A DNA stretch of 64,000 nucleotides. Source: Carnobacterium mobile DSM 4848 (GTDB lineage: Bacteria; Bacillota; Bacilli; Lactobacillales; Carnobacteriaceae). Shown piece by piece: positions 1-64,000 of the stretch. Made by a program: the position numbers and the translations under genes. The DNA lies in contig NZ_JQMR01000001.1 in the NCBI RefSeq assembly GCF_000744825.1, positions 1,054,001-1,118,000 of the forward strand, given 5' to 3'. The stretch's first letter is position 1, and each line of letters opens with the position of its first letter. The notes under the pieces were generated by a model. That model was given only the letters and a program-made list of their open reading frames with translations. It had not been told where the DNA came from and did no database searches.

Positions 1-1
1 C

Positions 2-58
2 TTGATTGAAAAAGTTTATGTGAAAGCTGATGAAATCAAGGTTAATTGGAAGTTCTAA
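2..58 (+). CDS. C-terminal end of a putative large serine recombinase (partial)
   Basis: The first bases of the window stay open in one frame and stop with TAA at 56-58. They encode 18 residues ending in KVNWKF. A short charged or hydrophobic strand ending in a W-K/N-F-like motif is typical of the C-terminus of large serine integrases of the TP901-1/A118 type. The stop lies 25 bp from an attachment-like core inside comGC, which is where such an integrase gene is expected. Only the tail is visible, so the family call rests mainly on context. The rest of the gene lies left of the window. Confidence 0.5.
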   Translation: MIEKVYVKADEIKVNWKF

Positions 59-130
59 CTAAACATATTTACTATACATCATCTCAATTAAAGTGAAACC
101 GTTATCATTTAACTTTTTTTGTTTTCTCAT
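59..130 (-). pseudogene. comGC: comGC, truncated by element insertion after the prepilin motif
   Basis: ComGC is the major pseudopilin of the DNA-uptake machine. Its reading frame starts at ATG 130, overlapping the comGB stop by one base (TAATG). It encodes MRKQKKLNDNGFTLIEM, which carries the prepilin peptidase site G-FTLIE. It then runs into foreign sequence (MYSKYV) and stops after 23 codons; family members are about 100 residues. The pilin helix and globular part are lost, so transformation pili should not form unless the element excises. This mirrors the known disruption of com genes by prophages in Listeria (comK) and streptococci (comYC). Confidence 0.85.
76..100. other. Phage/element attachment junction inside comGC (att core TCAAT)
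   Basis: The sequence CATCTCAATTAAAGTGAAAC around 79-98 closely matches, from memory, the comGC-borne attB of phage TP901-1, whose crossover core is TCAAT (here 84-88). Bases to the right encode the normal ComGC N-terminus on the minus strand (GFTLIEM). Bases to the left no longer encode pilin and belong to the integrated element. This is one of the two hybrid att sites. The other, with the 3' part of comGC, must lie outside the window. Confidence 0.7.
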
Positions 131-1203
131 TACACGATCCCCTCCATCATTGAAAAACTGGGCAGTAATAAAGCTAAGTAAATACATAAAATAAAGAAAG
201 CTACCAAAAGGAAAATAAATGGCTGAATCCAGCCAAGCATTTTTTGCAATTGGTGTACCATACGTTCCTGGCAATCTTCAGCATAAATAGCCAGTTCGCT
301 TGCTAATTGACTAGTCGCTTCTCCATGCAAAATAATCAAACCCAATTCTTTGTTGAAAAACGGCCATTCACTCATGGATTCTTTAAAATTTAAACCTGAT
401 TTTAGTTTTTCTTCCATTATACTGGCTACTTCCCGCATTAAAGCGGTTGTTTCTTTTGCTTGCATCAATTCAATTATTGCATTCATTTGATACCCGCTTT
501 TAAGCAATTGACTCCATTCGTAACTAAAAAAGTGAGTATAGTACAACCGCAATAGATTGCTAGCCAATGGAATTTTCATATAAAAAGTAGCTTGTTTGAT
601 AGCTGACCATCTTTTTAATTCTCTGAAAATCAGTATAAAAATGAGTAAGCAAACTAGTCCGGAAATCAATAATATAGTAGGGAATTCTTCTATGAATCCT
701 ATCGCAAATCGATTGATCCATGAAAGGTTGCGAGCAGATGTATCATAAAGTTGCTGGAAATTTGGTAATAAAACCAAACGCATAGCAATTAAAATTCCTA
801 TCATAAAGACCATCAAAACCAATGGATATTGTAATAACCTGAATAGTTGCTTTTTTTGTTTATTTTTAGCGTCTAAATACTGGCCGCTTGAATAAAGTGC
901 TTCTGCGAACCGACCATGAATCAGGGATAAATAAACTTGGGTAGATACACGTTCAGAAAAACCAAGGCTTTTGATAATTTCATCAAACCGTTCCCCATTT
1001 TCTAATTGTTTCAAGATTATTTGAATCCACTGGTTTTCTTTCGGCATGATCGTTGCTAAAAAAAGCAAGGCTTCCCTTAAGGTGAAGCCTTCTTGAATTA
1101 ATGAAGCTAATTTCATTAAAAATGATGCTTGCACAGCTATCAGGGGTACTTTATGGGATTTGGTATTTTTGAAAATTTTTTTTAGTAATAAAACCATAAG
1201 CAT
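130..1203 (-). CDS. comGB: ComGB, competence type II secretion-like platform protein
   Basis: This 357-residue polytopic protein is the inner-membrane platform of the competence pseudopilus and works with the ATPase ComGA. It has the two T2SSF-type domains and hydrophobic segments at about 119-143, in the middle around 175-195, and at the extreme C-terminus (FIFLLVAFFILCIYLALLLP). The ATG at 1203 has an AGAAAGG ribosome site and lies inside the 3' end of comGA, a 53-bp overlap that suggests coupled translation. The gene is intact, but its operon partner comGC is broken downstream. Confidence 0.9.
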   Translation of the reverse strand: MLMVLLLKKIFKNTKSHKVPLIAVQASFLMKLASLIQEGFTLREALLFLATIMPKENQWIQIILKQLENGERFDEIIKSLGFSERVSTQVYLSLIHGRFAEALYSSGQYLDAKNKQKKQLFRLLQYPLVLMVFMIGILIAMRLVLLPNFQQLYDTSARNLSWINRFAIGFIEEFPTILLISGLVCLLIFILIFRELKRWSAIKQATFYMKIPLASNLLRLYYTHFFSYEWSQLLKSGYQMNAIIELMQAKETTALMREVASIMEEKLKSGLNFKESMSEWPFFNKELGLIILHGEATSQLASELAIYAEDCQERMVHQLQKMLGWIQPFIFLLVAFFILCIYLALLLPSFSMMEGIV

Positions 1204-2218
1204 ACGCCTTTCTCAATAAACAGTTGAATGATCTGGATGTATTTTCCGATGATTCTTCAAAAGAAAAATCAGCAGATAGACAATGCTGCAACTGCTTTTT
1301 CGCTAGTACTTCATAAATAACTGCTCGTTTCTCATAGATGTCTAAATGTGTACAGTTAATTTGACAATCTCCTTCACAAAAAGGGCAGCTTTTTGGAATT
1401 AATTTTTGGAAAATCACTCCTAAAAGAGTTTGCTTCAGCTGCTCCATGCTTACACCAAGTTCTAACAGCCGGGAAAGTACGCCTACAGCATTTTTTGCAT
1501 GAATACTGGCAATCATCAAATGACCTGTAAGGGCTCCGCGCATTACCATTTTTGCCGTTTCTTCGTCTCGAATTTCGCCAACAATCAATGTATCTGGATG
1601 GTGTCTTAAACTCGACCTTAGCAGACTCTCATAAGAAATCCCAGCTTTTTCATTGATTTGTGTTTGTAAAAAAGCTGGTTCTTCTATTTCTATGGGGTCT
1701 TCGACTGTGATAACTTGTTGTTTATTTTCAGAATGGCAATCACGGATCAACTGGTACATTGTCGTTGTCTTTCCTGAACCAACTGGGCCTGAAAATAACA
1801 GTAATCCACTTTTAAAACGGACCAAATCGGTCATTTCCTCAACTTCTTGTTGAAAAAAAGCAGTTTGTTTTAAGGTTCCCATATTATTTTGAATTAATAA
1901 GCGGATCACCAAAGATTCTTGACCACGGAAATTAGTGATTGTTGAAAAACGTAAAGCTTGCTTTTTTTTGTTTATCTTTATTTGAACAGAACCGCTTTGG
2001 GGTTTTCTTCTTTCGCCAACATCCATATTTCCAAGATATTTAAAGTAAGAAATCAATCGGTTGCCTTCTTCTTGTGTCAGTAACAGCATCTGCAGCAATT
2101 CCCCACTGATTCTGAAAAATAGTATATACTGATTTAATTCAGGTAAAATATGAATATCGCTGGCTCCTTTAGTCTGCGCATCTAATACGATATGTTCAGC
2201 AAATTGTTCTATCTCCAT
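1151..2218 (-). CDS. comGA: ComGA, competence pilus assembly ATPase
   Basis: This 355-residue secretion ATPase of the GspE/PilB family powers pseudopilus assembly for DNA uptake. The Walker A motif GPVGSGKTTT lies near residue 145, and the Asp box and Walker B region (DTLIVGEIRDEET) near 205-220. The N-terminal motif KGASDIHILP is typical of ComGA. It is the first gene of the comG operon. The start ATG at 2218 has only a weak AGAAAG ribosome site, which suggests low or regulated expression. I found no clear SigX/ComX box in the upstream 300 bp. Confidence 0.92.
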   Translation of the reverse strand: MEIEQFAEHIVLDAQTKGASDIHILPELNQYILFFRISGELLQMLLLTQEEGNRLISYFKYLGNMDVGERRKPQSGSVQIKINKKKQALRFSTITNFRGQESLVIRLLIQNNMGTLKQTAFFQQEVEEMTDLVRFKSGLLLFSGPVGSGKTTTMYQLIRDCHSENKQQVITVEDPIEIEEPAFLQTQINEKAGISYESLLRSSLRHHPDTLIVGEIRDEETAKMVMRGALTGHLMIASIHAKNAVGVLSRLLELGVSMEQLKQTLLGVIFQKLIPKSCPFCEGDCQINCTHLDIYEKRAVIYEVLAKKQLQHCLSADFSFEESSENTSRSFNCLLRKAYAYGFITKKNFQKYQIP

Positions 2219-2525
2219 ACTTTCTGCCGATACATTGTCTCAATCTAGGCCCTCTAATTGAACTTGGGTATCTGGCCATTCCCTCCTTTTTATTTTTTAT
2301 CTTGTTTCTTTCAGTTTTTTCCCCCTCCTTTAACAACTTTTACTCTCCACTCTAACTATCTGCATCTTTTTCTATTTCTATTTTTTTTAATAAAAAAATA
2401 TCTATTAGAGAATTCAATCTACTAGATTATTTCCTGCTGCTTTAACAAGCGACTAATTTAGCCACTAAAAAAATACTTGTCCCTTACCAATTGATAAGGA
2501 ACAAGTATTTTTTAAATTTATTGAC
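2219..2525. other. comG-yebC intergenic region
   Basis: About 300 bp of AT-rich sequence lies upstream of comGA. It holds the yebC terminator (2467-2513) at its right edge and two purine-rich GGAGG-like stretches on the minus strand with no convincing reading frame behind them. No competence promoter box of the TACGAATA type was seen, so how comG is switched on here remains open. Confidence 0.5.
2467..2513 (-). terminator. Intrinsic terminator of yebC
   Basis: A perfect 10-bp stem, AAATACTTGT with ACAAGTATTT, surrounds an inner CCTTA/TAAGG helix. On the minus strand a T-run follows, directly downstream of the yebC stop. Confidence 0.9.
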
Positions 2526-3251
2526 TTACATTTCTGCATTATGAAAGACTTCTGAAACATCGTCATCATCTTCTAATTTATCCAACATTTGTTCAAAAAT
2601 AGCTTTTTTATCTTCTGGCATTTCAACGGTTGTTTGAGGAACCATTGTTACTTCTGATTTAGCCAAAGTGTAGCCTTCTTTTTCTAAAGCATCACGGACT
2701 GCTGGAAAATCAGATGGATCTGTATAAATTTCAAACACTTCTTCTGAAGTCTCCATTTCTTCTCCGCCCGCTTCTAAAACGCTCATCAGCATAGTATCTT
2801 CATCCACATCTAAGCCTTCGCGTTCAATTGCAATATATCCTTTACGTTCAAACATATAGCTGACAGAACCTTTTTCACCCATCGTTCCGCCATTTTTATT
2901 GAAAGCAACACGTACGTTCGTACCTGTCCGATTTAAGTTATCTGTTAAAGCATGTACTAAAACAGCGATGCCGTTTGGTCCATACCCTTCATAAGTTACT
3001 TCATCATAGTTTTCATTTTCTGCTGTATTACTGCCTTTTTTTATGGCACGTTCAATATTGTCATTTGGCATATTATTTGACTTTGCTTTATCCATCACCA
3101 TGCGCAATGAAGGATTTGTGCTGGGGTCAGGTCCACCGCTTTTCACAGCCATATAAATTTCTCTTGATATTTTTTGAAAAATTTTGCCGCGTTTTGAATC
3201 TTGTGCATTTTTACGTCCTTGGATATTATTCCATTTTGAATGTCCTGACAT
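2526..3251 (-). CDS. yebC: YebC/PmpR family protein (TACO1-like translation factor)
   Basis: This 241-residue member of the YebC family opens with the diagnostic [21 protein letters not shown]. YebC proteins were first called transcriptional regulators. More recent work links family members to relief of ribosome stalling at proline stretches. The length is standard and the acidic C-terminus ([16 protein letters not shown]) is typical. ATG 3251 follows a GAGGGAATGG ribosome site. It is monocistronic with its own terminator and sits just upstream of the comG operon. Confidence 0.93.
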
Positions 3252-3356
3252 TCCATTCCCTCATTTCATTGTGTATTTAGGCAAACAAGCCTTATCTATT
3301 TTACCAAAAAACCTACCATCGAGCAAACTTTTCTTTAATAACAATGTGGTTTTATC

Positions 3357-3884
3357 TTAACGTAAAGAACGAAAACTTTTTTTTCGTTTCTTTTTAGGAC
3401 TATGAAAAAAGAAAAAGAGCAGCGCTAGTATGATTGCAGTCATTGCTCCTATACTATCTAATTGAACGTCTTGCAGCAAAGGCGTTCGGTTAGGTGTGAT
3501 GCCTTGATGGAATTCATCGACAGCAGCATACCCAGTCGTTAAGAACCATGAAACTAATGCCGCCAAACTTATACTTGTCATTTTATTTTTCAGTCCTAAA
3601 AACCAGCATAAGCCCAATAAAAAGTAAGTTCCGAAATGAGCTCCTTTGCGAATAAAAAATTCTATAAATTTACTATAACCTAAAGCTGAGATACTGACCT
3701 CGCTTTCAGAATAAGTAAATTGCACATTACTCAATACGTTTTTTAATGGTTCTTTCGCTAATAACTGATCTAATACAGGTGTAATAGACTGTTTTTCATA
3801 TGGCTGAGAAGAACTATAGAATAATACAATCATAATAGCTAATGCTAATCCGATAAATAAATTGTCTTTTGTTGCTAAGCGCAT
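3357..3884 (-). CDS. VanZ-like membrane protein
   Basis: This 175-residue protein has about four membrane segments and the VanZ signatures: RKGAHFGTYFLLG near residues 79-91, and DEFHQGITPNRTPLLQDVQLDSIGA near 123-147. VanZ from vancomycin-resistance clusters gives low-level teicoplanin resistance. Most chromosomal relatives have no assigned role in the cell envelope. A strong GGAAGGAAGG ribosome site precedes ATG 3884. The gene is alone, and nothing nearby suggests glycopeptide resistance. Confidence 0.85.
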   Translation of the reverse strand: MRLATKDNLFIGLALAIMIVLFYSSSQPYEKQSITPVLDQLLAKEPLKNVLSNVQFTYSESEVSISALGYSKFIEFFIRKGAHFGTYFLLGLCWFLGLKNKMTSISLAALVSWFLTTGYAAVDEFHQGITPNRTPLLQDVQLDSIGAMTAIILALLFFFFHSPKKKRKKSFRSLR

Positions 3885-4020
3885 TTCTTTCCTTCCTTCC
3901 TTCCTTTCACCAACCTGCCTTCTAGATTTAATACAAACTATAAAAAGGCAGCGTTATTTACAACTCACTATCATCAGTATAGCAAAAAAAACTTTTTTTC
4001 TATAGAAAAATAAAGTAAAG

Positions 4021-4056
4021 TAGCGTTCTATCATTGCTGATAAAACGCTGCTTGGT
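4021..4056 (-). terminator. Probable terminator of mgtA
   Basis: AGCGTTCTATCA pairs imperfectly with TGATAAAACGCT across a 4-base loop. Minus-strand T-rich sequence follows, just after the mgtA stop. Confidence 0.55.
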
Positions 4057-4079
4057 TTGCATTCTCTATTCTATTCTCT

Positions 4080-6698
4080 TTATAACCATTGTTTATTTAC
4101 TTTAATATAAATATCTTTAACTATTTGAGTTAATACAATATAGGCTAAAACGATTAGAATCATCCATTTCCAGTAATTTTCCGGTAAAGCTACAAAATCA
4201 AAGAAGGTACCGAATGTGCTTCCTGGAATCAATACAGCAGCCGCTACAACGGCAATTGTTGAGAGTATCACACTCATGCTGGCTCTGCTTTGGATAAAGG
4301 GTATTTTTTTCGTTCTAATGACGTGTACGACAACTGTTTGAGTGATCAACCCGATCACAAACCAGCCGGAGTGGAATAAAGCAGCGTCTTGGACAGTATT
4401 GGCATGGAAAACAAACCACATCAGCATAAAGGTTAAGATATCAAAAATAGAACTGATCGGTCCCACACTAAAAGTAAATTTTAATAAATCAGACGTTCCC
4501 CATTTAGCTGGTTTTATTAAATCTTCCTCATCCATCTTATCCCAAGGAATCGTTAATTGAGCAACATCATAGATCAGATTTTGGACTAAGAGTTGAATCG
4601 AAAGCATTGGTAAGAACGGTAAAAAGGCACTGGCTACTAATACACTAAAGACATTTCCAAAGTTCGAACTGATGGTCATTTTAATGTATTTCATCATGTT
4701 GCCAAAAACAGTCCGACCTTCTAACACGCCATCTTCTAAAACCGTTAAACTCTTTTCTAACAGAATGATTGAGCTAGCTTCTTTCGTAATATCGGCTGCA
4801 GTATCAACAGAAATTCCTACATCAGCTGTTCTTAAAGCAGGGGCATCATTGATACCATCACCCATAAATCCAACGGTGTGCCCTTTCTGTTGCAATAATT
4901 CAATGATTCTTGCTTTTTGGGTAGGGTTTAACTTCGCAAAAAGATTGACCTCTTCTGTTGCATCCATCAATTTTTTATCATCCATTGTCTCAAGTTCCGT
5001 GCCAAGAATCACGCGGTTTACTTCAATCCCAACTTCTTTGCAGATTTTTTGAGCAACGATCTCGTTATCGCCAGTCAACACTTTTACGTTCACGCCATGT
5101 TCATGAAGCGACTGAATAGCTGTGATCGAAGATTGTTTCGGCGGATCTAAGAACCCCATGAATCCTACTAACACCATGTCTGCTTCATCTTTAATAGAAT
5201 AAACAGCTGAATCATGCACATTTTTCTTGTAAGCAACGCCTAAAGCACGCATGCCTTCTTTATTCATTTTGATACTGACTTCTTCCATTGTTTTTTGTAA
5301 TTCTGGTGTCAATGAAACAACTTCGCCGTTTAATTCAACATACTGACAAACTTTCAGCATTTCTTCTACTGCACCCTTGGTAATCATCAACTGCTGATCT
5401 CCTGCTTTGACAGCTACCGTTAAACGACGTCTTGAAAAATCGAATGGAATCTCATCGATTTTTTCAATTTTCTCTAATTCACTTTCTTCACGGTTTTCAC
5501 TAAAGTATTCAATAACAGCGTGATCCATCACGTTTTTCCAACCCGTTTGGTAATTTGAATTCATATAGGCTAATTCTAAAACTCGGTCGCTTTCTTCTCC
5601 GATCGGATTTATATGGCGTACCAAAACAACTTTATCTTCTGTGATGGTTCCAGTTTTATCTGTACATAAAACATCCATGGCGCCTAAGTTTTGAATAGCA
5701 TTTAGTTCTTTAACAATTACTTTTTTCTTAGACATTGTAATTGCGCCTTTAGCTAAGTTGCTTGTGATGATCATCGGCAGCATTTCTGGTGTGAGGCCGA
5801 CTGCTACTGCGATTGAGAAGAAGAACGCCTCCCCCCAATCGCCTTTTGAAATCCCATTGATCAAAAATACAATAGGCACCATAACCAGCATAAAGTTGAT
5901 CAATAATTTACTGACATTTTTTACTCCGCGGTCGAAACTCGTTTCTCCTCTAGATTTAGAAGATTTAGCAGCAATGTCTCCAAAGAAAGTATCTTCTCCC
6001 GTTTTTAATACGACTACTTTTCCTTGTCCGCTCAAAACATCTGTACCCATAAAAGCTAAATTGTGAAGGTCCAAAGCCGTCATATTCGCGTCTTTTTTCT
6101 CATTCTCGATATGAACAAATTTTTCAATTGGCATTGATTCGCCCGTTAATGACGATTGATTGACGAATAAGTCTTTGGCCCAAATCAAACGAGCATCAGC
6201 TGGAATCAAGTCTCCTGTCGACAAATTAATAATATCTCCAGGAACCACTTCATCAATTGGGGTTTCTTTTGTTACCCCTTCTCTGGTTACTGCACAAGTG
6301 GTTTCAATCAGCTCTTTTAAAGCTAAGCTGGCTTTTTGAGAACGGTATTCTTGAATAAAATGAAGTCCCGCACTAAATAAAATCATTAGGCTCATAACAA
6401 TACTAGCCTCAAAATCTTTAGTAGCAGCTGAGACAACTAATAAAAGTGCTAAAACATAAATAAAGGGATCTTTGAATGCTTGGAGCAACAGTAAATACCA
6501 AGGAATCGGTTTTTGGGAAGCTACTTCATTCAATCCAAATTCTTCTAAGCGTTTTTCCGCTTCTGATTTGCTTAAGCCTGATGCTTCTGTCTTCAATTGT
6601 TTTAAAACCGCTTCTTCTGTCAAGTAACCTAGTTCTTTCAATTGATTGTTTTTAGATTTCTTTTCTGTATAAATGTGTTTTTTTTGATTTGCCATCAT
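4080..6698 (-). CDS. mgtA: Magnesium-importing P-type ATPase (MgtA type)
   Basis: This 872-residue P3B-type ATPase imports Mg2+ across the cell membrane using ATP. Visible motifs are the actuator TGES near residue 186, the membrane motif GLTPEMLPMI near 301-310, the phosphorylation motif DKTGT near 347 and the hinge GDGINDAPAL near 625. Its length and the PEMLP motif fit MgtA/MgtB rather than a calcium pump. Two ATGs in tandem follow GAGGAGG; I take the first. Expression should be governed by the M-box riboswitch upstream, and a 34-codon ORF lies between that switch and this gene. Confidence 0.95.
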   Translation of the reverse strand: MMANQKKHIYTEKKSKNNQLKELGYLTEEAVLKQLKTEASGLSKSEAEKRLEEFGLNEVASQKPIPWYLLLLQAFKDPFIYVLALLLVVSAATKDFEASIVMSLMILFSAGLHFIQEYRSQKASLALKELIETTCAVTREGVTKETPIDEVVPGDIINLSTGDLIPADARLIWAKDLFVNQSSLTGESMPIEKFVHIENEKKDANMTALDLHNLAFMGTDVLSGQGKVVVLKTGEDTFFGDIAAKSSKSRGETSFDRGVKNVSKLLINFMLVMVPIVFLINGISKGDWGEAFFFSIAVAVGLTPEMLPMIITSNLAKGAITMSKKKVIVKELNAIQNLGAMDVLCTDKTGTITEDKVVLVRHINPIGEESDRVLELAYMNSNYQTGWKNVMDHAVIEYFSENREESELEKIEKIDEIPFDFSRRRLTVAVKAGDQQLMITKGAVEEMLKVCQYVELNGEVVSLTPELQKTMEEVSIKMNKEGMRALGVAYKKNVHDSAVYSIKDEADMVLVGFMGFLDPPKQSSITAIQSLHEHGVNVKVLTGDNEIVAQKICKEVGIEVNRVILGTELETMDDKKLMDATEEVNLFAKLNPTQKARIIELLQQKGHTVGFMGDGINDAPALRTADVGISVDTAADITKEASSIILLEKSLTVLEDGVLEGRTVFGNMMKYIKMTISSNFGNVFSVLVASAFLPFLPMLSIQLLVQNLIYDVAQLTIPWDKMDEEDLIKPAKWGTSDLLKFTFSVGPISSIFDILTFMLMWFVFHANTVQDAALFHSGWFVIGLITQTVVVHVIRTKKIPFIQSRASMSVILSTIAVVAAAVLIPGSTFGTFFDFVALPENYWKWMILIVLAYIVLTQIVKDIYIKVNKQWL

Positions 6699-6737
6699 TT
6701 TTTCCTCCTCTTGTCTTACCGGAAAAAATAAGTTTTA

Positions 6738-6842
6738 CTACACTCTTATCCTAACTAAGAGGTTTATGGTAGGTTTACTTATTTTTTCTTTATTTTTCCA
6801 ACAATCATCATCTGGATGATCACTACTAGATCCTTTTTCCAT
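6738..6842 (-). CDS. Short acidic/proline leader ORF upstream of mgtA (34 aa)
   Basis: A 34-codon frame starts at ATG 6842 behind a well-spaced GAGGTG ribosome site and ends 39 bases before mgtA. It lies downstream of the M-box terminator, so it is transcribed only on read-through. The N-terminal part reads MEKGSSSDHPDDDCWK; the rest is basic and mildly hydrophobic. An Asp/Pro-rich N-terminus resembles in style the E. coli MgtL leader, in which such residues destabilise ribosomes at low Mg2+. The resemblance is in composition only. It could instead be a small protein of unrelated function or chance. No homologue is known to me. Confidence 0.55.
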   Translation of the reverse strand: MEKGSSSDHPDDDCWKNKEKISKPTINLLVRIRV

Positions 6843-6935
6843 ACCATTCACCTCTTTCCCATTTTGTTAGGTTTTGTTCTACTGAAAACTAGCTGTTGCT
6901 CATAATGGATAAGTTTTTCAGTTTAATCGACACAA

Positions 6936-7227
6936 CAAAAAAAGTACATACTCTATTCCGCGATAGAGTATGTACCTGAATTGTTTATCTCAAATAAACG
7001 GTTCACATATTTAATACTGAATGAAGTGCAAAACAAATAAAGACACAGTATTAGTTCTCCATCGTCGAGTTTTAGCACTATATGGCGTAGATTATTCATC
7101 AGCTACATTAAATATGGCCTTAATTCGACCATCTCTGTTGACCCATTGGTGTCTCTCGACGTTTTTGGGCAGCAGCATATTTCCATATAGGAGCCTCACC
7201 TAACAGAAGCTTATTCATTTCTTGTCA
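6936..7227 (-). promoter_or_regulatory. M-box (ykoK) magnesium riboswitch with terminator
   Basis: On the minus strand the conserved M-box core is recognisable: TTAGGTGAGGCTCCTATAT just below 7202, then GCTGCTGCCC and CCAATGGGTCAACAG. The aptamer runs to about 7000. A perfect 13-bp terminator stem (GTACATACTCTAT, 6944-6956, pairing with 6963-6975) with a seven-T tail forms the expression platform. M-box RNAs fold with bound Mg2+ and terminate, so mgtA is expressed when magnesium is scarce. Confidence 0.95.
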
Positions 7228-7233
7228 CCTACT

Positions 7234-7262
7234 AAGCTAACTCATCTCAGCGGAGATGTCAA
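7234..7262 (-). promoter_or_regulatory. Promoter of the M-box/mgtA transcript
   Basis: On the minus strand a perfect -35 TTGACA (7257-7262) is separated by 17 bp from TAGCTT (7234-7239). Transcription would start near 7227, right at the riboswitch. Confidence 0.7.
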
Positions 7263-7367
7263 CCAACACGCTGGTTTTAATTTTCCGTAATTTACAAAAG
7301 GATGGTTTTAAACTAAGGACAACTAGATTATAATAAAAGAAGACACATGCAGAAGGGAAGTTTTTAA

Positions 7368-9176
7368 ATGAAGTACAGTATGAATTGGGACCTAGATTCT
7401 ATTTTTTCAGGCGGCAGTCATTCCACAGAATTACAAGAAAAAATAACGTTGATTCAAGAGCAATTAACTGAATTCTCTACTGCTGTTAAAGAATGGAACA
7501 GCAAAGAGGATAAGCCTTATTTCCATCAATTTTCTTCTATTTTAGGACTACAAGAAAAACTCACTTTTGGCTTAACACAAGTACATACTTTTGTTGAAGC
7601 TGTTCAGTCAGCTGATGTCAATGATAAACAGACTACTACTTTATTTGGACAAATATTCTCCTTGAGCAGTAGTTTCAATACGATCCAAACTATCCTCACA
7701 AAAAAACTTGTTGCTATGCCGGAAGAGGAATGGAAAAAGTTACTTGCTTTGCCCGAATTCCGTCCGGTTGAATTTGTCTTACAAGAGACAAGAACACAAG
7801 GAAAAGAATTATTAAGTGAATCCGAAGAGTCTTTAATTAACGCTCTTTCGATTGATGGCTTCCAAGGTTGGAGTGACCACTACGATACTTTAGTCGCTAC
7901 TATTGAAATTCCATTTGAAGAACAAGATGGAACCATTATCGATCTTTCCGCTGGACAAGCCTATAATAAAATGAATACAGATCCTGACAGCGAAGTCAGA
8001 AAACAAATTTTTGATAAATGGGAAACCGCTTGGTCCGAAAAAGCTCCTTTATTTGGCGATACACTAAATCATTTAGCCGGTTTTCGACTAGCCGATTATA
8101 AAGCACATGGTGTCTCTGACTTTTTAAAACGCCCTTTAGAATACAACCGAATGAAAAAAGAGACTTTAGATACAATGTGGAAAGCTGTCAGTGACCATAA
8201 ACAACCATTTATTGACTACTTAAACCGTAAAGCTCAATTAATGGGCAAAGAACGATTAGACTGGCAAGATATTGAAGCACCTGTTTTAGTTGGGGATGCT
8301 AAGCCGCAAGTTTATCCTTATGATAAAGGAGCCGCATTTATCATTGAAAACTTCAAAAAAGTCAGTCCTAAAATGGCAAATTTTGCTCAGTCTGCTTTTG
8401 AAAAAAACTGGATTGAAGCAGAAAATCGTAATGGCAAACGCCCAGGAGGGTATTGTGCAGAATTGCCGGAAAGCAACGAATCTCGTATTTTTATGACTTA
8501 TGCTGATTCACCCGGAGAAGTTTCTACTTTGGCTCATGAATTAGGTCATGCTTTCCATAGTCATGTAATGAACGATCTTCCAGCTTTAAATCAGCAATAT
8601 GCTATGAATGTTGCTGAAACTGCAAGCACCTTTGCAGAACTGATTGTTGCAGACGCCACCGTAAAAGACGCCAAGTCAAAAGAAGAAAAAATCGGTCTGC
8701 TTGATACAAAAATCCAAAATGCTTTGGCTATGTTCTTAAATATCCATGCCCGCTTTATTTTTGAATCAACATTCTATGAAGAACGTCAGATGGGAGTAGT
8801 AACAGATGAACGGTTGTCTGAATTGATGGAAACAGCTCAAAAAGAAGCTTACCAAAACTCTTTAAATTCTTATCACCCGCATTTTTGGGCTAGTAAGCTT
8901 CATTTCTTTATTGCAGATGTTCCTTTTTACAATTTCCCTTATACATTTGGCTATCTTTTCAGTTTAGGAATTTATGCTCAATCTCTAGAAAACAGTAATG
9001 GCTTTGAAGATCGGTACATTGCCTTATTACGGGATACAGCTTCAATGACTACAGAAGATTTAGCTAAGAAGCATTTGAATGCTGATTTAACGAAACCTGA
9101 TTTTTGGACAGCTGGTATCGAAATCATGGAAAATGATATCAAAACTTTCCTAGAATTAACTGAAGAATACCTTTAA
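7368..9176 (+). CDS. pepF: Oligoendopeptidase F (M3 family metallopeptidase)
   Basis: This 602-residue cytoplasmic zinc peptidase cleaves medium-size oligopeptides, part of the peptide-use pathway of lactic acid bacteria. The zinc site HELGHAFHSH lies near residue 388, followed by the third-ligand helix (NVAETASTFAE) near 415. The N-terminal region is helical, as in the PepF/M3B group. ATG 7368 follows AGAAGGGAAG, and a TATAAT at 7329-7334 gives a likely promoter with a poor -35. It is monocistronic, ending in a strong terminator. Confidence 0.93.
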   Translation: MKYSMNWDLDSIFSGGSHSTELQEKITLIQEQLTEFSTAVKEWNSKEDKPYFHQFSSILGLQEKLTFGLTQVHTFVEAVQSADVNDKQTTTLFGQIFSLSSSFNTIQTILTKKLVAMPEEEWKKLLALPEFRPVEFVLQETRTQGKELLSESEESLINALSIDGFQGWSDHYDTLVATIEIPFEEQDGTIIDLSAGQAYNKMNTDPDSEVRKQIFDKWETAWSEKAPLFGDTLNHLAGFRLADYKAHGVSDFLKRPLEYNRMKKETLDTMWKAVSDHKQPFIDYLNRKAQLMGKERLDWQDIEAPVLVGDAKPQVYPYDKGAAFIIENFKKVSPKMANFAQSAFEKNWIEAENRNGKRPGGYCAELPESNESRIFMTYADSPGEVSTLAHELGHAFHSHVMNDLPALNQQYAMNVAETASTFAELIVADATVKDAKSKEEKIGLLDTKIQNALAMFLNIHARFIFESTFYEERQMGVVTDERLSELMETAQKEAYQNSLNSYHPHFWASKLHFFIADVPFYNFPYTFGYLFSLGIYAQSLENSNGFEDRYIALLRDTASMTTEDLAKKHLNADLTKPDFWTAGIEIMENDIKTFLELTEEYL

Positions 9177-9182
9177 AAGATA

Positions 9183-9231
9183 ATAGACCGGCAATCATGA
9201 AAGATAAGATTGCCGGTCTATCATTTTTTTT
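9183..9231 (+). terminator. Intrinsic terminator of pepF
   Basis: A perfect 14-bp stem, ATAGACCGGCAATC with GATTGCCGGTCTAT, has an 11-base loop and is followed by an eight-T run. Confidence 0.93.
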
Positions 9232-9334
9232 ATCATCATTCGACTTGATGCTGACAGCTTTTGACCAACATTGAAATGAGACATATTCGTCTGCCTTAAC
9301 TTTCAAATAAACTCACAATAATCTATTGTTGTTC

Positions 9335-11617
9335 TCATTTATGTTCTGCTGGCTTCAAGTTTCGCATAACTTTTATAACAATCACAAGAAGTAAAATAAC
9401 ACCTGCAGTAAAAATTAAGTCTGGAAGCATACGTGCCCATAGCAATTCATAAACAGGAGAAGTCTTATAGAAAGAAGTTTGACGAGCATGCCAATACCCA
9501 TTGTCTAATGCGTCTTTTAACTGTAAGTAGCCCACAGGCAATAATGTAATAGAAACCATACCTGCAAGTCCGATATTTAACAACCAACTAGACCAGGTAA
9601 TCATTTTCTCCATTTTTTTATCCCAAATTTCTTTTTTAGAAATATTGCGTAAAGCGTAAAGCATAATGGCGATAGAAAACATACCATAAACACCGGCCAT
9701 AGAAGCGTGCGCATGTGCAGATGTCCATTGTGTCCCATGTTCAAAGTAGTTAATGGCCGGAGCATTGATTAAAAATCCTAATGCTCCTGCACCAATTGCA
9801 TTCCAAATGCCTGTTGCTGCCAGAAAATTAAATGTTCCTTTATAAGGAAATTCTTTTCCACTATCACGCATAATTTTATAATGTGTGTAGGCATCCCAAA
9901 TGAGTAAGCAAAGAGGAACAACTTCCAAAGCTGAAAAACAGGCACCTAGCGCTAGCCAAATGGAATGATCGCCTTCCCAAAAATAATGATGTCCCATACC
10001 GACTACGCCCGCGCCTAACAATAAAATCAATTGGAAATAAAGCATCCGAACAGTTGAACGAACAGTCGTTAACTTCATATTTACCATCAGATAGCCAATT
10101 AAAATAACCGCAAAGGATTCAAAAATTCCTTCTACCCATAAATGGACGATCCACCAGCGCCAATAATCTGCGAAGGTAATGTGAGAATCAGGAATAATAA
10201 ACAAAGATGCTAAATAGAATGCGGGTATAGCTATTGACCCGAATAATAATAATGTAATCAAAACTGTTTTATCATCTTTTTTGTGTGTCTTTATACGCGG
10301 TATAAATCCGCGAAGCAAAATAATAACCCAAAGCACCATGCCACCAATAAATAGAATTTGCCAAAACTTACCTAATTCAAGATATTCCCAGCCAAAATGA
10401 CCTACTATCCACCAATTGTCGTTAATAACGTTTAAAATCGAACCCCATTCCCCTAACATACTGCCGCCGATAACAAAAATAAGAGCCCAGAAAAGAAGAT
10501 CGACTAGTTTACCTTGATGTTTAGGTTCTTTTCCAAATACACGCGGGACAATATAAACCCCGGTTGCTAACCAAGCTGTGGCAATCCAAAAGATAGCAAG
10601 CTGCAAGTGCCATGTTTTGGCAATATTAAATGGAAAGAGTCTTTCGATCGGCAAACCGAAGAAACCATTTTCAATATAGTAATGCGACATCAACTCTCCC
10701 AACATAATCTGAAGAAGCAGCATTAACACAACAATTAAGAAAAATTTTCCTGTCTTACGTTGGCTTGAAGTAATGGGCATATCAGCATTTACATCTGGTA
10801 TATTATCGCCAGCATAAGCTTGATCCATTTCAAAATGATAACGGCGTTGTACATACAGAATTGCTGCAACTCCAACAACTAAAACAGCAACACTAATCGC
10901 TGTCCAAACCATAGCTTCAGACGTCATAACATTTCCTGCATCTATATCATATGGCCAGTTATTGGTATAGCTGAATATCATGCCAGGACGATTCGTGGAA
11001 GACACCCAAGCACTCCAGAAAAAGAAATTCGTTAAATGGTCAATTTTATTTCCTTCTGTCATATAATCGGAAGTTTTTACTTGATCGATCATATTTTCAG
11101 GCAGTCCCGCTTCTGTTGGGTTATTAATAAACTTCTCACGATAGTATTCTCTTAAATAATTCACACCAAATACTTGCGCATCCGTCAAAATTAAGGTATC
11201 AGTTTTTTTGGTATATCGGTTCTCGCGGATCTCCTGTTTGACTTTCTCTTTAATCCCACCTAGTTCCGTATCTGATAGCTGGTTATACTTCTTAGAATAC
11301 AACTCATCACCATAATAATGATACATCCCTTCTAAATAAATATGTAAACTTTGTGCTGTATAATCAGGTCCTAAGTACGATCCATTTCCAAGAATCGAAC
11401 CATAATCAGCTAACCCATACTTTTCATAAACTGCTTGTCCACTTATTAGTTCATCTTTTGTCATTACAACAGTACCATCTTCTGATACCATTTTTGCAGG
11501 ACGAGGCGCTTCATTCTTAAAAATCAAAATCCCTCCTGCTATTAAAATTGAAAACACCACTGCAAGCACAACTAACAATATTTTGGTTAAACGTCTAAAA
11601 GGATGTTCTTCCAACAC
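9335..11617 (-). CDS. norZ: Quinol-dependent nitric oxide reductase (qNOR)
   Basis: This 760-residue single-subunit nitric oxide reductase reduces NO to N2O with electrons from membrane quinol. The N-terminal membrane anchor is followed by a large extracytoplasmic domain (about 35-230, with the GNGSYLGPDYTA stretch). Some twelve more membrane segments form the NorB core, with conserved histidines such as GHFGWEYLE, the metal-site HLWVEG and HHYFWEG. The fused N-terminal domain distinguishes qNOR from cytochrome-c-linked NorB. The GTG start at 11617 follows GAGGAGG. It has no nor partners nearby and is probably a NO-detoxification enzyme controlled by the FNR-type site upstream. Confidence 0.93.
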   Translation of the reverse strand: MLEEHPFRRLTKILLVVLAVVFSILIAGGILIFKNEAPRPAKMVSEDGTVVMTKDELISGQAVYEKYGLADYGSILGNGSYLGPDYTAQSLHIYLEGMYHYYGDELYSKKYNQLSDTELGGIKEKVKQEIRENRYTKKTDTLILTDAQVFGVNYLREYYREKFINNPTEAGLPENMIDQVKTSDYMTEGNKIDHLTNFFFWSAWVSSTNRPGMIFSYTNNWPYDIDAGNVMTSEAMVWTAISVAVLVVGVAAILYVQRRYHFEMDQAYAGDNIPDVNADMPITSSQRKTGKFFLIVVLMLLLQIMLGELMSHYYIENGFFGLPIERLFPFNIAKTWHLQLAIFWIATAWLATGVYIVPRVFGKEPKHQGKLVDLLFWALIFVIGGSMLGEWGSILNVINDNWWIVGHFGWEYLELGKFWQILFIGGMVLWVIILLRGFIPRIKTHKKDDKTVLITLLLFGSIAIPAFYLASLFIIPDSHITFADYWRWWIVHLWVEGIFESFAVILIGYLMVNMKLTTVRSTVRMLYFQLILLLGAGVVGMGHHYFWEGDHSIWLALGACFSALEVVPLCLLIWDAYTHYKIMRDSGKEFPYKGTFNFLAATGIWNAIGAGALGFLINAPAINYFEHGTQWTSAHAHASMAGVYGMFSIAIMLYALRNISKKEIWDKKMEKMITWSSWLLNIGLAGMVSITLLPVGYLQLKDALDNGYWHARQTSFYKTSPVYELLWARMLPDLIFTAGVILLLVIVIKVMRNLKPAEHK

Positions 11618-11757
11618 TATCTTTTCCTCCTCTGATTAATTTGACTTTTCCATCTGCTTTGGTCTAGCTTTTAAACTATCTCATTTTATAAATCAATCAT
11701 TTACTAGTTTCTTATTTTTAAGTCGATTCATTTAAAGGCACAATCAAAACCTTATAC

Positions 11758-11800
11758 ATCATAGTCTTAATTTTTTTGAAATAAATTGATCTAAATCAAT
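11758..11800 (-). promoter_or_regulatory. FNR/CRP-type activator site and -10 box upstream of qNOR
   Basis: A perfect palindrome, ATTGATCTAAATCAAT (11785-11800), matches the FNR consensus TTGATnnnnATCAA. On the minus strand a TATGAT -10 box lies at 11758-11763. This places the palindrome centre at about -41.5 from a start near 11751, the class II activator position. The geometry supports oxygen- or NO-dependent activation of the reductase. About 130 nt of untranslated leader would result. Confidence 0.75.
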
Positions 11801-11967
11801 GTTTTTACTTATAAGAAATAATATTTTTACTCACATAAATTGATACGTCTCGCTAAACAAAGAAAATGCATATTCTACTCTTATACCGAGAAACATTGTT
11901 ATACATTAAAAGTACAAGTCTTCTATAAAAAAATCATATTTATTAAAATAGAGGAAAAACAGAATCT

Positions 11968-12272
11968 CTAGCAAAACCATGAAGAACACTCAATATACAG
12001 ATCCTCAAAGCTGATTAAAACCGGTTTTCTTAAGGGTCTGTGATTTTTGGTGTTGGTAAGCAAAATGACTCTATTCCACAATCTTGAAATGTTTGGAGGA
12101 ATAGTGGATACTTGCGGCCATGTAAAGGATTCAAAAAAAGGAAGTACTGTAGGCATGCGCCCAAGTGTATCCTGTCTGTAAGACTGCTGAAGTAGCAATA
12201 GCCATGACAAGGCTTGAAAGACTGGAGACAGTAAAGCTCCAGTCGTTTCCATGGCTTCTTGCAAGCAGACAC
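11968..12272 (-). pseudogene. Possible IS110-like transposase remnant
   Basis: Two overlapping minus-strand frames each carry fragments reminiscent of the RuvC-like N-terminal domain of IS110-family transposases. One frame gives EAMETTGALLSPVFQAL and the other HGYCYF. Neither frame has a ribosome site and both break off early. The pieces would join only after a frameshift. I read it as a decayed transposase, but the evidence is a few motif-like words, so the family is uncertain. Confidence 0.3.
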
Positions 12273-12355
12273 GTAAATTTCGGAGGAAATTTCACTATCT
12301 AAGAGTTACCAATACGATTGATAAAGAGCCTTTCTTAACTACTTAGCTTTTTTAA

Positions 12356-12384
12356 GCAAAAAAAAGGAAGCCCGGAGGCTCCCC
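12356..12384 (-). terminator. Terminator of the NlpC/P60 hydrolase gene
   Basis: The minus strand shows a GGAGCC / GGCTTCC stem-loop followed by eight T's, about 60 bases after the gene's stop. Confidence 0.75.
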
Positions 12385-12445
12385 AAAAATTTATTATTAT
12401 TGTTTCATTTTGAAATCGTCAATTTTTAATTAACAAAGATTTTCT

Positions 12446-13921
12446 TTAGTAACGTCCAAATCCAACAACTTTATTAGCCCACCATCCAGAAGTATAAGAA
12501 GTATACGCTACCCCTGTACTGCTTTGTGATCCGATGAATCCACCGCCACCAGTAACGATGCCCACATGGTCAACAGTTGAACCGCCTAATGAGAAGAACA
12601 CTAAGTCTCCTGGTTGAGGATTAGAAACATGAGTTGATGCACTATATTGTGCAGATGCTACACGTGGAATTGAAACTCCAACATTGTTAAAGACGTATTG
12701 CGTAAATCCAGAACAGTCAAATCCACCTGATAGCGATGTTCCGCCCCATAAATAAGGTTTGCCTGCAGCTAAAGCAGCATTGATCGCTGGTTGCATCGCT
12801 GATAACGATGTTCCGCCAGATGACGGAGCTGGAGCTGGCGTCGGAGCTGGTTTTTTAGCCGGTGTTGAGTCTGCAGCTGGTTTGCTGGTTGCTGGCTTAG
12901 TTGAACTACTTGTGCTTGAACTGTGTGAACTTGACGTATTGTTATTTGCTGTTTGATTTGATTCACTTGATTCGCTGCTTGATTGACTTGCTTGGCTAGT
13001 TGATGCAGCTGGTGTTGCTGCTTCTGCTGCCGCTGTTTCTGTGTTATTTTGTTCTGAAGAGCTGGTTGCGGATACTGATTCACTTGCTGCTTCATTTTCT
13101 ACCTTTTCAGCAGCTTCAGCTTCTTCTGCTTTTTTCTGTTCAAATGCTACTTGCACAGCTTTTTCTGCTGCTTCTTGAGCTGAAGTATATTCAGCTACTG
13201 CACTTTCTGCTGCTGCTTTTTGTGCTAAAAATGCATCTTTATCTTCTTGAGCTGTAGCCATTTCAGAAGCTAATTGAGAAACAATTACTTCTTTTTCTAA
13301 TAACTGTTGTTCAAGTGAAGTTTGTGCATCTTCCAATTGTGCAGCTAAAGCGTTTTGTTGTACAATCGTTTGTTCAGTTTTTGTTTTCTTTTCAACAACT
13401 AATTTTTGGTCTGCTACTTGTTCTTCAACAAGTGTTTTATTGGCATTAACCATTTGACTGACTACATCTACGCGTCCCAGTACATCTACTAACGACTCTG
13501 CTTCGATAATAAATTCTATGTAGTTCTGTGTGTCACCATTTGTTTGAACTGTCCGAGCTTGTTGATCCAATTGTTCATTACGTTGCTCAATCTTTTCTTC
13601 TAACGTTGTGATTTCAGATTGCAATGAATCCATTTCTTTTTGAGATTTTTGAATATCTGCAACTAGTTTTTGAGATTTTTCTTTGTTCACACGGATAGTG
13701 TTATTGATGTTTTCCAATTGCCCTTGTGTATTGTCTTTTTCTGATGCTAACCCTTTTATTTTTTGATCAGTTTCATCTATATTTTTTTGGTTTTGATTTG
13801 CATTTTGTTTGGCTTCTTCAATTTTATCAGTATACGATTCGGCACTTGCTGTTGTTGGTAAAATAAGAGAACTAAAAGTCATTGTTCCTAAAATAGCAAT
13901 TGAAAGTAATTTTTTATTCAC
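12446..13921 (-). CDS. Secreted NlpC/P60 peptidoglycan hydrolase with PcsB-like coiled coil
   Basis: This 491-residue exported wall hydrolase probably cuts stem peptides during growth or division. A signal peptide ends at ASA (residue 27). A long coiled coil follows (about 28-255, QARTVQ...VDVLGRVDVVSQM), as in PcsB/CwlO proteins, then a Ser/Thr/Ala-rich linker (about 280-365). The C-terminal NlpC/P60 domain has the catalytic Cys in GGFDCSGFTQY near 402 and His in VDHVGIVT near 451. The GTG start at 13921 follows GGAGGAG. The coiled-coil half is clearly related to the M23 protein at 54994-56340, so the two are paralogues with swapped catalytic domains. Confidence 0.93.
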   Translation of the reverse strand: MNKKLLSIAILGTMTFSSLILPTTASAESYTDKIEEAKQNANQNQKNIDETDQKIKGLASEKDNTQGQLENINNTIRVNKEKSQKLVADIQKSQKEMDSLQSEITTLEEKIEQRNEQLDQQARTVQTNGDTQNYIEFIIEAESLVDVLGRVDVVSQMVNANKTLVEEQVADQKLVVEKKTKTEQTIVQQNALAAQLEDAQTSLEQQLLEKEVIVSQLASEMATAQEDKDAFLAQKAAAESAVAEYTSAQEAAEKAVQVAFEQKKAEEAEAAEKVENEAASESVSATSSSEQNNTETAAAEAATPAASTSQASQSSSESSESNQTANNNTSSSHSSSTSSSTKPATSKPAADSTPAKKPAPTPAPAPSSGGTSLSAMQPAINAALAAGKPYLWGGTSLSGGFDCSGFTQYVFNNVGVSIPRVASAQYSASTHVSNPQPGDLVFFSLGGSTVDHVGIVTGGGGFIGSQSSTGVAYTSYTSGWWANKVVGFGRY

Positions 13922-14099
13922 TAATATTTCTCCTCCAAAAATTTATTTTCATTTCTTTAAATAAATTTAATAGTCTGTTCACAAGAACTAGTATAGCATG
14001 AACAGCACGTCAATAAGATTTCTTTTAGGTTACAGTTAAGTGTCAAATAAGAAAATTTATCACTTAATTTATCACTTAATGGAACAATGTCTGCCAAAT

Positions 14100-14645
14100 C
14101 TATTTAAATTGACATGTTGATTCATGGTCATTGACCAATCCTGCCGCTTGCAGAAATGCATAACAAGTTACGGGCCCAACGAAAGAAAAGCCTTTCTTTT
14201 TCATGTCTTTTGCTATTTTTTCTGATAAAGCTGTTTTTATTGGTGTCTTTTCTCCTTCTTCATAAAAGTTAACAATCGTTTGATAACCTACAAAAGACCA
14301 GAGATAAGCATCAAAAGAGCCATATTCTTTTTGAACAGCCAAAAAAGCTGCTGCATTTTTAGGTATAGAGTACATTTTCAACTTATTTCGAACCAAACCG
14401 GGATTCAACAATAATTCTTCAATTTTGGTTTGATCGTAATATTGAATCTTTACAGGATCGAACCCTTCTAAGGCTGCTCGATAATTTTCTCTTTTTGCTA
14501 AAATAGTAGACCAGCTTAAGCCAGCTTGCATGGTTTCAAGAATTAGGAGTTCAAACAACGCTGCATCTTCATGATGCGGTTTTCCCCATTCTTGGTCATG
14601 GTACTGCTTATCCAAATCTGACTTTGCCCAAGCACAGCGCTCCAT
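14100..14645 (-). CDS. tag: DNA-3-methyladenine glycosylase I
   Basis: This 181-residue base-excision enzyme removes 3-methyladenine from DNA. It starts MERCAWAKSDLDKQYHDQEWG, matching the conserved Tag N-terminus with the zinc-ligand Cys. The middle motif LETMQAGLSWSTILAKR and the C-terminal zinc ligands in NDHESTCQF are present. I chose ATG 14645 because AAAGG lies nine bases upstream and E. coli Tag starts at the same point; an ATG three codons earlier overlaps that ribosome site. It is monocistronic. Confidence 0.92.
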   Translation of the reverse strand: MERCAWAKSDLDKQYHDQEWGKPHHEDAALFELLILETMQAGLSWSTILAKRENYRAALEGFDPVKIQYYDQTKIEELLLNPGLVRNKLKMYSIPKNAAAFLAVQKEYGSFDAYLWSFVGYQTIVNFYEEGEKTPIKTALSEKIAKDMKKKGFSFVGPVTCYAFLQAAGLVNDHESTCQFK

Positions 14646-14806
14646 CGTCCCCATCCTTTCAATTTCTACTTTATTATTCGATTATAAATAGCTTGAGAGT
14701 TTATTTTACCGGTATCCGCTTAAAAAGTAAATTAACTGTTTAAGAATAAATCACGTTGTTGGCGAGCCCATGGAGCTCTAAGGCTGTAAATGTGGTTAAA
14801 ATAAAA

Positions 14807-14853
14807 ATCGCCAATAAGAAAGACTGCTGTATCAGCATTTTCTTATTGGCGAT
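14807..14853. repeat. Strong hairpin at the left flank of the IS
   Basis: A perfect 15-bp inverted repeat, ATCGCCAATAAGAAA (14807-14821) with TTTCTTATTGGCGAT (14839-14853), has an inner GCTG/CAGC. It lies 14 bp outside the proposed IS end and serves no neighbouring gene on the plus strand. It may be an old terminator or the edge of another element. Confidence 0.5.
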
Positions 14854-14866
14854 TGATCATTTTTGG

Positions 14867-16288
14867 TATTTTGCGACTAATTAAAAAAATAAGAGAAAAA
14901 GTGCCTCAAACTACTGAAACAGTAATAAAATATGGTTATCAGACTCATATAAGGAGGTCACTTTTCCATGAATAGAATAACACAATTATCATTATTTGAA
15001 AACCATGAATTAGGCGATTTAGAAAAGTTGAATGATGTATTAACGGCATTACCGGGTGAAAATCTGTTAACTGCATTAGAAGAAGAACGTGGAAAGGGCA
15101 GAAATGATTATCCAGTTCATACCATGTGGCGTGCTTTCGTAGCTAGTTTTGTCTTTCAACATCGCTCTGTCGCTTCTTTGATTCGAGAGTTGAAGCGGAA
15201 TAGCCAACTCAGAGAACTATGCGGATTTCACCTCATTTTTCGCGCTCACAAAAAGGCAAGTATAGGGTTCAACTAGCTCCCACAGAAGCTGCTTTTTCTC
15301 GATTTTTAAAAAAGTTACTGCTCCATCAACACCTATTAGATGAGATGTTTACTGAATTGGTCACTACTTTATATGAAACACTGGATGGATTTGGGCAAAC
15401 GTTAGCTTTAGATGGAAAAATCATCCCTTCTTATGCTACAAAACCAAATAAAAAAGTAGAACATGATGGCAGAAGAGATACTGAAGCAGATTTCACACTA
15501 AAACAATATACCACTACGACAGCCAATGGCGAGAAGATAACAAAGAAGAAAACATGGTTTGGTTATCGACTTCATTTAATCGTTGATGCAAATTATGAAT
15601 TGCCTGTAGCCTACGAAGTGACTAAAGCATCTGAAGGCGAACCGACGGTCGCAAAAAGACTGATCAAACATTTTTCTACCTCACAAGCAAAACAGTGTGA
15701 CTATCTTCTAGCTGACAGAGGATATGATGGAGCTCCATTATTAAGTCTCATTGAATCTAAAGAAATAATTCCCATTATTGATATTAAAAACCAGTGGGAT
15801 AAAGATACGCTAACCAAACAATATCGAGATACAGATTTAATTTATACGTATAACGGAGCGGTTTCCTATGTCGATGAAAAAGGAAATGAGATAAAGCTAG
15901 CGTATATGGGACATGATAAGAAAACAGATTGTTTACGTTATGGATTTAAATCTCAATATCAGGATAACCGGCTTTTCAGAATAAAATGTGAAGAAGACTG
16001 ACGTATATTTAACAAAGTCGCTAGGGATAGTTTTAAGTTCAAACGAATCTACAAAAAGCGAACCTCTATTGAGCGAGTAAATGGACGAATCGATCGAGAT
16101 TACCTATTTGAGAATCATACGATACGAGGAAAAAAGAAACTGAATCTTTTTGTGACGATGACTTTTCTCATTATGTTAGCCTTTGCGAAAGATAAGATCA
16201 GTAAAAACCATCTAGCTTATCTAACTGCTTGGGTAGCTTAATTTTTTTAAAATTAGAAGGGATCGTTTATTTGACGTACGCAAAAATA
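14867..16288 (+). mobile_element. Insertion sequence, about 1.4 kb, DDE transposase (IS5/IS1182-like), inactive
   Basis: A broken transposase gene is flanked by short candidate terminal inverted repeats: TATTTTGCG at 14867-14875, and its near-complement CGCAAAAATA at 16279-16288. The exact ends and target duplication cannot be fixed by eye. The N-terminal InsH-like (DUF772) region and the DDE core place it in the IS4/IS5 superfamily. Its two coding lesions show it can no longer move on its own. Confidence 0.65.
14968..16241 (+). pseudogene. DDE transposase, frameshifted and with an internal stop
   Basis: A transposase frame starts at ATG 14968 behind AAGGAGG. The N-terminal part (MWRAFVASFVFQHRSVASLI) is an InsH-type domain. 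After LRELCGF the frame slips. Adding one T to the TTT at 15226-15228 would restore C-G-F-S-P-H-F and lead into the second frame. That frame carries LALDGKIIPSY and LADRGYDG, the first two catalytic Asp regions. A TGA at 15999-16001 then interrupts it. The same frame continues to TAA at 16241, with KKRTSIERVNGRIDRDY holding the catalytic Glu. A programmed frameshift is unlikely given the additional nonsense codon. Confidence 0.85.
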
Positions 16289-16445
16289 AAAGCGGAGTAA
16301 AAAAACAGACACTTTTTTTACACAAACCATGGAATGAACTGACTACTTTCCGCTATTTTACAAATAAGGAAGCCTACGGCTTATTTCGATGCTAGTTATT
16401 TTCACAAAAAATGGTACAACGTAATTTATTCTTTAATTTTACATC

Positions 16446-16475
16446 TTGCTTTCTTGAAATAAGATAGTGTATAAT
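16446..16475 (+). promoter_or_regulatory. Promoter of trhO
   Basis: TTGCTT (16446-16451) and a perfect TATAAT (16470-16475) are separated by 18 bp, about 60 bp before the start codon. Confidence 0.7.
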
Positions 16476-16534
16476 ATAGTGTCAGATAGTTTGTCTATCT
16501 ATCATGTAAAGTAAGATATTTAGGAGGATTTACA

Positions 16535-17503
16535 ATGTCTAAAGATTACCGTGTATTGCTTTATTACCAATACGTTCCTATTGAAGACCCTGAGCAATTT
16601 ACAACAGAGCATCTTGCTTTTTGTAAAGAGATTGGTTTAAAAGGAAGAATCTTAGTAGCTGCAGAAGGTATCAATGGCACAGTTTCTGGGACGTTTGAAC
16701 AAACTCAGCGTTATATGGACGAGATGCATGCCGATGCTCGTTTTGCTGATATGGTCTTTAAAATCGATGAAGAAAGCACAGAAGCTTTTAAAAAGATGCA
16801 CGTCCGTTATCGTCAGGAATTAGTTGCCTTAAACCTGGAAGATGACATCGATCCAAATGAGATTACAGGTACTTATTTAGATCCAAAAGAATTTCGCGAA
16901 GCTATTTTAGATGAAAATACAATTGTTATTGATGCTCGTAATGACTATGAATATGATTTAGGACATTTTAGAGGAGCTGTGCGACCAGAAATCCGTACGT
17001 TCCGTGAACTTCCACAATGGATCCGCGAAAATAAAGAACAGTTTATGGATAAACGAGTCGTTACTTATTGTACTGGCGGAATCCGTTGCGAAAAATTTTC
17101 AGGCTGGCTCCTTAAAGAAGGATTTAAAGACGTAGGTCAATTACATGGCGGAATTGCTACGTATGGTAAAGATCCGGAAGTACAAGGCGAACTATGGGAT
17201 GGAAAAATGTACGTTTTCGACAGTCGTATTAGTGTTCCTGTTAACCAAAAAGAACATGTAATAGTTGGACGCGACTGGTTCGACGGTTTACCTTGTGAAC
17301 GGTACGTTAACTGTGCAAATCCTAGTTGTAACCGTCAAATTCTATCTTCAGAAGAAAATGAACACAAATATTTACGTGGCTGCTGTCATGAGTGTCGTGT
17401 TGCACCTGAGAACTTGTATGTTAAGCACCATCATTTGAGTCAAGAAGAAGTAAGCGAGCGCTTAGCGGCTATTGGAGAAAAAATGCCAACAGCTAATCTA
17501 TAA
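16535..17503 (+). CDS. trhO: tRNA uridine(34) hydroxylase, rhodanese family (TrhO/YceA)
   Basis: This 322-residue enzyme takes part in O2-dependent hydroxylation of U34 in tRNA, the first step to 5-methoxyuridine-type modifications in Gram-positives. It has an N-terminal acylphosphatase-like domain (about 1-95), a rhodanese domain with the active-site loop [10 protein letters not shown] (Cys near 179), and a Cys-rich C-terminus (CANPSCNRQ and CCHEC). The length is typical. ATG 16535 follows AGGAGG. It is monocistronic, sharing a bidirectional terminator with the convergent ABC operon. Confidence 0.92.
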
Positions 17504-17504
17504 A

Positions 17505-17541
17505 CAAAAAAAAGCTGAGAACTCAGCTTTTTTTTTGTTGT
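17505..17541. terminator. Bidirectional terminator between trhO and the ABC operon
   Basis: AGCTGAG / CTCAGCT lies with A's on the left and T's on the right, so it serves both converging transcripts. Confidence 0.85.
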
Positions 17542-17550
17542 TTTTTTTAA

Positions 17551-18354
17551 TTATCCTAAAATCAAGGCATCATCACTTACACGGTCTCCACTGTTTTTAT
17601 GGAACAACTCCAGCAAATCGGGAACTGTCATATTTTGTTTTTCCTTACCAGAAACATCTACTGCTACTTGACCATTATACAGCATGATCAACCGGTTGCC
17701 GTATTCAATCGCGTTCTCCATGTTATGGGTGATCATCATGGTAGTTAACTGTTCCTCTTTTACAACTTTATCCGTTAATTCAAGTACCATTTTACTTGTT
17801 TTTGGATCCAAGGCAGCTGTATGTTCGTCTAACAATAATAGTTTTGGTGTTTGTAATGTGGCCATCAGTAAAGTTAACGCCTGCCTTTGCCCTCCGGATA
17901 AAAGGCCTACTTCCATTTTCAAACGAGTTTCTAATCCCAAATCCAATTGCTTTAATCGTTCGCAAAATTCTATGCGCTGCTTTTCTTTAACTCCAAGTGA
18001 CAGTCCGCGTTTTTTTCCACGATTATAGGCAACTGCTAAGTTCTCTTCAATACTTAACCTTGTAGCTGTTCCCATTTTAGGGTCTTGAAAGACACGCCCA
18101 ATATTTTTAGCTCGTTCTGCTGTTTTTTGATGCGTTACATCTTCACCATCTAGAAAAATGTGTCCTGATTCAACAAAAAAGCTTCCAGCAATACTGTTTA
18201 AGAGTGTTGATTTCCCAGCACCATTTCCTCCAATAATCGTAACAAATTCGCCTTCTTCAATAGTTAGATTCAGGCCTTTTAATACATGGTTTTCATTAAT
18301 TGTTCCCATTTCAAAACTTTTATGGATATTTTTAATTTGTAAAATAGCTGTCAC
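17551..18354 (-). CDS. ABC importer ATP-binding protein (COG1101 type)
   Basis: This 267-residue ATPase is the third gene of a substrate-binding/permease/ATPase set of the TrpXYZ type. Walker A GGNGAGKST lies at about 41-49, the signature LLSGGQRQ near 150 and Walker B LLLLDEHTAALD near 172-183. The GTG start at 18354 sits one base after the permease stop, with AAAGGAGTG inside the permease end, so translation is coupled. The substrate of this transporter class is poorly known; the leader upstream hints at an amino-acid-related signal. Confidence 0.88.
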   Translation of the reverse strand: MTAILQIKNIHKSFEMGTINENHVLKGLNLTIEEGEFVTIIGGNGAGKSTLLNSIAGSFFVESGHIFLDGEDVTHQKTAERAKNIGRVFQDPKMGTATRLSIEENLAVAYNRGKKRGLSLGVKEKQRIEFCERLKQLDLGLETRLKMEVGLLSGGQRQALTLLMATLQTPKLLLLDEHTAALDPKTSKMVLELTDKVVKEEQLTTMMITHNMENAIEYGNRLIMLYNGQVAVDVSGKEKQNMTVPDLLELFHKNSGDRVSDDALILG

Positions 18355-18355
18355 T

Positions 18356-19261
18356 TTAATTCACTCCTTTCTTCCATCTATTTTTGAACTGCAGCGGATC
18401 TTTTTTTCTTTTCTTTTTCAATAAGGGGGTTGAAAGCGCAATAGCTAGGATTAATGCTGAAAACAGCTTAATATCTTGAGGATCAACACCCAATTGTAAA
18501 ACTAAATCAATAATCAAGCGGTAAACTATCGACCCAATTACAATTGTTCCTAAACGTTTAACAAAAGACAAATTACGGAAAAGAACTTCTCCAATAATGA
18601 CTGAAGCTAAGCCAATCACAATCGTTCCAATTCCCATACCAATATCTGCGTAACTGTTATTTTGGGCAATCAATGCACCAGATAAGGCAATCAATCCATT
18701 ACTCAACATATAGCCGATAATTTTCATGGTATTCGTATGGATGCCATTTGCTTCACTCATCGCTTCATTATCGCCAGTCGAACGAATAGCCAACCCAATC
18801 TCAGTATTAAAAAAGAGGTATAAAATAAGAATGACTAATGCACTGGCAATTGCTCCTACAACTAAGACCGCCGTTCGGTTAGTTAATCCATAAGCTTGCA
18901 TTATCCGCATCAAAGTTTCTTTCCCAAGTAAAGTGATATTGGCTTTTCCCATAATTCTCAAATTAATAGAATACAATCCTGTCATAGTCAAAATACCAGT
19001 CAACAGCGCAGGAATTTTTAATTTAGTATGCAGCAAGCCTGATACTGTGCCTGCCAGCATTCCACCTAATAAAGCGGCTGCTGTAGACCATAAAGGAGAA
19101 ACTCCATAAGCAATCAGACTTGCACAGATTGCTGCTCCAAGCGGAAAGCTCCCTTCCGCCGTTAAATCGGCAATGTCCAATATGCGAAAAGTTAAATAAA
19201 CACCAATAGCCATGATTGACCATAATAAACCTTGTGAGATGCTGGATAATAAGATACTCAT
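18356..19261 (-). CDS. ABC importer permease (COG4120 type)
   Basis: This 301-residue membrane protein has about eight to nine hydrophobic segments and belongs to the branched-chain-amino-acid-permease-like fold (LivHM-type) used by TrpXYZ-class importers. It carries the GNRMETIGLSSTGDNEAMS-like cytoplasmic loop in the form IGLAIRSTGDNEAMSEANG (about 155-173), the probable ATPase contact. The basic tail ends KKRKKDPLQFKNRWKKG. It lies between the binding protein and the ATPase in one transcript. Confidence 0.87.
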   Translation of the reverse strand: MSILLSSISQGLLWSIMAIGVYLTFRILDIADLTAEGSFPLGAAICASLIAYGVSPLWSTAAALLGGMLAGTVSGLLHTKLKIPALLTGILTMTGLYSINLRIMGKANITLLGKETLMRIMQAYGLTNRTAVLVVGAIASALVILILYLFFNTEIGLAIRSTGDNEAMSEANGIHTNTMKIIGYMLSNGLIALSGALIAQNNSYADIGMGIGTIVIGLASVIIGEVLFRNLSFVKRLGTIVIGSIVYRLIIDLVLQLGVDPQDIKLFSALILAIALSTPLLKKKRKKDPLQFKNRWKKGVN

Positions 19262-19289
19262 AATTATGAAATTCTCCCTTTTTTATTTC

Positions 19290-20252
19290 TTATTTTGGTA
19301 CGCTAATACTTTCAGGATCTATACCTAGAGCTTTAGCCATTTCTTCGTTAATAACCAGTTCTAAGTTTTTTGAAGTTTCAATAGAAAGTTCGGCTGGATC
19401 AGCGCCTTCCTTGATGATTTTCAAAGCCAACTCTGCTGTTTGTCCGCCTAAATCAGAATAGTTGATGCCATAAGTTGCTAAAGCTCCTGCTTCTACCATC
19501 TCTGCCGAACCTGGAACAACTGGTAGTTTGTATTCTGTCGCGATTTCCCCAACAGTCGGCATAGTACTTGCTAATGTGTTATCTGTAGGAATATAAACAG
19601 CTTCAACTTCTTGCGCTAAAGTCGTCATGACTTGTTGCACATCATTTGTCGTCGTTACGGTTAAAACTTTCACTTTTACTCCTTGATCTTCAAGGGCTTT
19701 TTCAGCTAAATCAGCTTGGATTTTTGAATTTGGTTCGCTGGAATTATAGATAATTCCAATTGTCTTTGCTTCTGGAGCTATTGATAACAACAAAGCAATT
19801 TGCTCTTCAATGGGAACCATATCACTTGTACCAGTTAAATTCCCTCCCGGTTTTTCCATGCTCTCAACTAATCCTGCATCAACTGGATCTGTAACAGCTG
19901 TAAATAAAATAGGATCTTCTTTTGTACTGTTCGCTACTGCTTGAGCAGCAGGAGTTGCAATTGTCAGGATGACATCATTTTCTCCAGCTAATCGTTCGCT
20001 CATACTTTGCAGATTAGACTGATCTCCTTGCGCATTTTGGTAATCTACCGTTAAGTTTTCCCCTTCCACATATCCTTCTTCTTCCAGCTTAGCTAAAAAA
20101 CCTTTGCGTGCTAACGATAAAGAATCATGTTCCATATACTGCAATATCCCTATATTGACCTCTTCTCCTTTATCCGCTTTATCTGAATTGCCACATGCTG
20201 CTAATACCAATCCTGCAGTTAGTGCTACTAGACTTAATAATGTTTTCTTCAT
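19290..20252 (-). CDS. ABC importer substrate-binding lipoprotein (COG2984, TrpX-like)
   Basis: This 320-residue extracellular lipoprotein captures the substrate for the importer encoded downstream. The signal peptide ends with the lipobox LVLAAC, where Cys20 would be lipidated. The body is the periplasmic-binding fold of the COG2984 family (VNIGILQYMEHDSLSLARKG near residue 32). Relatives in streptococci are annotated as tryptophan transporters (TrpX), but no binding data exist to transfer here. It is the first structural gene after a long regulated leader, with a GAGGAGG ribosome site. Confidence 0.9.
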   Translation of the reverse strand: MKKTLLSLVALTAGLVLAACGNSDKADKGEEVNIGILQYMEHDSLSLARKGFLAKLEEEGYVEGENLTVDYQNAQGDQSNLQSMSERLAGENDVILTIATPAAQAVANSTKEDPILFTAVTDPVDAGLVESMEKPGGNLTGTSDMVPIEEQIALLLSIAPEAKTIGIIYNSSEPNSKIQADLAEKALEDQGVKVKVLTVTTTNDVQQVMTTLAQEVEAVYIPTDNTLASTMPTVGEIATEYKLPVVPGSAEMVEAGALATYGINYSDLGGQTAELALKIIKEGADPAELSIETSKNLELVINEEMAKALGIDPESISVPK

Positions 20253-20304
20253 TTTCTTTTCCTCCTCGTTTTTATGTTCTTATCAGACGGAGCTAAGCAA
20301 TAAA

Positions 20305-20350
20305 CTAAAAAAACACCCACTTAGATAATAAACAATCTAAGTGGGTGTTT
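20305..20350 (-). terminator. Leader terminator (segments 3 and 4 of the attenuator)
   Basis: A perfect 16-bp stem, AAACACCCACTTAGAT (minus, 20350-20335) with ATCTAAGTGGGTGTTT (20326-20311), has an 8-base loop followed by T's. It lies between the leader ORFs and the binding-protein gene, so it must be overcome for expression. Confidence 0.93.
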
Positions 20351-20387
20351 CGTTTATTTTAAATAAAAATAAAATAAGGTCATCTAT

Positions 20388-20421
20388 GCACCACTTAGAT
20401 TTAACTTTCATCTATGTGGTA
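20388..20421 (-). promoter_or_regulatory. Switch hairpin (segments 1 and 2) of the attenuator
   Basis: ACCACATAGAT, which overlaps the last codons and stop of leader ORF 2, pairs with ATCTAAGTGGT (10 of 11 positions, 9-base loop). The second arm also matches ten consecutive bases of the terminator's first arm (CCACTTAGAT). Pairing 1:2 allows the terminator to form, while pairing 2:3 forms an antiterminator. Confidence 0.75.
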
Positions 20422-20467
20422 CAATCAGCTCAATACAAAATGCCTTAGCCATCATAGATACAAACAT
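20408..20467 (-). CDS. Leader peptide 2 of the ABC importer operon (19 aa)
   Basis: The ATG at 20467 follows AGGAAACAGTA with a 7-base spacing. The frame encodes MFVSMMAKAFCIELIVPHR and stops at TGA 20408-20410. Its final codons (Val-Pro-His-Arg-stop) lie inside segment 1 of the switch hairpin, as in classical attenuators. The start region sits in a 9-bp hairpin with the ribosome site in the loop. The peptide has no tryptophan. I know of no similar leader. Confidence 0.7.
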   Translation of the reverse strand: MFVSMMAKAFCIELIVPHR

Positions 20468-20511
20468 TACTGTTTCCTGTTTGTATCCAAGTCTTCCCTG
20501 TCTACAAACAG
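20457..20511 (-). promoter_or_regulatory. Upstream switch (segments A, B, C) around leader peptide 2 start
   Basis: Segment A, CTGTTTGTA (minus, 20511-20503), overlaps the last codons of leader ORF 1. It pairs perfectly with TACAAACAG (20485-20477). That same segment B can instead pair as GATACAAAC with GTTTGTATC (20465-20457) across the start codon of leader ORF 2. The two 9-bp helices are mutually exclusive, so translation of ORF 1 could decide access to ORF 2. Confidence 0.7.
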
Positions 20512-20573
20512 TTTCTAAAATAGCTAAAGAAATAATTATTTAGTTGTAGAGAAGATACTGGTAAGCAGTTCAT
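20502..20573 (-). CDS. Leader peptide 1 of the ABC importer operon (23 aa)
   Basis: The ATG at 20573 follows GAGGA with a 7-base spacing. The peptide starts MNCLPVSS and ends NNYFFSYFRNCL. Five of six residues at positions 14-19 are aromatic or next to aromatics (Tyr, Phe, Phe, Ser, Tyr, Phe), which recalls Phe-rich leaders such as pheL. The stop TAG (20504-20502) falls in segment A of the upstream switch. A ribosome slowed on the aromatic codons would cover segment A. The role is inferred from layout only. Confidence 0.65.
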   Translation of the reverse strand: MNCLPVSSLQLNNYFFSYFRNCL

Positions 20574-20608
20574 ATTGAATTCCTCGCAATCCGTATTTGA
20601 TAATACTT

Positions 20609-20637
20609 AGTATAAAAACAAAAGAACCTATTGTCAA
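20609..20637 (-). promoter_or_regulatory. Promoter of the ABC importer leader
   Basis: On the minus strand a perfect TTGACA (20632-20637), 17 bp spacer and TATACT (20609-20614) give a start near 20602. The leader is about 350 nt long. Confidence 0.85.
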
Positions 20638-20813
20638 CAACTTTATTAAATAATTCTCATTTACTTATTAATCAGAACTCATACTGTGATTTTTCTATCA
20701 TCCTTTTTCCCGTTACTCCTTGCTTTTTTTCTCAAAAGTTAGGTTTTTTTATAACTTTTTGATATAATCAACGGAGTAACTTTCTCTAACTAAGAATATG
20801 AGGTGAATTAAAT

Positions 20814-23789
20814 TTGAAAGAACCGAAAAAAGACACTATTTCAATGTTCTTAACAAAAATCAAATCCTTTTTTGTTGCTGCAGGACAAAAACTAAAAAAG
20901 AAATGGGTCTCTTTCAAACATAATGATAAAGTAGCTAAACCCCAATCAGTCAAGGAGGAGCCACATTCTGACTTCATACCGGATAGTCAAACTCGTTCAG
21001 AAAAAGAACAAAGAACAAAGAATACGCGTAAACAAACAGATTTGGATTCTGCAACTCCTAGCAATAAATTTGTTGCTGGTTTATTAGCTCTTAAAGGATG
21101 GTTCATGATGAAAGGAAAAAATGTAAAACAAACTTTCAGCACTAAATCTTCTTCTGGGAAGCATCAAAAGCAGGAAGAAAAGGAAGTGCAGCGCTCCTCC
21201 CGTCATACTATTTTATTTGGCTTCAATGTAGGTTATACTGTCTTAAAAAATCTTTTTATAGCATTTATTGTCATTTTTTTAATTGGCACTGCTTTTGCAG
21301 GCGGAGCTGGTTTAGGTTATTTTGCCTATCTCGTTTCACAGGATGAGCCTCCTACTTATGAAGAAATGAACGCAGACATCAAAAATATAGAAACGACTTC
21401 TTCTATCTATTATGCCGGTGGAGAATTGATCAGCGATTTGAGAACAGACTTAAAAAGAACTTCTATTCCTTTAGCTGATATGTCTCCACTTGTTCAACAC
21501 GCTATTGTTGCAACAGAAGATGAATACTTCTATAAGCATAAAGGTGTTGTCCCTAAAGCTGTTGCTCGTGCTTTATTTCAAGAAGTAGTTGGATCGTCTT
21601 CTACTTCAGGCGGATCCACTCTTACACAACAGCTGATTAAACAGCAAATTTTAACAAATGAAGTTTCATTTAAACGAAAAGCAAATGAAATCTTACTCGC
21701 TTATCGTTTAGAAAATTATTTTACAAAAGATGAAATTCTAGAAGCATATTTAAATGTTTCTCCATTTGGCCGAAATAATCGTGGGGAAAATATTGCAGGT
21801 CTTCATGAAGCTGCCTTAGGAATATTTGGCGTTTCTCCTAGGGATTTAACATTGCCGCAAGCTGCTTTCATTGCTGGGTTACCACAAAACCCGATTATTT
21901 ACAGTCCATATACACAGAATGGAGAAACTAAAAAAGATTTGGCTCCAGGATTATCTCGAAAAAACGAAGTCCTTTTTAGAATGTTCCGTGAAGGATATAT
22001 CAATAAAAAAGAATATGCAGATGCTAAATCATATGATTTAACTGCTGATTTTGTTCAACAAGATAGTTCAAATCAGCCAAATAACTCTTACCTTTACAAT
22101 GCTGTTGAAAAAGAAGCTCGCAAAATCTTAATGGAAAAATTATATACAGCCGATAAATTAACGGCTTCAGACTTAGCAGCTGATAAAAGTTTGTATGATG
22201 AATATTACGAAAAAGCCGATCAACAATTACGAATGAAAGGCTATAAGATCCATTCGACTATTGATAAACCTGTCTATGAAGCTATGCAGAATGTAGTCGC
22301 TGCTAACGCAGACAGCTTAGGTTATAAAAAAGAAATTAATTGGACTAATCCAGATACTGGTGAAACGACGACGATCATTGAGCCGGTTCAAAATGGTAGT
22401 GTCTTAATGAATAATACTACTGGGGCTATCATTTCTTTTGTTGGCGGTGTGGACTTTGAGCTTTCACAAATAAACCATGCGTTAGATATGAAAGGTCGCT
22501 CGCCCGGCTCCACAATTAAACCCCTTTTAGTGTATGCACCTGCCTTGGAAAATGGAACCATTACTCCAGCGACTATCGTTCCAGAAACTAAACTAGTCGT
22601 GCCTGATGGAACAAATGGAACTCATGAAATTACCAATGATGGTGAACAAGTGCCCAATACGTGGGTTAGCGCACGGGAAGGTTTAGCAAAATCAAGTAAC
22701 TTAGTTACAACAAGAATTTATTTAGAAATGCAGAAATCATTTGTTCCTGGAGAATATTTGCCAAAAATGGGTATTGGAACAGATTCAATTTCTGAAAAAG
22801 AATATGCTAATGCGGCCTTAGCCATTGGTGGAACAGAAGGCGGCGCATCTGTGTTAGAACAAACAAATGCATTTGCTACTTTAGCTAATAAAGGAACGTA
22901 TACGGAAAATTATATGATCGAATCTATCGAAGATTCATCAGGCGCTGTTATTTATCAGCACGAAACTAAATCAAACCCGGTCTTCTCCCCTCAAACAGCT
23001 TATCTCACTATTGATATGCTGAGAGACGTTTTAGATGCAGGAACTGCTACTGAAGTTAAAGGTCAGTTGAATTTTAGTGCAGATTTAGCTGGAAAAACGG
23101 GTACTTCTGAAAATCAAAAAGATATTTGGTTTGTTGCTAGCACCCCTCAAGTAACATTAGGGTCTTGGATCGGCTATGATAATTCTGTTGAAGATAATTA
23201 TTTAGACAATTATTCAGGAGTCGGCAGTTCTGGTCGGCGTAATCGTGCTTTCTGGGCAAAACTTGCGAACGCTGTTAATAATGCTAATCCTGCTATTATG
23301 GGTGCAAATCAGTCTTTCCAACAACCAGAAGGAATCGTTTCTACTACAGTTAATAAAAAAACGGGGATGAAAGCTGGGAAAGTTACTTTAGGTAACGGTA
23401 AGGTTGCTACTGTCTCTGGAGAAACACAAACAGAAATCTTTAATAACCAATTCCTTCCTGGAACAACGACTTATAATTTTGCTATTGGAGCAAATGAAAA
23501 AGAACTGCAAGATTATTGGGGCGGAATTGCATCTGCAGAAGCTAAAGAAAAAGCCCAAAAAAAAGCTAAAGAAGAAGCTGAGAAAAAGGCTAAAGCAGAT
23601 GCTGAGAAGAAAGCCAAAGCGGAAGCTGATGCTAAGGCTAAAGCGGAGTCTGACGCTAAAGCTAAAGCCGATGCTGAGAAGAAAGCCAAAGCGGAAGCTG
23701 ACGCTAAGGATAAAGCTGAAGCTGAGAAAAAAGCCAAGGCAGAGTCTGACGCTAAAGCTAAAGCCGAAGCTGAGAAGAAAGCAGATTAA
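20814..23789 (+). CDS. Class A penicillin-binding protein with Lys/Ala repeat tail
   Basis: This 991-residue bifunctional enzyme polymerises and cross-links peptidoglycan. The long Lys-rich cytoplasmic N-terminus (about 140 residues) is unusual. One membrane helix lies at about 145-170. The GT51 transglycosylase carries ATEDEYFYKHKG near 235 and GGSTLTQQLIKQ near 268. The transpeptidase has SPGSTIKP (Ser near 565), SSN near 625 and KTGTSE near 762. The last 85 or so residues are a repetitive A-E-K-K-A-K-A-D/E tail with a 72-bp DNA period, outside the cell. The TTG start at 20814 follows GAGGTGA, with TATAAT at 20763-20768. Relatives without the tail are about 800-900 residues. Confidence 0.93.
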   Translation: MKEPKKDTISMFLTKIKSFFVAAGQKLKKKWVSFKHNDKVAKPQSVKEEPHSDFIPDSQTRSEKEQRTKNTRKQTDLDSATPSNKFVAGLLALKGWFMMKGKNVKQTFSTKSSSGKHQKQEEKEVQRSSRHTILFGFNVGYTVLKNLFIAFIVIFLIGTAFAGGAGLGYFAYLVSQDEPPTYEEMNADIKNIETTSSIYYAGGELISDLRTDLKRTSIPLADMSPLVQHAIVATEDEYFYKHKGVVPKAVARALFQEVVGSSSTSGGSTLTQQLIKQQILTNEVSFKRKANEILLAYRLENYFTKDEILEAYLNVSPFGRNNRGENIAGLHEAALGIFGVSPRDLTLPQAAFIAGLPQNPIIYSPYTQNGETKKDLAPGLSRKNEVLFRMFREGYINKKEYADAKSYDLTADFVQQDSSNQPNNSYLYNAVEKEARKILMEKLYTADKLTASDLAADKSLYDEYYEKADQQLRMKGYKIHSTIDKPVYEAMQNVVAANADSLGYKKEINWTNPDTGETTTIIEPVQNGSVLMNNTTGAIISFVGGVDFELSQINHALDMKGRSPGSTIKPLLVYAPALENGTITPATIVPETKLVVPDGTNGTHEITNDGEQVPNTWVSAREGLAKSSNLVTTRIYLEMQKSFVPGEYLPKMGIGTDSISEKEYANAALAIGGTEGGASVLEQTNAFATLANKGTYTENYMIESIEDSSGAVIYQHETKSNPVFSPQTAYLTIDMLRDVLDAGTATEVKGQLNFSADLAGKTGTSENQKDIWFVASTPQVTLGSWIGYDNSVEDNYLDNYSGVGSSGRRNRAFWAKLANAVNNANPAIMGANQSFQQPEGIVSTTVNKKTGMKAGKVTLGNGKVATVSGETQTEIFNNQFLPGTTTYNFAIGANEKELQDYWGGIASAEAKEKAQKKAKEEAEKKAKADAEKKAKAEADAKAKAESDAKAKADAEKKAKAEADAKDKAEAEKKAKAESDAKAKAEAEKKAD
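23598..23786 (+). repeat. Tandem repeat in the PBP gene (72-bp period)
   Basis: GATGCTGAGAAGAAAGCCAA recurs at 23598 and 23670, within similar Lys/Ala/Glu/Asp-coding sequence to the end of the gene. The array encodes the 24-residue periodic tail and could vary in copy number between strains. Confidence 0.85.
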
Positions 23790-23802
23790 TATTTTTAACA
23801 AC

Positions 23803-23845
23803 AAAAACACCTTTTTTGAAAAAATTCAAAAAAGGTTTTTTGTGT
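23803..23845. terminator. Bidirectional terminator between the PBP gene and ccpA
   Basis: CCTTTTTTGAA (23810-23820) pairs with TTCAAAAAAGG (23825-23835) over a 4-base loop. A/T runs flank both sides. Confidence 0.85.
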
Positions 23846-24849
23846 TATTTAGATGTTCCTCTATTAGCGATATGATGTGGTAAAATGATTGTTTTTTCAT
23901 CTACTTCTTCTTTATTCATCAGTTTTGTCAATAAACGCATTGAAACAGCTCCGATATCATATAGCGGTTGAGTAATTGTACTCAATTTAGGTCTAACCAT
24001 TTCTGTCAATTTTGAATTATTAGCTGTAATAATTTCAAATTCTTCAGGAACACGAACGTCTAGATCCAACGCTCCATTTAAAACTCCTACTGCTAGTTCA
24101 TCGTCTCCGATAAAAGCAGCTGTGGCACCTGCTTCAGCTAATTTAGAATAAACTTCCTCACCAGCTGTAAAGTTGTAATCTGTTTCGAAAATTAAGCTTT
24201 CATCAAATTCCATCCCAGCGTTCTCAAGAGCTTTTTTGTATCCTTTCATCCGATAAACACTATTGATTGGTTCTTCACTTTGTGAACCAGATACAAATGC
24301 GATCCGTTGGTGACCTTTACCAATCAATTCAGTGATTACTTCTTCTGTTGCTGCTTCATAATCAATGTTTACACTGCCAACTTGTTCATCTGGATCAACC
24401 GTTCCTGCTAATACAACTGGAATTTTAGAACGTGAAAACTCTGCACGTAATTCATCTGTGATCTTATGTCCCATATAAATTAATCCGTCTACTTGTTTTG
24501 CTAATAATGTATTGAGTACATTTACTTCTTTTTGATCATTTTGATCAGAATTCGCTAAAATAATATTGTATTTATACATAGTGGCAATATCATCAATTCC
24601 TCTTGCTAATGATGAAAAATATAAGTTGGTTACATCTGGAATAATTACCCCTACAGTTGTAGTTTTTTTACTTGCAAGTCCACGTGCTATAGCATTTGGT
24701 CGGTAATCCAACCGATCAATAACTTCTAAAACTTTTTTTCTAGTAGTTGGTTTCACATTTGGGTTTCCATTCACTACACGTGAAACGGTGGCCATTGAAA
24801 CATTTGCTTCTCTTGCTACATCATAAATCGTTATTGTTTGTTTTTCCAT
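23845..24849 (-). CDS. ccpA: Catabolite control protein A
   Basis: This 334-residue LacI/GalR regulator binds cre sites with HPr-Ser-P and controls carbon use. The helix-turn-helix [23 protein letters not shown] (residues about 5-27) is that of CcpA, followed by the hinge [25 protein letters not shown] chose ATG 24849 because AAAGGGGA precedes it and it gives [12 protein letters not shown]; an upstream in-frame ATG at 24912 has no ribosome site. It is divergent from pepQ, the usual arrangement in lactic acid bacteria, with a cre-like site between. Confidence 0.95.
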
Positions 24850-24926
24850 TTCCAGTATCCCCTTTAAATTTACTTTTTGATAGGTCAGTTTTATTCTTAT
24901 ACAATTTATCAAACTTTCGAAAATAA

Positions 24927-24940
24927 TGCAAGCGTTTTAA
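24927..24940. promoter_or_regulatory. cre-like site between ccpA and pepQ
   Basis: TGCAAGCGTTTTAA matches the cre consensus (TGWAANCGNTNWCA) at most positions, centred on the CG. Its place between ccpA and pepQ fits known autoregulation of this pair. Confidence 0.6.
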
Positions 24941-25089
24941 TTCTATTTTCATGAAAATTTCAATATTCATTTCATTTTTTTTGTTTTTTTAGCTATTCGT
25001 CTCTTTTTTTACATCTTTCCTTTTTTAAATGCAGGATGGAGTGATACAATTGATACTAGTCAGATAGATTAAGAAAGTAGGTTGTATGT

Positions 25090-26187
25090 ATGAAAAAACG
25101 TTTAGCTGATTTACAAGAATGGTTAAAAGAAACCCACACGGATGGCGTTTTTATTAATGACCCAGGAAGTATCGCTTATTTTAGCGGTTATGAAAGTGAT
25201 CCTCATGAACGGATCCTCGCTTTAGTTGTCTTTCCCTTTGCGGACCCGTTTCTATTTACCCCTTCTTTAGAAAAAGAAGATGCTAAGAATAGCGAATGGG
25301 GTTTTGAAGTCTATAGTTATTTAGATAACGAAGATCCTTGGACTAGTATTGCTGAAAAAATACGACAAAAAGGAACTCCTATCCACCGTTTTGCCATTGA
25401 AAAAACATTTTTAACCGTTGATCGTTATGAAAAGTTAGAAAAACTTTTTGAACAGGTTGAATTTATTGATACAACTGAAAAAATTCAACAAATGAAATTA
25501 ATTAAAACACCAGAAGAAATAGAACGGATGATAGAAGCAGGAAAATGGGCTGATACAGCTTTAGAAATTGGTTTTAATGCTATTAAAGAAGGGATTTCTG
25601 AACAAGAAATCGTCGCCGAAATAGAATACCAGCTAAAAAAACAAGGTATTAAAGAAATGAGCTTTGAGACCATGGTCCTTGCTGGAGACAATGCAGCTAG
25701 CCCACATGGTACCCCCGGTTCGCGAAAAATCCAAAAAGACGAACTGGTTCTTTTCGACTTAGGAGTTGTCTATCATGGCTATACAAGTGATGTTACTCGT
25801 ACGGCTGTATTTGGTACTCCTCCTAAAGAAGCTGAAGAAATTTATTCTGTTGTACTTAAAGCCTACCAAGCGGCTGTTGCAGCGGTAAAGCCTGGTATAA
25901 CTGCTGGGCAACTGGATAAAATTGCTCGTGATGTGATTACTGAAGCAGGTTATGGCCCTTACTTTACTCATCGTTTAGGTCATGGTTTAGGAAGCAGTGT
26001 ACATGAATACCCTTCTATCATGGAAGGCAGTGAGTTGATTATCCAAGAAGGTATGTGCTTCTCTATTGAACCTGGAGTCTATGTTCCAGGTGTTGCTGGT
26101 GTTCGGATTGAAGATTGCGTATATGTGACTAAAAATGGCTGTGAAGTTTTCACTCACACTCCAAAAACCTATACTTCTATCCTGTAA
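25090..26187 (+). CDS. pepQ: Xaa-Pro dipeptidase PepQ
   Basis: This 365-residue cytoplasmic M24-family metallopeptidase splits X-Pro dipeptides. The five metal ligands are visible: Asp in FDLGVVYHGY (near 224), Asp in TSDVTRT (near 235), His in HRLGHGLG (near 298), Glu in SIEPGVY (near 328) and Glu in RIEDCVYV (near 342). The N-terminal creatinase-like domain has usual length. The ribosome site is modest (AGTAGG). It is divergent from ccpA and ends at a strong terminator. Confidence 0.93.
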   Translation: MKKRLADLQEWLKETHTDGVFINDPGSIAYFSGYESDPHERILALVVFPFADPFLFTPSLEKEDAKNSEWGFEVYSYLDNEDPWTSIAEKIRQKGTPIHRFAIEKTFLTVDRYEKLEKLFEQVEFIDTTEKIQQMKLIKTPEEIERMIEAGKWADTALEIGFNAIKEGISEQEIVAEIEYQLKKQGIKEMSFETMVLAGDNAASPHGTPGSRKIQKDELVLFDLGVVYHGYTSDVTRTAVFGTPPKEAEEIYSVVLKAYQAAVAAVKPGITAGQLDKIARDVITEAGYGPYFTHRLGHGLGSSVHEYPSIMEGSELIIQEGMCFSIEPGVYVPGVAGVRIEDCVYVTKNGCEVFTHTPKTYTSIL

Positions 26188-26213
26188 AACAAAAAGTTCA
26201 TTAAGACAATAGC

Positions 26214-26250
26214 AAAACCGCCGAAAGCTTTAATTTCGGCGGTTTTTTGT
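26214..26250 (+). terminator. Terminator of pepQ
   Basis: A perfect 13-bp stem, AAAACCGCCGAAA with TTTCGGCGGTTTT, is followed by T's. Confidence 0.93.
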
Positions 26251-26315
26251 CTATTAACTTATTCATTTTCTAGATACTTCTATTAACGGATAAGCTAATA
26301 ACTTATTTGGATTTA

Positions 26316-27134
26316 TTAAATCCCAACGTTTGTATTCGTTGTTTTTTTATCTTTGGAATCAGAATCGCTCTTTCTTTGTTCAGTGCTGGTATTAACAGAA
26401 GATAACTTCTCATCTTCAGCAGCTTTTTCTTGGTCGTAAGTAAAGTCCATTGTATTTCTTTCAACTTCTTCTTTTAAAGAATCTGAGTCTAATTTAATCC
26501 CTGTTTGGAAGTCTTTTCCTTTTGTTTCATCTTTTTTTTTCATCGCTTCTTTTGAAGCATCTGCTGCTTTGTCTTTTACTTCATCTTTTGCATCCATTGC
26601 TGTTTCTTTTACATCCGATGAAGTATCTTTAACTTGTTCTTTTGCGTCTTTGGCTGCATCTTTTACATCTGAAGATGCTTCTTTAACTGATTGTTTCGCA
26701 TCTGCTGCAACATCAGCTGCTTTGTCTTTTGCATCTCCCATAGTTGAAGCAACATCTTCTTTTGCATCCGAAGCAACATCACCTAAATCAGATTTTACTT
26801 TATCGGTACTGTCCATTACTTCCTCGCGGATATTTTGTAGATTTTCTCCCACTTCTTTAGAAGTATGGCTTAATTGGTCTTTCATTTGAGAAGCTGTGTC
26901 CTTCAAACTAATTTTGATATCTTCTGATGCGTCTTTAGCAACATTTTTAATTTCTGATCCTTTTTCTTTGGCAATATCTGTATAATCTTTTGCAGTACCT
27001 TTAGCATTTGAAGCTTGTTGTGTTAAATCTTCGCGTAATTCTTTTCCTGATTTAGGAGCAAATAATAATGCTGCGATACTAGCTGTTGCTGCTCCGATAA
27101 TTGTTCCTAATAAAAAACCATTTTTCTTTGCCAT
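26316..27134 (-). CDS. YtxH-domain protein with LEA-like repeats
   Basis: This 272-residue protein starts with a YtxH-type membrane anchor (GFLLGTIIGAATASIAALLFAPKSG, residues about 5-29). It continues with about 150 residues of Lys/Asp/Ala amphipathic repeats of roughly eleven residues (for example VKDAAKDAKEQVKDTSSDVK), resembling late-embryogenesis-abundant proteins. The C-terminus is polar. Such proteins are general-stress, envelope-associated proteins of unknown mechanism. It follows the DUF948 gene in the same orientation, the usual ytxG-ytxH pairing. Confidence 0.85.
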   Translation of the reverse strand: MAKKNGFLLGTIIGAATASIAALLFAPKSGKELREDLTQQASNAKGTAKDYTDIAKEKGSEIKNVAKDASEDIKISLKDTASQMKDQLSHTSKEVGENLQNIREEVMDSTDKVKSDLGDVASDAKEDVASTMGDAKDKAADVAADAKQSVKEASSDVKDAAKDAKEQVKDTSSDVKETAMDAKDEVKDKAADASKEAMKKKDETKGKDFQTGIKLDSDSLKEEVERNTMDFTYDQEKAAEDEKLSSVNTSTEQRKSDSDSKDKKTTNTNVGI

Positions 27135-27192
27135 AGTTGATTTCTCCTCTTCTATATCTTTTTAGTTTGTCTACTGATTAATTTGTTTCTTT

Positions 27193-27615
27193 TTATTTAG
27201 ACTTGCGTTTACGATTCATATTTAAAGCTGTTTTACCTACTTTTGCAACCATACCTGACTTAACTGTTTTTTTCGTTGTACCTGTAACATGTTCTGCCAA
27301 GTTACGCGTTGAGGAATTCAAACTTGATACCGAAACTCCTAAATCTCCAATCGCTTGGAATACCGGATCTGTTTTACCCAATTTTCCGTTTACATCATCC
27401 AATGTTGTATTGGTTTTATTCAAGAGACCTTCAACTTCGATCAAAAGACTATCAGCGTCTTTAGTGATTACTTCGATGCTGGTATTTGCTTCTTTAACCG
27501 TTTTTGATACCTCTTCGATTACCTTTGTAACTTTTAATAATACCACAATTAGAAAAACGACTAATGCAGCAAACGCTATCGCAGCAATTAATGCTGCTAT
27601 TTCTCCACCTGTCAT
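27193..27615 (-). CDS. DUF948 (YtxG-like) membrane protein
   Basis: This 140-residue protein has one N-terminal membrane helix (IAALIAAIAFAALVVFLIVVLL, about 5-26). Behind it is a long helical region with heptad-like spacing, the DUF948 pattern. A basic tail ends RKRKSK. In bacilli ytxG-ytxH form an operon of the general stress response. Here ytxH follows after 58 bp, so co-transcription is likely. The molecular role is unknown. Confidence 0.85.
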   Translation of the reverse strand: MTGGEIAALIAAIAFAALVVFLIVVLLKVTKVIEEVSKTVKEANTSIEVITKDADSLLIEVEGLLNKTNTTLDDVNGKLGKTDPVFQAIGDLGVSVSSLNSSTRNLAEHVTGTTKKTVKSGMVAKVGKTALNMNRKRKSK

Positions 27616-27948
27616 CTTAATTCCTCACTTCCTCCAGTTTACTGGTTTATAATTTAGTGCACCTACAAGGAAAAAACTTCGCACTACGCTAAGCAATTCC
27701 TTAATTTAGAAACATTAAATCTTATTTCATGTTTAGAATACCATTAAATTTTTATCACTTCAAATAATATGATACCGATTACTAAAAAAACATGAAGTTG
27801 TCTCCTTTTCCTCTCAATCTAAAGGTACATCAAAAATATAGCTGAATCGTAAAAAAAAATGCTGGTTTATTTTCCTTTCTTTTGTTAATTTGTTATGATT
27901 AAAAATAGTTACTTAGTTTTTTTAAATTGTTAGCAAAGGAGTTTTACT
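27616..27948. other. Divergent intergenic region ytxG / mscS
   Basis: This is about 330 bp of AT-rich sequence between divergent genes. A TATGAT at 27894-27899 may be the -10 of mscS, with no good -35. I see no RNA structure, repeat or reading frame worth naming. Confidence 0.4.
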
Positions 27949-28845
27949 ATGGAGAACCAACTGGATAGTTCTGTTACGACAGAAGTAGTAAATTCCGTGG
28001 CAGAACAAACATCTTTTTTTATGAAATTTTGGCATGATATCAACTGGAATAGTATTTTAGCTACTGGTATCGCTAAAGCCATTCAAATTATTTTTTTCTT
28101 AATTGTTTTTTTGATTCTAAAAAAAATCGGTAACCTGTTTATCAATAAAACTTTTCAAAATTATCGCAAAAAGAAAGATATTTCTTTGAACCGGTTAGCT
28201 ACATTAGACCGCCTTACCCACAATCTTTTTAATTCAGTGATCGGTTTTTTTCTTGCTTACGCCCTTTTATCTGCAGTCGGTATTCCGGTTGGTACATTAC
28301 TTGCCGGTGCTGGTGTTATAGGTCTGGCTCTGTCTTTAGGTGCTCAAGGTTTTGTCAGTGATATTGTGAATGGTTTTTTCATTCTGCTTGAAAAGCAAGT
28401 AGATGTTGGAGACGTTGTTACACTTGATGAAGTATCTGGAACAGTTGTCGATGTTAATCTAAAAACAACTACTGTTAAAAGTTTTGATGGTACTTTAAAT
28501 TTCGTTCCAAATCGTTACATTACCATTGTCAGTAATAAATCAAGAGAAGACATGCGAGCTCAGATTGATATCCGTCTACTGCCCGATGTGGATATTATTA
28601 AGGTCAACACAATTATTGACCAAGTAAATCAACGATTAGTTCCGCTGCATCCAGAAATTACACAAGAGCCAAACAATTTAGGATTGATAGATATTGGGAA
28701 TGGGCATTTAGCTATTCGAATTATTATTTTTACGCTTAACGGCAGCCAATTTACTATTCAAAACATTTTTTTCCAAGAATACGTAACTGCGCTGACTGAA
28801 CAAGGAATCGAAATTCCATCTACTATTTTAAATTATCCATCTTAG
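27949..28845 (+). CDS. Small-conductance mechanosensitive channel (MscS family)
   Basis: This 298-residue membrane channel opens under hypo-osmotic stress to release solutes. It has three membrane helices, with the pore-lining TM3 in GTLLAGAGVIGLALSLGAQGFVSDIV (about 112-137), followed by the beta domain (VDVGDVVTLDEVSGTVVDVNLKTT). It resembles B. subtilis YkuT/YfkC-size channels more than the larger ones. A strong GGAG ribosome site precedes ATG 27949. It is monocistronic as far as visible. Confidence 0.9.
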   Translation: MENQLDSSVTTEVVNSVAEQTSFFMKFWHDINWNSILATGIAKAIQIIFFLIVFLILKKIGNLFINKTFQNYRKKKDISLNRLATLDRLTHNLFNSVIGFFLAYALLSAVGIPVGTLLAGAGVIGLALSLGAQGFVSDIVNGFFILLEKQVDVGDVVTLDEVSGTVVDVNLKTTTVKSFDGTLNFVPNRYITIVSNKSREDMRAQIDIRLLPDVDIIKVNTIIDQVNQRLVPLHPEITQEPNNLGLIDIGNGHLAIRIIIFTLNGSQFTIQNIFFQEYVTALTEQGIEIPSTILNYPS

Positions 28846-28933
28846 GATATGGTATAATCTTAAATTGGTAAGCTAAGCAGCCTTGTTTCAGTCAAAAGTC
28901 GCATAGACTTTTCTGACTCAAGGAAATAAACTA

Positions 28934-29035
28934 ATGTTATATTTGTTTTCTTTAAAGGAACTAACGGGCTTTTTCTATATGTTTCTGATGAGAATGATTC
29001 AAGTTGAAAAGAAACAGCCTAGTTTCTACGAATGA
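28934..29035 (+). CDS. Candidate small hydrophobic ORF upstream of ugtP (33 aa)
   Basis: A 33-codon frame starts at ATG 28934 behind AAGGA (9-base spacing) and ends 15 bases before ugtP. It begins MLYLFSLKELTGFFYMFLMR and ends in a charged KKQPSFYE tail, like a one-helix membrane peptide. It could be a translated leader coupled to ugtP or a small protein of lipid metabolism. AT-rich sequence produces such frames by chance, so support is limited. Confidence 0.3.
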   Translation: MLYLFSLKELTGFFYMFLMRMIQVEKKQPSFYE

Positions 29036-29050
29036 AAGGAATGGATAAAC

Positions 29051-30211
29051 GTGTTGAAATCCCCAAAAATTTTGCTTTTAACAGGAAGCTACGGCAACGG
29101 ACACCTTGAAGTCACTCGTGCTTTAGTTGCTGAACTTAATAAAAGGGGCATTACTGATATTGTCGTTTCTGACTTGTTCTATGAAGCTCATCCTATATTG
29201 ACTAATGTTACTAAGCAACTTTATCTTAAAAGTTTTACTAAAGGACAAAGTATTTATGGCTTTTTATATTATAATTCAGATGCACGGCTGACGGATTTCC
29301 GTATCGACCGTATTATTGATCGCTATGGCTATGTCCGCATCAATCAATTAATGAATACTTATAGCTTTGATGCCGTAATCAATACTTTCCCCATGCAAGC
29401 CTTGCCTATTTACAAACAAAAAAACAAACAAAACATTCCATTTGTAAATGTTTTGACTGATTTTTGTTTGCATTCACGTTGGCTCTCAAATGAAATCGAT
29501 CACTTTTTTGTTGCCTGTGATTCTTTAAAAGACGAATTAGTGGCATCTGAAATCAGTCCCGAAAAGATAACAGTTTCAGGAATACCAATCAAGGAACGGT
29601 TTTATCAACTCGGCATGGGTGAAGCTGATACTTTACAGAATGAGAACCAAACTAAACATTTAGTGGTCTCTGCCGGGGCATTTGGCGTCTTAAAAAAGCT
29701 TCCTAACTTGATTGAAGAACTGAGTTTTCAAGAAAATTTAACCATTACCGTTGTTTGCGGACAGAACAAAGAACTTTATGAGTTACTGACAGAGCAATTT
29801 AAATCCAAGCCTTTTATAACCATTTTAAGTTATGTTGAAGATATGGCAAATCTTATGAAACAAGCGGATATTATGGTTACTAAACCAGGCGGCATCTCGC
29901 TTTCTGAAGCTATTGCCCTTCAAACCCCGTTAATTTTAACACCTGCTGTACCAGGACAAGAATTAGATAATGCTAAATTATTCGAAAAAGAAGGTATGGC
30001 CATTATGACTCAGCAAGAAAGTGAGATTGTTCCTGCTGTTCTTCACTTATTAAAAAACCCAACAGCTGTAAGTGAACTAAAACAAAATATGAAAAAACAT
30101 TTTTATCCTTATGCTGCTGCTGTCATTATTGATAACGTCTTAACAACTATTGAAAAAAGTACTTCTTCAAAGGAGAACGATAATGAAAAAGAATTCATTA
30201 GTTATAGATAA
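29051..30211 (+). CDS. ugtP: Processive diacylglycerol glucosyltransferase (UgtP/YpfP type)
   Basis: This 386-residue GT28 enzyme adds glucose to diacylglycerol, making the glycolipid anchor of lipoteichoic acid. It has the MGDG-synthase-like N-terminus (LTGSYGNGHLEVTRAL, about 10-25), the NTFPM motif near 115 and the C-terminal nucleotide-sugar motif TKPGGISLSEAIA (about 279-291) and PAVPGQE near 302. The GTG start at 29051 follows AAAGGA. Its 3' end overlaps the flippase gene by 29 bp, as in the staphylococcal ypfP-ltaA pair. Confidence 0.92.
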   Translation: MLKSPKILLLTGSYGNGHLEVTRALVAELNKRGITDIVVSDLFYEAHPILTNVTKQLYLKSFTKGQSIYGFLYYNSDARLTDFRIDRIIDRYGYVRINQLMNTYSFDAVINTFPMQALPIYKQKNKQNIPFVNVLTDFCLHSRWLSNEIDHFFVACDSLKDELVASEISPEKITVSGIPIKERFYQLGMGEADTLQNENQTKHLVVSAGAFGVLKKLPNLIEELSFQENLTITVVCGQNKELYELLTEQFKSKPFITILSYVEDMANLMKQADIMVTKPGGISLSEAIALQTPLILTPAVPGQELDNAKLFEKEGMAIMTQQESEIVPAVLHLLKNPTAVSELKQNMKKHFYPYAAAVIIDNVLTTIEKSTSSKENDNEKEFISYR

Positions 30212-31331
30212 AGAATTTATTTTTTTACTTCTTTCATTAATGTTAATTGAATACGTACGCGCAGCTTACGTAATCAGTTACTTACCGGTTCAATCGGCTG
30301 TAGGCAATCGGTTTTCTGTTGCTTTTGTTGGTTTGGCAGTTAGCTTGCATTTCATCAGCGATGCTTTTTCCAATTTCCAAGTCGGCTTTTTAATGAATCG
30401 ATTTGGAGTTAAAAGAATTGTTTCTCTTTCTTTAGTGATGTGCTTGCTGGTATTGATTCTTGTACCTGTACTTCATTTTAATTCTTTCTCTGTTCTTCTT
30501 GCTGCTATCGTGCTGGGGTTAGGGGCTTGCCCAATTTGGATTATTGTTTTAGCTAAAGCAAGTAGCGGTGCACGAGGTTCCAATATGGGGTTGGTTTACT
30601 TTTGTTGGCTGGTAGGTATTGCTGGCGGAGTAATATTAATGAATTACTTAATGAATCTTTATTTGCTTTTTGCCTATTGGTTATTGCCTTTTTTAATTGT
30701 GGCAGCTTTTATTTTCTTTTACCTTTCTGGTGAACACCCTAATCCAGGAAAAGAAAATCAAACTTTTAAAGACATTCTAACGCAAGCCTTGACCGTGTTA
30801 AAAAGAAGCCGGAAAATACTGCCCGGTACACTGCTGCAAAGTATTGCTGTCGGAATGATGATTCCGATTTTACCTACATTTGTCTTACAAGACTTGCACT
30901 TTGAGTACAATTACTATACCTTATTGATTATGACCGCCGGGATAACGGCCGCTGTTTTGATGATTCCTTTAGGGCGTTTGACAGATTATTTAAAAACTAA
31001 AGGCATGTTTATTAGCGGTTTTGTTCTGTTCGGATCAGGTTTGATTTTATTGACAACTACTTCTTCTTTAAAATTTGTCTTTTTGATGGTAGTCGCGTTG
31101 GCGATTGCCTATACTACTTATTTGCCTTCTTGGAATGCATTTGTTGCTGGGAACATCCATCAAGACGACCAAAATGTAAGCTGGGGAATTATCTCTTCTT
31201 TTCAAGGTGTCGGAACTATGCTGGGCCCTATTATCGGTGGGTTGATCGCCACACTGGGAGCTAGTGTGACTATTATGATCAGCGGCATTTGCTTTATCGC
31301 TATGGCTCTATTTTACCTCATCGTTAAATAG
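30183..31331 (+). CDS. ltaA: Glycolipid flippase LtaA (MFS)
   Basis: This 382-residue major-facilitator protein with about twelve helices is proposed to flip the glucolipid anchor across the membrane for lipoteichoic acid synthesis. It resembles S. aureus LtaA in EYVRAAYVISY (Glu23, Arg26) and SLHFISDAFSNFQVGF (Asp near 60), the charged residues used for headgroup and proton coupling in that protein. I chose ATG 30183 because AAAGGAGAACGATA precedes it. It overlaps ugtP, indicating a joint pathway. Confidence 0.88.
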   Translation: MKKNSLVIDKEFIFLLLSLMLIEYVRAAYVISYLPVQSAVGNRFSVAFVGLAVSLHFISDAFSNFQVGFLMNRFGVKRIVSLSLVMCLLVLILVPVLHFNSFSVLLAAIVLGLGACPIWIIVLAKASSGARGSNMGLVYFCWLVGIAGGVILMNYLMNLYLLFAYWLLPFLIVAAFIFFYLSGEHPNPGKENQTFKDILTQALTVLKRSRKILPGTLLQSIAVGMMIPILPTFVLQDLHFEYNYYTLLIMTAGITAAVLMIPLGRLTDYLKTKGMFISGFVLFGSGLILLTTTSSLKFVFLMVVALAIAYTTYLPSWNAFVAGNIHQDDQNVSWGIISSFQGVGTMLGPIIGGLIATLGASVTIMISGICFIAMALFYLIVK

Positions 31332-31380
31332 AAAAAGCTAGCTAACAGGTTTTTAAACCTGTTAGCTAGCTTTTTCTATT
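31330..31380. terminator. Bidirectional terminator ltaA / cbpB
   Basis: A long, near-perfect stem, AAAAAGCTAGCTAACAGG with CCTGTTAGCTAGCTTTTT, lies between two convergent genes. Confidence 0.93.
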
Positions 31381-31383
31381 TCT

Positions 31384-31860
31384 TTAAACACATTCAACTT
31401 TACGTTTTACATCGTATTTATTTTCAAATTCATGCGCAATATGATTTGTGGCTTTAAGTATTTCGCTCCTCGTAACGATGCCAGTAAAACTGTCATCCTC
31501 ACTAGCTACACATACAAATGAATTTTGAACGAGTAAGTGAAGAACTTCTTCTAAGTCATATGGATTATTTATTACCGCAAAATCTGTTTGCATGACTTCA
31601 TCAACTCGTATATCACCTAATTTAGAAAATTCAATATCTTTAATACTGGTAATCGCATCGATGATCATTGACATTGAGATCAAGCCTTTAATTTTAAATT
31701 CTGCATCTAATACAGGAATAACATTGTATCCTATTTTGGTTAATACTAATAAAGCATGATCCAAGCGATTGGTCACTTGAATATGTGCTACACGCTCTGC
31801 TGGAATCAAAAAATTTTCTTGGTTTTCTAATAACATTTTTCCTATTTCTTTGCCTATCAT
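31384..31860 (-). CDS. cbpB: CBS-domain protein, cyclic-di-AMP-binding CbpB/DarB type
   Basis: This 158-residue protein is made of a tandem CBS pair (RVAHIQVTNRLDHALLVLTKIGYNVIPVLD, then VDEVMQTDFAVINN and FVCVASEDDSFTGIVTRSEIL). It matches Listeria CbpB and B. subtilis DarB/YkuL in size. In those species the c-di-AMP-free form stimulates the (p)ppGpp synthetase Rel and, in Bacillus, pyruvate carboxylase. No partner is adjacent. The ribosome site GAGGAAGGA is somewhat distant from ATG 31860. Confidence 0.85.
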   Translation of the reverse strand: MIGKEIGKMLLENQENFLIPAERVAHIQVTNRLDHALLVLTKIGYNVIPVLDAEFKIKGLISMSMIIDAITSIKDIEFSKLGDIRVDEVMQTDFAVINNPYDLEEVLHLLVQNSFVCVASEDDSFTGIVTRSEILKATNHIAHEFENKYDVKRKVECV

Positions 31861-31984
31861 GTCTACAAGATTCCTTCCTCTATAATGAACTCCACATTCA
31901 TTTTACGCGAAAACTCTAAAAATGGATAGTAAAACACCACTTATCCTCTTATTTTTGTTTGCCTCAGTTCTTTAAGAGGTTTTT

Positions 31985-32503
31985 TTATTTGGATCTGGTA
32001 AATGTACGCTTAAGTTCCACAATCGGTTGATGCAATCGATTGTAATACGTTACATGAACCAATTGACCGTCTGTTTCTACTAATGCGTATGTTTTAACTT
32101 TATGCGCGCCACGCGGCAATAAAATACTTCCTGGGTTTAGCACAAGGATGTTCTCAATCATTTCTACACCTAGTTCATGGGTATGGCCAAAAAAAGCAAA
32201 ACCTGCTTGAGCATTTTTTGCAGCTTGTACTAGTGTCTGCATTGAATTTTTGACATCATGTAAATGTCCATGCACCCACATAATCCGTTCTTTACCAATA
32301 GTTTCTACACGTTCAGTCAAATAAGACTGATCAAAGTCCGTATTGCCTTTGACGGGCATCATCTCTTGCCAAACCGAATCTGAAGCTTCCAACTCTGAAT
32401 CCCCACAATGGATCATTGCATCTACTTTTCCTTTATACTGTTTGATCAAATCAACTAAAACATCACGATCTCCATGATTATCACTGACAACTAGCACTTT
32501 CAT
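31985..32503 (-). CDS. YfcE/MJ0936-family metallophosphodiesterase
   Basis: This 172-residue calcineurin-like phosphoesterase has metal-binding motifs DNHGD (near 8-12), HCGDSE (near 38), GNTD (near 56), HGHLHD (near 82) and GHTHE (near 111). I chose ATG 32503, nine codons inside the longest frame, because GAGGTG lies six bases before it and the product then starts MKVLVVSDNHGD. The physiological substrate is unknown. It is the last gene of the murI / rph-rdgB cluster, the same order as in streptococci. Confidence 0.88.
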   Translation of the reverse strand: MKVLVVSDNHGDRDVLVDLIKQYKGKVDAMIHCGDSELEASDSVWQEMMPVKGNTDFDQSYLTERVETIGKERIMWVHGHLHDVKNSMQTLVQAAKNAQAGFAFFGHTHELGVEMIENILVLNPGSILLPRGAHKVKTYALVETDGQLVHVTYYNRLHQPIVELKRTFTRSK

Positions 32504-32513
32504 TTCCTTCACC

Positions 32514-33878
32514 TCATTTAATGATTTCATTTTCTATCCACTCGTCCCATACTTGTTCTAATTTTGCTAAAGCAATTGCCCGATGGCTGATTTTATTTTT
32601 TTCTGCTTCTGACAATTCGGCCATTGATTTTTCCTGAGCTGCTACATAAAATAATGGATCATAGCCAAAGCCATTTGCCCCACGAGGAACACCTAAAATT
32701 TTTCCTTCGACCTCTCCTTCAACAATTAAGCTGTCCTTTCCAGGATAAGCTAATGCCAAAGTGCAATGAAATTGAGCAGTTCTTTCTGCAGGTGGAAAAT
32801 CAGCCAATTCATGTAATAATTTTGCGTTATTTGCAGCATCACTCTTAGGTTCGCCGGCATATCTAGCTGAATATACGCCAGGTCTTCCTTCTAATGCATC
32901 GACTTTCAACCCAGAATCATCTGCCAGTACCATCATATTTAAGGTAGCAGCAATTGTTTCGGCTTTTAATAAGGCATTCTCGGCAAACGTTGTTCCTGTT
33001 TCTTCTACTTCAGGAATTTCTGGATAATCAAGCAGTGTTTTAACCAATAATCCTTTTTTTGCAAATAATGCTTCAAATTCGCGCGCTTTCCCAGGGTTTT
33101 TAGTAGCAATTAGAATAGTATCCGTCATAACCGGTGCTTGAATGGCTTTTTTCACTTTGCTTTCTTTAAGGGCTTGCGTTTGAATTTGGAATAATTCATT
33201 TAGCCCTTTTTTACCCAATTCCAACATTTCCATTAATTGATCAGTAGAAAATGTAGCTTCTTCTCCGGTACCTTGTAGTTCAGAAAACTCGCCGTTAGCT
33301 GTCATGACTAAATTCATATCAACTGCTGCTGAACTATCTTCTAGATAATCCAAATCCAAAACAGCTTCTCCTTGTTTTGTGATCCCTACACTGACAGCTG
33401 CTATATTTTCTTTAACAGGATCTTCCGTCAGTTGACCACTGTCCAGCAACGTTTGAATAGCCATTTTTAACGCAACAAAAGCTCCAGTGATGCTGGCCGT
33501 TCTAGTGCCGCCATCAGCCTGAATAACGTCACAGTCCACCGTGATGGCGCGCTCACCCAACTTCTCCAAATCAATAACAGAACGCAAAGAACGAGCAATC
33601 AGTCGTTGGATCTCCATGGTTCTTCCGGTTAATTTTCCTTTAGCTGCTTCACGAATTGTCCGCGTATTTGTCGCTCTAGGCAACATAGCATATTCTGCAT
33701 GGATCCACCCTTTTCCCTGTCCCCGCATAAAGGGCGGTACTTTAGGTTCAACAGTCGCATTGCAGATTACTTTTGTATCGCCAAAAGATACCAGCACAGA
33801 ACCTTCAGGGTGTTTTAAATAATTTGTTTCTATTGTCACTAAACGAAGCTCATCATTTTTTCGTGTATTTGTTCGCAT
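32514..33878 (-). CDS. rph-rdgB: Fused ribonuclease PH / XTP-dITP diphosphatase
   Basis: This 454-residue fusion joins RNase PH (about 1-240; [50 protein letters not shown]) to RdgB/HAM1 (about 253-454; [43 protein letters not shown]). RNase PH trims tRNA 3' ends phosphorolytically; RdgB removes non-canonical purine nucleotides. In most bacteria they are separate neighbouring genes, but fusions are known in some Lactobacillales. Both catalytic regions look intact. The gene lies between murI and the phosphodiesterase with short gaps. Confidence 0.93.
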
Positions 33879-33905
33879 TTTTCTCCTCTATTCTAAACAA
33901 ATTTT

Positions 33906-34712
33906 TTATCCTAAAGTAATATGTTCTACAGCTAAATCATCCAGCTGCAACCATTCAGAAGCAATCGCATGAAACATTTGTGTCGAACCGGTTGTATAGA
34001 AATTGCGTTCTGCTTTTTCTTTATTTTGGCTATCCACAGCTAGGTTAAAATAATCTAGAATCGTACTTACTTCACTAACCGTTTCCGCACCTGAATCAAT
34101 CAATGTAACGGAGTCACCCAACGTATTTTGAATAATCGGACGCAATAAAGGATAATGTGTACAGCCTAGGATAAGCGTATCTAGCCCTTCATTTTTTAAT
34201 GGCCGCAATGTCTCGGCCACAACTTTTTTAGCGATGGCACTGCTGTATTCGTTGCTTTCAACTAATGGAACAAACTTAGGGCAAGCTAAGCTGGTAACAA
34301 GTGCTTTAGTGTCTTTCGAATGAATCATCTTTTTGTATTGATTGCTTTTAACTGTTCCTTCTGTTCCGATCACACCGATTCGATTAGTGTGAGTAGCCTT
34401 TATAGCTGCTCGACTTCCTGGCAAAATCACTCCAATAACCGGAATCGCAAGTTTTTTCTTAATGTCTTTTAACGCAGCTGCTGTTGCTGTGTTGCAGGCA
34501 ATCACGAGCATTTTAATATCTTTATCCAATAAAAAATGTGTCATTTCCCAAGTGAATTTTCTTACTTGATCTTCAGGTCTCGGACCATACGGGCATCTGG
34601 CAGTATCGCCGACATAATAAATGGATTCATTTGGCAATTGCCGCATAGCTTCTTTAACGACAGTCAATCCTCCTACACCTGAATCAATAAATCCTATTGC
34701 TTGTTTTTTCAT
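33906..34712 (-). CDS. murI: Glutamate racemase
   Basis: This 268-residue enzyme makes D-glutamate for peptidoglycan. The two catalytic cysteines are in [11 protein letters not shown] (Cys near 74) and LGCTHYPLL (Cys near 185), with the N-terminal [18 protein letters not shown] chose ATG 34712, nine bases after AAAGG; the longer frame would use a TTG abutting that site. It is the first gene of the cluster murI, rph-rdgB and phosphodiesterase. Confidence 0.95.
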
Positions 34713-34905
34713 ATTTAACAACCTTTATTTAAAGTCAATTTTTTCTTATCTCTATCTTCGCTTTTTTTCAAGAAAAATTCAAGCACAATAAGAAAATACT
34801 TACTCTTTCTATTAAGTTCCGATAAGCATCCTAACAAAAAGATAGGCTTCTCTGTCATTCCACGTTATAATAGATTAGGAAAAACAGAGAGGTGAATAAA
34901 AACCA

Positions 34906-35604
34906 ATGAACGACCAAAGAAATTCAGTTGATTTAAACATTGTTGAAGGAAATGATTCATTATTCAGTTACACTTTAATTCGTGATGCGCTGATTCCCAA
35001 TTTATTAGGTCAGGAAACAAATGAAATCCTTTATTGGGCCGGTAAAGAGCTAGCCAGACAATATCCTTTAAACAATCAGCAGGATACAATCCTTTTCTTT
35101 AAAAAAGCAGGGTTCGGCACCTTAACAGTAGATAGCCACCATAAAAACAAAGTCATTTTCCGACTTTCTGGCTTTGTAGTTGAAAACCGGTTAGCAATGG
35201 TGAAAGAGCCTAGTTTTAATTTGGAAGCTGGTTTTTTAGCCGAACAAATTCAACAACAAGAAAGTCTTTATACCGAAGCTATCTACGAGATAAAATCAAA
35301 AGCAAAAAGCGTCTTGATTACTTTACAGCAAGATACCAAAGACCTAAGCCCAATTGCTAAACCAGATACTTATTTTGTCTTCAACCAAACAGATAAGGAA
35401 AAACTTTCTGCAGATGAACACGAAGAAACCGCACTTGAAAAACTAGATGAGGTTTTTGCTGATCCAGTTGCTCAAGCTATTGATGAAACAGTGGAAGAAG
35501 TTCTTGATGAGCAAGCTTTAGAAGAGCAACATCCTTTAAAAGAGGAAGCCCCTTCTGTTTTTGATGAATGGCCTTCACGATCCGCAAAACATAAAAAGAA
35601 ATAA
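34906..35604 (+). CDS. yslB: YslB family protein (DUF2507) with acidic tail
   Basis: This 232-residue cytoplasmic protein has its first 145 or so residues matching the YslB/DUF2507 family (FSYTLIRDALIPNLLGQETNEILYWAGKELARQYP). The acidic C-terminal extension (EETALEKLDEVFADPVAQAIDE) ends in a basic KHKKK and is longer than in Bacillus. The function is unknown; the family lies near murI/rph in bacilli, as it does here. ATG 34906 follows GAGAGGTG. Confidence 0.82.
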   Translation: MNDQRNSVDLNIVEGNDSLFSYTLIRDALIPNLLGQETNEILYWAGKELARQYPLNNQQDTILFFKKAGFGTLTVDSHHKNKVIFRLSGFVVENRLAMVKEPSFNLEAGFLAEQIQQQESLYTEAIYEIKSKAKSVLITLQQDTKDLSPIAKPDTYFVFNQTDKEKLSADEHEETALEKLDEVFADPVAQAIDETVEEVLDEQALEEQHPLKEEAPSVFDEWPSRSAKHKKK

Positions 35605-35655
35605 AAAACACAGCAGGAATGAGACTTTTCGTCTCAACTCTGCTGTGTTTGTTTC
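35604..35655. terminator. Bidirectional terminator yslB / ABC permease
   Basis: AAACACAGCA pairs with TGCTGTGTTT outside an inner GAGAC/GTCTC helix. The genes on either side converge. Confidence 0.85.
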
Positions 35656-35660
35656 AATTT

Positions 35661-36926
35661 TTAAGCTTCTTTCTTTTTTTCATTGCGCATGGTGCTCCAC
35701 GACGCTTTCATGGTTTTAAACATTCCCGCATCTGAATAAACCAAGACGTTAGAACGGTATAACATAAGGGACACATAAGAGCACAAAATTGTAAAAATAA
35801 CCATTAACCCAATTGATAATAAGTTGCCTGCGGTAGAAACTGTTTCACTTGCTACTCGAAAAGGCATGATCATTGGGGTAAAAAATGGAACATAAGAAGC
35901 GATTTTAACAATCATTTGTGTCGGACTAGCAAAGGCAAACATCCCACCGTAAAAGCCGATCATAGAAAGAAATACCAGTGGCGTTACTGCTTTATTGACA
36001 TCTTCAATTTTTGAAACAAGCGAACCTAAGAAGGCTGCTATTGCAGCGTATAAAATAATCCCTAAAACAAAATAAATAATTGAATATCCCAACAGGCCCT
36101 GCAGCAATTCTTTAATATCAATCCCCTGCAAAACATTTTGAACAGGTTCAAAAGATTGCCCAAATTGATAAGCAACTAGTCCAATAACTCCGTAAATAAC
36201 AACTTGCGTTAAACAAACTAATAAGATTCCCACTAATTTCCCAAAAAAGTGGACTGATGAACTAACACTAGACAATATGATTTCCATGATGCGCGTTCCT
36301 TTTTCCGAAGCTATTTCTTGAGCAATAATACTAGCGTAATTAATAATAAAAATAAATACTGCAATACCCACAACATAGGCACTCCACATTTTTATAGAAG
36401 TATCTTGATCATTTTGACTGGTAATATTTTCTCCTTCAAAACGGATGACTCTATCATCCAACTTAGGCGGTGCCATTAGTTTTGCTACTTCTGCTTCTGT
36501 TAACCCTAATTGAGATGCCGTCCGATTCAATTGAGTAACAGACAATACCGACTGTAAAGAAGATAGATCCAACGACTGGCCTGATGATGTATGTACATAA
36601 TTCCCGTTGATTGAATCATTTTCTATTGCAATCTCTAAATAACCATCCAATTTCTCAGCTTTCATTTGTTTTTCGGCTTCTGCAATAGAGGTAACTTTTT
36701 TGGCTACTTTAAATTCTTCCGTTTCAGACTCTAAAGCTGTGCGAATGTCTTGATCGTTTGTAATCAATGCGATAGTAGGTGGTTCGCTAAAAGAAGACCC
36801 GACAAAATAAATGACTGCTCCTATGATTAATAAAATAACAATTGGCGATAAGACCATTGAAATAAAACCGACTGATTTTACATTTTTTTTATAAACTTCT
36901 TCTACAATAATCGCAAACTTATTCAT
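35661..36926 (-). CDS. ABC exporter permease, NatB/YhaP type
   Basis: This 421-residue ABC-2 type permease has an N-terminal helix, a large extracellular domain (about 45-190) and a cluster of five to six helices in the C-terminal half. It matches B. subtilis YhaP (419 residues) and NatB, linked to sodium or drug export. I chose ATG 36926, overlapping the ATPase gene by 8 bp; an in-frame GTG at 36935 is an alternative. The fold is clear, the substrate is not. Confidence 0.85.
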   Translation of the reverse strand: MNKFAIIVEEVYKKNVKSVGFISMVLSPIVILLIIGAVIYFVGSSFSEPPTIALITNDQDIRTALESETEEFKVAKKVTSIAEAEKQMKAEKLDGYLEIAIENDSINGNYVHTSSGQSLDLSSLQSVLSVTQLNRTASQLGLTEAEVAKLMAPPKLDDRVIRFEGENITSQNDQDTSIKMWSAYVVGIAVFIFIINYASIIAQEIASEKGTRIMEIILSSVSSSVHFFGKLVGILLVCLTQVVIYGVIGLVAYQFGQSFEPVQNVLQGIDIKELLQGLLGYSIIYFVLGIILYAAIAAFLGSLVSKIEDVNKAVTPLVFLSMIGFYGGMFAFASPTQMIVKIASYVPFFTPMIMPFRVASETVSTAGNLLSIGLMVIFTILCSYVSLMLYRSNVLVYSDAGMFKTMKASWSTMRNEKKKEA

Positions 36927-37818
36927 TAGGCACACCCGCTTTCAATCTAAATATTTCTTCCAACGTTGGGGGTTGTTGACTAAAAGTTGAAATATAGCCG
37001 TTTTTAGTTACAAGCTCAAACAACTCATGACCATAAGCAGGGTCCGATAAATCTAGAACGGTCAAGCCATCCATTGTTTTCTTAAGATTCGTAACTCCTG
37101 GCATCGTTCTCAGCGTTTCATCTGGAATGCCTGTTTCAAGGAATAATTTTGTCCGACCGAATTGCTCACGAATCTCACGAACGGTTCCATCCAACACCAT
37201 TGCTCCGTTCCGCAACATAATTAAGTTATCACAAATTTCTTCTACATTATTCATATTATGGCTGGAAAAAATAACACACGATCCCTGTTTTCTTAATTCT
37301 TTGATCCCTTCTTCTAGCAAGCTGGCATTGACTGGATCGAGACCACTAAAAGGCTCATCTAAGATAATTAATTTAGGTTGATGGATCAATGTACAAATCA
37401 ATTGGACTTTCTGTTGATTTCCTTTAGAAAGTGATTTGATCTTATCTGTTTTCTTTCCTTTAACTTCAAACTTTTTCATCCAATCATCAATTAAAGGTTT
37501 GATTTTTTTTTTTGTTTTTCCTCGTAGTCGAGCAAAATAAATAATTTGATCTTCAATCGTTACTTTAGGATATAGGCCGCGTTCTTCGGGCAAATAACCG
37601 ATAATATTGTAATCTGTTTTTTTCAAAGGACGTCCATTCCATAATACTTCTCCTTGATCAGCCATTAGGAAATTTAAAATTAAACGAAAAGTGGTTGTTT
37701 TTCCAGCTCCATTTTGCCCGATCATACCCATTATTTCTCCATCTTGAATCGTAAAGCTGATATTATCAACTGCTGTTAAAGACCCAAAAGATTTCTTGAG
37801 ATTCCTTACTTCCAACAT
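36919..37818 (-). CDS. ABC exporter ATP-binding protein, NatA/YhaQ type
   Basis: This 299-residue ATPase has Walker A MIGQNGAGKTTT (about 34-42), signature SLSKGNQQKVQ (about 130) and Walker B LIILDEPFSGLDP (about 150-162). A C-terminal DUF4162-like domain follows, as in NatA and YhaQ. It couples to the permease downstream through an 8-bp overlap. ATG 37818 follows GGAGGAGATAAC. Sodium export is possible but not shown by sequence. Confidence 0.88.
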   Translation of the reverse strand: MLEVRNLKKSFGSLTAVDNISFTIQDGEIMGMIGQNGAGKTTTFRLILNFLMADQGEVLWNGRPLKKTDYNIIGYLPEERGLYPKVTIEDQIIYFARLRGKTKKKIKPLIDDWMKKFEVKGKKTDKIKSLSKGNQQKVQLICTLIHQPKLIILDEPFSGLDPVNASLLEEGIKELRKQGSCVIFSSHNMNNVEEICDNLIMLRNGAMVLDGTVREIREQFGRTKLFLETGIPDETLRTMPGVTNLKKTMDGLTVLDLSDPAYGHELFELVTKNGYISTFSQQPPTLEEIFRLKAGVPNE

Positions 37819-38027
37819 GTTATCTCCTCCAAATCACATTAAGCTTTTATCTTACTCTTACTATTCTTTTATAGTTTAACATACCTCTTTTTTAATTTAT
37901 ATCCTTTACTGCATCTCTTCTTTTTGCTTTTTTAATAGCTTCTATTTGACGAAATTCGTTTAATTACGTATGATACATTTGTCAAACCTTTTTTTTATTA
38001 ATCAACAAAAGTTAGGAGGCAATTAAA

Positions 38028-38735
38028 ATGAAGGAAGAAAAATTAGAAGTAAAAAGTAGTTTTCCCAGTTTTATGTCCAAAATATACGCTTGGATGGCAG
38101 GGGGAATTTTACTCAGTGCTGTAACTGTCTATACCATCCTTTATACTTTTTCTCCAATAGCTAATGCTTTTTGGAATTTAATGGAAGCTACGAATGGATG
38201 GGCTGCTTATGGATTTATTATTTTAGAACTCGTTTTAGTATTCAGTTTTCGCTTTAACCCTGAAAAAATGCAGCATACAGCTAATTATGCCACAAAGTTC
38301 ATTGCTTACTCGATCGTTAACGGTGTGACTCTTGCTATTATTTTATTGATGTACACTGAAGCCAGTATTTTGAATGCCTTTATCTCTACTTTTGCACTTT
38401 TTGTTGTTATGAGCGCCATTGGTTTTATCACAAAAAGAGATTTATCTAAACTAGGCGGTATCTTATTCAGTATGTTGATTGGATTGATTATTGCTTCAGT
38501 GATCAATTTATTTTTACTGAGAAGTTCAACTGCTGACTTTATTCTTTCGATTATTACTGTTATCATCTTCACTGGACTAACAGCATATGATACACAAAAA
38601 TGTAAAGCGATTTATGCTCAATATGGCGAAACGACTACAGTAAGCAGTCTCGCAATCATTTGTGCCCTAGAACTTTACCTTGATTTCATCAATCTGTTTT
38701 TAGGCATCTTGCGCATTTTCGGAAACCGCAAATAG
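38028..38735 (+). CDS. Bax inhibitor-1 (BI-1/YccA) family membrane protein
   Basis: This 235-residue protein has seven hydrophobic segments and belongs to the BI-1/YetJ family, whose B. subtilis member YetJ is a pH-sensitive calcium leak channel. The C-terminal motif TAYDTQKCKAIY carries the conserved Asp (near 190), and LELYLDFINLFLGILRIFG ends the protein as in relatives. ATG 38028 follows AGGAGG. It is monocistronic with its own terminator. Confidence 0.9.
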   Translation: MKEEKLEVKSSFPSFMSKIYAWMAGGILLSAVTVYTILYTFSPIANAFWNLMEATNGWAAYGFIILELVLVFSFRFNPEKMQHTANYATKFIAYSIVNGVTLAIILLMYTEASILNAFISTFALFVVMSAIGFITKRDLSKLGGILFSMLIGLIIASVINLFLLRSSTADFILSIITVIIFTGLTAYDTQKCKAIYAQYGETTTVSSLAIICALELYLDFINLFLGILRIFGNRK

Positions 38736-38749
38736 CTCACTCTAACAGT

Positions 38750-38800
38750 AAAAGGACTAGATCAGGTTACGTAACGTGTAATCTAATCTAGTCCTTTTTT
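38750..38800 (+). terminator. Terminator of the BI-1 gene
   Basis: AAAGGACTAGAT pairs with ATCTAGTCCTTT around an inner GGTTAC/GTAACG-like helix and is followed by T's. Confidence 0.85.
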
Positions 38801-38879
38801 GTGTTATTTTATTGTCTTATGGTTGAAAAAAAAATCAGTCTATCAACTCAGACCTCCTATTATTTCTGCTTTTTGTTTT

Positions 38880-39317
38880 CTATTTTTGAACTTTTTTACT
38901 TAGTTCCGTTAAAAATACTTCTTTGTCCATTGGCGATAGTTTGATACTCTTCTTTCCAAAGTTAGTTGTGTAATAAAGAATAACGCCTTCTTTTGAAGAG
39001 AGTACTCTATTCCCTGTCATTACATCTGCCAACTTAAACTGTACCGATTCAGTCCTGTCTATTTGTTTGTAGGAAATGCGCTTCACAAATGGCCCATTCC
39101 GTATAATTAAACCATTTTGCTGAAGTTCGTAAACAATAAAATAATTGGCAGAAAGCCAACTAACAACAGCTAAGACTAAAACTAGCGTTAATATGCCTTG
39201 AATCGCTTGGTTAAGCGGCAAGAGAGAACGTGCAACAACAAGAGCAATCAACCATAAAAAACTATTGGACGAAAATAAAATAATGAAAAAAAGATCATGC
39301 TTTGTTTTAAATTTCAT
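38880..39317 (-). CDS. Membrane protein with a bacterial PH-like domain (DUF1200 type)
   Basis: This 145-residue protein has two membrane helices (FFIILFSSNSFLWLIALVVA and GILTLVLVLAVVSWLSA, up to about residue 58). Behind them is a beta-rich domain (YELQQNGLIIRNGPFVKRISYKQI) of the YyaB/DUF1200 PH-like type. The function is unknown. It lies 18 bp after the alpha/beta hydrolase gene and is probably co-transcribed with it. Confidence 0.75.
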   Translation of the reverse strand: MKFKTKHDLFFIILFSSNSFLWLIALVVARSLLPLNQAIQGILTLVLVLAVVSWLSANYFIVYELQQNGLIIRNGPFVKRISYKQIDRTESVQFKLADVMTGNRVLSSKEGVILYYTTNFGKKSIKLSPMDKEVFLTELSKKVQK

Positions 39318-39335
39318 CTTGTTCTCCTTCTTTGC

Positions 39336-40049
39336 TTATTTATTTGCAGTAAAAAAGCGTACGGCCATTGAATTAAACGCTGCTGGTTTTTCCAGCATCA
39401 AAAAATGTGTAGCTGCTGGAAAAATAATTTTTTGACTAGTATTTATCAACTGGTGCATTTGTTCAGTATGCTGCGGTTTTATGACGTCCTGTTCTCCTGC
39501 TACAATAAGTGTAGGAATTGTGATTTTTTTTAAATCTTCCTCTGTTAAATCCAACTGATGCCACATTAAATCAATAATTTCTTTACGTTTACGCTGACGT
39601 TCACTATATTTCCCCAACTTATTTAAATAATAATAGTGGCATTGAACAAAAAGAAAATCTTTTTTTCTTAACCCATTTGCCTTAAAATTAGCACCGACAA
39701 GTACCATTTTTTCTACTTTTGCTGGGTAGTGACTGGCTAAATATAAGGCTAAATTCCCTCCGTCGCTAAACCCTATGATAGAGACTCGTTCAAGCTTCAA
39801 ATAATCTAAAACAGATAAGATATCCTTGGCCATTTTTTCGAAAGACAACGGTGTTCTTCCATGATCAGAACGACCATGTCCCCGGCTGTCTAATGCAATA
39901 ACGTGATAAGTCTGATTAAAATATGGCACTTGGTATTTAAAGATTTCATGATTTTCTTCGCTTCCATGCAGCAAAAGCAATGGCTTCCCTTTACCGCTAG
40001 TTTTACAAAACAAATAGCCGTCTTCTGTGGGTATATACATGGCTTTCAT
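39336..40049 (-). CDS. Alpha/beta hydrolase
   Basis: This 237-residue hydrolase has the oxyanion HGSEENHE region near 31, the nucleophile elbow GFSDGG (Ser near 98), Asp in GEQDVI near 187 and His in ATHFLM near 215, a complete triad. The substrate is unknown; esterase or lipase-like activity is likely. I chose ATG 40049 because AGGAGGAAGAAA precedes it. It starts a two-gene operon with the PH-domain membrane protein. Confidence 0.85.
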   Translation of the reverse strand: MKAMYIPTEDGYLFCKTSGKGKPLLLLHGSEENHEIFKYQVPYFNQTYHVIALDSRGHGRSDHGRTPLSFEKMAKDILSVLDYLKLERVSIIGFSDGGNLALYLASHYPAKVEKMVLVGANFKANGLRKKDFLFVQCHYYYLNKLGKYSERQRKRKEIIDLMWHQLDLTEEDLKKITIPTLIVAGEQDVIKPQHTEQMHQLINTSQKIIFPAATHFLMLEKPAAFNSMAVRFFTANK

Positions 40050-40136
40050 TTTCTTCCTCCTCACAAGGATCTCCTCACTCCATTCTAACAAAACATACGC
40101 GTTCCCTACAACTGATCTTCAGTTAAAATTAAACAC

Positions 40137-40172
40137 AAAAAAACATCAATCTCTCTCCAAAGATTGATGCTC
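40137..40172 (-). terminator. Terminator of the peptide/orf84 operon
   Basis: On the minus strand CATCAATCT and AGATTGATG enclose an 8-base loop and are followed by seven T's, about 55 bases after orf84. Confidence 0.85.
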
Positions 40173-40226
40173 TATGGGACTTATCTCAACACAGGGGAGC
40201 ATTAAGATAAAATCCTTCATTTTACT

Positions 40227-40481
40227 TTAAATGTTAATATCTAAATTGATGATTTTTAACGTAATCATTAATTGATTTTCACGTCTAACAAATAATAATC
40301 GCGTTACTTTCATCTTATTTAAATCAGCCAGCGAGAGATTGTGTCTTCTCAAAACACCATCAAGGGGACAATCCAGCATACCATCTGCATTTTCTATAAA
40401 ATCTTCCTTAACTATTTGCAAGATATTTTTCGCATCTTTTCCTTCAATAATATAGGCGTATTCTTCATTTATTTGTTTCAT
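40227..40481 (-). CDS. Unknown 84-aa protein next to the Rgg locus
   Basis: This small soluble protein (MKQINEEYAYIIEGKDAK start) has an excellent AGGAGGGG ribosome site. I do not recognise a domain. Predicted content is an N-terminal helical part, a CPLDG turn and a C-terminal strand-like segment (MITLKIINLDINI). It is the last gene of the putative operon that begins with the 26-aa signal peptide gene, so it may be an effector controlled by the Rgg regulator. No function can be assigned. Confidence 0.75.
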   Translation of the reverse strand: MKQINEEYAYIIEGKDAKNILQIVKEDFIENADGMLDCPLDGVLRRHNLSLADLNKMKVTRLLFVRRENQLMITLKIINLDINI

Positions 40482-40498
40482 GCTGATGATTTCCCCTC

Positions 40499-40603
40499 CT
40501 ACTTTAGGCTTGTAATGTGTTCACCATCTGTAATTACTAAGTGTAGAAGTTCTTTGCTGTTTATTAAATTGAATATGCAACTCCTCCTATCCTCCAAATA
40601 CAT
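40499..40603 (-). CDS. Candidate 34-aa ORF between the signal peptide and orf84
   Basis: The ATG at 40603 follows AGAGGTAAAGGA and the frame ends 17 bases before orf84, inside its ribosome site region. It encodes MYLEDRRSCIFNLINSKELL and then a polar end. It is not clearly hydrophobic or cationic, so bacteriocin-like function is not obvious. An overlapping TTG-started frame of 18 codons exists. The coding status is plausible but unproven. Confidence 0.35.
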   Translation of the reverse strand: MYLEDRRSCIFNLINSKELLHLVITDGEHITSLK

Positions 40604-40676
40604 TCCTTTACCTCTCGAGTAATTTACCAGCAAGTATTATGGAAAACAGTTGGTTACTATGACTTGACGTTGTCGT

Positions 40677-40757
40677 CTAGCCGCCGCCACCAACAAACCA
40701 AAGTACTGGTAAGATTGCCATAAGCTTTTTCAAGACTTTAATATAGTCCATCTTCAT
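40677..40757 (-). CDS. Putative 26-aa signalling peptide (SHP-like, ends in four glycines)
   Basis: The ATG at 40757 has a strong GGAGGGATTAC ribosome site. The peptide begins MKMDYIKVLKK, continues with a short hydrophobic core and ends ILPVLWFVGGGG. Length, basic N-terminus, hydrophobic C-terminus and terminal Gly resemble the short hydrophobic peptides of streptococcal Rgg systems, whose mature forms end in VGG or VVG. It is divergent from an Rgg-type gene, the standard layout for such pairs. The exact C-terminus differs from any pheromone I know. Confidence 0.75.
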   Translation of the reverse strand: MKMDYIKVLKKLMAILPVLWFVGGGG

Positions 40758-40864
40758 GTAATCCCTCCGTTCTTGAATATAGTATACCAAAAGAAATGCA
40801 ATTTAATGTATAATGTGCATATAGTAACATTATTTTTTAAAAATGAAAAAAGTGGGTGAAATAG
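40758..40864. promoter_or_regulatory. Shared promoter region of the signal peptide and rgg genes
   Basis: On the minus strand TATACT lies near 40780-40785 without a good -35, fitting an activator-dependent promoter for the peptide. On the plus strand TATAAT near 40809-40814 may serve rgg. An imperfect palindrome, TATAATGTGCATATA, overlaps both and is a candidate regulator-binding site. Confidence 0.5.
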
Positions 40865-41740
40865 TTGGTTAATCAGAAAAAACCGTTTGGTCCAGATCTT
40901 AAGAAAATCCGTGAAAATAAAGGTTATACACAAGAAGTGGTAGCCCGCAATGCAATGAGTCGCTCTACTTATACTCGTTTTGAAACAGAAATCATCACTA
41001 CGACCGTTCCAAAATATTTTCAGATTCTTAACAATTTAGATATGTCGCACAAAGAATTTTCTTATATTCATAATAAATATCATTTAAGTGACAAAGAAGC
41101 AATTCTCTATCAATTTAATTCAGTTACTACAAACTCTGATCTTCTTCTTTTAAAAACATTAAAGCTGGAAGCAGAGAATTACCTGCTAAAAAATGACGAC
41201 CCTGTTATTAAAGATATTGTTGAAATCTATGAGGCACTGCTCACCTTAGCTCATACACATGATTTAAAATTAGCTTATGCTCATGCTGAAAAGGTTTGGT
41301 TCCGGCTCGAAAAAATGGATAAATGGTACTTGACTGAACTTCGTTTATTAAACAACATCTTATTTTTCTTTTTGCCAGAAACTTCTCTGTTCATTTCTAA
41401 ACGGGCACTTCTTGATTTAAATAATTATCGTCATTTTAGAGAAGCAACTGAATTAAAAATGGCTTTTTCAATGAATTTAGTTTATTTATTGATGGAAAAC
41501 CAAGACTTTAAACAGTCTCTACTCCACGCAGATGCCTTGATTGAAGATTGCAAAGCAGAATCAAAGTATATTATGCTGGCTGTGCTCTATGTACGTAAAG
41601 GAATTATTTTAGAAAAAATACAATCGGAAAAAGATTCAGCTATTTTTATTCAAAAAGGATTTACTATCCTTGAAGCTATTGAAGAATTGGAAATAAAAAA
41701 AGAATTAGAGCAGGAATTAAGCTACTATTTAAACTCATAA
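40865..41740 (+). CDS. Rgg/GadR/MutR-family transcriptional regulator
   Basis: This 291-residue regulator has an N-terminal helix-turn-helix (LKKIRENKGYTQEVVARNAMSRSTYTRFE, about 12-40) and an all-helical C-terminal repeat domain of the Rgg type. Rgg proteins are cytoplasmic receptors of re-imported peptides. The TTG start at 40865 follows GGGTGAAATAG. The neighbouring divergent 26-aa peptide is the likely ligand, making this an RRNPP-type quorum-sensing pair. Target genes probably include the minus-strand operon 40227-40757. Confidence 0.88.
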   Translation: MVNQKKPFGPDLKKIRENKGYTQEVVARNAMSRSTYTRFETEIITTTVPKYFQILNNLDMSHKEFSYIHNKYHLSDKEAILYQFNSVTTNSDLLLLKTLKLEAENYLLKNDDPVIKDIVEIYEALLTLAHTHDLKLAYAHAEKVWFRLEKMDKWYLTELRLLNNILFFFLPETSLFISKRALLDLNNYRHFREATELKMAFSMNLVYLLMENQDFKQSLLHADALIEDCKAESKYIMLAVLYVRKGIILEKIQSEKDSAIFIQKGFTILEAIEELEIKKELEQELSYYLNS

Positions 41741-42151
41741 AAAGCGGACAAGTCCGCCTTGACCTCCGTAAAAATAGGGAATACGACTCGGGAGCAACGC
41801 TCCTTTCGTCGCCTTGTACTGGTATTCTACGAGATGAATCTCTTAACGTACCAGGCAAATGAGCCTACTGCACAATTACTAGGAGACTTCCAGCTTTAGC
41901 CGATTACATCAAATAGTCTAAAGCTCCCTCAGCGAAGCTTTAGACCTTTAATAAGAGCATTTTTCTTGATTTTTTTCTTTTGCTAATTAGAGCATTTCTA
42001 CTTAACACTTCTTACTTGTTTCTTGCTTCTTTTGTTCGTTAGACCCACTCTATCGGATATTCCATCCCTCCCAAACCGAGTACAAGAGAGATGGCTATAA
42101 ATATTTAATCTTTCCCTATTTTCCCAAAGTATTTTACATACTCTCATCCAT
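41741..42151. repeat. Intergenic region with a cluster of hairpins
   Basis: This region holds no convincing gene. It carries consecutive inverted repeats: GCGGAC/GTCCGC (41744-41757), GGAGC/GCTCC near 41795, a nested CTGGTA/TACCAG hairpin (about 41818-41855), and GTCTAAAGC/GCTTTAGAC (about 41917-41945). The right third (41960-42150) is plain AT-rich sequence. It looks like a structured intergenic element or several fused ones. Confidence 0.5.
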
Positions 42152-42193
42152 AAAAAAAGAAGATGAGAAAAAAATCTCATCTTCCTTTTTTTA
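42152..42193 (-). terminator. Terminator of trxA
   Basis: GAAGATGAGA / TCTCATCTTC encloses a 6-base A loop. The flanking A/T runs would let it work in both directions. Confidence 0.9.
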
Positions 42194-42197
42194 ATTA

Positions 42198-42509
42198 TTA
42201 TTTATATTTTGCAATGACTTCTTCAAGTTGTTCTTTGCCATGGTAGCCAATTAATTTATCAACAACTTCTCCGTCTTTTTTAATTAGCAATGTTGGGATA
42301 CTCATAATACCGAATGAAGCAGGTACAGTTGGGTTTTCATCAACATCCATTTTTACAAATTTAACTTGATCGCCAATTTCTTCATCTAATTCTTCTAAAA
42401 CTGGTGATTGCATCCGACAAGGTCCGCACCAAGTTGCCCAAAAGTCAGTGATGGTTAATCCCTCTTTAGTTTCTTCTTCAAAGTTTGTATCTGTTACTAC
42501 TTGTACCAT
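42198..42509 (-). CDS. trxA: Thioredoxin
   Basis: This 103-residue classical thioredoxin has the active site WATWCGPCRMQ (Cys near 29 and 32), cis-Pro in SIPTLL near 73 and the family's usual length. It is a cytoplasmic disulfide reductant. A strong AAGGAGG precedes ATG 42509. It follows mutS2, as in B. subtilis (mutSB ... trxA), but here with a 90-bp gap, so it may have its own promoter. Confidence 0.96.
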   Translation of the reverse strand: MVQVVTDTNFEEETKEGLTITDFWATWCGPCRMQSPVLEELDEEIGDQVKFVKMDVDENPTVPASFGIMSIPTLLIKKDGEVVDKLIGYHGKEQLEEVIAKYK

Positions 42510-42601
42510 ATTATTTCCTCCTTAATTCTTAAACTTATTAATAGTAAGTCTTTCACTCTTATTATTATAACAAACAAAAGAAATTATTTCTACTATCTTG
42601 C

Positions 42602-44971
42602 TTATGCTTTAAACTCTACAATCGTTGCGCCGTTTCCACCTTGATTTGCAGGAGCATAATGGAAACTTTTGACAGAGCGATGTTTTTTCAACGCTTCCGT
42701 CACCCCTTGTCTCAAAGCTCCGGTACCTTTACCATGTACAATCGTAACTTGTGGATAATTCGCTAATAAAGCTGCATCCAGGTAACTGTCCAAGTCTGCT
42801 AAAGCATTCTCATAACGTTCTCCCCGTAAATCTAATTGAGGGGAAACATGACTAGATGAAGCCGATTGGACGGTAGCTGACATTCGGCGGGACGGTTCTT
42901 TTTCAGGAGCTACTACAGTCAAATCACTTTCTTTAATTTTCATTTTTAGCATTCCCATTTGAACGACCCACTGATTATTGTCGGCTTTTTCCAATAAGAC
43001 GCCTTTTTGTCCAAAAGACGTCACTTGAACATCATCACCGACTTTAAAATTCTGCTGTTTTTTCGCTTTTTTTAAAACTTTATTTTTAGCTAATGCTTCT
43101 TCGTGCCGCATCTGAGCAAGATGTGTTTTAGCATCGATTAATTCATGCTCTTTGATCGCATTCCCATAAGGCATTTCCAATTGCTTTTTACGTAAATCAG
43201 TAATGATCTTATTTGCTTCTTCTTCTGTTTCCTCAACAATTGTATTGGCTTTTTCACGCGCTTTTTTTAATAAATCCTCGCGTTCACCATAAAATTGTTG
43301 AACGGCTGTTTGCAAATCCACATGAAGCTGTTCTGCTTCCGTGACATAATGACGAACTTCAAGGTATTCTGTTTCTGCCATTTTTCGTCGGTTTTCTAAA
43401 TCACTGATCATTTCATTTAAGTCTTGACTCTCACTATCAATCAATTGACTAGCTGAATCAATGATTTCTGACTTCAAGCCCAATCGTTTAGATATCTCAA
43501 AAGCATTACTGCGTCCCGGTACCCCGATCAATAAACGATAAGTCGGACTTAATGTGTCTACATTGAACTCCATACTAGCATTAATGGTTGCAGGACGATT
43601 GTATCCATAGGCTTTTAGTTCAGGATAATGAGAAGTGACCATCACATAACTTCCAACTGCTCCAATCTGGTCTAAAATGGCTATCGCTAAAGCTGCTCCT
43701 TCTTGAGGGTCTGTGCCGGCTCCTAATTCATCTAAAATCACTAAACTCTTTTCATCAATTTTATCTAAAATTGAAACAATATTGGTCATATGCGAAGAAA
43801 AGGTACTTAGGCTTTGTTCAATTGACTGTTCATCACCAATATCAGCAAAGACTTCGGTAAATAAGCCCATTTGACTGCCTTCTGCTACTGGCAGCTGTAA
43901 ACCTGCTTGTCCCATTAATTGCAATAAGCCTAATGTTTTTAAAATAATGGTTTTCCCACCTGTATTTGGACCAGTGATCACAATAGCTTGGTAATCGCCG
44001 CCTATTAAGATGTCATTAGCTACCACAACAGCAGGGTCCAACATTGGATGACGTGCACTCAGCAACCTGACTTCATTGGTTTCACTGATTGCCGGCCGAG
44101 TTGCTTCAATGCTTTTACCATAACTCGCTTTTGCTCCAATAAAATCCAATTTTCCAAGTAAAAACATATTATTCAAAATCTCATTGCCGTATGGTGCAAT
44201 CTCATTTGATAATTCAGCTAAAATGCGTTCAATTTCTTGCCGTTCCTCGATCTGCAACTGACGTAATCGATTATTTAAATCTACAACAGCTTGTGGTTCA
44301 ATAAACAAGGTTTGTCCCGTCGAACTTTGATCATGAACAACCCCGCCAAAACGATTCCGGTGCTCAGGCTTTACTGGAATAACATAGCGGTCATTCCGCA
44401 TCGTAACAACTGCATCGGTCAAATATTGGGCGCTTTTTCCGCGAATCAAACTATCTAATTTTTCACGGATTGCGTTTTCTCCACGTTTGATTCCTGTTCG
44501 GATACCTTTCAATGTTGCGCTGGCATCGTCTAATACACGTCCATCTTCTTCAACTGATTCACGTATTCGTTGATTTAACTGAGGCGTAGTAACGAATCTC
44601 TCTGCTAATTGATAGAGGGTATTTAATTCGATTCCAGCTTCTTTTAAAGTCTCAAAAAAACGATTTATCTCTGAAGTTGTGCGCAATATTCTCCCAATTT
44701 GAGCTATTTCTAAACCATTTAAGGCTGCCCCGATTTCCAAGCGTTTTAAATGGGGTTGAACATTTTGCAATTTAGGAATCGGCATACCGCCTCGTATACG
44801 TAAAATAGTGGCCCCGTCTTCTGTTTCATCTTGCCATTTTTCAATATCCGACAAAGAAGTAGAAGGTTTCAATTCCATTGCTTGTTCTTTTCCCAATTCA
44901 GAAGCCGTAAAACGAGCTAATGCTTGGATGATTTTAGTGAACTCCAATGTTTGAAATATTTTCTTATTCAT
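42602..44971 (-). CDS. mutS2: MutS2 (Smr-domain ATPase)
   Basis: This 789-residue protein has the MutS core ATPase with Walker A VITGPNTGGKT (near 330), Walker B LVILDELGAGTDP (near 405), a coiled-coil region (about 510-630), a KOW-like segment (FKVGDDVQVTSFGQKG) and a C-terminal Smr nuclease domain (LDLRGERYENAL and VHGKGTGALRQGV). MutS2 in Firmicutes has been tied to rescue of collided ribosomes and to suppression of recombination. I chose ATG 44971 because GAGGTG lies six bases upstream. Confidence 0.93.
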   Translation of the reverse strand: MNKKIFQTLEFTKIIQALARFTASELGKEQAMELKPSTSLSDIEKWQDETEDGATILRIRGGMPIPKLQNVQPHLKRLEIGAALNGLEIAQIGRILRTTSEINRFFETLKEAGIELNTLYQLAERFVTTPQLNQRIRESVEEDGRVLDDASATLKGIRTGIKRGENAIREKLDSLIRGKSAQYLTDAVVTMRNDRYVIPVKPEHRNRFGGVVHDQSSTGQTLFIEPQAVVDLNNRLRQLQIEERQEIERILAELSNEIAPYGNEILNNMFLLGKLDFIGAKASYGKSIEATRPAISETNEVRLLSARHPMLDPAVVVANDILIGGDYQAIVITGPNTGGKTIILKTLGLLQLMGQAGLQLPVAEGSQMGLFTEVFADIGDEQSIEQSLSTFSSHMTNIVSILDKIDEKSLVILDELGAGTDPQEGAALAIAILDQIGAVGSYVMVTSHYPELKAYGYNRPATINASMEFNVDTLSPTYRLLIGVPGRSNAFEISKRLGLKSEIIDSASQLIDSESQDLNEMISDLENRRKMAETEYLEVRHYVTEAEQLHVDLQTAVQQFYGEREDLLKKAREKANTIVEETEEEANKIITDLRKKQLEMPYGNAIKEHELIDAKTHLAQMRHEEALAKNKVLKKAKKQQNFKVGDDVQVTSFGQKGVLLEKADNNQWVVQMGMLKMKIKESDLTVVAPEKEPSRRMSATVQSASSSHVSPQLDLRGERYENALADLDSYLDAALLANYPQVTIVHGKGTGALRQGVTEALKKHRSVKSFHYAPANQGGNGATIVEFKA

Positions 44972-45082
44972 TCTATTCACCTCTATTAAAAAATAGTTTA
45001 TCTCTACATACTAAGAAACCGTCCTTTAAAAATTGAAGAACGATTTCTTGATTATCTTATTTTAATCACTGTGGTATTTCTG

Positions 45083-45631
45083 TTAAATAACCGTTTCGAT
45101 CCACCAATTATAAATTTGGTTTGAAAAAACAGGTGTGTTTTCCACAATCATTTGAGCTACTCGACTATGACCGAAAGCAGATTGAATCGAATCAATTGGC
45201 AACATGGTTAATACAGTCAACACTAAAAAGATGCCTACGTAAGTCACCAAAAAGGCTAACAAAGCGCCTCCTATTGTATTTACTTGTTTTAATACCGGTA
45301 TAAACGTTAATGAATTCAACAATCCGCCCATAAACCGCGTTATAAGCCATCCGATGAATAAAATCAAGAGAAAGGCAATGCCATTATAAAAAGCATGATC
45401 CAGACTGAACCCTATTGCTTGATTATAAAATTGGAAGTGACTTCCTTCAGAGGCTGCAGGATATGGTATCAGCAACTCTAAATGCGAACCCAACGTTTTA
45501 TAGTATTGGGCAGCTACAACATAAGAAACTGCATAACCAATCGTCATTACAAGTTGTAGAACTAATCCTCTTCTAGCCCCGCCATAGATCCCTAGTGCTA
45601 AGATAATTATTATTGCTATTGACATGATCAT
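45083..45631 (-). CDS. cvpA: CvpA family membrane protein
   Basis: This 182-residue protein has four membrane helices and the CvpA/YshB pattern (IIIILALGIYGGARRGLVLQLV at the start; GGLLNSLTFIPVLKQVNTIGGALLAFLVTYVG later). E. coli CvpA is needed for colicin V production and bile tolerance; the molecular role is unclear. Its position between zapA and mutS2 matches B. subtilis yshB. polX, which follows yshB there, is absent. Confidence 0.85.
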   Translation of the reverse strand: MIMSIAIIIILALGIYGGARRGLVLQLVMTIGYAVSYVVAAQYYKTLGSHLELLIPYPAASEGSHFQFYNQAIGFSLDHAFYNGIAFLLILFIGWLITRFMGGLLNSLTFIPVLKQVNTIGGALLAFLVTYVGIFLVLTVLTMLPIDSIQSAFGHSRVAQMIVENTPVFSNQIYNWWIETVI

Positions 45632-45665
45632 TTTTCCACCCTTTTCAATCAGAAGTCATGCGTTT

Positions 45666-45944
45666 TTAGTTCTGAATTTGTTTTAACTGAGACTCTAACT
45701 CGTGTACTTTTTTCTCTAATTTCGCCAATTTTATCTGCATTTCGTATTGATCAGAAACTGCATTAACAGCTGCTAATACAGCACGTCTTTCTGGATCTAA
45801 ATCCTTAGATAAATTTTCGATTTGACGCATCTGCTCATCTACCGTCTCGGCTACCATTTTTAAATGTGCTTCAGGTCTTGCACCAATGATCGTGTAGGAT
45901 TTTCCTGCAATGGTTGCTTTATAACGAATTTTACCTTGAGACAT
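45666..45944 (-). CDS. zapA: Cell division protein ZapA
   Basis: This 92-residue protein has the ZapA fold: an N-terminal strand region (IRYKATIAGKSYTIIGARPEAHLKMVAETV) and a C-terminal coiled coil (KLEKKVHELESQLKQIQ). ZapA dimers bundle FtsZ filaments at the Z-ring. ATG 45944 follows AGGAGGGG. It is the first gene of zapA-cvpA-mutS2, divergent from rnhC, the conserved Firmicute order. Confidence 0.92.
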   Translation of the reverse strand: MSQGKIRYKATIAGKSYTIIGARPEAHLKMVAETVDEQMRQIENLSKDLDPERRAVLAAVNAVSDQYEMQIKLAKLEKKVHELESQLKQIQN

Positions 45945-46320
45945 TGCGACCCCTCCTAAAAATTACATTTCCTTTATTTTACCATGAAAGACTAAGGAGT
46001 GACACTTTTTTCAGGTATCTTTTTTCATTTCCAGTAAGATAGCTTTTAATTCTTCTTGTTTTGCCTTAAAACGGCTTTGTTCACTCCGCAGATAACCTGC
46101 ATATGCTATAATAAGCCACGTGCTGATAAGACAAATTCGACTAATAATTTAGCGAATCAGCTTAACTTGTTCCGCTCTTATTCTAAAAACAATCAAGGAG
46201 ATTATCTGTTTTCTAACTTCAGGCTTAACAGATAGCTTCAATCAACAGATTAAAAACAACAGTTGAAAAGTACATTTAAACAGAAATTATGGCACTACGT
46301 TATATGAAAGGAAAATCAAT
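45945..46320. other. Divergent intergenic region zapA / rnhC
   Basis: This is about 375 bp without an intact gene. On the minus strand 46011-46139 is open for 42 codons. It reads like a membrane helix plus a charged tail (STWLIIAYAGYLRSEQ) but has no start codon, so it may be a decayed small gene. Nothing else was identified. Confidence 0.4.
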
Positions 46321-47262
46321 ATGGCAAATGAAGTTTTAACAGTTTCACCTAAAATACTAAAAGAAATGAAAAGCTATTATCAAAACTACTTAAAATCAAC
46401 TACTCCGCCTGGAGGTAATTTTGCTGCAAAAAAAGCAGCAGTCAACATCACCGCTTACAACTCCGGAAAAGTTTTGTTTCAAGGACATTCAGCACAACAG
46501 GAAGCAGCACTTTGGGCAAGTAAAGCGACGAATAAACCAACGAAAAAAAGCAGCAGTAACGGTTCTACACTTAATACCCCTCTACCAGCAGGATTTCGCA
46601 ATTGGTCGGTTATTGGCAGTGATGAGGTTGGAAATGGCAGTTACTTTGGACCTTTATCGGTAGTAGCTGCTTATGTTGATCAATCACAACTGCCTTTATT
46701 GAAAGAATTAGGTGTCCGCGACTCAAAAGATATGAAAGATGCTGAAATTATAACAGTCGCAAAAGACTTGATTACTTTTTTACCGTATAGTTTGCTCAAT
46801 GTCATGCCGCAAAAATACAACGCTATCCAGCCGACTATGACTCAAGGTAAAATGAAAGCTGTTCTTCATAATCAAGCTTTAGGCCATGTACTGATGAAGA
46901 TTCAGCCAGTTACACCTGATGCAATTTTAATTGATCAATTTGAATTACCCGCTACTTATTTTAAGCACATTCAAGACCAGCCGCAAAAAATCAAAGATGC
47001 TGTTTACTTTCAGACTAAAGGCGAAGGCCATCACCTTGCTGTTGCCGCAGCTTCTATCATTGCTCGTTATGCATTTTTAAATAGTTTAGATGAATTAACA
47101 GCTGAAGCTAAACTGAAAATTCCTTCTGGAGCAGGAAACAATGTTGATTTAGTCGCTGCTAAGTTATTAAAGAGAGGCGGCTTATCTTTATTGGGAAAAT
47201 ACGCTAAGCTTCATTTTGCTAATACCGAAAAAGCTAAAAAAATTGCTGGTTTTTCAAATTAA
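46321..47262 (+). CDS. rnhC: Ribonuclease HIII
   Basis: This 313-residue enzyme degrades RNA in RNA-DNA hybrids. A TBP-like N-terminal substrate-binding domain (about 1-85) is followed by the type 2 RNase H core. Catalytic residues are visible in GSDEVGNGSYFGPL (Asp and Glu near 99-100), RDSKDM (Asp near 137) and ILIDQFELP (Asp near 207). The N-terminal domain and DEVG motif mark HIII rather than HII. ATG 46321 follows AAAGGAAAA. Confidence 0.94.
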   Translation: MANEVLTVSPKILKEMKSYYQNYLKSTTPPGGNFAAKKAAVNITAYNSGKVLFQGHSAQQEAALWASKATNKPTKKSSSNGSTLNTPLPAGFRNWSVIGSDEVGNGSYFGPLSVVAAYVDQSQLPLLKELGVRDSKDMKDAEIITVAKDLITFLPYSLLNVMPQKYNAIQPTMTQGKMKAVLHNQALGHVLMKIQPVTPDAILIDQFELPATYFKHIQDQPQKIKDAVYFQTKGEGHHLAVAAASIIARYAFLNSLDELTAEAKLKIPSGAGNNVDLVAAKLLKRGGLSLLGKYAKLHFANTEKAKKIAGFSN

Positions 47263-47297
47263 TTTAGGCTTTAACAAAAAAATAAGCACAGAAAAAT

Positions 47298-47513
47298 AAA
47301 GAGGCTGGGACAAAATTCTCAACCTCTTTGGCATATCCGAATGTTTATTCTAGAACGTGTTCCAAAAAGCAGATCCGACGTCCACTTCACGAATAATGCT
47401 CGATGGTCTGTGACCATACTGCGGTTATTCGTTCCAGTTGCCTTAGCCCTTGCAGCTTTAGCTGCTTAGGGATACGGTATGCGAGATAGAAGATTCGGGT
47501 CTAAACGCTTTTT
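47298..47513. repeat. Structured intergenic repeat element with GAGGCTGGGACAAAA motif
   Basis: AAAGAGGCTGGGACAAAATT forms a hairpin with TCTCAACCTCTTT (47298-47329); this motif is common between genes of Lactobacillales. A larger nested structure follows: AAAAAGC (47364) pairs with GCTTTTT (47507). Inside are ACGAATAA/TTATTCGT (47389-47432) around ATGGTC/GACCAT, and GCAGCT/AGCTGC (47452-47465). No gene lies in it. Confidence 0.65.
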
Positions 47514-47531
47514 GTTTCACTCCCTTTATTT

Positions 47532-48848
47532 TTAGTCCTTTCTTTTACTGCAAAATAAATAAATTGGAATACCAGCTAGAGTTAAAACCAAACCTAAAAA
47601 TGCATTTTGCGGCTGCACAATGAGGGTATTGACGATAATATAAAATCCGCCAAATATAGCAATCAGAGGAATGATTGGATAGAAAGGAACTCGATAAGGT
47701 CGTTCTATATCCGGCTGAGTTTTGCGTAATATCAGGACAGCTATAAAAGTCAACGTAATAAATATCCAAATGACGAAAATAATCAAATCTGTTAATTGAT
47801 TAAACTGTCCCGTTAAAATCATCACTATAGAAATAATCAAGATAACCAATCCGCCATTTATAGGGATATTGGTTTTCGGGCTTATTTTACTGAACCACCC
47901 ACTAAATGGCAATAATTTTTGAGTGGCCAGTACATAAGGGATACGGATGCCTGAAATAGCATAGCCGTTCATACCGCCAAAGACCGAAATCAAGATACCC
48001 GCAGTTACTAGTTTTCCTCCGATACCGCCGAATAAATGCGCAGCAACTAAAGCAGCAGGTGTATCAGTAGCTGCAAGTTGCGAACTATCCAAGACGAATA
48101 AATAAGCGACGTTGATCATTAAATAAACCGCCATCACGATTGACAGCCCTCCCACGATCACTCTAGGCAGCATTTTAGCAGGATTTTTCATTTCTCCTGC
48201 CAATGCTCCTACGTTGATCCAGCCGTCATAAGCAAACAACGTCGCTACCAATGCAGAACCTAAACTAGATGCAACTGGATGGCTTGACACTGAAAATGGG
48301 ATTAACCGAACACTTCCTCCTCCCGGATAACATAAACCTGCCACAATAATGACAGCGATTGGAATCAATTTTAAAATAGTTGCCGTAGTTTGAATCCGAC
48401 CACTATACTTGGTTCCCATAAAATTGATGACCATCACAAAGATAGCTGTCACAATGGCAATAGGAACAATATACTGGTCTGATAATAAAAACAAACTGCC
48501 GACTTGTGTTGCAAATATAATAGCTAAAGCACCGATATTGGCTGGATAATAAACAATCATTTGAGCCCAGCCGACTAAAAAGCCAAGCCAGCGTCCATAT
48601 ACTTTTTCTAAATAAATCATCATTCCGCCGGTTTCAGGATAAATGGTTCCTATTTCTGCAACGGTTAGCCCACCTGCGATCGTAATGATCCCACCGATAA
48701 GCCAAGCAAGCAACGTTAGTCCAGGCGCTCCCGTTGCGCTGCTTACAGCTGTTGGTTTAAAAAAAATGCCTGCTCCAATAACTGTCCCTACTACTACTGT
48801 CAAAGCCGTTAAACCCGTTACTTCTTTTTTTAAATGCCCTTCATTCAT
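47532..48848 (-). CDS. steT: APC amino-acid permease, SteT-like (serine/threonine exchanger type)
   Basis: This 438-residue protein has twelve membrane segments and belongs to the LAT group of the APC superfamily. It equals B. subtilis SteT in length and shares the motifs VVGTVIGAGIFFKP (about 20-33), GGLTVAEIGTIYPETGGMMIYLEKVYG (about 59-85) and ATLFAYDGW (near 204). SteT exchanges serine and threonine, but substrate specificity cannot be read from sequence. It sits between rnhC and pheT in reverse order to the Bacillus layout, so it is probably a later insertion in the block. Confidence 0.75.
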   Translation of the reverse strand: MNEGHLKKEVTGLTALTVVVGTVIGAGIFFKPTAVSSATGAPGLTLLAWLIGGIITIAGGLTVAEIGTIYPETGGMMIYLEKVYGRWLGFLVGWAQMIVYYPANIGALAIIFATQVGSLFLLSDQYIVPIAIVTAIFVMVINFMGTKYSGRIQTTATILKLIPIAVIIVAGLCYPGGGSVRLIPFSVSSHPVASSLGSALVATLFAYDGWINVGALAGEMKNPAKMLPRVIVGGLSIVMAVYLMINVAYLFVLDSSQLAATDTPAALVAAHLFGGIGGKLVTAGILISVFGGMNGYAISGIRIPYVLATQKLLPFSGWFSKISPKTNIPINGGLVILIISIVMILTGQFNQLTDLIIFVIWIFITLTFIAVLILRKTQPDIERPYRVPFYPIIPLIAIFGGFYIIVNTLIVQPQNAFLGLVLTLAGIPIYLFCSKRKD

Positions 48849-48963
48849 TTTCTGCCTCCTTTATTCTATTGTTCAATTCGAGAATAGATTTCACTAGCTT
48901 ACCATAATCATTTTATGACGGCTATCTTTTTTATGCAAATTCTATTTACACTATGAAAGCAAG

Positions 48964-49002
48964 CAAAAAAAGGCTTTGTCAGTAGCACAAAGCCTTTTTT
49001 TG
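48964..49002 (-). terminator. Terminator of the pheST operon
   Basis: AGGCTTTGT / ACAAAGCCT encloses a 7-base loop and has a T-run on the minus strand. Confidence 0.9.
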
Positions 49003-49015
49003 CTATTGCTCTTTC

Positions 49016-51436
49016 TTATCTGACTACCGCTTGGTACGTTTCGATTAAAGCTTTGATTACTTTCTCAAATGCCTTAGTAACTTCCTCTTCAACTAGTGTA
49101 TCTATTGGATTTAAATAAGACAATGTGTAAGCAAGAGATTTTTTACCTGTTTCAATATTATCTCCTTGGTAAATATCAAATAGCCGTACATTTGTTAAAA
49201 ATTTCCCGCCTTTTTCAAGGATCAATTCGGTCAATTCTTGATTTGTTACTGTTTCATCCACTAATAAGGCCACATCGCGTGTCATTCCTGGGTATTTTGG
49301 AATACCAGCATAAATCGTCGGATGTTTCGCTGCATCTGCGATAGCCTGTAAATTCAATTCAAATGCATAAGTTTCTTTCAATTCATATGCTTTCGCTCTT
49401 AAAGGATGGATTTGTCCTGCAAAGCCGATTTCTTCTTCGCCAAGATAAATTGTTGCGGTACGTCCAGGGTGCATGCCTTCATGATCGCTAGCTGCCACAA
49501 AAGACACAGGATCAGTTAATCCATACGTGGCAAACAATCCTTCAAGAATTCCTTTCATATCAAAGAAATTCACTTTAGCTGCTTTTCCCTGCCAATTATC
49601 GTTCACTAAAGAACCTGTTAAAACACCCGCTAAATGATCCTCTTCTACGGGCAATACACGATCTCCCTCTTTATAAAAAACATGACCAATCTCATAAAGT
49701 GCAACGTTTGTATTTTTTCGAGCACTATTGTAGCTAGTATTATCCAGTAAACCACTGACTAAATTCATCCGCAGTGTACTGTGATCTTCACTCATTGGCC
49801 ATTCTACGCGAGTCATATCACTTTTGCGCATCATGAATTGTTGAGCTTTCTCAGAAGTTGTCAAAACGTAGCTGATCGCTTGTGACAATCCTGCACCTTC
49901 CAAATAATGTCTTGTATGACGTACTAAACGTTGTTTGTCATTTAATCCTCCAGGAATAGCTTCCGATACTGGTAAAGTTGCCGGTAAATGATCGTAGCCA
50001 TAAATACGCGCTACTTCTTCTACCAAATCAGCTTCGATTGAAATATCCCAGCGGCGCGGCGGAACAGCTACCTCAAATAACCCATTTGTTTCAGTTACTT
50101 TAAAACCAAGACGATCAAAAATCGCCATCACTTCTTCAGTCGTGATTTCAGTTCCCAAAGAGCGGTTCAATTTTTCCAATGTAATGCTGACTAGCGCATC
50201 TTTCACTTCAAGAGTGCTTTCAACAGCTCGTCCTGATACTACCGTGCCGCCTGCTAACTCTGTTATCAAAGCAGCTGCATGGTCTCCGGCTGTTGTGATA
50301 GCAGCATGGTTGATGCCTTTTTCATAACGTGAACTAGATTCGCTGCGCAAATTGAATTCTTTCGCCGTTTTGCGAATCGCGATCGGATCGAATAAAGCCG
50401 CTTCAAGTGCGACATTTATGGTGTCTTCTTGAATTTCTGAGTCCATTCCGCCCATGACTCCAGCTAAAGCAACCGGTTTTTCACCATTAGTAATCACAAT
50501 ATTTTCAACAGACAAGTTGCGTTCTTTTCCGTCTAACGTTGTTAATACTTCACCTTTTTCAGCTCGGCGAACTAAGATTTCTTTAGAATGTAATCTGTCA
50601 TAGTCAAATGCATGCAGCGGTTGGCCATACTCTAATAGAATGTAATTCGTAATATCCACGACATTGTTCAATGGACGAATACCAGCATTCATTAATTTCG
50701 TTTGTAACCATAATGGACTTTCTTCTACTTTTACATTTTTAATCACTCGAATGGTATAACTTGGTGTGTCTAAGTTGTTTTCAACAGCTACTTTAATATA
50801 ATCCTCAACTTTTTCATCAGCTGCTTCTGTCAAATGATAGGTTTTGAAGTAAGGTTTTTGATTGTAGATTGCTCCCACTTCATGAGCTACTCCATGCATA
50901 CTTAAAGCATCTGCTCGATTAGGTGTGATCGACAACTCTAAAATGGCGTCGTCCATTGCCAAATAAGGAAACACACTTTCTCCCGGAACAGCTTCTGCCG
51001 GCAAAACGTAAATCCCTTCCGCATATTGTTTCGGTACCACTTTTTCAGAATAACCCAGCTCTTCCAAAGAACAGATCATGCCATTTGAAACTTGTCCGCG
51101 CATTTTGCCTTTTTTGATTTTAACGTTTCCGGTGATTCTTGAGCCGGGTAAAGCTACAATGACTTTTTGTCCTGCAGCAATATTCGGTGCTCCACATACG
51201 ATTTGCGACAATTCTGCTTCGCCGATGTCGACTTGGCAAACATGCAAATGATCAGAATCGGGATGATCCACTACTTCTGCAGTATAGCCTACTACAATTT
51301 TTTTCAAGCCTGTTTCTGGAATAGCCACATCTTCAACTTCAATACCTGTACGAGACATCTTGTCTGCCAGTTCCTCAGGTGTAATATCTGTTAAGTCTAA
51401 ATATTCTTTTAACCACTGATAAGATACGTTCATCAT
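49016..51436 (-). CDS. pheT: Phenylalanine-tRNA ligase beta subunit
   Basis: This 806-residue large subunit of the heterotetrameric PheRS has the N-terminal tRNA-binding OB domain ([25 protein letters not shown], about 47-71), the B3/B4 editing domain (about 210-390), the B5 domain and a C-terminal anticodon-binding FDX-ACB domain ([17 protein letters not shown]). It lies one base after pheS. Two adjacent ATGs follow AAAGGAG. Confidence 0.96.
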
Positions 51437-51437
51437 T

Positions 51438-52484
51438 CTACTCCTTTACTTTGAATTGATTTAAGAATCGTATATCATTTTGATAAAAATGACGGATATC
51501 ATCAATCCCATATTTCAACATTGCCACACGGTCTGGTCCTAAACCAAACGCAAATCCGCTGTATTCAGCTGCATCAATTCCTGACATTTCCAACACATTC
51601 GGGTGAACCATTCCGGCGCCCAGTATTTCGATCCAACCTGTGTGCTTACAGACGTTACAGCCTTTTCCGCCACATTTAAAACAACTAACATCCACTTCAA
51701 CAGAAGGTTCAGTAAAAGGGAAGTAGCTAGGACGCAATCGGATTTCACGTTCTGCACCAAACAATTTTTTCGCAAAAACTTCCAATGTGCCTTTTAAATC
51801 CGCCATTGTTACGCCTTTTGAAATAACCAAACCTTCGATTTGATGGAATTGGTGTGAGTGAGTCGCGTCGTCACTGTCGCGGCGATAAACTTTCCCTGGA
51901 CTAATCATTTTTAGCGGGCCTTTAGAAAAATCATGTGTGTCCATTGTTCTTGCTTGTACCGGAGAGGTATGCGTCCGCAATAAAATGTCATCCGTAATAT
52001 AGAAAGTATCTTGCATATCACGGGCTGGGTGATTTTTTGGCAAATTCATCCGCTCGAAATTGTAACTGTCTTCTTCTACTTCAGGTCCCTCAATGATTTG
52101 ATAACCCATACTGATAAATAAATCTTCAATTTCTTCCATGATTTGAGTCAATACATGCGACTGACCTTCAGGTACTGGATTTCCCGGTAATGTCACATCA
52201 ATAGCTTCGTTAGCTAAATCATGATTGATTTTTTCCATTTCTAATACACTTTTTCGTTCCTCTATCGCAACGGCAATGGCATCTCTGATTTCATTAGCAA
52301 TCGAGCCGACGACCGGCCGTTCTTCAGCTGAAAGATCTTTCATTCCTCGAAGAATTTCAGTAATGGGACCTTTTTTGCCTAGATAAGCAACGCGCACTTG
52401 ATCCAACTTCGCCAACTCTGCAGCTGCTGAAATTTTTTCCAGTGCTTCTTTTTTTAATGTATCTAATTTATCTTTTATCTGCAT
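51438..52484 (-). CDS. pheS: Phenylalanine-tRNA ligase alpha subunit
   Basis: This 348-residue catalytic subunit has an N-terminal coiled coil (about 1-85) and class II core motifs: motif 2 FHQIEGLVI (near 213), the [17 protein letters not shown] stretch, and motif 3 [17 protein letters not shown] (about 311-327). It charges tRNA-Phe together with PheT. It is preceded by a T-box riboswitch that senses uncharged tRNA-Phe. Confidence 0.97.
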
Positions 52485-52529
52485 GCTTCTTCTCCTTCTT
52501 TTACTGCTTTATTTTATCTGTTTTTGGAC

Positions 52530-52807
52530 GCAAAAAAAGCCTTATCCCTAAAAGGGACGAGGCTTCGATTCGCGGTACCACCCTTGTTTGGATTTACAGA
52601 AACTAAATCCACACTTGATTACATAACGGTGTATACCGGAACTTTTTTCATTACGTTAAACGTAACTCCCAAAGTCAACTCAGGAAGTGAACCTTCGTCT
52701 GGTCGATTAGACAAATGCTTACAACCCAGGGCATTTGCTCTCTTAACTAATCAAGTCCAAATTACTTTTTTCCGTCATCGTTTTTATTTACCATATTATT
52801 TTGCTTC
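52530..52807 (-). promoter_or_regulatory. T-box riboswitch (tRNA-Phe) upstream of pheST
   Basis: The minus strand has the T-box core AGGGTGGTACCGCG (52585-52571). Directly after it is the terminator GCCTCGTCCCTTTTAGGGA..TAAGGC with a seven-T tail (52534-52563). The preceding 220 nt fold into stem I-like helices. Uncharged tRNA would favour the antiterminator and raise pheST expression. I did not fix the specifier codon by eye; Phe is inferred from the genes. Confidence 0.93.
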
Positions 52808-52813
52808 ATACTC

Positions 52814-52842
52814 AGTCTACCCAACTGGTGCGAGTGAGTCAA
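52814..52842 (-). promoter_or_regulatory. Promoter of the T-box/pheST transcript
   Basis: On the minus strand TTGACT (52837-52842), a 17-bp spacer and TAGACT (52814-52819) give a start near 52807. The -35 lies only 16 bp from the hxlR stop. Confidence 0.75.
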
Positions 52843-52857
52843 GGATTGTTCGAAAAA

Positions 52858-53220
52858 TTAATCTTTCTTTACGCAGATCCATTCATCCGCCCAATTTTGT
52901 ATTTCATACATCACTGATCTTAAATCTTCGCCTTTTTTAGTCAAACTGTAAGCAACACGCATCGTTGCTTTCGGATCGACTGTCCGTGTTACCAGTCCTT
53001 CTTGTTCCAACTCTTTTAAGCGTTCCACTAATACACGATCACTAACATTGGGAATAGTTGCTGCAATATCTTTAAAACGTTGAGGGCCTTCTAACAATAC
53101 ATCGATGATTAGACCCATCCATTTTTTCCCTAAAATAGAAAAAGTGTGTTCGAACTTTGGACAAATTTCTCTTTGTCTAGTTTCACAGCTGATCTCTTGG
53201 TTCACATCTTTTACTGTCAT
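52858..53220 (-). CDS. HxlR-type transcriptional regulator
   Basis: This 120-residue winged-helix regulator has the HxlR signature CPKFEHTFSILGKKWMGLIIDVLLEGPQRFKDI (Cys near 20) and ERLKELEQEGLVTRTV in the wing. Several relatives (YodB, HypR) sense quinones or disulfide stress through a conserved Cys at this position. The target is unknown, as no oxidoreductase is adjacent. ATG 53220 follows GAGGTG. Confidence 0.88.
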   Translation of the reverse strand: MTVKDVNQEISCETRQREICPKFEHTFSILGKKWMGLIIDVLLEGPQRFKDIAATIPNVSDRVLVERLKELEQEGLVTRTVDPKATMRVAYSLTKKGEDLRSVMYEIQNWADEWICVKKD

Positions 53221-53403
53221 TGTGTTTATTCACCTCTTTTGTTGTATTATATCACTTTTGGTTATCAATAGTAAGTGATATGTTTGTTGGTACTTCTCAC
53301 TTTTTGTATTATACCTTAATTTTTTTATTTGTCCTGCTTTATTTGATTAATTTATCGCATATCAGAAAAAATACTTCTTTTATCTAAAATAAGACTTAAT
53401 AAA

Positions 53404-53442
53404 AGGCCACTTCAAAGTTTTAGACTTTGCAGTGGTCCTAGT
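53404..53442 (-). terminator. Terminator of the HD-domain gene
   Basis: GGACCACTGCAAAGTC pairs with CTTTGAAGTGGCC on the minus strand, followed by TTTTATT. Confidence 0.75.
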
Positions 53443-53462
53443 TTTATATTTACTGGTTTAAT

Positions 53463-53975
53463 TTAAGCTTCTGCTGGTTTAAATCGTGCTAAGATATTTT
53501 TCATTCGATGATGGACTTTATTTGATAACGGCACAGCAACTTCTTTTACTGCACAATACTTATCAACAAAAGTAACCACATAGCTTTCTTTATACTTAGG
53601 TAAAGCTACAGTTGCTAACCACATGTGTTTAATGATAATGTCACATTCCAACTCGCTCAGCTCAGTTATCTTTTTGGCATTTTCACAAGCCATCCGCGGA
53701 TGAACATAAGCATGAGTTCCTTCATCAAATTTTGTGGTTCTCCAATCATAGTAGAACAAGTCATGAAGTAAGCCAGCACGTGCAGTTGCTTTTGCATCCC
53801 AGCCATATCGTTTGGCAATACGATAACTAAGATAAGATACGCTAATTGAGTGTTCTAGACGCGTCGTGAAATGATGTTGTGTGTAGTCATTCAGCTTTTG
53901 AACTTCTTCGCAATTAAGCAAGTCTTCAATTAAAGCAACGTATTCTAAGTCTTGTTTCCATTTTGGTTCGATCAT
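53463..53975 (-). CDS. HD-domain phosphohydrolase family protein
   Basis: This 170-residue metal-dependent HD protein has ligands His in TRLEHSISVSYLS (near 42), HD in GLLHDLFYYDW (near 71-72) and a distal Asp in TFVDKYCA (near 139). The segment GTHAYVHPRMACENA is typical of a Firmicute group of unknown substrate. ATG 53975 follows AAGGAAG. It lies near the rRNA methyltransferase gene, an arrangement seen in other Lactobacillales. Confidence 0.82.
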   Translation of the reverse strand: MIEPKWKQDLEYVALIEDLLNCEEVQKLNDYTQHHFTTRLEHSISVSYLSYRIAKRYGWDAKATARAGLLHDLFYYDWRTTKFDEGTHAYVHPRMACENAKKITELSELECDIIIKHMWLATVALPKYKESYVVTFVDKYCAVKEVAVPLSNKVHHRMKNILARFKPAEA

Positions 53976-54144
53976 TCAAAGACTTCCTTTTCTATGAGTT
54001 TAGGTCGTTTACGCGACTTGCAACTAGCATACACTTTTTCTTACCGTATTAAAAGTAGAACGTTTGCGTTTTACACTAAAAGAAAGAAATTTAATAATTT
54101 AGACATAATTAAGTCATTTTTTTCTCTTTAAGCAACTTTGCTAT

Positions 54145-54903
54145 TTATTTTATTAAAGCAAACATCAAAATCCCAGCTGCCACTGCTACATTTAATGATT
54201 CAGCTTGTCCTTTTATAGGGATATAGAGATTTTTTGTAGTTTTCTCTAATAATTCTTTGCGCATTCCATTTCCTTCATTTCCCATCACTACAGCAAACAC
54301 AGGTTGAGGTTGGATCTCCCGGTAAACAACTGCTGCTTCATTTAATTCTGTTCCATATACTGGAATATTTTCTTTTTGAAATAAATCAAACCACTCCATT
54401 AAATCACCTTGAAAAATCGGTAAATGAAAATGACTGCCTTGCATAGAACGAATTACTTTACTGTTATATAAATCAACTGTTCCTTTACCTAATACTACCC
54501 CGCCGAAACCAGCTGCATCAGCTGTACGGATCATCGTTCCCAAGTTGCCCGGATCTTGAACGTTATCTAAGAATAAGTAGGGCTTGTCTAAAATAGGTGT
54601 TTCAGGCGTGCTTTCTTTTTCTATCACTGCAAAAATCCCTTGTGGTGTTTCTGTTTCACTCAATTGTTTAGAGATATCGCGCGATACAAGAACTGTTTTT
54701 TCGTCCAAATCAGGAATTTTTTCAGAATCTCCATTGTCTTCACTAATGATCAATTCTAGAATAACTGCATTATTTTTGCTTGCCTCATCGATTAAATGAA
54801 ACCCTTCAATTAAGTAAGCAGCCGCTTTTTCACGACCTTTTTTTGTTTGTAATTTTTTCCATTGCTTCACACGTTCATTTTTAGCTGATACAATTTTTTC
54901 CAT
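54145..54903 (-). CDS. ysgA: SpoU/TrmH-family RNA 2'-O-methyltransferase (YsgA type)
   Basis: This 252-residue enzyme has an N-terminal RNA-binding region (MEKIVSAKNERVKQWKKLQTKKGRE) and a SPOUT knot with motifs FLDNVQDPGNLGTMIRTADAAG (about 129-150), VVMGNEGNGM (about 203) and IPIKGQAESLNVAVAAGILMF (about 225-245). It probably methylates ribosomal RNA. I chose ATG 54903, eight bases after GGAGG; a TTG further upstream overlaps that site. Adjacency to pheST matches B. subtilis. Confidence 0.9.
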   Translation of the reverse strand: MEKIVSAKNERVKQWKKLQTKKGREKAAAYLIEGFHLIDEASKNNAVILELIISEDNGDSEKIPDLDEKTVLVSRDISKQLSETETPQGIFAVIEKESTPETPILDKPYLFLDNVQDPGNLGTMIRTADAAGFGGVVLGKGTVDLYNSKVIRSMQGSHFHLPIFQGDLMEWFDLFQKENIPVYGTELNEAAVVYREIQPQPVFAVVMGNEGNGMRKELLEKTTKNLYIPIKGQAESLNVAVAAGILMFALIK

Positions 54904-54953
54904 TATTTTATTATCCTCCAATTGCCCCTATCTGTTTGCTCTTTCATTGTACT

Positions 54954-54984
54954 AAAAAAACCTCTCTTTTTATAGAGAGGTTTC
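54954..54984 (-). terminator. Terminator of the M23 hydrolase gene
   Basis: AAACCTCTC / GAGAGGTTT has an 8-base loop and a T-run on the minus strand. Confidence 0.9.
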
Positions 54985-54993
54985 TCGTTTTAG

Positions 54994-56340
54994 TTACATT
55001 CCTAAATAAGATGCTGGATCAACGCGAGTGCCATTTACATATACTTCAAAGTGCAAATGAATGCCTGTTGCCGAACCTGTCATTCCCATAGTCCCAAGAT
55101 GTTGTCCTTGAGAAACTTTTTGCCCAGGAGCAACAGCTAAACTACCTGAAACCATATGCGCATATAGGGTTTCTACTCCATTACCATGGTTGATTTTAAC
55201 ATAATTTCCCCAGCCAGAGTCATAACCAGCTATTTCAACCGTACCGCTTTGAGCTGCTACGATTGGCCCGCTTCCACCAAAATCTATCCCGCCATGCAAT
55301 TTATGTTCTCCTGTAATCGGATGGATTCGGTAACCAAAAGGTGAAGTGGTTACACCATTACTTGGACGAATAAATCCAGAACTATTGGACGTCGTTGGTG
55401 AAACATCTGCTGCTTTATTTGCAGTTTTTGTTTCATTTGAAGCAACTTGACTCTGTTCTGCTTGTTCTGCTTGTTCTGCTTGTTCTGCTTCTTTTGCGGC
55501 TTGCTGCGCAGCCTTTTCTGAAGCTTCTTTAGCAGCCGCTTGTCGCGCCTGTTCTTCTTCAACAATACGTTGACGTTCTTGTTGAAGCTCTTTAGATAAC
55601 ACACTTGTTTGAGTGGCAATCACTTGCTGTTCGTTCACAAAAGAATTTTTTTCAGATTCTGTCATATCGTACTGAGCAGCTAATTGGATAATTTTATCGT
55701 CCATTTCAGCCTTTTGAGTGACCAGATTATTTTTAGCCACTTCAATTTCACTCTTTAAGCTTTCAATGGCTACTTTTTCTTCCTCAGCCTTTTTTTCATT
55801 CGCTTCTAATTTTTTTTGATCATTTTGTTGTTCCATTACAATATCTTTATTGGCGGTGACCAATTGACTGATTATGCCGACACGGCCGATCAAATCAGAA
55901 AGACTTTCTGATGAAATAATCATTTCTACCATATTAGAAGATCTTGCATCTGTTTGAACTACCCGTGCTTGATTTTCCAGCTTTTCTTCACGTTGCGCAA
56001 TCAATTCTTTTAAAGCTTCAATTTCTTTTTGTAATTTTTCAATTTTTACTTTTGAATCAGCTAACTTCTTTTCCTGCTCATGTAATTTAAGAACCACTTC
56101 GTCGATCTTTGTTTGCAGTTGCTTGACGTCGCCCTCAAGATCAGCTTTTTGGGACTCTAAGTTATTTAATGTATCTTCTTGTTTTTTTATTTTACTGTTT
56201 AAATCATTTGATTTTGATTCCAGCTCTTGTTTTTGCTTTTCTAATTCTTGAACACTTTCTGCTTTAACAAGTGTCGGCATCGCGAATGGACTCGCAAATA
56301 TCACTGTTGCAATCAATCCTGTAGTTAATTTCTTTTTCAA
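54994..56340 (-). CDS. Secreted M23 peptidoglycan endopeptidase with PcsB/CwlO-like coiled coil
   Basis: This 448-residue exported wall hydrolase has a signal peptide ending VKA (about residue 27), a long coiled coil (about 28-300) with QARVVQTDARSSNMVEMII, an Ala/Glu/Gln-rich linker with a QAE repeat (about 285-305) and a C-terminal LytM/M23 domain. The zinc motifs are HKLHGGIDFGG and GIHLHFEVYVNG. I chose the TTG start at 56340 because AGGAGG lies six bases upstream and the longer frame spoils the signal peptide. It is a paralogue in its coiled coil of the P60 protein at 12446-13921. Confidence 0.92.
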   Translation of the reverse strand: MKKKLTTGLIATVIFASPFAMPTLVKAESVQELEKQKQELESKSNDLNSKIKKQEDTLNNLESQKADLEGDVKQLQTKIDEVVLKLHEQEKKLADSKVKIEKLQKEIEALKELIAQREEKLENQARVVQTDARSSNMVEMIISSESLSDLIGRVGIISQLVTANKDIVMEQQNDQKKLEANEKKAEEEKVAIESLKSEIEVAKNNLVTQKAEMDDKIIQLAAQYDMTESEKNSFVNEQQVIATQTSVLSKELQQERQRIVEEEQARQAAAKEASEKAAQQAAKEAEQAEQAEQAEQSQVASNETKTANKAADVSPTTSNSSGFIRPSNGVTTSPFGYRIHPITGEHKLHGGIDFGGSGPIVAAQSGTVEIAGYDSGWGNYVKINHGNGVETLYAHMVSGSLAVAPGQKVSQGQHLGTMGMTGSATGIHLHFEVYVNGTRVDPASYLGM

Positions 56341-56509
56341 AGCGAACCTCCTGTAAATATAAAAATAAATCGATGTTGTACTTTTTCTCAACTTAAAAAG
56401 TATAGCATGGAAAGACTGAACTGACGATGCTATTCCGGTAACAAATACCCGTTACTGTTACAATCAGATTACATAACAGATGGCTCTTTTAATTTTTTCT
56501 TGGAGCCAC

Positions 56510-59500
56510 CTAAATTTTTATATTTACATGACTTCCTTGTGAAGATTTCGTTACCTCGATATGAACAGGTATACGCATTTTCAATTCTTCAACATGGGAA
56601 ATAATGCCGACTAACCGTCCTCTTTGGTTTAACTCAAACAATGTTTCAATGGCAGTATCTAAAGAATCCGAATCTAACGTTCCAAAACCTTCATCAATAA
56701 ATAACGTATCCACACTGACTCCGCCGCTATGGTTTTGAATGACATCACTTAAGCCCAAAGCCAAGGCTAATGAGGCTTTAAAACTCTCACCACCTGAAAG
56801 CGTCCGAACACTCCTTGTTTTGCCCGTATAATTATCAAATACGTCCAAATCAAGCCCTTTTGCGCCTGTTCCTTTAACTTTTTCTTCACGTCGCAATAAA
56901 GAGTACCGATTATTGGTCATTTGTGTGAAACGTAAATTTGCTGCAAGAATGATTTCTTCAAAATAGATAGCTAACACATATCGTTCAAATGATACATAAT
57001 CTGTTTCTTTGGAACCATTAGCTAATTCAGATAACTCACTATACAAACGATAATTTTCCAATTGAGTTTTTTTAGCAGCATAATGTTTACTAATTTCTGT
57101 TTTTGCCATTTCATAATTTTTTACGATTCCAACTAACTCTTGGTATTTTTCTGTTAGTTCCGTCACTTCTTTTTCTTTTTCCTGATTTTCTAATTGGTAC
57201 TCTTCAATTGAACGGCTGTCTTTTCTTGCAGCTATTTTCTCTTTTTGTTTTTGATAGTTTTCCTGATTGACCCAAACTTTTTGGTCATAGTTACTGACTT
57301 CTTCTGTTAGTGCCTGTACTTGTCCAGTCTCTAATAAATGTTCCTCAAATGCCTCATTCAACTGAGCTGCTTCTAATTGTTTTTCAAATTCAACAGTCGC
57401 TTCTGTATACCGGCCCGAAATGTTTTTGAGTTGAGTTTCAAAAGAATGTAGGCTCGTTCGGTAGTGTGTTTCTAGTTTTTCCAGTGCAGCCGTTTCATCT
57501 TGCTGAGTTTTGTGTTCCATTTCGATCTGCTGGATTTCCTTTGTCAGCTGCAAAAGATTTTCTTGGACTTGTTTAAGTTCTTTATAAGTTAACTGATTCT
57601 TCATGTTTTGTACTTCCTCAGTTATTTCTTGGATTCTCTTATCGTTATTTTGACGAGTAGAACTTAAGTCTTGGATAGCTATCTCCAACTGACGCTCTGC
57701 CTGTTGATGGCTTTCCTCTTGTTGTTGGAGATCGTCTTCTTGTTCAATCAGCTGCTCCAGCTGATCAATTTCAGCAGTCAGCTTGTTTTTTTCTGTATTT
57801 AATGCTGTCAGTTCAGCCTGCAGCTGTTTTAACGTTTCACCTGCTTCGCTGTGGTGTAATTCTAGCACTTGTTCGTATTCTTGGATTTGTTCATTTAAGT
57901 GACGCACTTCATTAGAAACTGCATTATATTCTTGGTACTTTTGGTTTTTCGCTTCTTCTAGCGCCTCTAATTGTTCTTGTGATCCCGTATCTTCCGTTAA
58001 AATTGCCGGGTCAGGGTGATGGACAGAACCACAAACCGGACAAGCCGAATCTTTTTCCAAATCATGAGCCAATATGCCTGCAATATTTCGGTTATAAGCC
58101 AAGCGTTGTTGTTTGTATTTTTCTTCAATAGCTTGGTAAGCTGACTCTGTTTCTTTAAATAAAGTTAATTTCGTTTCTTTTTGTTCTAAAGTTCGAACTA
58201 CTTCTTTAACCGATTTTTGCTTAATAGTTAAAACAGCATTTTCCTCTTGTAATTCATTTGCATGTTTTTGTTTTTCCAAAATTTGGATTCTTGCTTGATG
58301 AATTTCCATTAATTGCCGTTTATTTTCTTCTAATTGATTTTTGTACTCCCTCAATTGTGCTGTTTGTTTTTCTATCTTTAGTTGATGGCATTGATTTTCT
58401 TCTTCAAAAGCTGTTACTTGGCTTTTTTTTGCTTCGATTGCTTTTATCGTCAGCTCTTCTTGTTTTAATTCATTGATAGCTTCTCTTTTTTCCGGTAAAT
58501 GCAAGTAATCTTTTTCAGCTGCTGCACGTTCCTTTTTATTTTCTTCAAGTGCACTTAATGTTTCTGCCAAAGCTTGTCTGTCTAATTCTAATTGCTGCTG
58601 AACAGTTTCTTTGTCTTTTAAGGCTTTTTCCTGTTCTGCTTTATACCCTTTTAATTTTTGCGCTTTTTCATGCAGTTCGATGCTTAACCGTTTTTGATTT
58701 ATCTCTGCTTCTAAATCAGTTAATTGTTTTTTTACTTTTTTTAATTGAGCCAGTTCCGTCAATCTGTCTATTTGTTCTTGATTTTGCTGTATTGTTTTTC
58801 GTGAGCGCTCCATTTCAATTGTATAACCTTGAGTTTTATCCTGGTAATCGCTCAAGGATTTTTCTAATTCCTCTACTAAACGTGTGATATCCAATAACTG
58901 AATGGCTTCAGCTAACGCTTCATTTTCCTGTGGTTGAATCATGCCCACAAATTGTTCCATCATTTTATTGCTTTGTTCAACTTCTGCTTTCAAGCGACGC
59001 GCTTCTTCTTTCAAATTGGATTGGAAAGCCTTGATCGTATCCGTTTGAAAAATATTCCGAAATATTTTTTCTTTATCTGCACTATTAGATTCCAGCATTT
59101 TTTTGAATTCACCTTGAGGCAGCATCACGATTTGTTTAAACTGTTCATAAGAAAGCGACAGCAAATCTTGTATTTCTTTATTTGCTTCATTTATTTTAGT
59201 CGTTACATTCGTACCGTGTATAAATTCAACTTCCGGACTGTATTTTTTTATTCTGTGTTTTCCTGGTCCCATTTGAGCGGGCGTACGTTTAATATAATAT
59301 TTTTTCCCAGCCAATTCAAATTCCAACTCAACGAAGCAAAGAACCTCATCTGAAGCAAATTGTGATTTAAACGAGTCTTTGCCTCGACTTGTCCCACTGG
59401 CATCGTCATATAAAGCATAAGCAATGGCATCAAAAATGGTTGTTTTACCAGCACCGGTTGGTCCGCTCACCAAAAAAAGTGTTTTTTGATTAAATTGAGT

Positions 59501-59566
59501 AAAATCAATTGCTACTTTATCCTTATAAGGACCAAAGGCATTCATGACTAACTTTAACGGTCTCAT
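56510..59566 (-). CDS. sbcC: Exonuclease SbcC (Rad50-like ATPase)
   Basis: This 1018-residue SMC-like ATPase works with SbcD as a nuclease on hairpins and double-strand ends. Walker A GPTGAGKTT lies near 35, long coiled coils flank the zinc hook CPVCGSVHHP (near 505), and the ABC signature LSGGESFKASLALALG and Walker B TLFIDEGFGTLD lie near 930-970. I chose ATG 59566, one base after the sbcD stop with AAGGGAAG inside the sbcD end; this gives the usual MRPLKLVMNAFGPY start. Confidence 0.94.
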   Translation of the reverse strand: MRPLKLVMNAFGPYKDKVAIDFTQFNQKTLFLVSGPTGAGKTTIFDAIAYALYDDASGTSRGKDSFKSQFASDEVLCFVELEFELAGKKYYIKRTPAQMGPGKHRIKKYSPEVEFIHGTNVTTKINEANKEIQDLLSLSYEQFKQIVMLPQGEFKKMLESNSADKEKIFRNIFQTDTIKAFQSNLKEEARRLKAEVEQSNKMMEQFVGMIQPQENEALAEAIQLLDITRLVEELEKSLSDYQDKTQGYTIEMERSRKTIQQNQEQIDRLTELAQLKKVKKQLTDLEAEINQKRLSIELHEKAQKLKGYKAEQEKALKDKETVQQQLELDRQALAETLSALEENKKERAAAEKDYLHLPEKREAINELKQEELTIKAIEAKKSQVTAFEEENQCHQLKIEKQTAQLREYKNQLEENKRQLMEIHQARIQILEKQKHANELQEENAVLTIKQKSVKEVVRTLEQKETKLTLFKETESAYQAIEEKYKQQRLAYNRNIAGILAHDLEKDSACPVCGSVHHPDPAILTEDTGSQEQLEALEEAKNQKYQEYNAVSNEVRHLNEQIQEYEQVLELHHSEAGETLKQLQAELTALNTEKNKLTAEIDQLEQLIEQEDDLQQQEESHQQAERQLEIAIQDLSSTRQNNDKRIQEITEEVQNMKNQLTYKELKQVQENLLQLTKEIQQIEMEHKTQQDETAALEKLETHYRTSLHSFETQLKNISGRYTEATVEFEKQLEAAQLNEAFEEHLLETGQVQALTEEVSNYDQKVWVNQENYQKQKEKIAARKDSRSIEEYQLENQEKEKEVTELTEKYQELVGIVKNYEMAKTEISKHYAAKKTQLENYRLYSELSELANGSKETDYVSFERYVLAIYFEEIILAANLRFTQMTNNRYSLLRREEKVKGTGAKGLDLDVFDNYTGKTRSVRTLSGGESFKASLALALGLSDVIQNHSGGVSVDTLFIDEGFGTLDSDSLDTAIETLFELNQRGRLVGIISHVEELKMRIPVHIEVTKSSQGSHVNIKI

Positions 59567-59567
59567 C

Positions 59568-60698
59568 TTATTCTTCCCTTCCAATTTCATGAAGCATTTT
59601 TTCAACTATTTCTTTTCGGTCAGGTTCTAATTCTTTTTGTTTATACTGCTGATAGAAATCACTAAACAGATCCTGCAAAGGAATTTCTTTCAAACGCGCT
59701 TGATCATGGGTCAAGTGCGTGCTGGTTTGTTCTTTTCTAGCTGCATATTCCAATCCCATCGCATTTGGGAATCGCCTGCGCAATTGGTTCATTGCATCCA
59801 TCACAAAATGCTCATCTTCCAATTCAAAAAAAACGTAATCATCAGACTTTTGTGTCATCAAGTCTTGAAATATTCCTTTAACGATCCGCATATCGCGTCT
59901 GGTTTCCAAATAAATCGGTTCAACTTCTACTTGACCTTTTTCAAGCGTCACCAAAGAGACCTGTTTCTTCTGAATGGCTTCTGATTTAGAATATTTTAAA
60001 ATTGAACCGCTATAGCGGATTCTTTCATGTTTTACTTTTTGTGGTTTATGTAAATGCCCTAAAGCCACATAATCAAAGTCTTCGAATAATTCGACATTGA
60101 CGTATTCGGCCGTTCCGATGCTCAATGGCCGCTCTGAATCGGTCGTTTCAGAAGTATCATTACTAAGATTGATCACATATCCATGTGCGATCAATACATT
60201 GGTTTCATTAGGATTCATCGTTTCTTTGATTTTTTCGATTTGAATCCGAGTGGCATCTTCCAAGTTTTTGATTGAATCGTCCTTTAACAGTTCACGAATA
60301 TAAACATGGTCTGCAAATGGCAATAAATAGAAATTTGTACCTTGAATCGTAACTTTTCGAGTCGTTTCTTTGACTGTTCCTTCTATATAAAGCTGACTGG
60401 ACTCCAACAAAGCAGCTCCATATTCAACTCGCTCATTGCTGTCATGATTGCCGGCAATTACGAACACGGGAATTTTCACCTCATAAATCAATCTCGTCAG
60501 TACCGAATTCACCAAAGCAACTGCCTCTTTTGGTGGAAAAGCACGATCATATAAATCTCCCGCCATAATCAGTGCATCAACTTTTAAGCTTTTCAATTCT
60601 TCAATTAACTGGTTTAGAAAAAATTCCTGGTCTTCCAGCATCGACACTTCATTGACGATTTTTCCAATATGCCAGTCAGCTGTATGTAATATACGCAA
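59568..60698 (-). CDS. sbcD: Exonuclease SbcD (Mre11-like nuclease)
   Basis: This 376-residue nuclease subunit has phosphoesterase motifs: ILHTADWHIGK (residues 3-13), MAGDLYDRAFPPKEAV (near 47), VIAGNHDSNER (near 83), LIAHGYV (near 172) and ALGHLHKPQ (near 210). I chose a TTG start at 60698 because AAAGGAGCC lies nine bases upstream and homologues begin with this motif; the longer frame adds 16 residues without support. It is co-transcribed with sbcC. Confidence 0.93.
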   Translation of the reverse strand: MRILHTADWHIGKIVNEVSMLEDQEFFLNQLIEELKSLKVDALIMAGDLYDRAFPPKEAVALVNSVLTRLIYEVKIPVFVIAGNHDSNERVEYGAALLESSQLYIEGTVKETTRKVTIQGTNFYLLPFADHVYIRELLKDDSIKNLEDATRIQIEKIKETMNPNETNVLIAHGYVINLSNDTSETTDSERPLSIGTAEYVNVELFEDFDYVALGHLHKPQKVKHERIRYSGSILKYSKSEAIQKKQVSLVTLEKGQVEVEPIYLETRRDMRIVKGIFQDLMTQKSDDYVFFELEDEHFVMDAMNQLRRRFPNAMGLEYAARKEQTSTHLTHDQARLKEIPLQDLFSDFYQQYKQKELEPDRKEIVEKMLHEIGREE

Positions 60699-60924
60699 AA
60701 TAATCGGCTCCTTTGTTTCATTTCTGTTAGTTTGTTTTAATTTCAAACGTATTTAATCGAACTATTGTTTCGGTCTTTCTAGTTTACCACGCTTGAATTA
60801 AATACAAAAGTTTCGTTTTGCTGATCTAAACTAATAGTATTTCCTTCTATATTTTATTATCCGTTATTAAAGAAGTATTCGTTAAACCCATATAGTATAA
60901 ATACTTCAATTTGGTTTTTACCAA

Positions 60925-60970
60925 AAATAAAAGTTCACTTGAAATTTAATTCAAGTGAACTTCCTTTTTT
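60925..60970 (-). terminator. Terminator of the DUF4153 gene
   Basis: A perfect 13-bp stem, AAGTTCACTTGAA with TTCAAGTGAACTT, has a 6-base loop and T-rich flanks. Confidence 0.88.
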
Positions 60971-60983
60971 AAAAAGATAGCTT

Positions 60984-62780
60984 TTATTTGATTTCAATAA
61001 AAAGATAAAAGCTTCCATTATATTGGTTTTCATAAGCATCCATAGATTCAACTAATATCTTTACTCGGGCTTGCTTATTTTCCTTCATAACGGTTGCTTC
61101 CTCCACCGTCAAAGTTCCTTTTTGAACATTTTTATCTGTTAAGATTTTATCAAATATATCTTTCATATCGATTTTGATGAGTTCATTATTCTTCTCGTCC
61201 GTTAAGTTAAGACTGTAGTAACCATCGTCTTTAAGCTGTTTTACCAGTGTATAGACTGAGCTGTCTTTTTCAAATGTAAGAGTTTTTTTCTCAGATGTTT
61301 CAGTTTGAGAACCATATAAATCCAAACGAATCAGTTGGTCATAGCCTTTGACAGGTAAGCTTAGCTCACCATTCCAATCTAAATTAACATATTGTCCATT
61401 CTGATTAGTATTCTGATTTTCATACTCTTTTGCAAAACCGAAAGTTGTTTCAAACTGCTGATACGTTGCAACGTTACTTGGCAGCCACTCAACATCTTTC
61501 ACATAGTCCATCCTTTCCAAATAATCGAACGTTTCTGTAATCCGTACTTTATCTTCTTCAGAAATAGAAGCATTAGGAACGATCTCATTATTTTCAAGCA
61601 TATTATTTTTTACCAGCACTTCTTCTAATAAATGTGTTTGATTTACGCGGCTCACTGTAAAAGCATCGATTGGCGGAACAATTGAAAGAAGACAAAAAGT
61701 GATCAATACAGCCGCTACTATGCCATTTTTTCTAACAGGCAAGAAACTAAAGACTAGGCCTGCAATCGTAGCAAATACGCCAAAAAGAATCACATAATAA
61801 CGGCCTTGTGTAATGCCCATCTCCCCTATTTTCAAAATAGAAGCAATTGTTTGAAATAAAACGATTGGAATCAATACTTTCGGAAAGATTTTTCTAAATA
61901 CTGCCGCAACTTTATTTTCAATGTTGCTCGCTAAGATATAAACAAGAATGACAGACACCGCATAAGAGACTAGCATCGGCTCTAGTAAATTGTTGGTCCA
62001 AAAACTGCCGCGAATGTTTAGAACGATATAAGTCAACAGAATAGCTGTATAAATCACTGTTAACGGGATAATCACATATGAAATTAAAGCTGCTAATGTT
62101 TTCGGACAACTTACCGCTTGTCGCAACTGTTCTTGCTTCAGCAGACGTTCTTCTTCAGAACTTTGCCTCATGTTTTGACTCATATAAATGGGTGTAAAAG
62201 ATAAGAAATACAAAGGAGCAAATAAAGAAAATACGACATTTAGTATATACAAGGTAACTTTATAATCGACCGAAAAAAGTAGCCGATCGATTGCAAAAAG
62301 AATCGAACTGACACCAGCTGCAATAATTAATGTAAACAGTACTGTTGTGAAAAAAGCTTTAAAAGCAGACATAAAACTTTCATTAAAGGTCAATTTTTTT
62401 CTGATCGTTGGAATCCAAACATAGCCTAAAAATAATGCAAAAACCGCAACACTCGTTTTTATGCTTATTTCCAAACTATATACCTCTGTTGTTCGAATAA
62501 TAAAATAATAGCCGATTGACAATAAAACTGCTCCGCCCATTAATAAAAAACGTTCTCTTTTTTTGCTAAAAAACCGTTCATAAACTTGTTGAGCCACTCC
62601 GCTAAGCACTGTACCAACAAAAAAAGTAAATAAGTATCTTGTATAATTTTCTTGTTCTTGATGAATTGCCATTGCATTTATTCCCGCAATGGCTAAAAGA
62701 AATAAGACAGTTAACGGATAACGATTACTAGCATGGATGAGTCCTTGAAATGTATTTTGTAAATTTTTCATCAGTTTCAT
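60984..62780 (-). CDS. DUF4153-family polytopic membrane protein
   Basis: This 598-residue protein has about twelve hydrophobic segments in its first 400 residues and a soluble C-terminal part (about 400-598, with LPVKGYDQLIRLDLYG). It matches the DUF4153 family, found widely and of unknown function. I chose ATG 62780, six bases after GAAGGTG; a GTG three codons earlier is possible. It is monocistronic, next to the rRNA operon and the repeat array. Confidence 0.8.
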   Translation of the reverse strand: MKLMKNLQNTFQGLIHASNRYPLTVLFLLAIAGINAMAIHQEQENYTRYLFTFFVGTVLSGVAQQVYERFFSKKRERFLLMGGAVLLSIGYYFIIRTTEVYSLEISIKTSVAVFALFLGYVWIPTIRKKLTFNESFMSAFKAFFTTVLFTLIIAAGVSSILFAIDRLLFSVDYKVTLYILNVVFSLFAPLYFLSFTPIYMSQNMRQSSEEERLLKQEQLRQAVSCPKTLAALISYVIIPLTVIYTAILLTYIVLNIRGSFWTNNLLEPMLVSYAVSVILVYILASNIENKVAAVFRKIFPKVLIPIVLFQTIASILKIGEMGITQGRYYVILFGVFATIAGLVFSFLPVRKNGIVAAVLITFCLLSIVPPIDAFTVSRVNQTHLLEEVLVKNNMLENNEIVPNASISEEDKVRITETFDYLERMDYVKDVEWLPSNVATYQQFETTFGFAKEYENQNTNQNGQYVNLDWNGELSLPVKGYDQLIRLDLYGSQTETSEKKTLTFEKDSSVYTLVKQLKDDGYYSLNLTDEKNNELIKIDMKDIFDKILTDKNVQKGTLTVEEATVMKENKQARVKILVESMDAYENQYNGSFYLFIEIK

Positions 62781-62936
62781 TTTATTCACCTTCTCTTCTT
62801 TTATTTTTCTTTAACTAGATTATAAGCTACCCATCTGCAATTGTATAATAGATTGTTTTTTCAGAATCTATAACGAACCAGTTATCATTTCCTTTTTTAT
62901 ACTGCACTTATACACTTTATTTCATCAAGTTAGATC

Positions 62937-62956
62937 TTTTCGGCCGCAGCCGAAAA
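62937..62956. repeat. Short perfect hairpin TTTTCGGC-CGCA-GCCGAAAA
   Basis: This is an isolated GC-rich palindrome in AT-rich intergenic DNA. It lacks a T-tail in either direction, so it is not a typical terminator. Confidence 0.6.
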
Positions 62957-62988
62957 AAATCATTATAAAAAATCTTTCAAAAAATTAG

Positions 62989-63138
62989 TTTGCGTGCCCT
63001 AAGTATAGAGATTTCAATCACTTAAGACACGCAAAAAAGGTTTACGTGACTTAAAAGCTATTTTTTTTATACTTAAGGTAGGCAAAAGTAATTTGCGTGC
63101 CCTAAGGACTAGAAATGCAGCTTCTTAAGGTAGGCAAA
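62989..63138. repeat. Array of three inverted repeats with a 15-bp half-site
   Basis: Six related 15-mers alternate in orientation. TTTGCGTGCCCTAAG lies at 62989-63003 and again at 63092-63106, and TTTACGTGACTTAAA at 63041-63055. The partners are CTTAAGACACGCAAA (63021-63035) and CTTAAGGTAGGCAAA (63072-63086 and 63124-63138). Loops are 17, 16 and 17 bases and gaps between pairs are 5 and 5 bases, a 51-52 bp period. The array sits between the rRNA operon and the DUF4153 gene. Confidence 0.85.
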
Positions 63139-63221
63139 ACAATTGAGACAGTGATGCACTCCATGATAATTTCATTATCATTTTTTAAATCAAGCTGAGC
63201 AACAATTAACTTTTTGAACGA

Positions 63222-63258
63222 CAAAAAAAGATACCATCCGCAGATGATACCTTTTTTG
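63222..63258 (-). terminator. Terminator of the rRNA operon
   Basis: On the minus strand AGGTATCATC pairs with GGATGGTATCT over a short loop and is followed by seven T's, just beyond the 5S gene. Confidence 0.9.
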
Positions 63259-63262
63259 ATTT

Positions 63263-63380
63263 GCGCGGCAGCGTCCTACTCTCACAAAGGGAAACCCTTC
63301 ACTACCATCGGCGCTAAGAAGCTTAACTGCTGTGTTCGGCATGGGAACAGGTGTGACCATCTTGCCGTTGCCACCGCACA
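63263..63380 (-). rRNA. rrf: 5S ribosomal RNA
   Basis: The minus strand carries the conserved 5S core (CACACCTGTTCCCATGCCGA, then GTTAAGCTTCTTAGCGCCGA and GTGAGAGTAGGACGCTGCC), with complementary ends. The limits are estimated from the terminal helix to within a few bases. Confidence 0.96.
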
Positions 63381-63470
63381 TCTTACATATAAGAGAACGT
63401 TGTTCTCTCAAAACTGGGTATTGTTTACTGTAAAGTTGGTTTAAAACCGTTCGTTCACCGTTTAAAAAAT

Positions 63471-64000
<530 letters not shown>

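Follow-up and report, generated by a model that had tools for sequence, protein, structure and literature searches.

The enterobacterial trp, his, phe and ilv attenuators each combine a codon-rich leader peptide with alternative hairpins and a terminator and are ON when the ribosome stalls, and T-boxes are common in Bacilli. Within Bacilli, one study presents the Listeria Rli60 leader of the ilv-leu genes as a mutation-tested, ribosome-mediated attenuator drawn with four segments (PMC5864092), another describes an attenuator in the ilv leader of S. aureus and mentions predictions by others of branched-chain amino acid attenuators in Lactococcus and Streptococcus (PMC5794164), and two more propose ribosome-mediated attenuation for his genes in Bacilli (PMC9413887, PMC2965389). 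In S. suis, the trpXYZ genes are placed under a tryptophan T-box, giving control by amino acid limitation (PMC9382623).

Here we analysed a window of 64,000 nucleotides from Carnobacterium mobile DSM 4848, in whose coordinates all positions below are given, and found on its minus strand a leader of ~350 nt upstream of a binding-protein gene (19290-20252). A previous sequence-only reading had proposed that this leader, with a good promoter and two short ORFs each with its own ribosome site, makes two successive hairpin choices (A:B or B:C, then 1:2 or 2:3 before 3:4) to control an ABC importer. The promoter, the 350-nt leader and both ORFs were confirmed (Table 1), a purine-rich site with a 4-base Shine-Dalgarno match precedes each ORF, and every one of the proposed pairings can form in the window, 1:2 with one mismatch. 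We observe two helices that had not been listed, X:Y, which joins the end of ORF 1 to the stretch after the ORF 2 start, and the alternative Y:1, so that the chain of competition read from the sequence runs A:B with B:C, X:Y with Y:1, Y:1 with 1:2, 1:2 with 2:3, and 2:3 with 3:4. The 350-nt leader has a folding energy of -102.5 kcal/mol versus -66.4 kcal/mol in shuffles (z -7.2; 0/100 shuffles as low). Two terminator-like sites were found against a shuffle mean of 0.1; the four promoter-like sites are no excess over the shuffle mean of 2.8. A T-box was found in the leader neither at the Rfam gathering score nor among the 26 matches at E ≤5, and with no covariance-model match a T-box reading was ruled out, upholding the initial view that a T-box core is missing.

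Table 1. Positions of the leader elements and importer genes in the window.
Feature	Position	Strand	Remarks
Promoter TTGACA-17-TATACT	20609..20637	-	11/12 consensus matches
ORF 1, leader peptide MNCLPVSSLQLNNYFFSYFRNCL	20502..20573	-	conserved in relatives
Regulatory codons TAT TTC TTT AGC TAT TTT AGA (Y F F S Y F R)	20514..20534	-	
Segment X, inside ORF 1, partner Y	20514..20529	-	matched changes in alignment A3
Segment A, overlaps ORF 1 end and stop codon, partner B	20503..20512	-	A3 helix, stop position
Segment B, partner A or C	20477..20489	-	alignment, partner swaps
Segment C, partner B, overlaps 5' end of Y	20456..20466	-	92.8% of cells paired, 6/11 pairs changed on both sides
Segment Y, hub, partner X or segment 1	20443..20460	-	alignment, partner swaps
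ORF 2, MFVSMMAKAFCIELIVPHR	20408..20467	-	poorly conserved
Segment 1, partner Y or 2	20410..20419	-	alignment, partner swaps
Segment 2, partner 1 or 3	20391..20400	-	alignment, partner swaps, constrained folding
Segment 3, terminator first arm, partner 2 or 4	20335..20347	-	partner swaps, constrained folding
Segment 4, terminator second arm	20314..20326	-	partner swaps
Intrinsic terminator (3:4 and T run)	20306..20351	-	17 pairs at 20351-20310
Substrate-binding lipoprotein, ABC_sub_bind	19290..20252	-	predicted Phe/Tyr rather than Trp specificity
Permease, BPD_transp_2	18356..19261	-	
ABC ATPase	17551..18354	-	

Relatives of the leader were found through the importer protein, which had matches in 50 of 59 related genomes. 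In the DNA upstream of 30 matched importer genes a strict ORF 1 pattern was present in 24 cases, variants were recognised by eye in four (L005, L020, L023 and L028), and two had no recognisable leader (L024 and L027). Alignment A1, comprising 22 of these 30 loci (L004, L005, L014, L015, L020, L024, L027 and L028 are outside it, X or segment 2 having been missed by the patterns), was the basis of a covariance model that matched 254 of 395 sampled genomes of the window's order, covering 59 of 80 genera, with no match under strict filters in the other 141 genomes. In the window's class as a whole it matched 35 of 398 genomes, five of the 35 lying outside the order. An exact pattern scan gave 47 loci, 45 from streptococci and one each from Enterococcus and Vagococcus. 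Three matches lie in the window's own genome. Besides the one in the window, a leader with Phe/Tyr codons is found upstream of a paralogue, and a TrpX gene is preceded by a weak match (21.8 bits, E 0.21) whose codons are for Trp. In genome G423 a second match of model R1 (L232) was spurious.

We called ORF 1 with an ORF caller that includes a Shine-Dalgarno score, and an ORF 1 with a Shine-Dalgarno match of at least three bases was present in 126 of the 126 loci examined, these loci having been picked by their match to the RNA model. The 124 distinct leaders fall by codon class into 101 Phe/Tyr, 14 Trp and 7 Ile/Leu/Val, with 2 left unclassed by the rule. The core pattern was found in 97 aromatic leaders (6 misfit); in these, Phe and Tyr exchange for one another at each aromatic core position, while a Ser or Gly is mostly kept (94/97), as is the terminal Arg (88/97). 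The position of the stop codon is also restricted: of 100 leaders, 69 have the end of ORF 1 exactly where arm A begins, 23, of the same type as the window leader, have it nine bases within the arm, and 8 have it 1-4 bases ahead of the arm; in 23/100 leaders ORF 1 extends three more codons before its stop. A further conserved element is an 'LN' located 5' of the regulatory codons in 89/115 leaders and encoded with six different Leu codons, and codon starvation gives no explanation for it.

The helices were examined in alignment A3, which contains all 100 matches at E ≤1e-6 and derives from 96 of the 126 loci, leaving out the 14 Trp-class loci, which model R1 aligned poorly, and 16 others (near-duplicates, overlapping loci and the five divergent loci L077, L078, L088, L114 and L129). 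An earlier run with 100 loci at E ≤0.01 returned 116 matches; the 8 with the lowest scores (≤27.5 bits) were taken as spurious. In 99 distinct aligned leaders X:Y, A:B and 1:2, the three helices to which A3 was fitted, have 96.2% of their cells paired and 26 of 34 pairs changed on both sides; 0/500 shuffles were as high and versions slid along the alignment pair at 29 to 40%. Y:1 and B:C are outside this fit. For Y:1, 93.2% of cells are paired and 5/10 pairs changed on both sides, a number that 4/500 shuffles reach, and a version slid by -3 has equally many both-side-changed pairs and more such cells, with only 47% of cells paired; for B:C the values of Table 1 were accompanied by 0/500 shuffles, and its outermost pair is unpaired in half of the leaders. 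A further test was a partner swap, in which the pairing energy of a helix within its own leader is compared with that obtained when partners are exchanged between leaders. In each of the seven helices the native partners pair better than every swap, with 100 leaders (0/300; 98 leaders for 2:3 and 3:4) as well as with 70 or 37 representatives (0/1000), the smaller set having identities below 70% (and 35 members for 2:3 and 3:4); in three and four control pairings the native was not above all swaps. The matched changes across relatives that the sequence-only reading called for in A:B, B:C, 1:2, 2:3 and 3:4 are thus present in each helix. With all widths of 18-65 searched, a downstream terminator-like hairpin was found in 98/100 leaders, and in 32/100 the 1:2 hairpin is itself followed by at least five U in eight. 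Three leaders, L078, L114 and L129, all of them outside A3, have X and Y too close together to accommodate A, B and C, and because of these the A:B/B:C pair is not universal.

Leader codons and downstream genes go together. Phe/Tyr leaders precede ABC_sub_bind proteins and aroE (21 loci, one scanned), and in single cases aroC, DAHP synthase, prephenate dehydratase (pheA), an aminotransferase, a fusion of a transporter with a chorismate mutase, and an aroB-like protein that scores below its cut-off. Downstream of the seven Ile/Leu/Val-rich leaders we found ilvE and ilvB once each, ilvA twice and a branched-chain-type binding protein three times (the single one scanned falls below the curated cut-off), and one leader with four His codons stands before a hisZ-like gene whose best NCBIfam match is hisZ at 218 bits (cut-off 272). 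Trp leaders precede ABC_sub_bind proteins in 14/14 cases, which are not 14 independent events because the Trp-class importers may form one orthologous group. No obvious aromatic link was seen for a downstream PTS_EIIC_2, an SBP_bac_3 and a D-lactate dehydrogenase-like enzyme, nor for the gene after L078, which has no family match, and likewise its listed relative L114; for the Trp leaders L214 and L218, which are outside the 126-locus set, no gene was called downstream in the stretch searched. Relatives keep the RNA skeleton and swap the codons to fit the downstream genes, and versions of the predicted switch with tryptophan, isoleucine or histidine codons occur widely among lactic acid bacteria and in some of their relatives.

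The importers themselves separate along the same line. We found that the window binding protein scores 353.4 bits against the TrpX model (NCBIfam NF041285), under its curated cut-off of 390, and its proposed identity as a TrpX-type importer was rejected on that score; it is probably, from its sequence, a Phe/Tyr paralogue. The same cut-off is passed by 11/11 tested of the 14 Trp-class importer proteins and failed by 11/11 tested of the 69 Phe/Tyr-class proteins, the window's included. According to a published report on this importer family, a single residue parts Trp- from Phe/Tyr-binding importers, being Gln in the Trp-bound protein and Tyr in those with Tyr or Phe bound, and Glu-263 gives CD0873 its Tyr preference (PMC6816091). 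The specificity residue is Gln in 14/14 Trp-class importers and Tyr (68) or Phe (1) in 69/69 of the Phe/Tyr class, and separates the two codon classes in 83/83 importers. In the window protein it is Tyr at residue 265, which corresponds to Tyr-279 of the tyrosine-binding CD0873, the closest solved structure by sequence. Phe and Tyr as substrates are indistinguishable here, because the Glu-263 position is Ser in the window protein and Glu in 0/83 importers.

Two database entries overlap with this family. The Rfam model RF02863 (sRNA_2410), filed as a small RNA, spans the Phe/Tyr class from X to just before the terminator; its cut-off of 61 bits is reached by 18 of 20 sources tested and by L013, and the window leader scores below it at 53.1 bits (E 8.5e-8). 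From its name we infer that this entry is the sRNA_2410 RNA of E. faecium, given as 195 nt in a table and seen as two transcripts on a Northern blot in PMC5593968, in whose text the strings 'leader' and 'attenuat' are absent. B:C and 1:2 of the Trp class map onto the two hairpins of the trpB motif (RF04312), an orphan riboswitch candidate with >900 reported members (PMC11109978), with ORF 1 and X outside the model. The window leader (26.1 bits) is below its cut-off of 59; of the 14 Trp-class loci 8 reach the cut-off, 3 score 54.7-57.2, and L033, L121 and L122 are not listed at E ≤0.001. In 348 sampled genomes RF04312 gave 20 matches, and all 10 above the cut-off, 7 of these 10 at new places, have a Trp-codon ORF. 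Below the cut-off, L226, L227 and L229 are without a leader ORF and resemble unrelated terminators, and the other seven are of Trp (L222, L223, L225, L231), Phe/Tyr (L224, L228) or His (L221) type. By these model matches, both sRNA_2410 and the orphan 'trpB motif' belong to one leader family, of which each represents a part.

Taken together, the conserved ORF 1, the competing helices and the terminator support the proposal of leader-peptide transcription attenuation of an ABC importer, and suggest that translation of ORF 1 probably decides whether transcription continues. We have little doubt that the window carries a Phe/Tyr leader-peptide attenuator, and consider it highly likely that this is a ribosome-mediated transcription attenuator which senses charged Phe-/Tyr-tRNA and regulates what is probably a Phe/Tyr ABC importer. 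The case for an attenuator is strong, whereas the order of events is a model, and towards the exact three-state relay that follows we lean with no great confidence. Without a ribosome, X:Y and A:B would form, then 1:2, and then the terminator 3:4 (OFF). When the amino acid is plentiful a ribosome at the stop codon would cover A, because ORF 1 ends at, inside or just before this arm, and B:C would hide the start of Y, so that 1:2 and then 3:4 would form (OFF). Under Phe/Tyr starvation the ribosome would stall ~2 to 10 codons earlier and cover X, leaving A free to form A:B; Y would then pair with segment 1, and the freed segment 2 would pair with 3 and block the terminator (ON). In those leaders with a U run after 1:2, Y:1 would disarm that terminator as well. 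The two successive choices, A:B/B:C and 1:2/2:3/3:4, were rightly recognised in the sequence-only reading, with the change that they are linked through Y.

The scheme was examined by folding with a placed ribosome, which covers 12 nt from the A-site codon on. Of 502 stalls modelled on the final ten codons, 458 leave at least 4/5 A:B pairs free. With the RNA made to the end of segment 1, the mean probability of Y:1 is 0.18 with no ribosome, 0.38 with one at the stop codon and 0.78 with one stalled (0.00, 0.22 and 0.97 in the window), and the mean stalled value lies above both other states in 96/100 leaders, although the best stalled value exceeds them by 0.3 in only 71/100. The 0.38 at the stop codon is not near zero and speaks against a clean three-state relay. 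Fixing Y:1 gives an expectation of at least six 2:3 pairs in 96/98 leaders; locking 1:2 gives it in 0/98, but this lock removes segment 2 by construction and is no independent evidence. Once segment 2 is included, equilibrium folding of the stalled state gives 1:2 a mean of 0.74 versus 0.22 for Y:1 (0.95-1.00 versus ≤0.05 in the window), and on average Y:1 is the main helix in none of the ribosome states; because 1:2 beats Y:1 at equilibrium as soon as segment 2 is made, the ON state needs kinetic trapping of Y:1. When the region upstream of the ribosome is left free to pair, Y:1 has a mean of 0.60 over all stalls and ~0.01 or less in the window, where it is lost because the ORF 1 start pairs with the spacer between Y and segment 1. 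The relay model thus assumes kinetic trapping during transcription together with ribosome occupancy of the ORF 1 start region.

Several other explanations bear on the same observations. In a tandem attenuator, as the earlier proposal of two leader ORFs would have it, ribosomes on ORF 1 would gate translation of ORF 2, and a stall at the end of ORF 2 would free segment 2 for 3. Both ORFs are at the proposed positions, and the ORF 2 frame is also open in the leaders of the genus inspected by eye and in L031, L046 and L047, but of the leader ORFs expected to be conserved in relatives only ORF 1 proved so: an ATG at the ORF 2 start position occurs in 14/100 leaders, 7 of these having a Shine-Dalgarno match of at least four, and the ORF 2-like peptides differ among leaders. 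An ORF of similar length from the same ATG is seen in a few family leaders (e.g. L037, L040 and L042, 21 codons), with another peptide. Anywhere from B to Y an ATG with a match of at least four is found in 12/100 leaders, and 13/100 have no ATG whatever between B and Y although the helices are kept. The ATG shared in Y has a Shine-Dalgarno match of three or none in most copies, and its being common there follows from the conserved RNA sequence. ORF 2 was rejected as a conserved second leader and as a general part of the system for this poor conservation; judged from the leaders compared, it is at most an addition in some close relatives. It may have a role in the window's genus, where the tandem device could coexist with the ORF 1 attenuator, and none of the evidence requires it; as the explanation of the leader we regard the tandem device as decidedly unlikely.

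Alternatively the nascent ORF 1 peptide might bind free Phe/Tyr or another ligand and halt its own ribosome, as TnaC arrests the ribosome with tryptophan. The conservation of 'LN' with varied Leu codons, and of a core ending in Arg, fits an arrest peptide. However, F/Y, W, I or H codons are found on one and the same RNA skeleton, depending on the gene, Phe and Tyr replace one another throughout the aromatic core, and nearly a quarter of the leaders (23/100) run three codons further before the stop, and we therefore consider such a sensor unlikely. Binding of a ligand or a protein to the region of the B:C hairpin, the proposal made for the trpB motif, agrees with the mapping of B:C and 1:2 onto that motif's two hairpins and with its being classed as a strong candidate riboswitch from its structure and gene context (PMC11109978). 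Against this, the 10/10 matches above the cut-off have a Shine-Dalgarno site and a Trp-codon ORF ending 9 to 21 nt upstream, and the authors themselves left a classic attenuator open (PMC11109978), making a riboswitch or protein-bound leader very improbable. Least probable of all we find an independent small RNA acting in trans, as the filing of RF02863 suggests: sRNA_2410 was indeed seen by RNA-seq and Northern blot in E. faecium (PMC5593968), but a terminated leader would give such bands, and the element, with its ORF and terminator, immediately precedes the corresponding amino acid genes.

Returning to the ORF 1 attenuator, we think it on balance just probable that Lactobacillales and some other Bacilli share a modular device, in which one skeleton is re-coded for Phe/Tyr, Trp, Ile/Leu/Val or His, the ribosome position is read at two points (over X in a stall, over A at the stop codon), a chain of helices leads to one or two terminators, and the trpB motif and sRNA_2410 are fragments. 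It would provide a starvation switch for Phe/Tyr (and Trp, Ile and His) to an order that includes streptococci, enterococci and vagococci, and account together for two database entries whose function is unknown; the orphan riboswitch candidate, for which over 900 members are reported (PMC11109978), would become testable by codon swaps. Moreover, with the amino acid legible from the ORF 1 codons, the leaders could be used to assign substrates to importers known only as ABC_sub_bind. In our searches of open-licence literature, judged largely by title and abstract, we found no paper for four peptide strings, no description of leader-peptide attenuation of aromatic genes in Lactobacillales, none of the family as a leader-peptide system, of the stop-codon read-out or of the relay, and no in vivo test of how the leader regulates. 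The kind of attenuation mechanism is already known, and what appears new is the shared-skeleton family, the stop-codon read-out and the hairpin relay.

Similar to the enterobacterial attenuators, the window leader has leader codons for the regulated amino acid, alternative hairpins and a terminator, and is predicted to be ON at the stall. It is unlike them in having more than four competing segments, an A:B/B:C sub-switch at the stop codon, a relay to a second hairpin and one skeleton for several amino acids, and in occurring in Bacilli. With Rli60 and the S. aureus ilv leader it shares ribosome-mediated attenuation in Bacilli, a comparison of mechanism and not of sequence; both serve branched-chain genes, and Rli60 is drawn with four segments, unlike the present family (PMC5864092, PMC5794164). 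The S. suis trpXYZ importer is a paralogue controlled by amino acid limitation; its T-box is a tRNA-binding RNA without a leader peptide (PMC9382623), unlike the window leader with its conserved ORF 1 and no T-box match.

The conservation of the leaders extends to the peptide that ORF 1 encodes, the short leader-peptide ORF with its regulatory codons near the end. A Leu-Asn pair ('LN') 5' of these codons is kept in 89 of the 115 Phe/Tyr and Trp leaders, and since the pair is retained although its Leu is encoded by six different Leu codons, selection on this stretch of ORF 1 looks likely to act at the level of the peptide.

Among the Trp-class leaders, 6/14 loci (L033, L089, L117, L120, L122 and L134) possess an additional short ORF that lies past the second terminator and ahead of the importer gene trpX; it contains Trp codons and is preceded by an SD-like sequence. 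The peptides it encodes, of which MKKKVTKRWRNK and MRQWTSQRWQSK are examples, might possibly serve as a second, downstream leader peptide. Two further leaders with Trp codons, L214 and L218, have a terminator, and no gene was called in the stretch searched downstream of them.

We also observe short variants of the leader (L078, L114 and L129) in which X, the pairing segment within ORF 1, nearly adjoins its partner Y, and the inner part holding segments A, B and C is absent. In the window leader the spacer between Y and segment 1, the alternative partner of Y, can pair with the start region of ORF 1 (both within 20400-20600).

The window contains other elements as well, including an overlapping ORF pair that resembles a single interrupted transposase.

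Other elements in the window, with their window coordinates
Element	Position	Strand	Score or basis
M-box magnesium riboswitch	7049-7214	minus	144.6 bits
T-box leader	52550-52787	minus	123.2 bits
Two ORFs overlapping in different frames	14968-16001	plus	translations

Outside the order Lactobacillales, a leader in genome G514 (L206) carries the aromatic codons YYYFGWF, as read by eye, and is followed by an ORF that is presumably transketolase-like. Also outside the order, the G423 locus L221 (oriented position ~1400-1610) has the same type of leader as the window, here with four His codons and positioned ahead of a hisZ-like gene.
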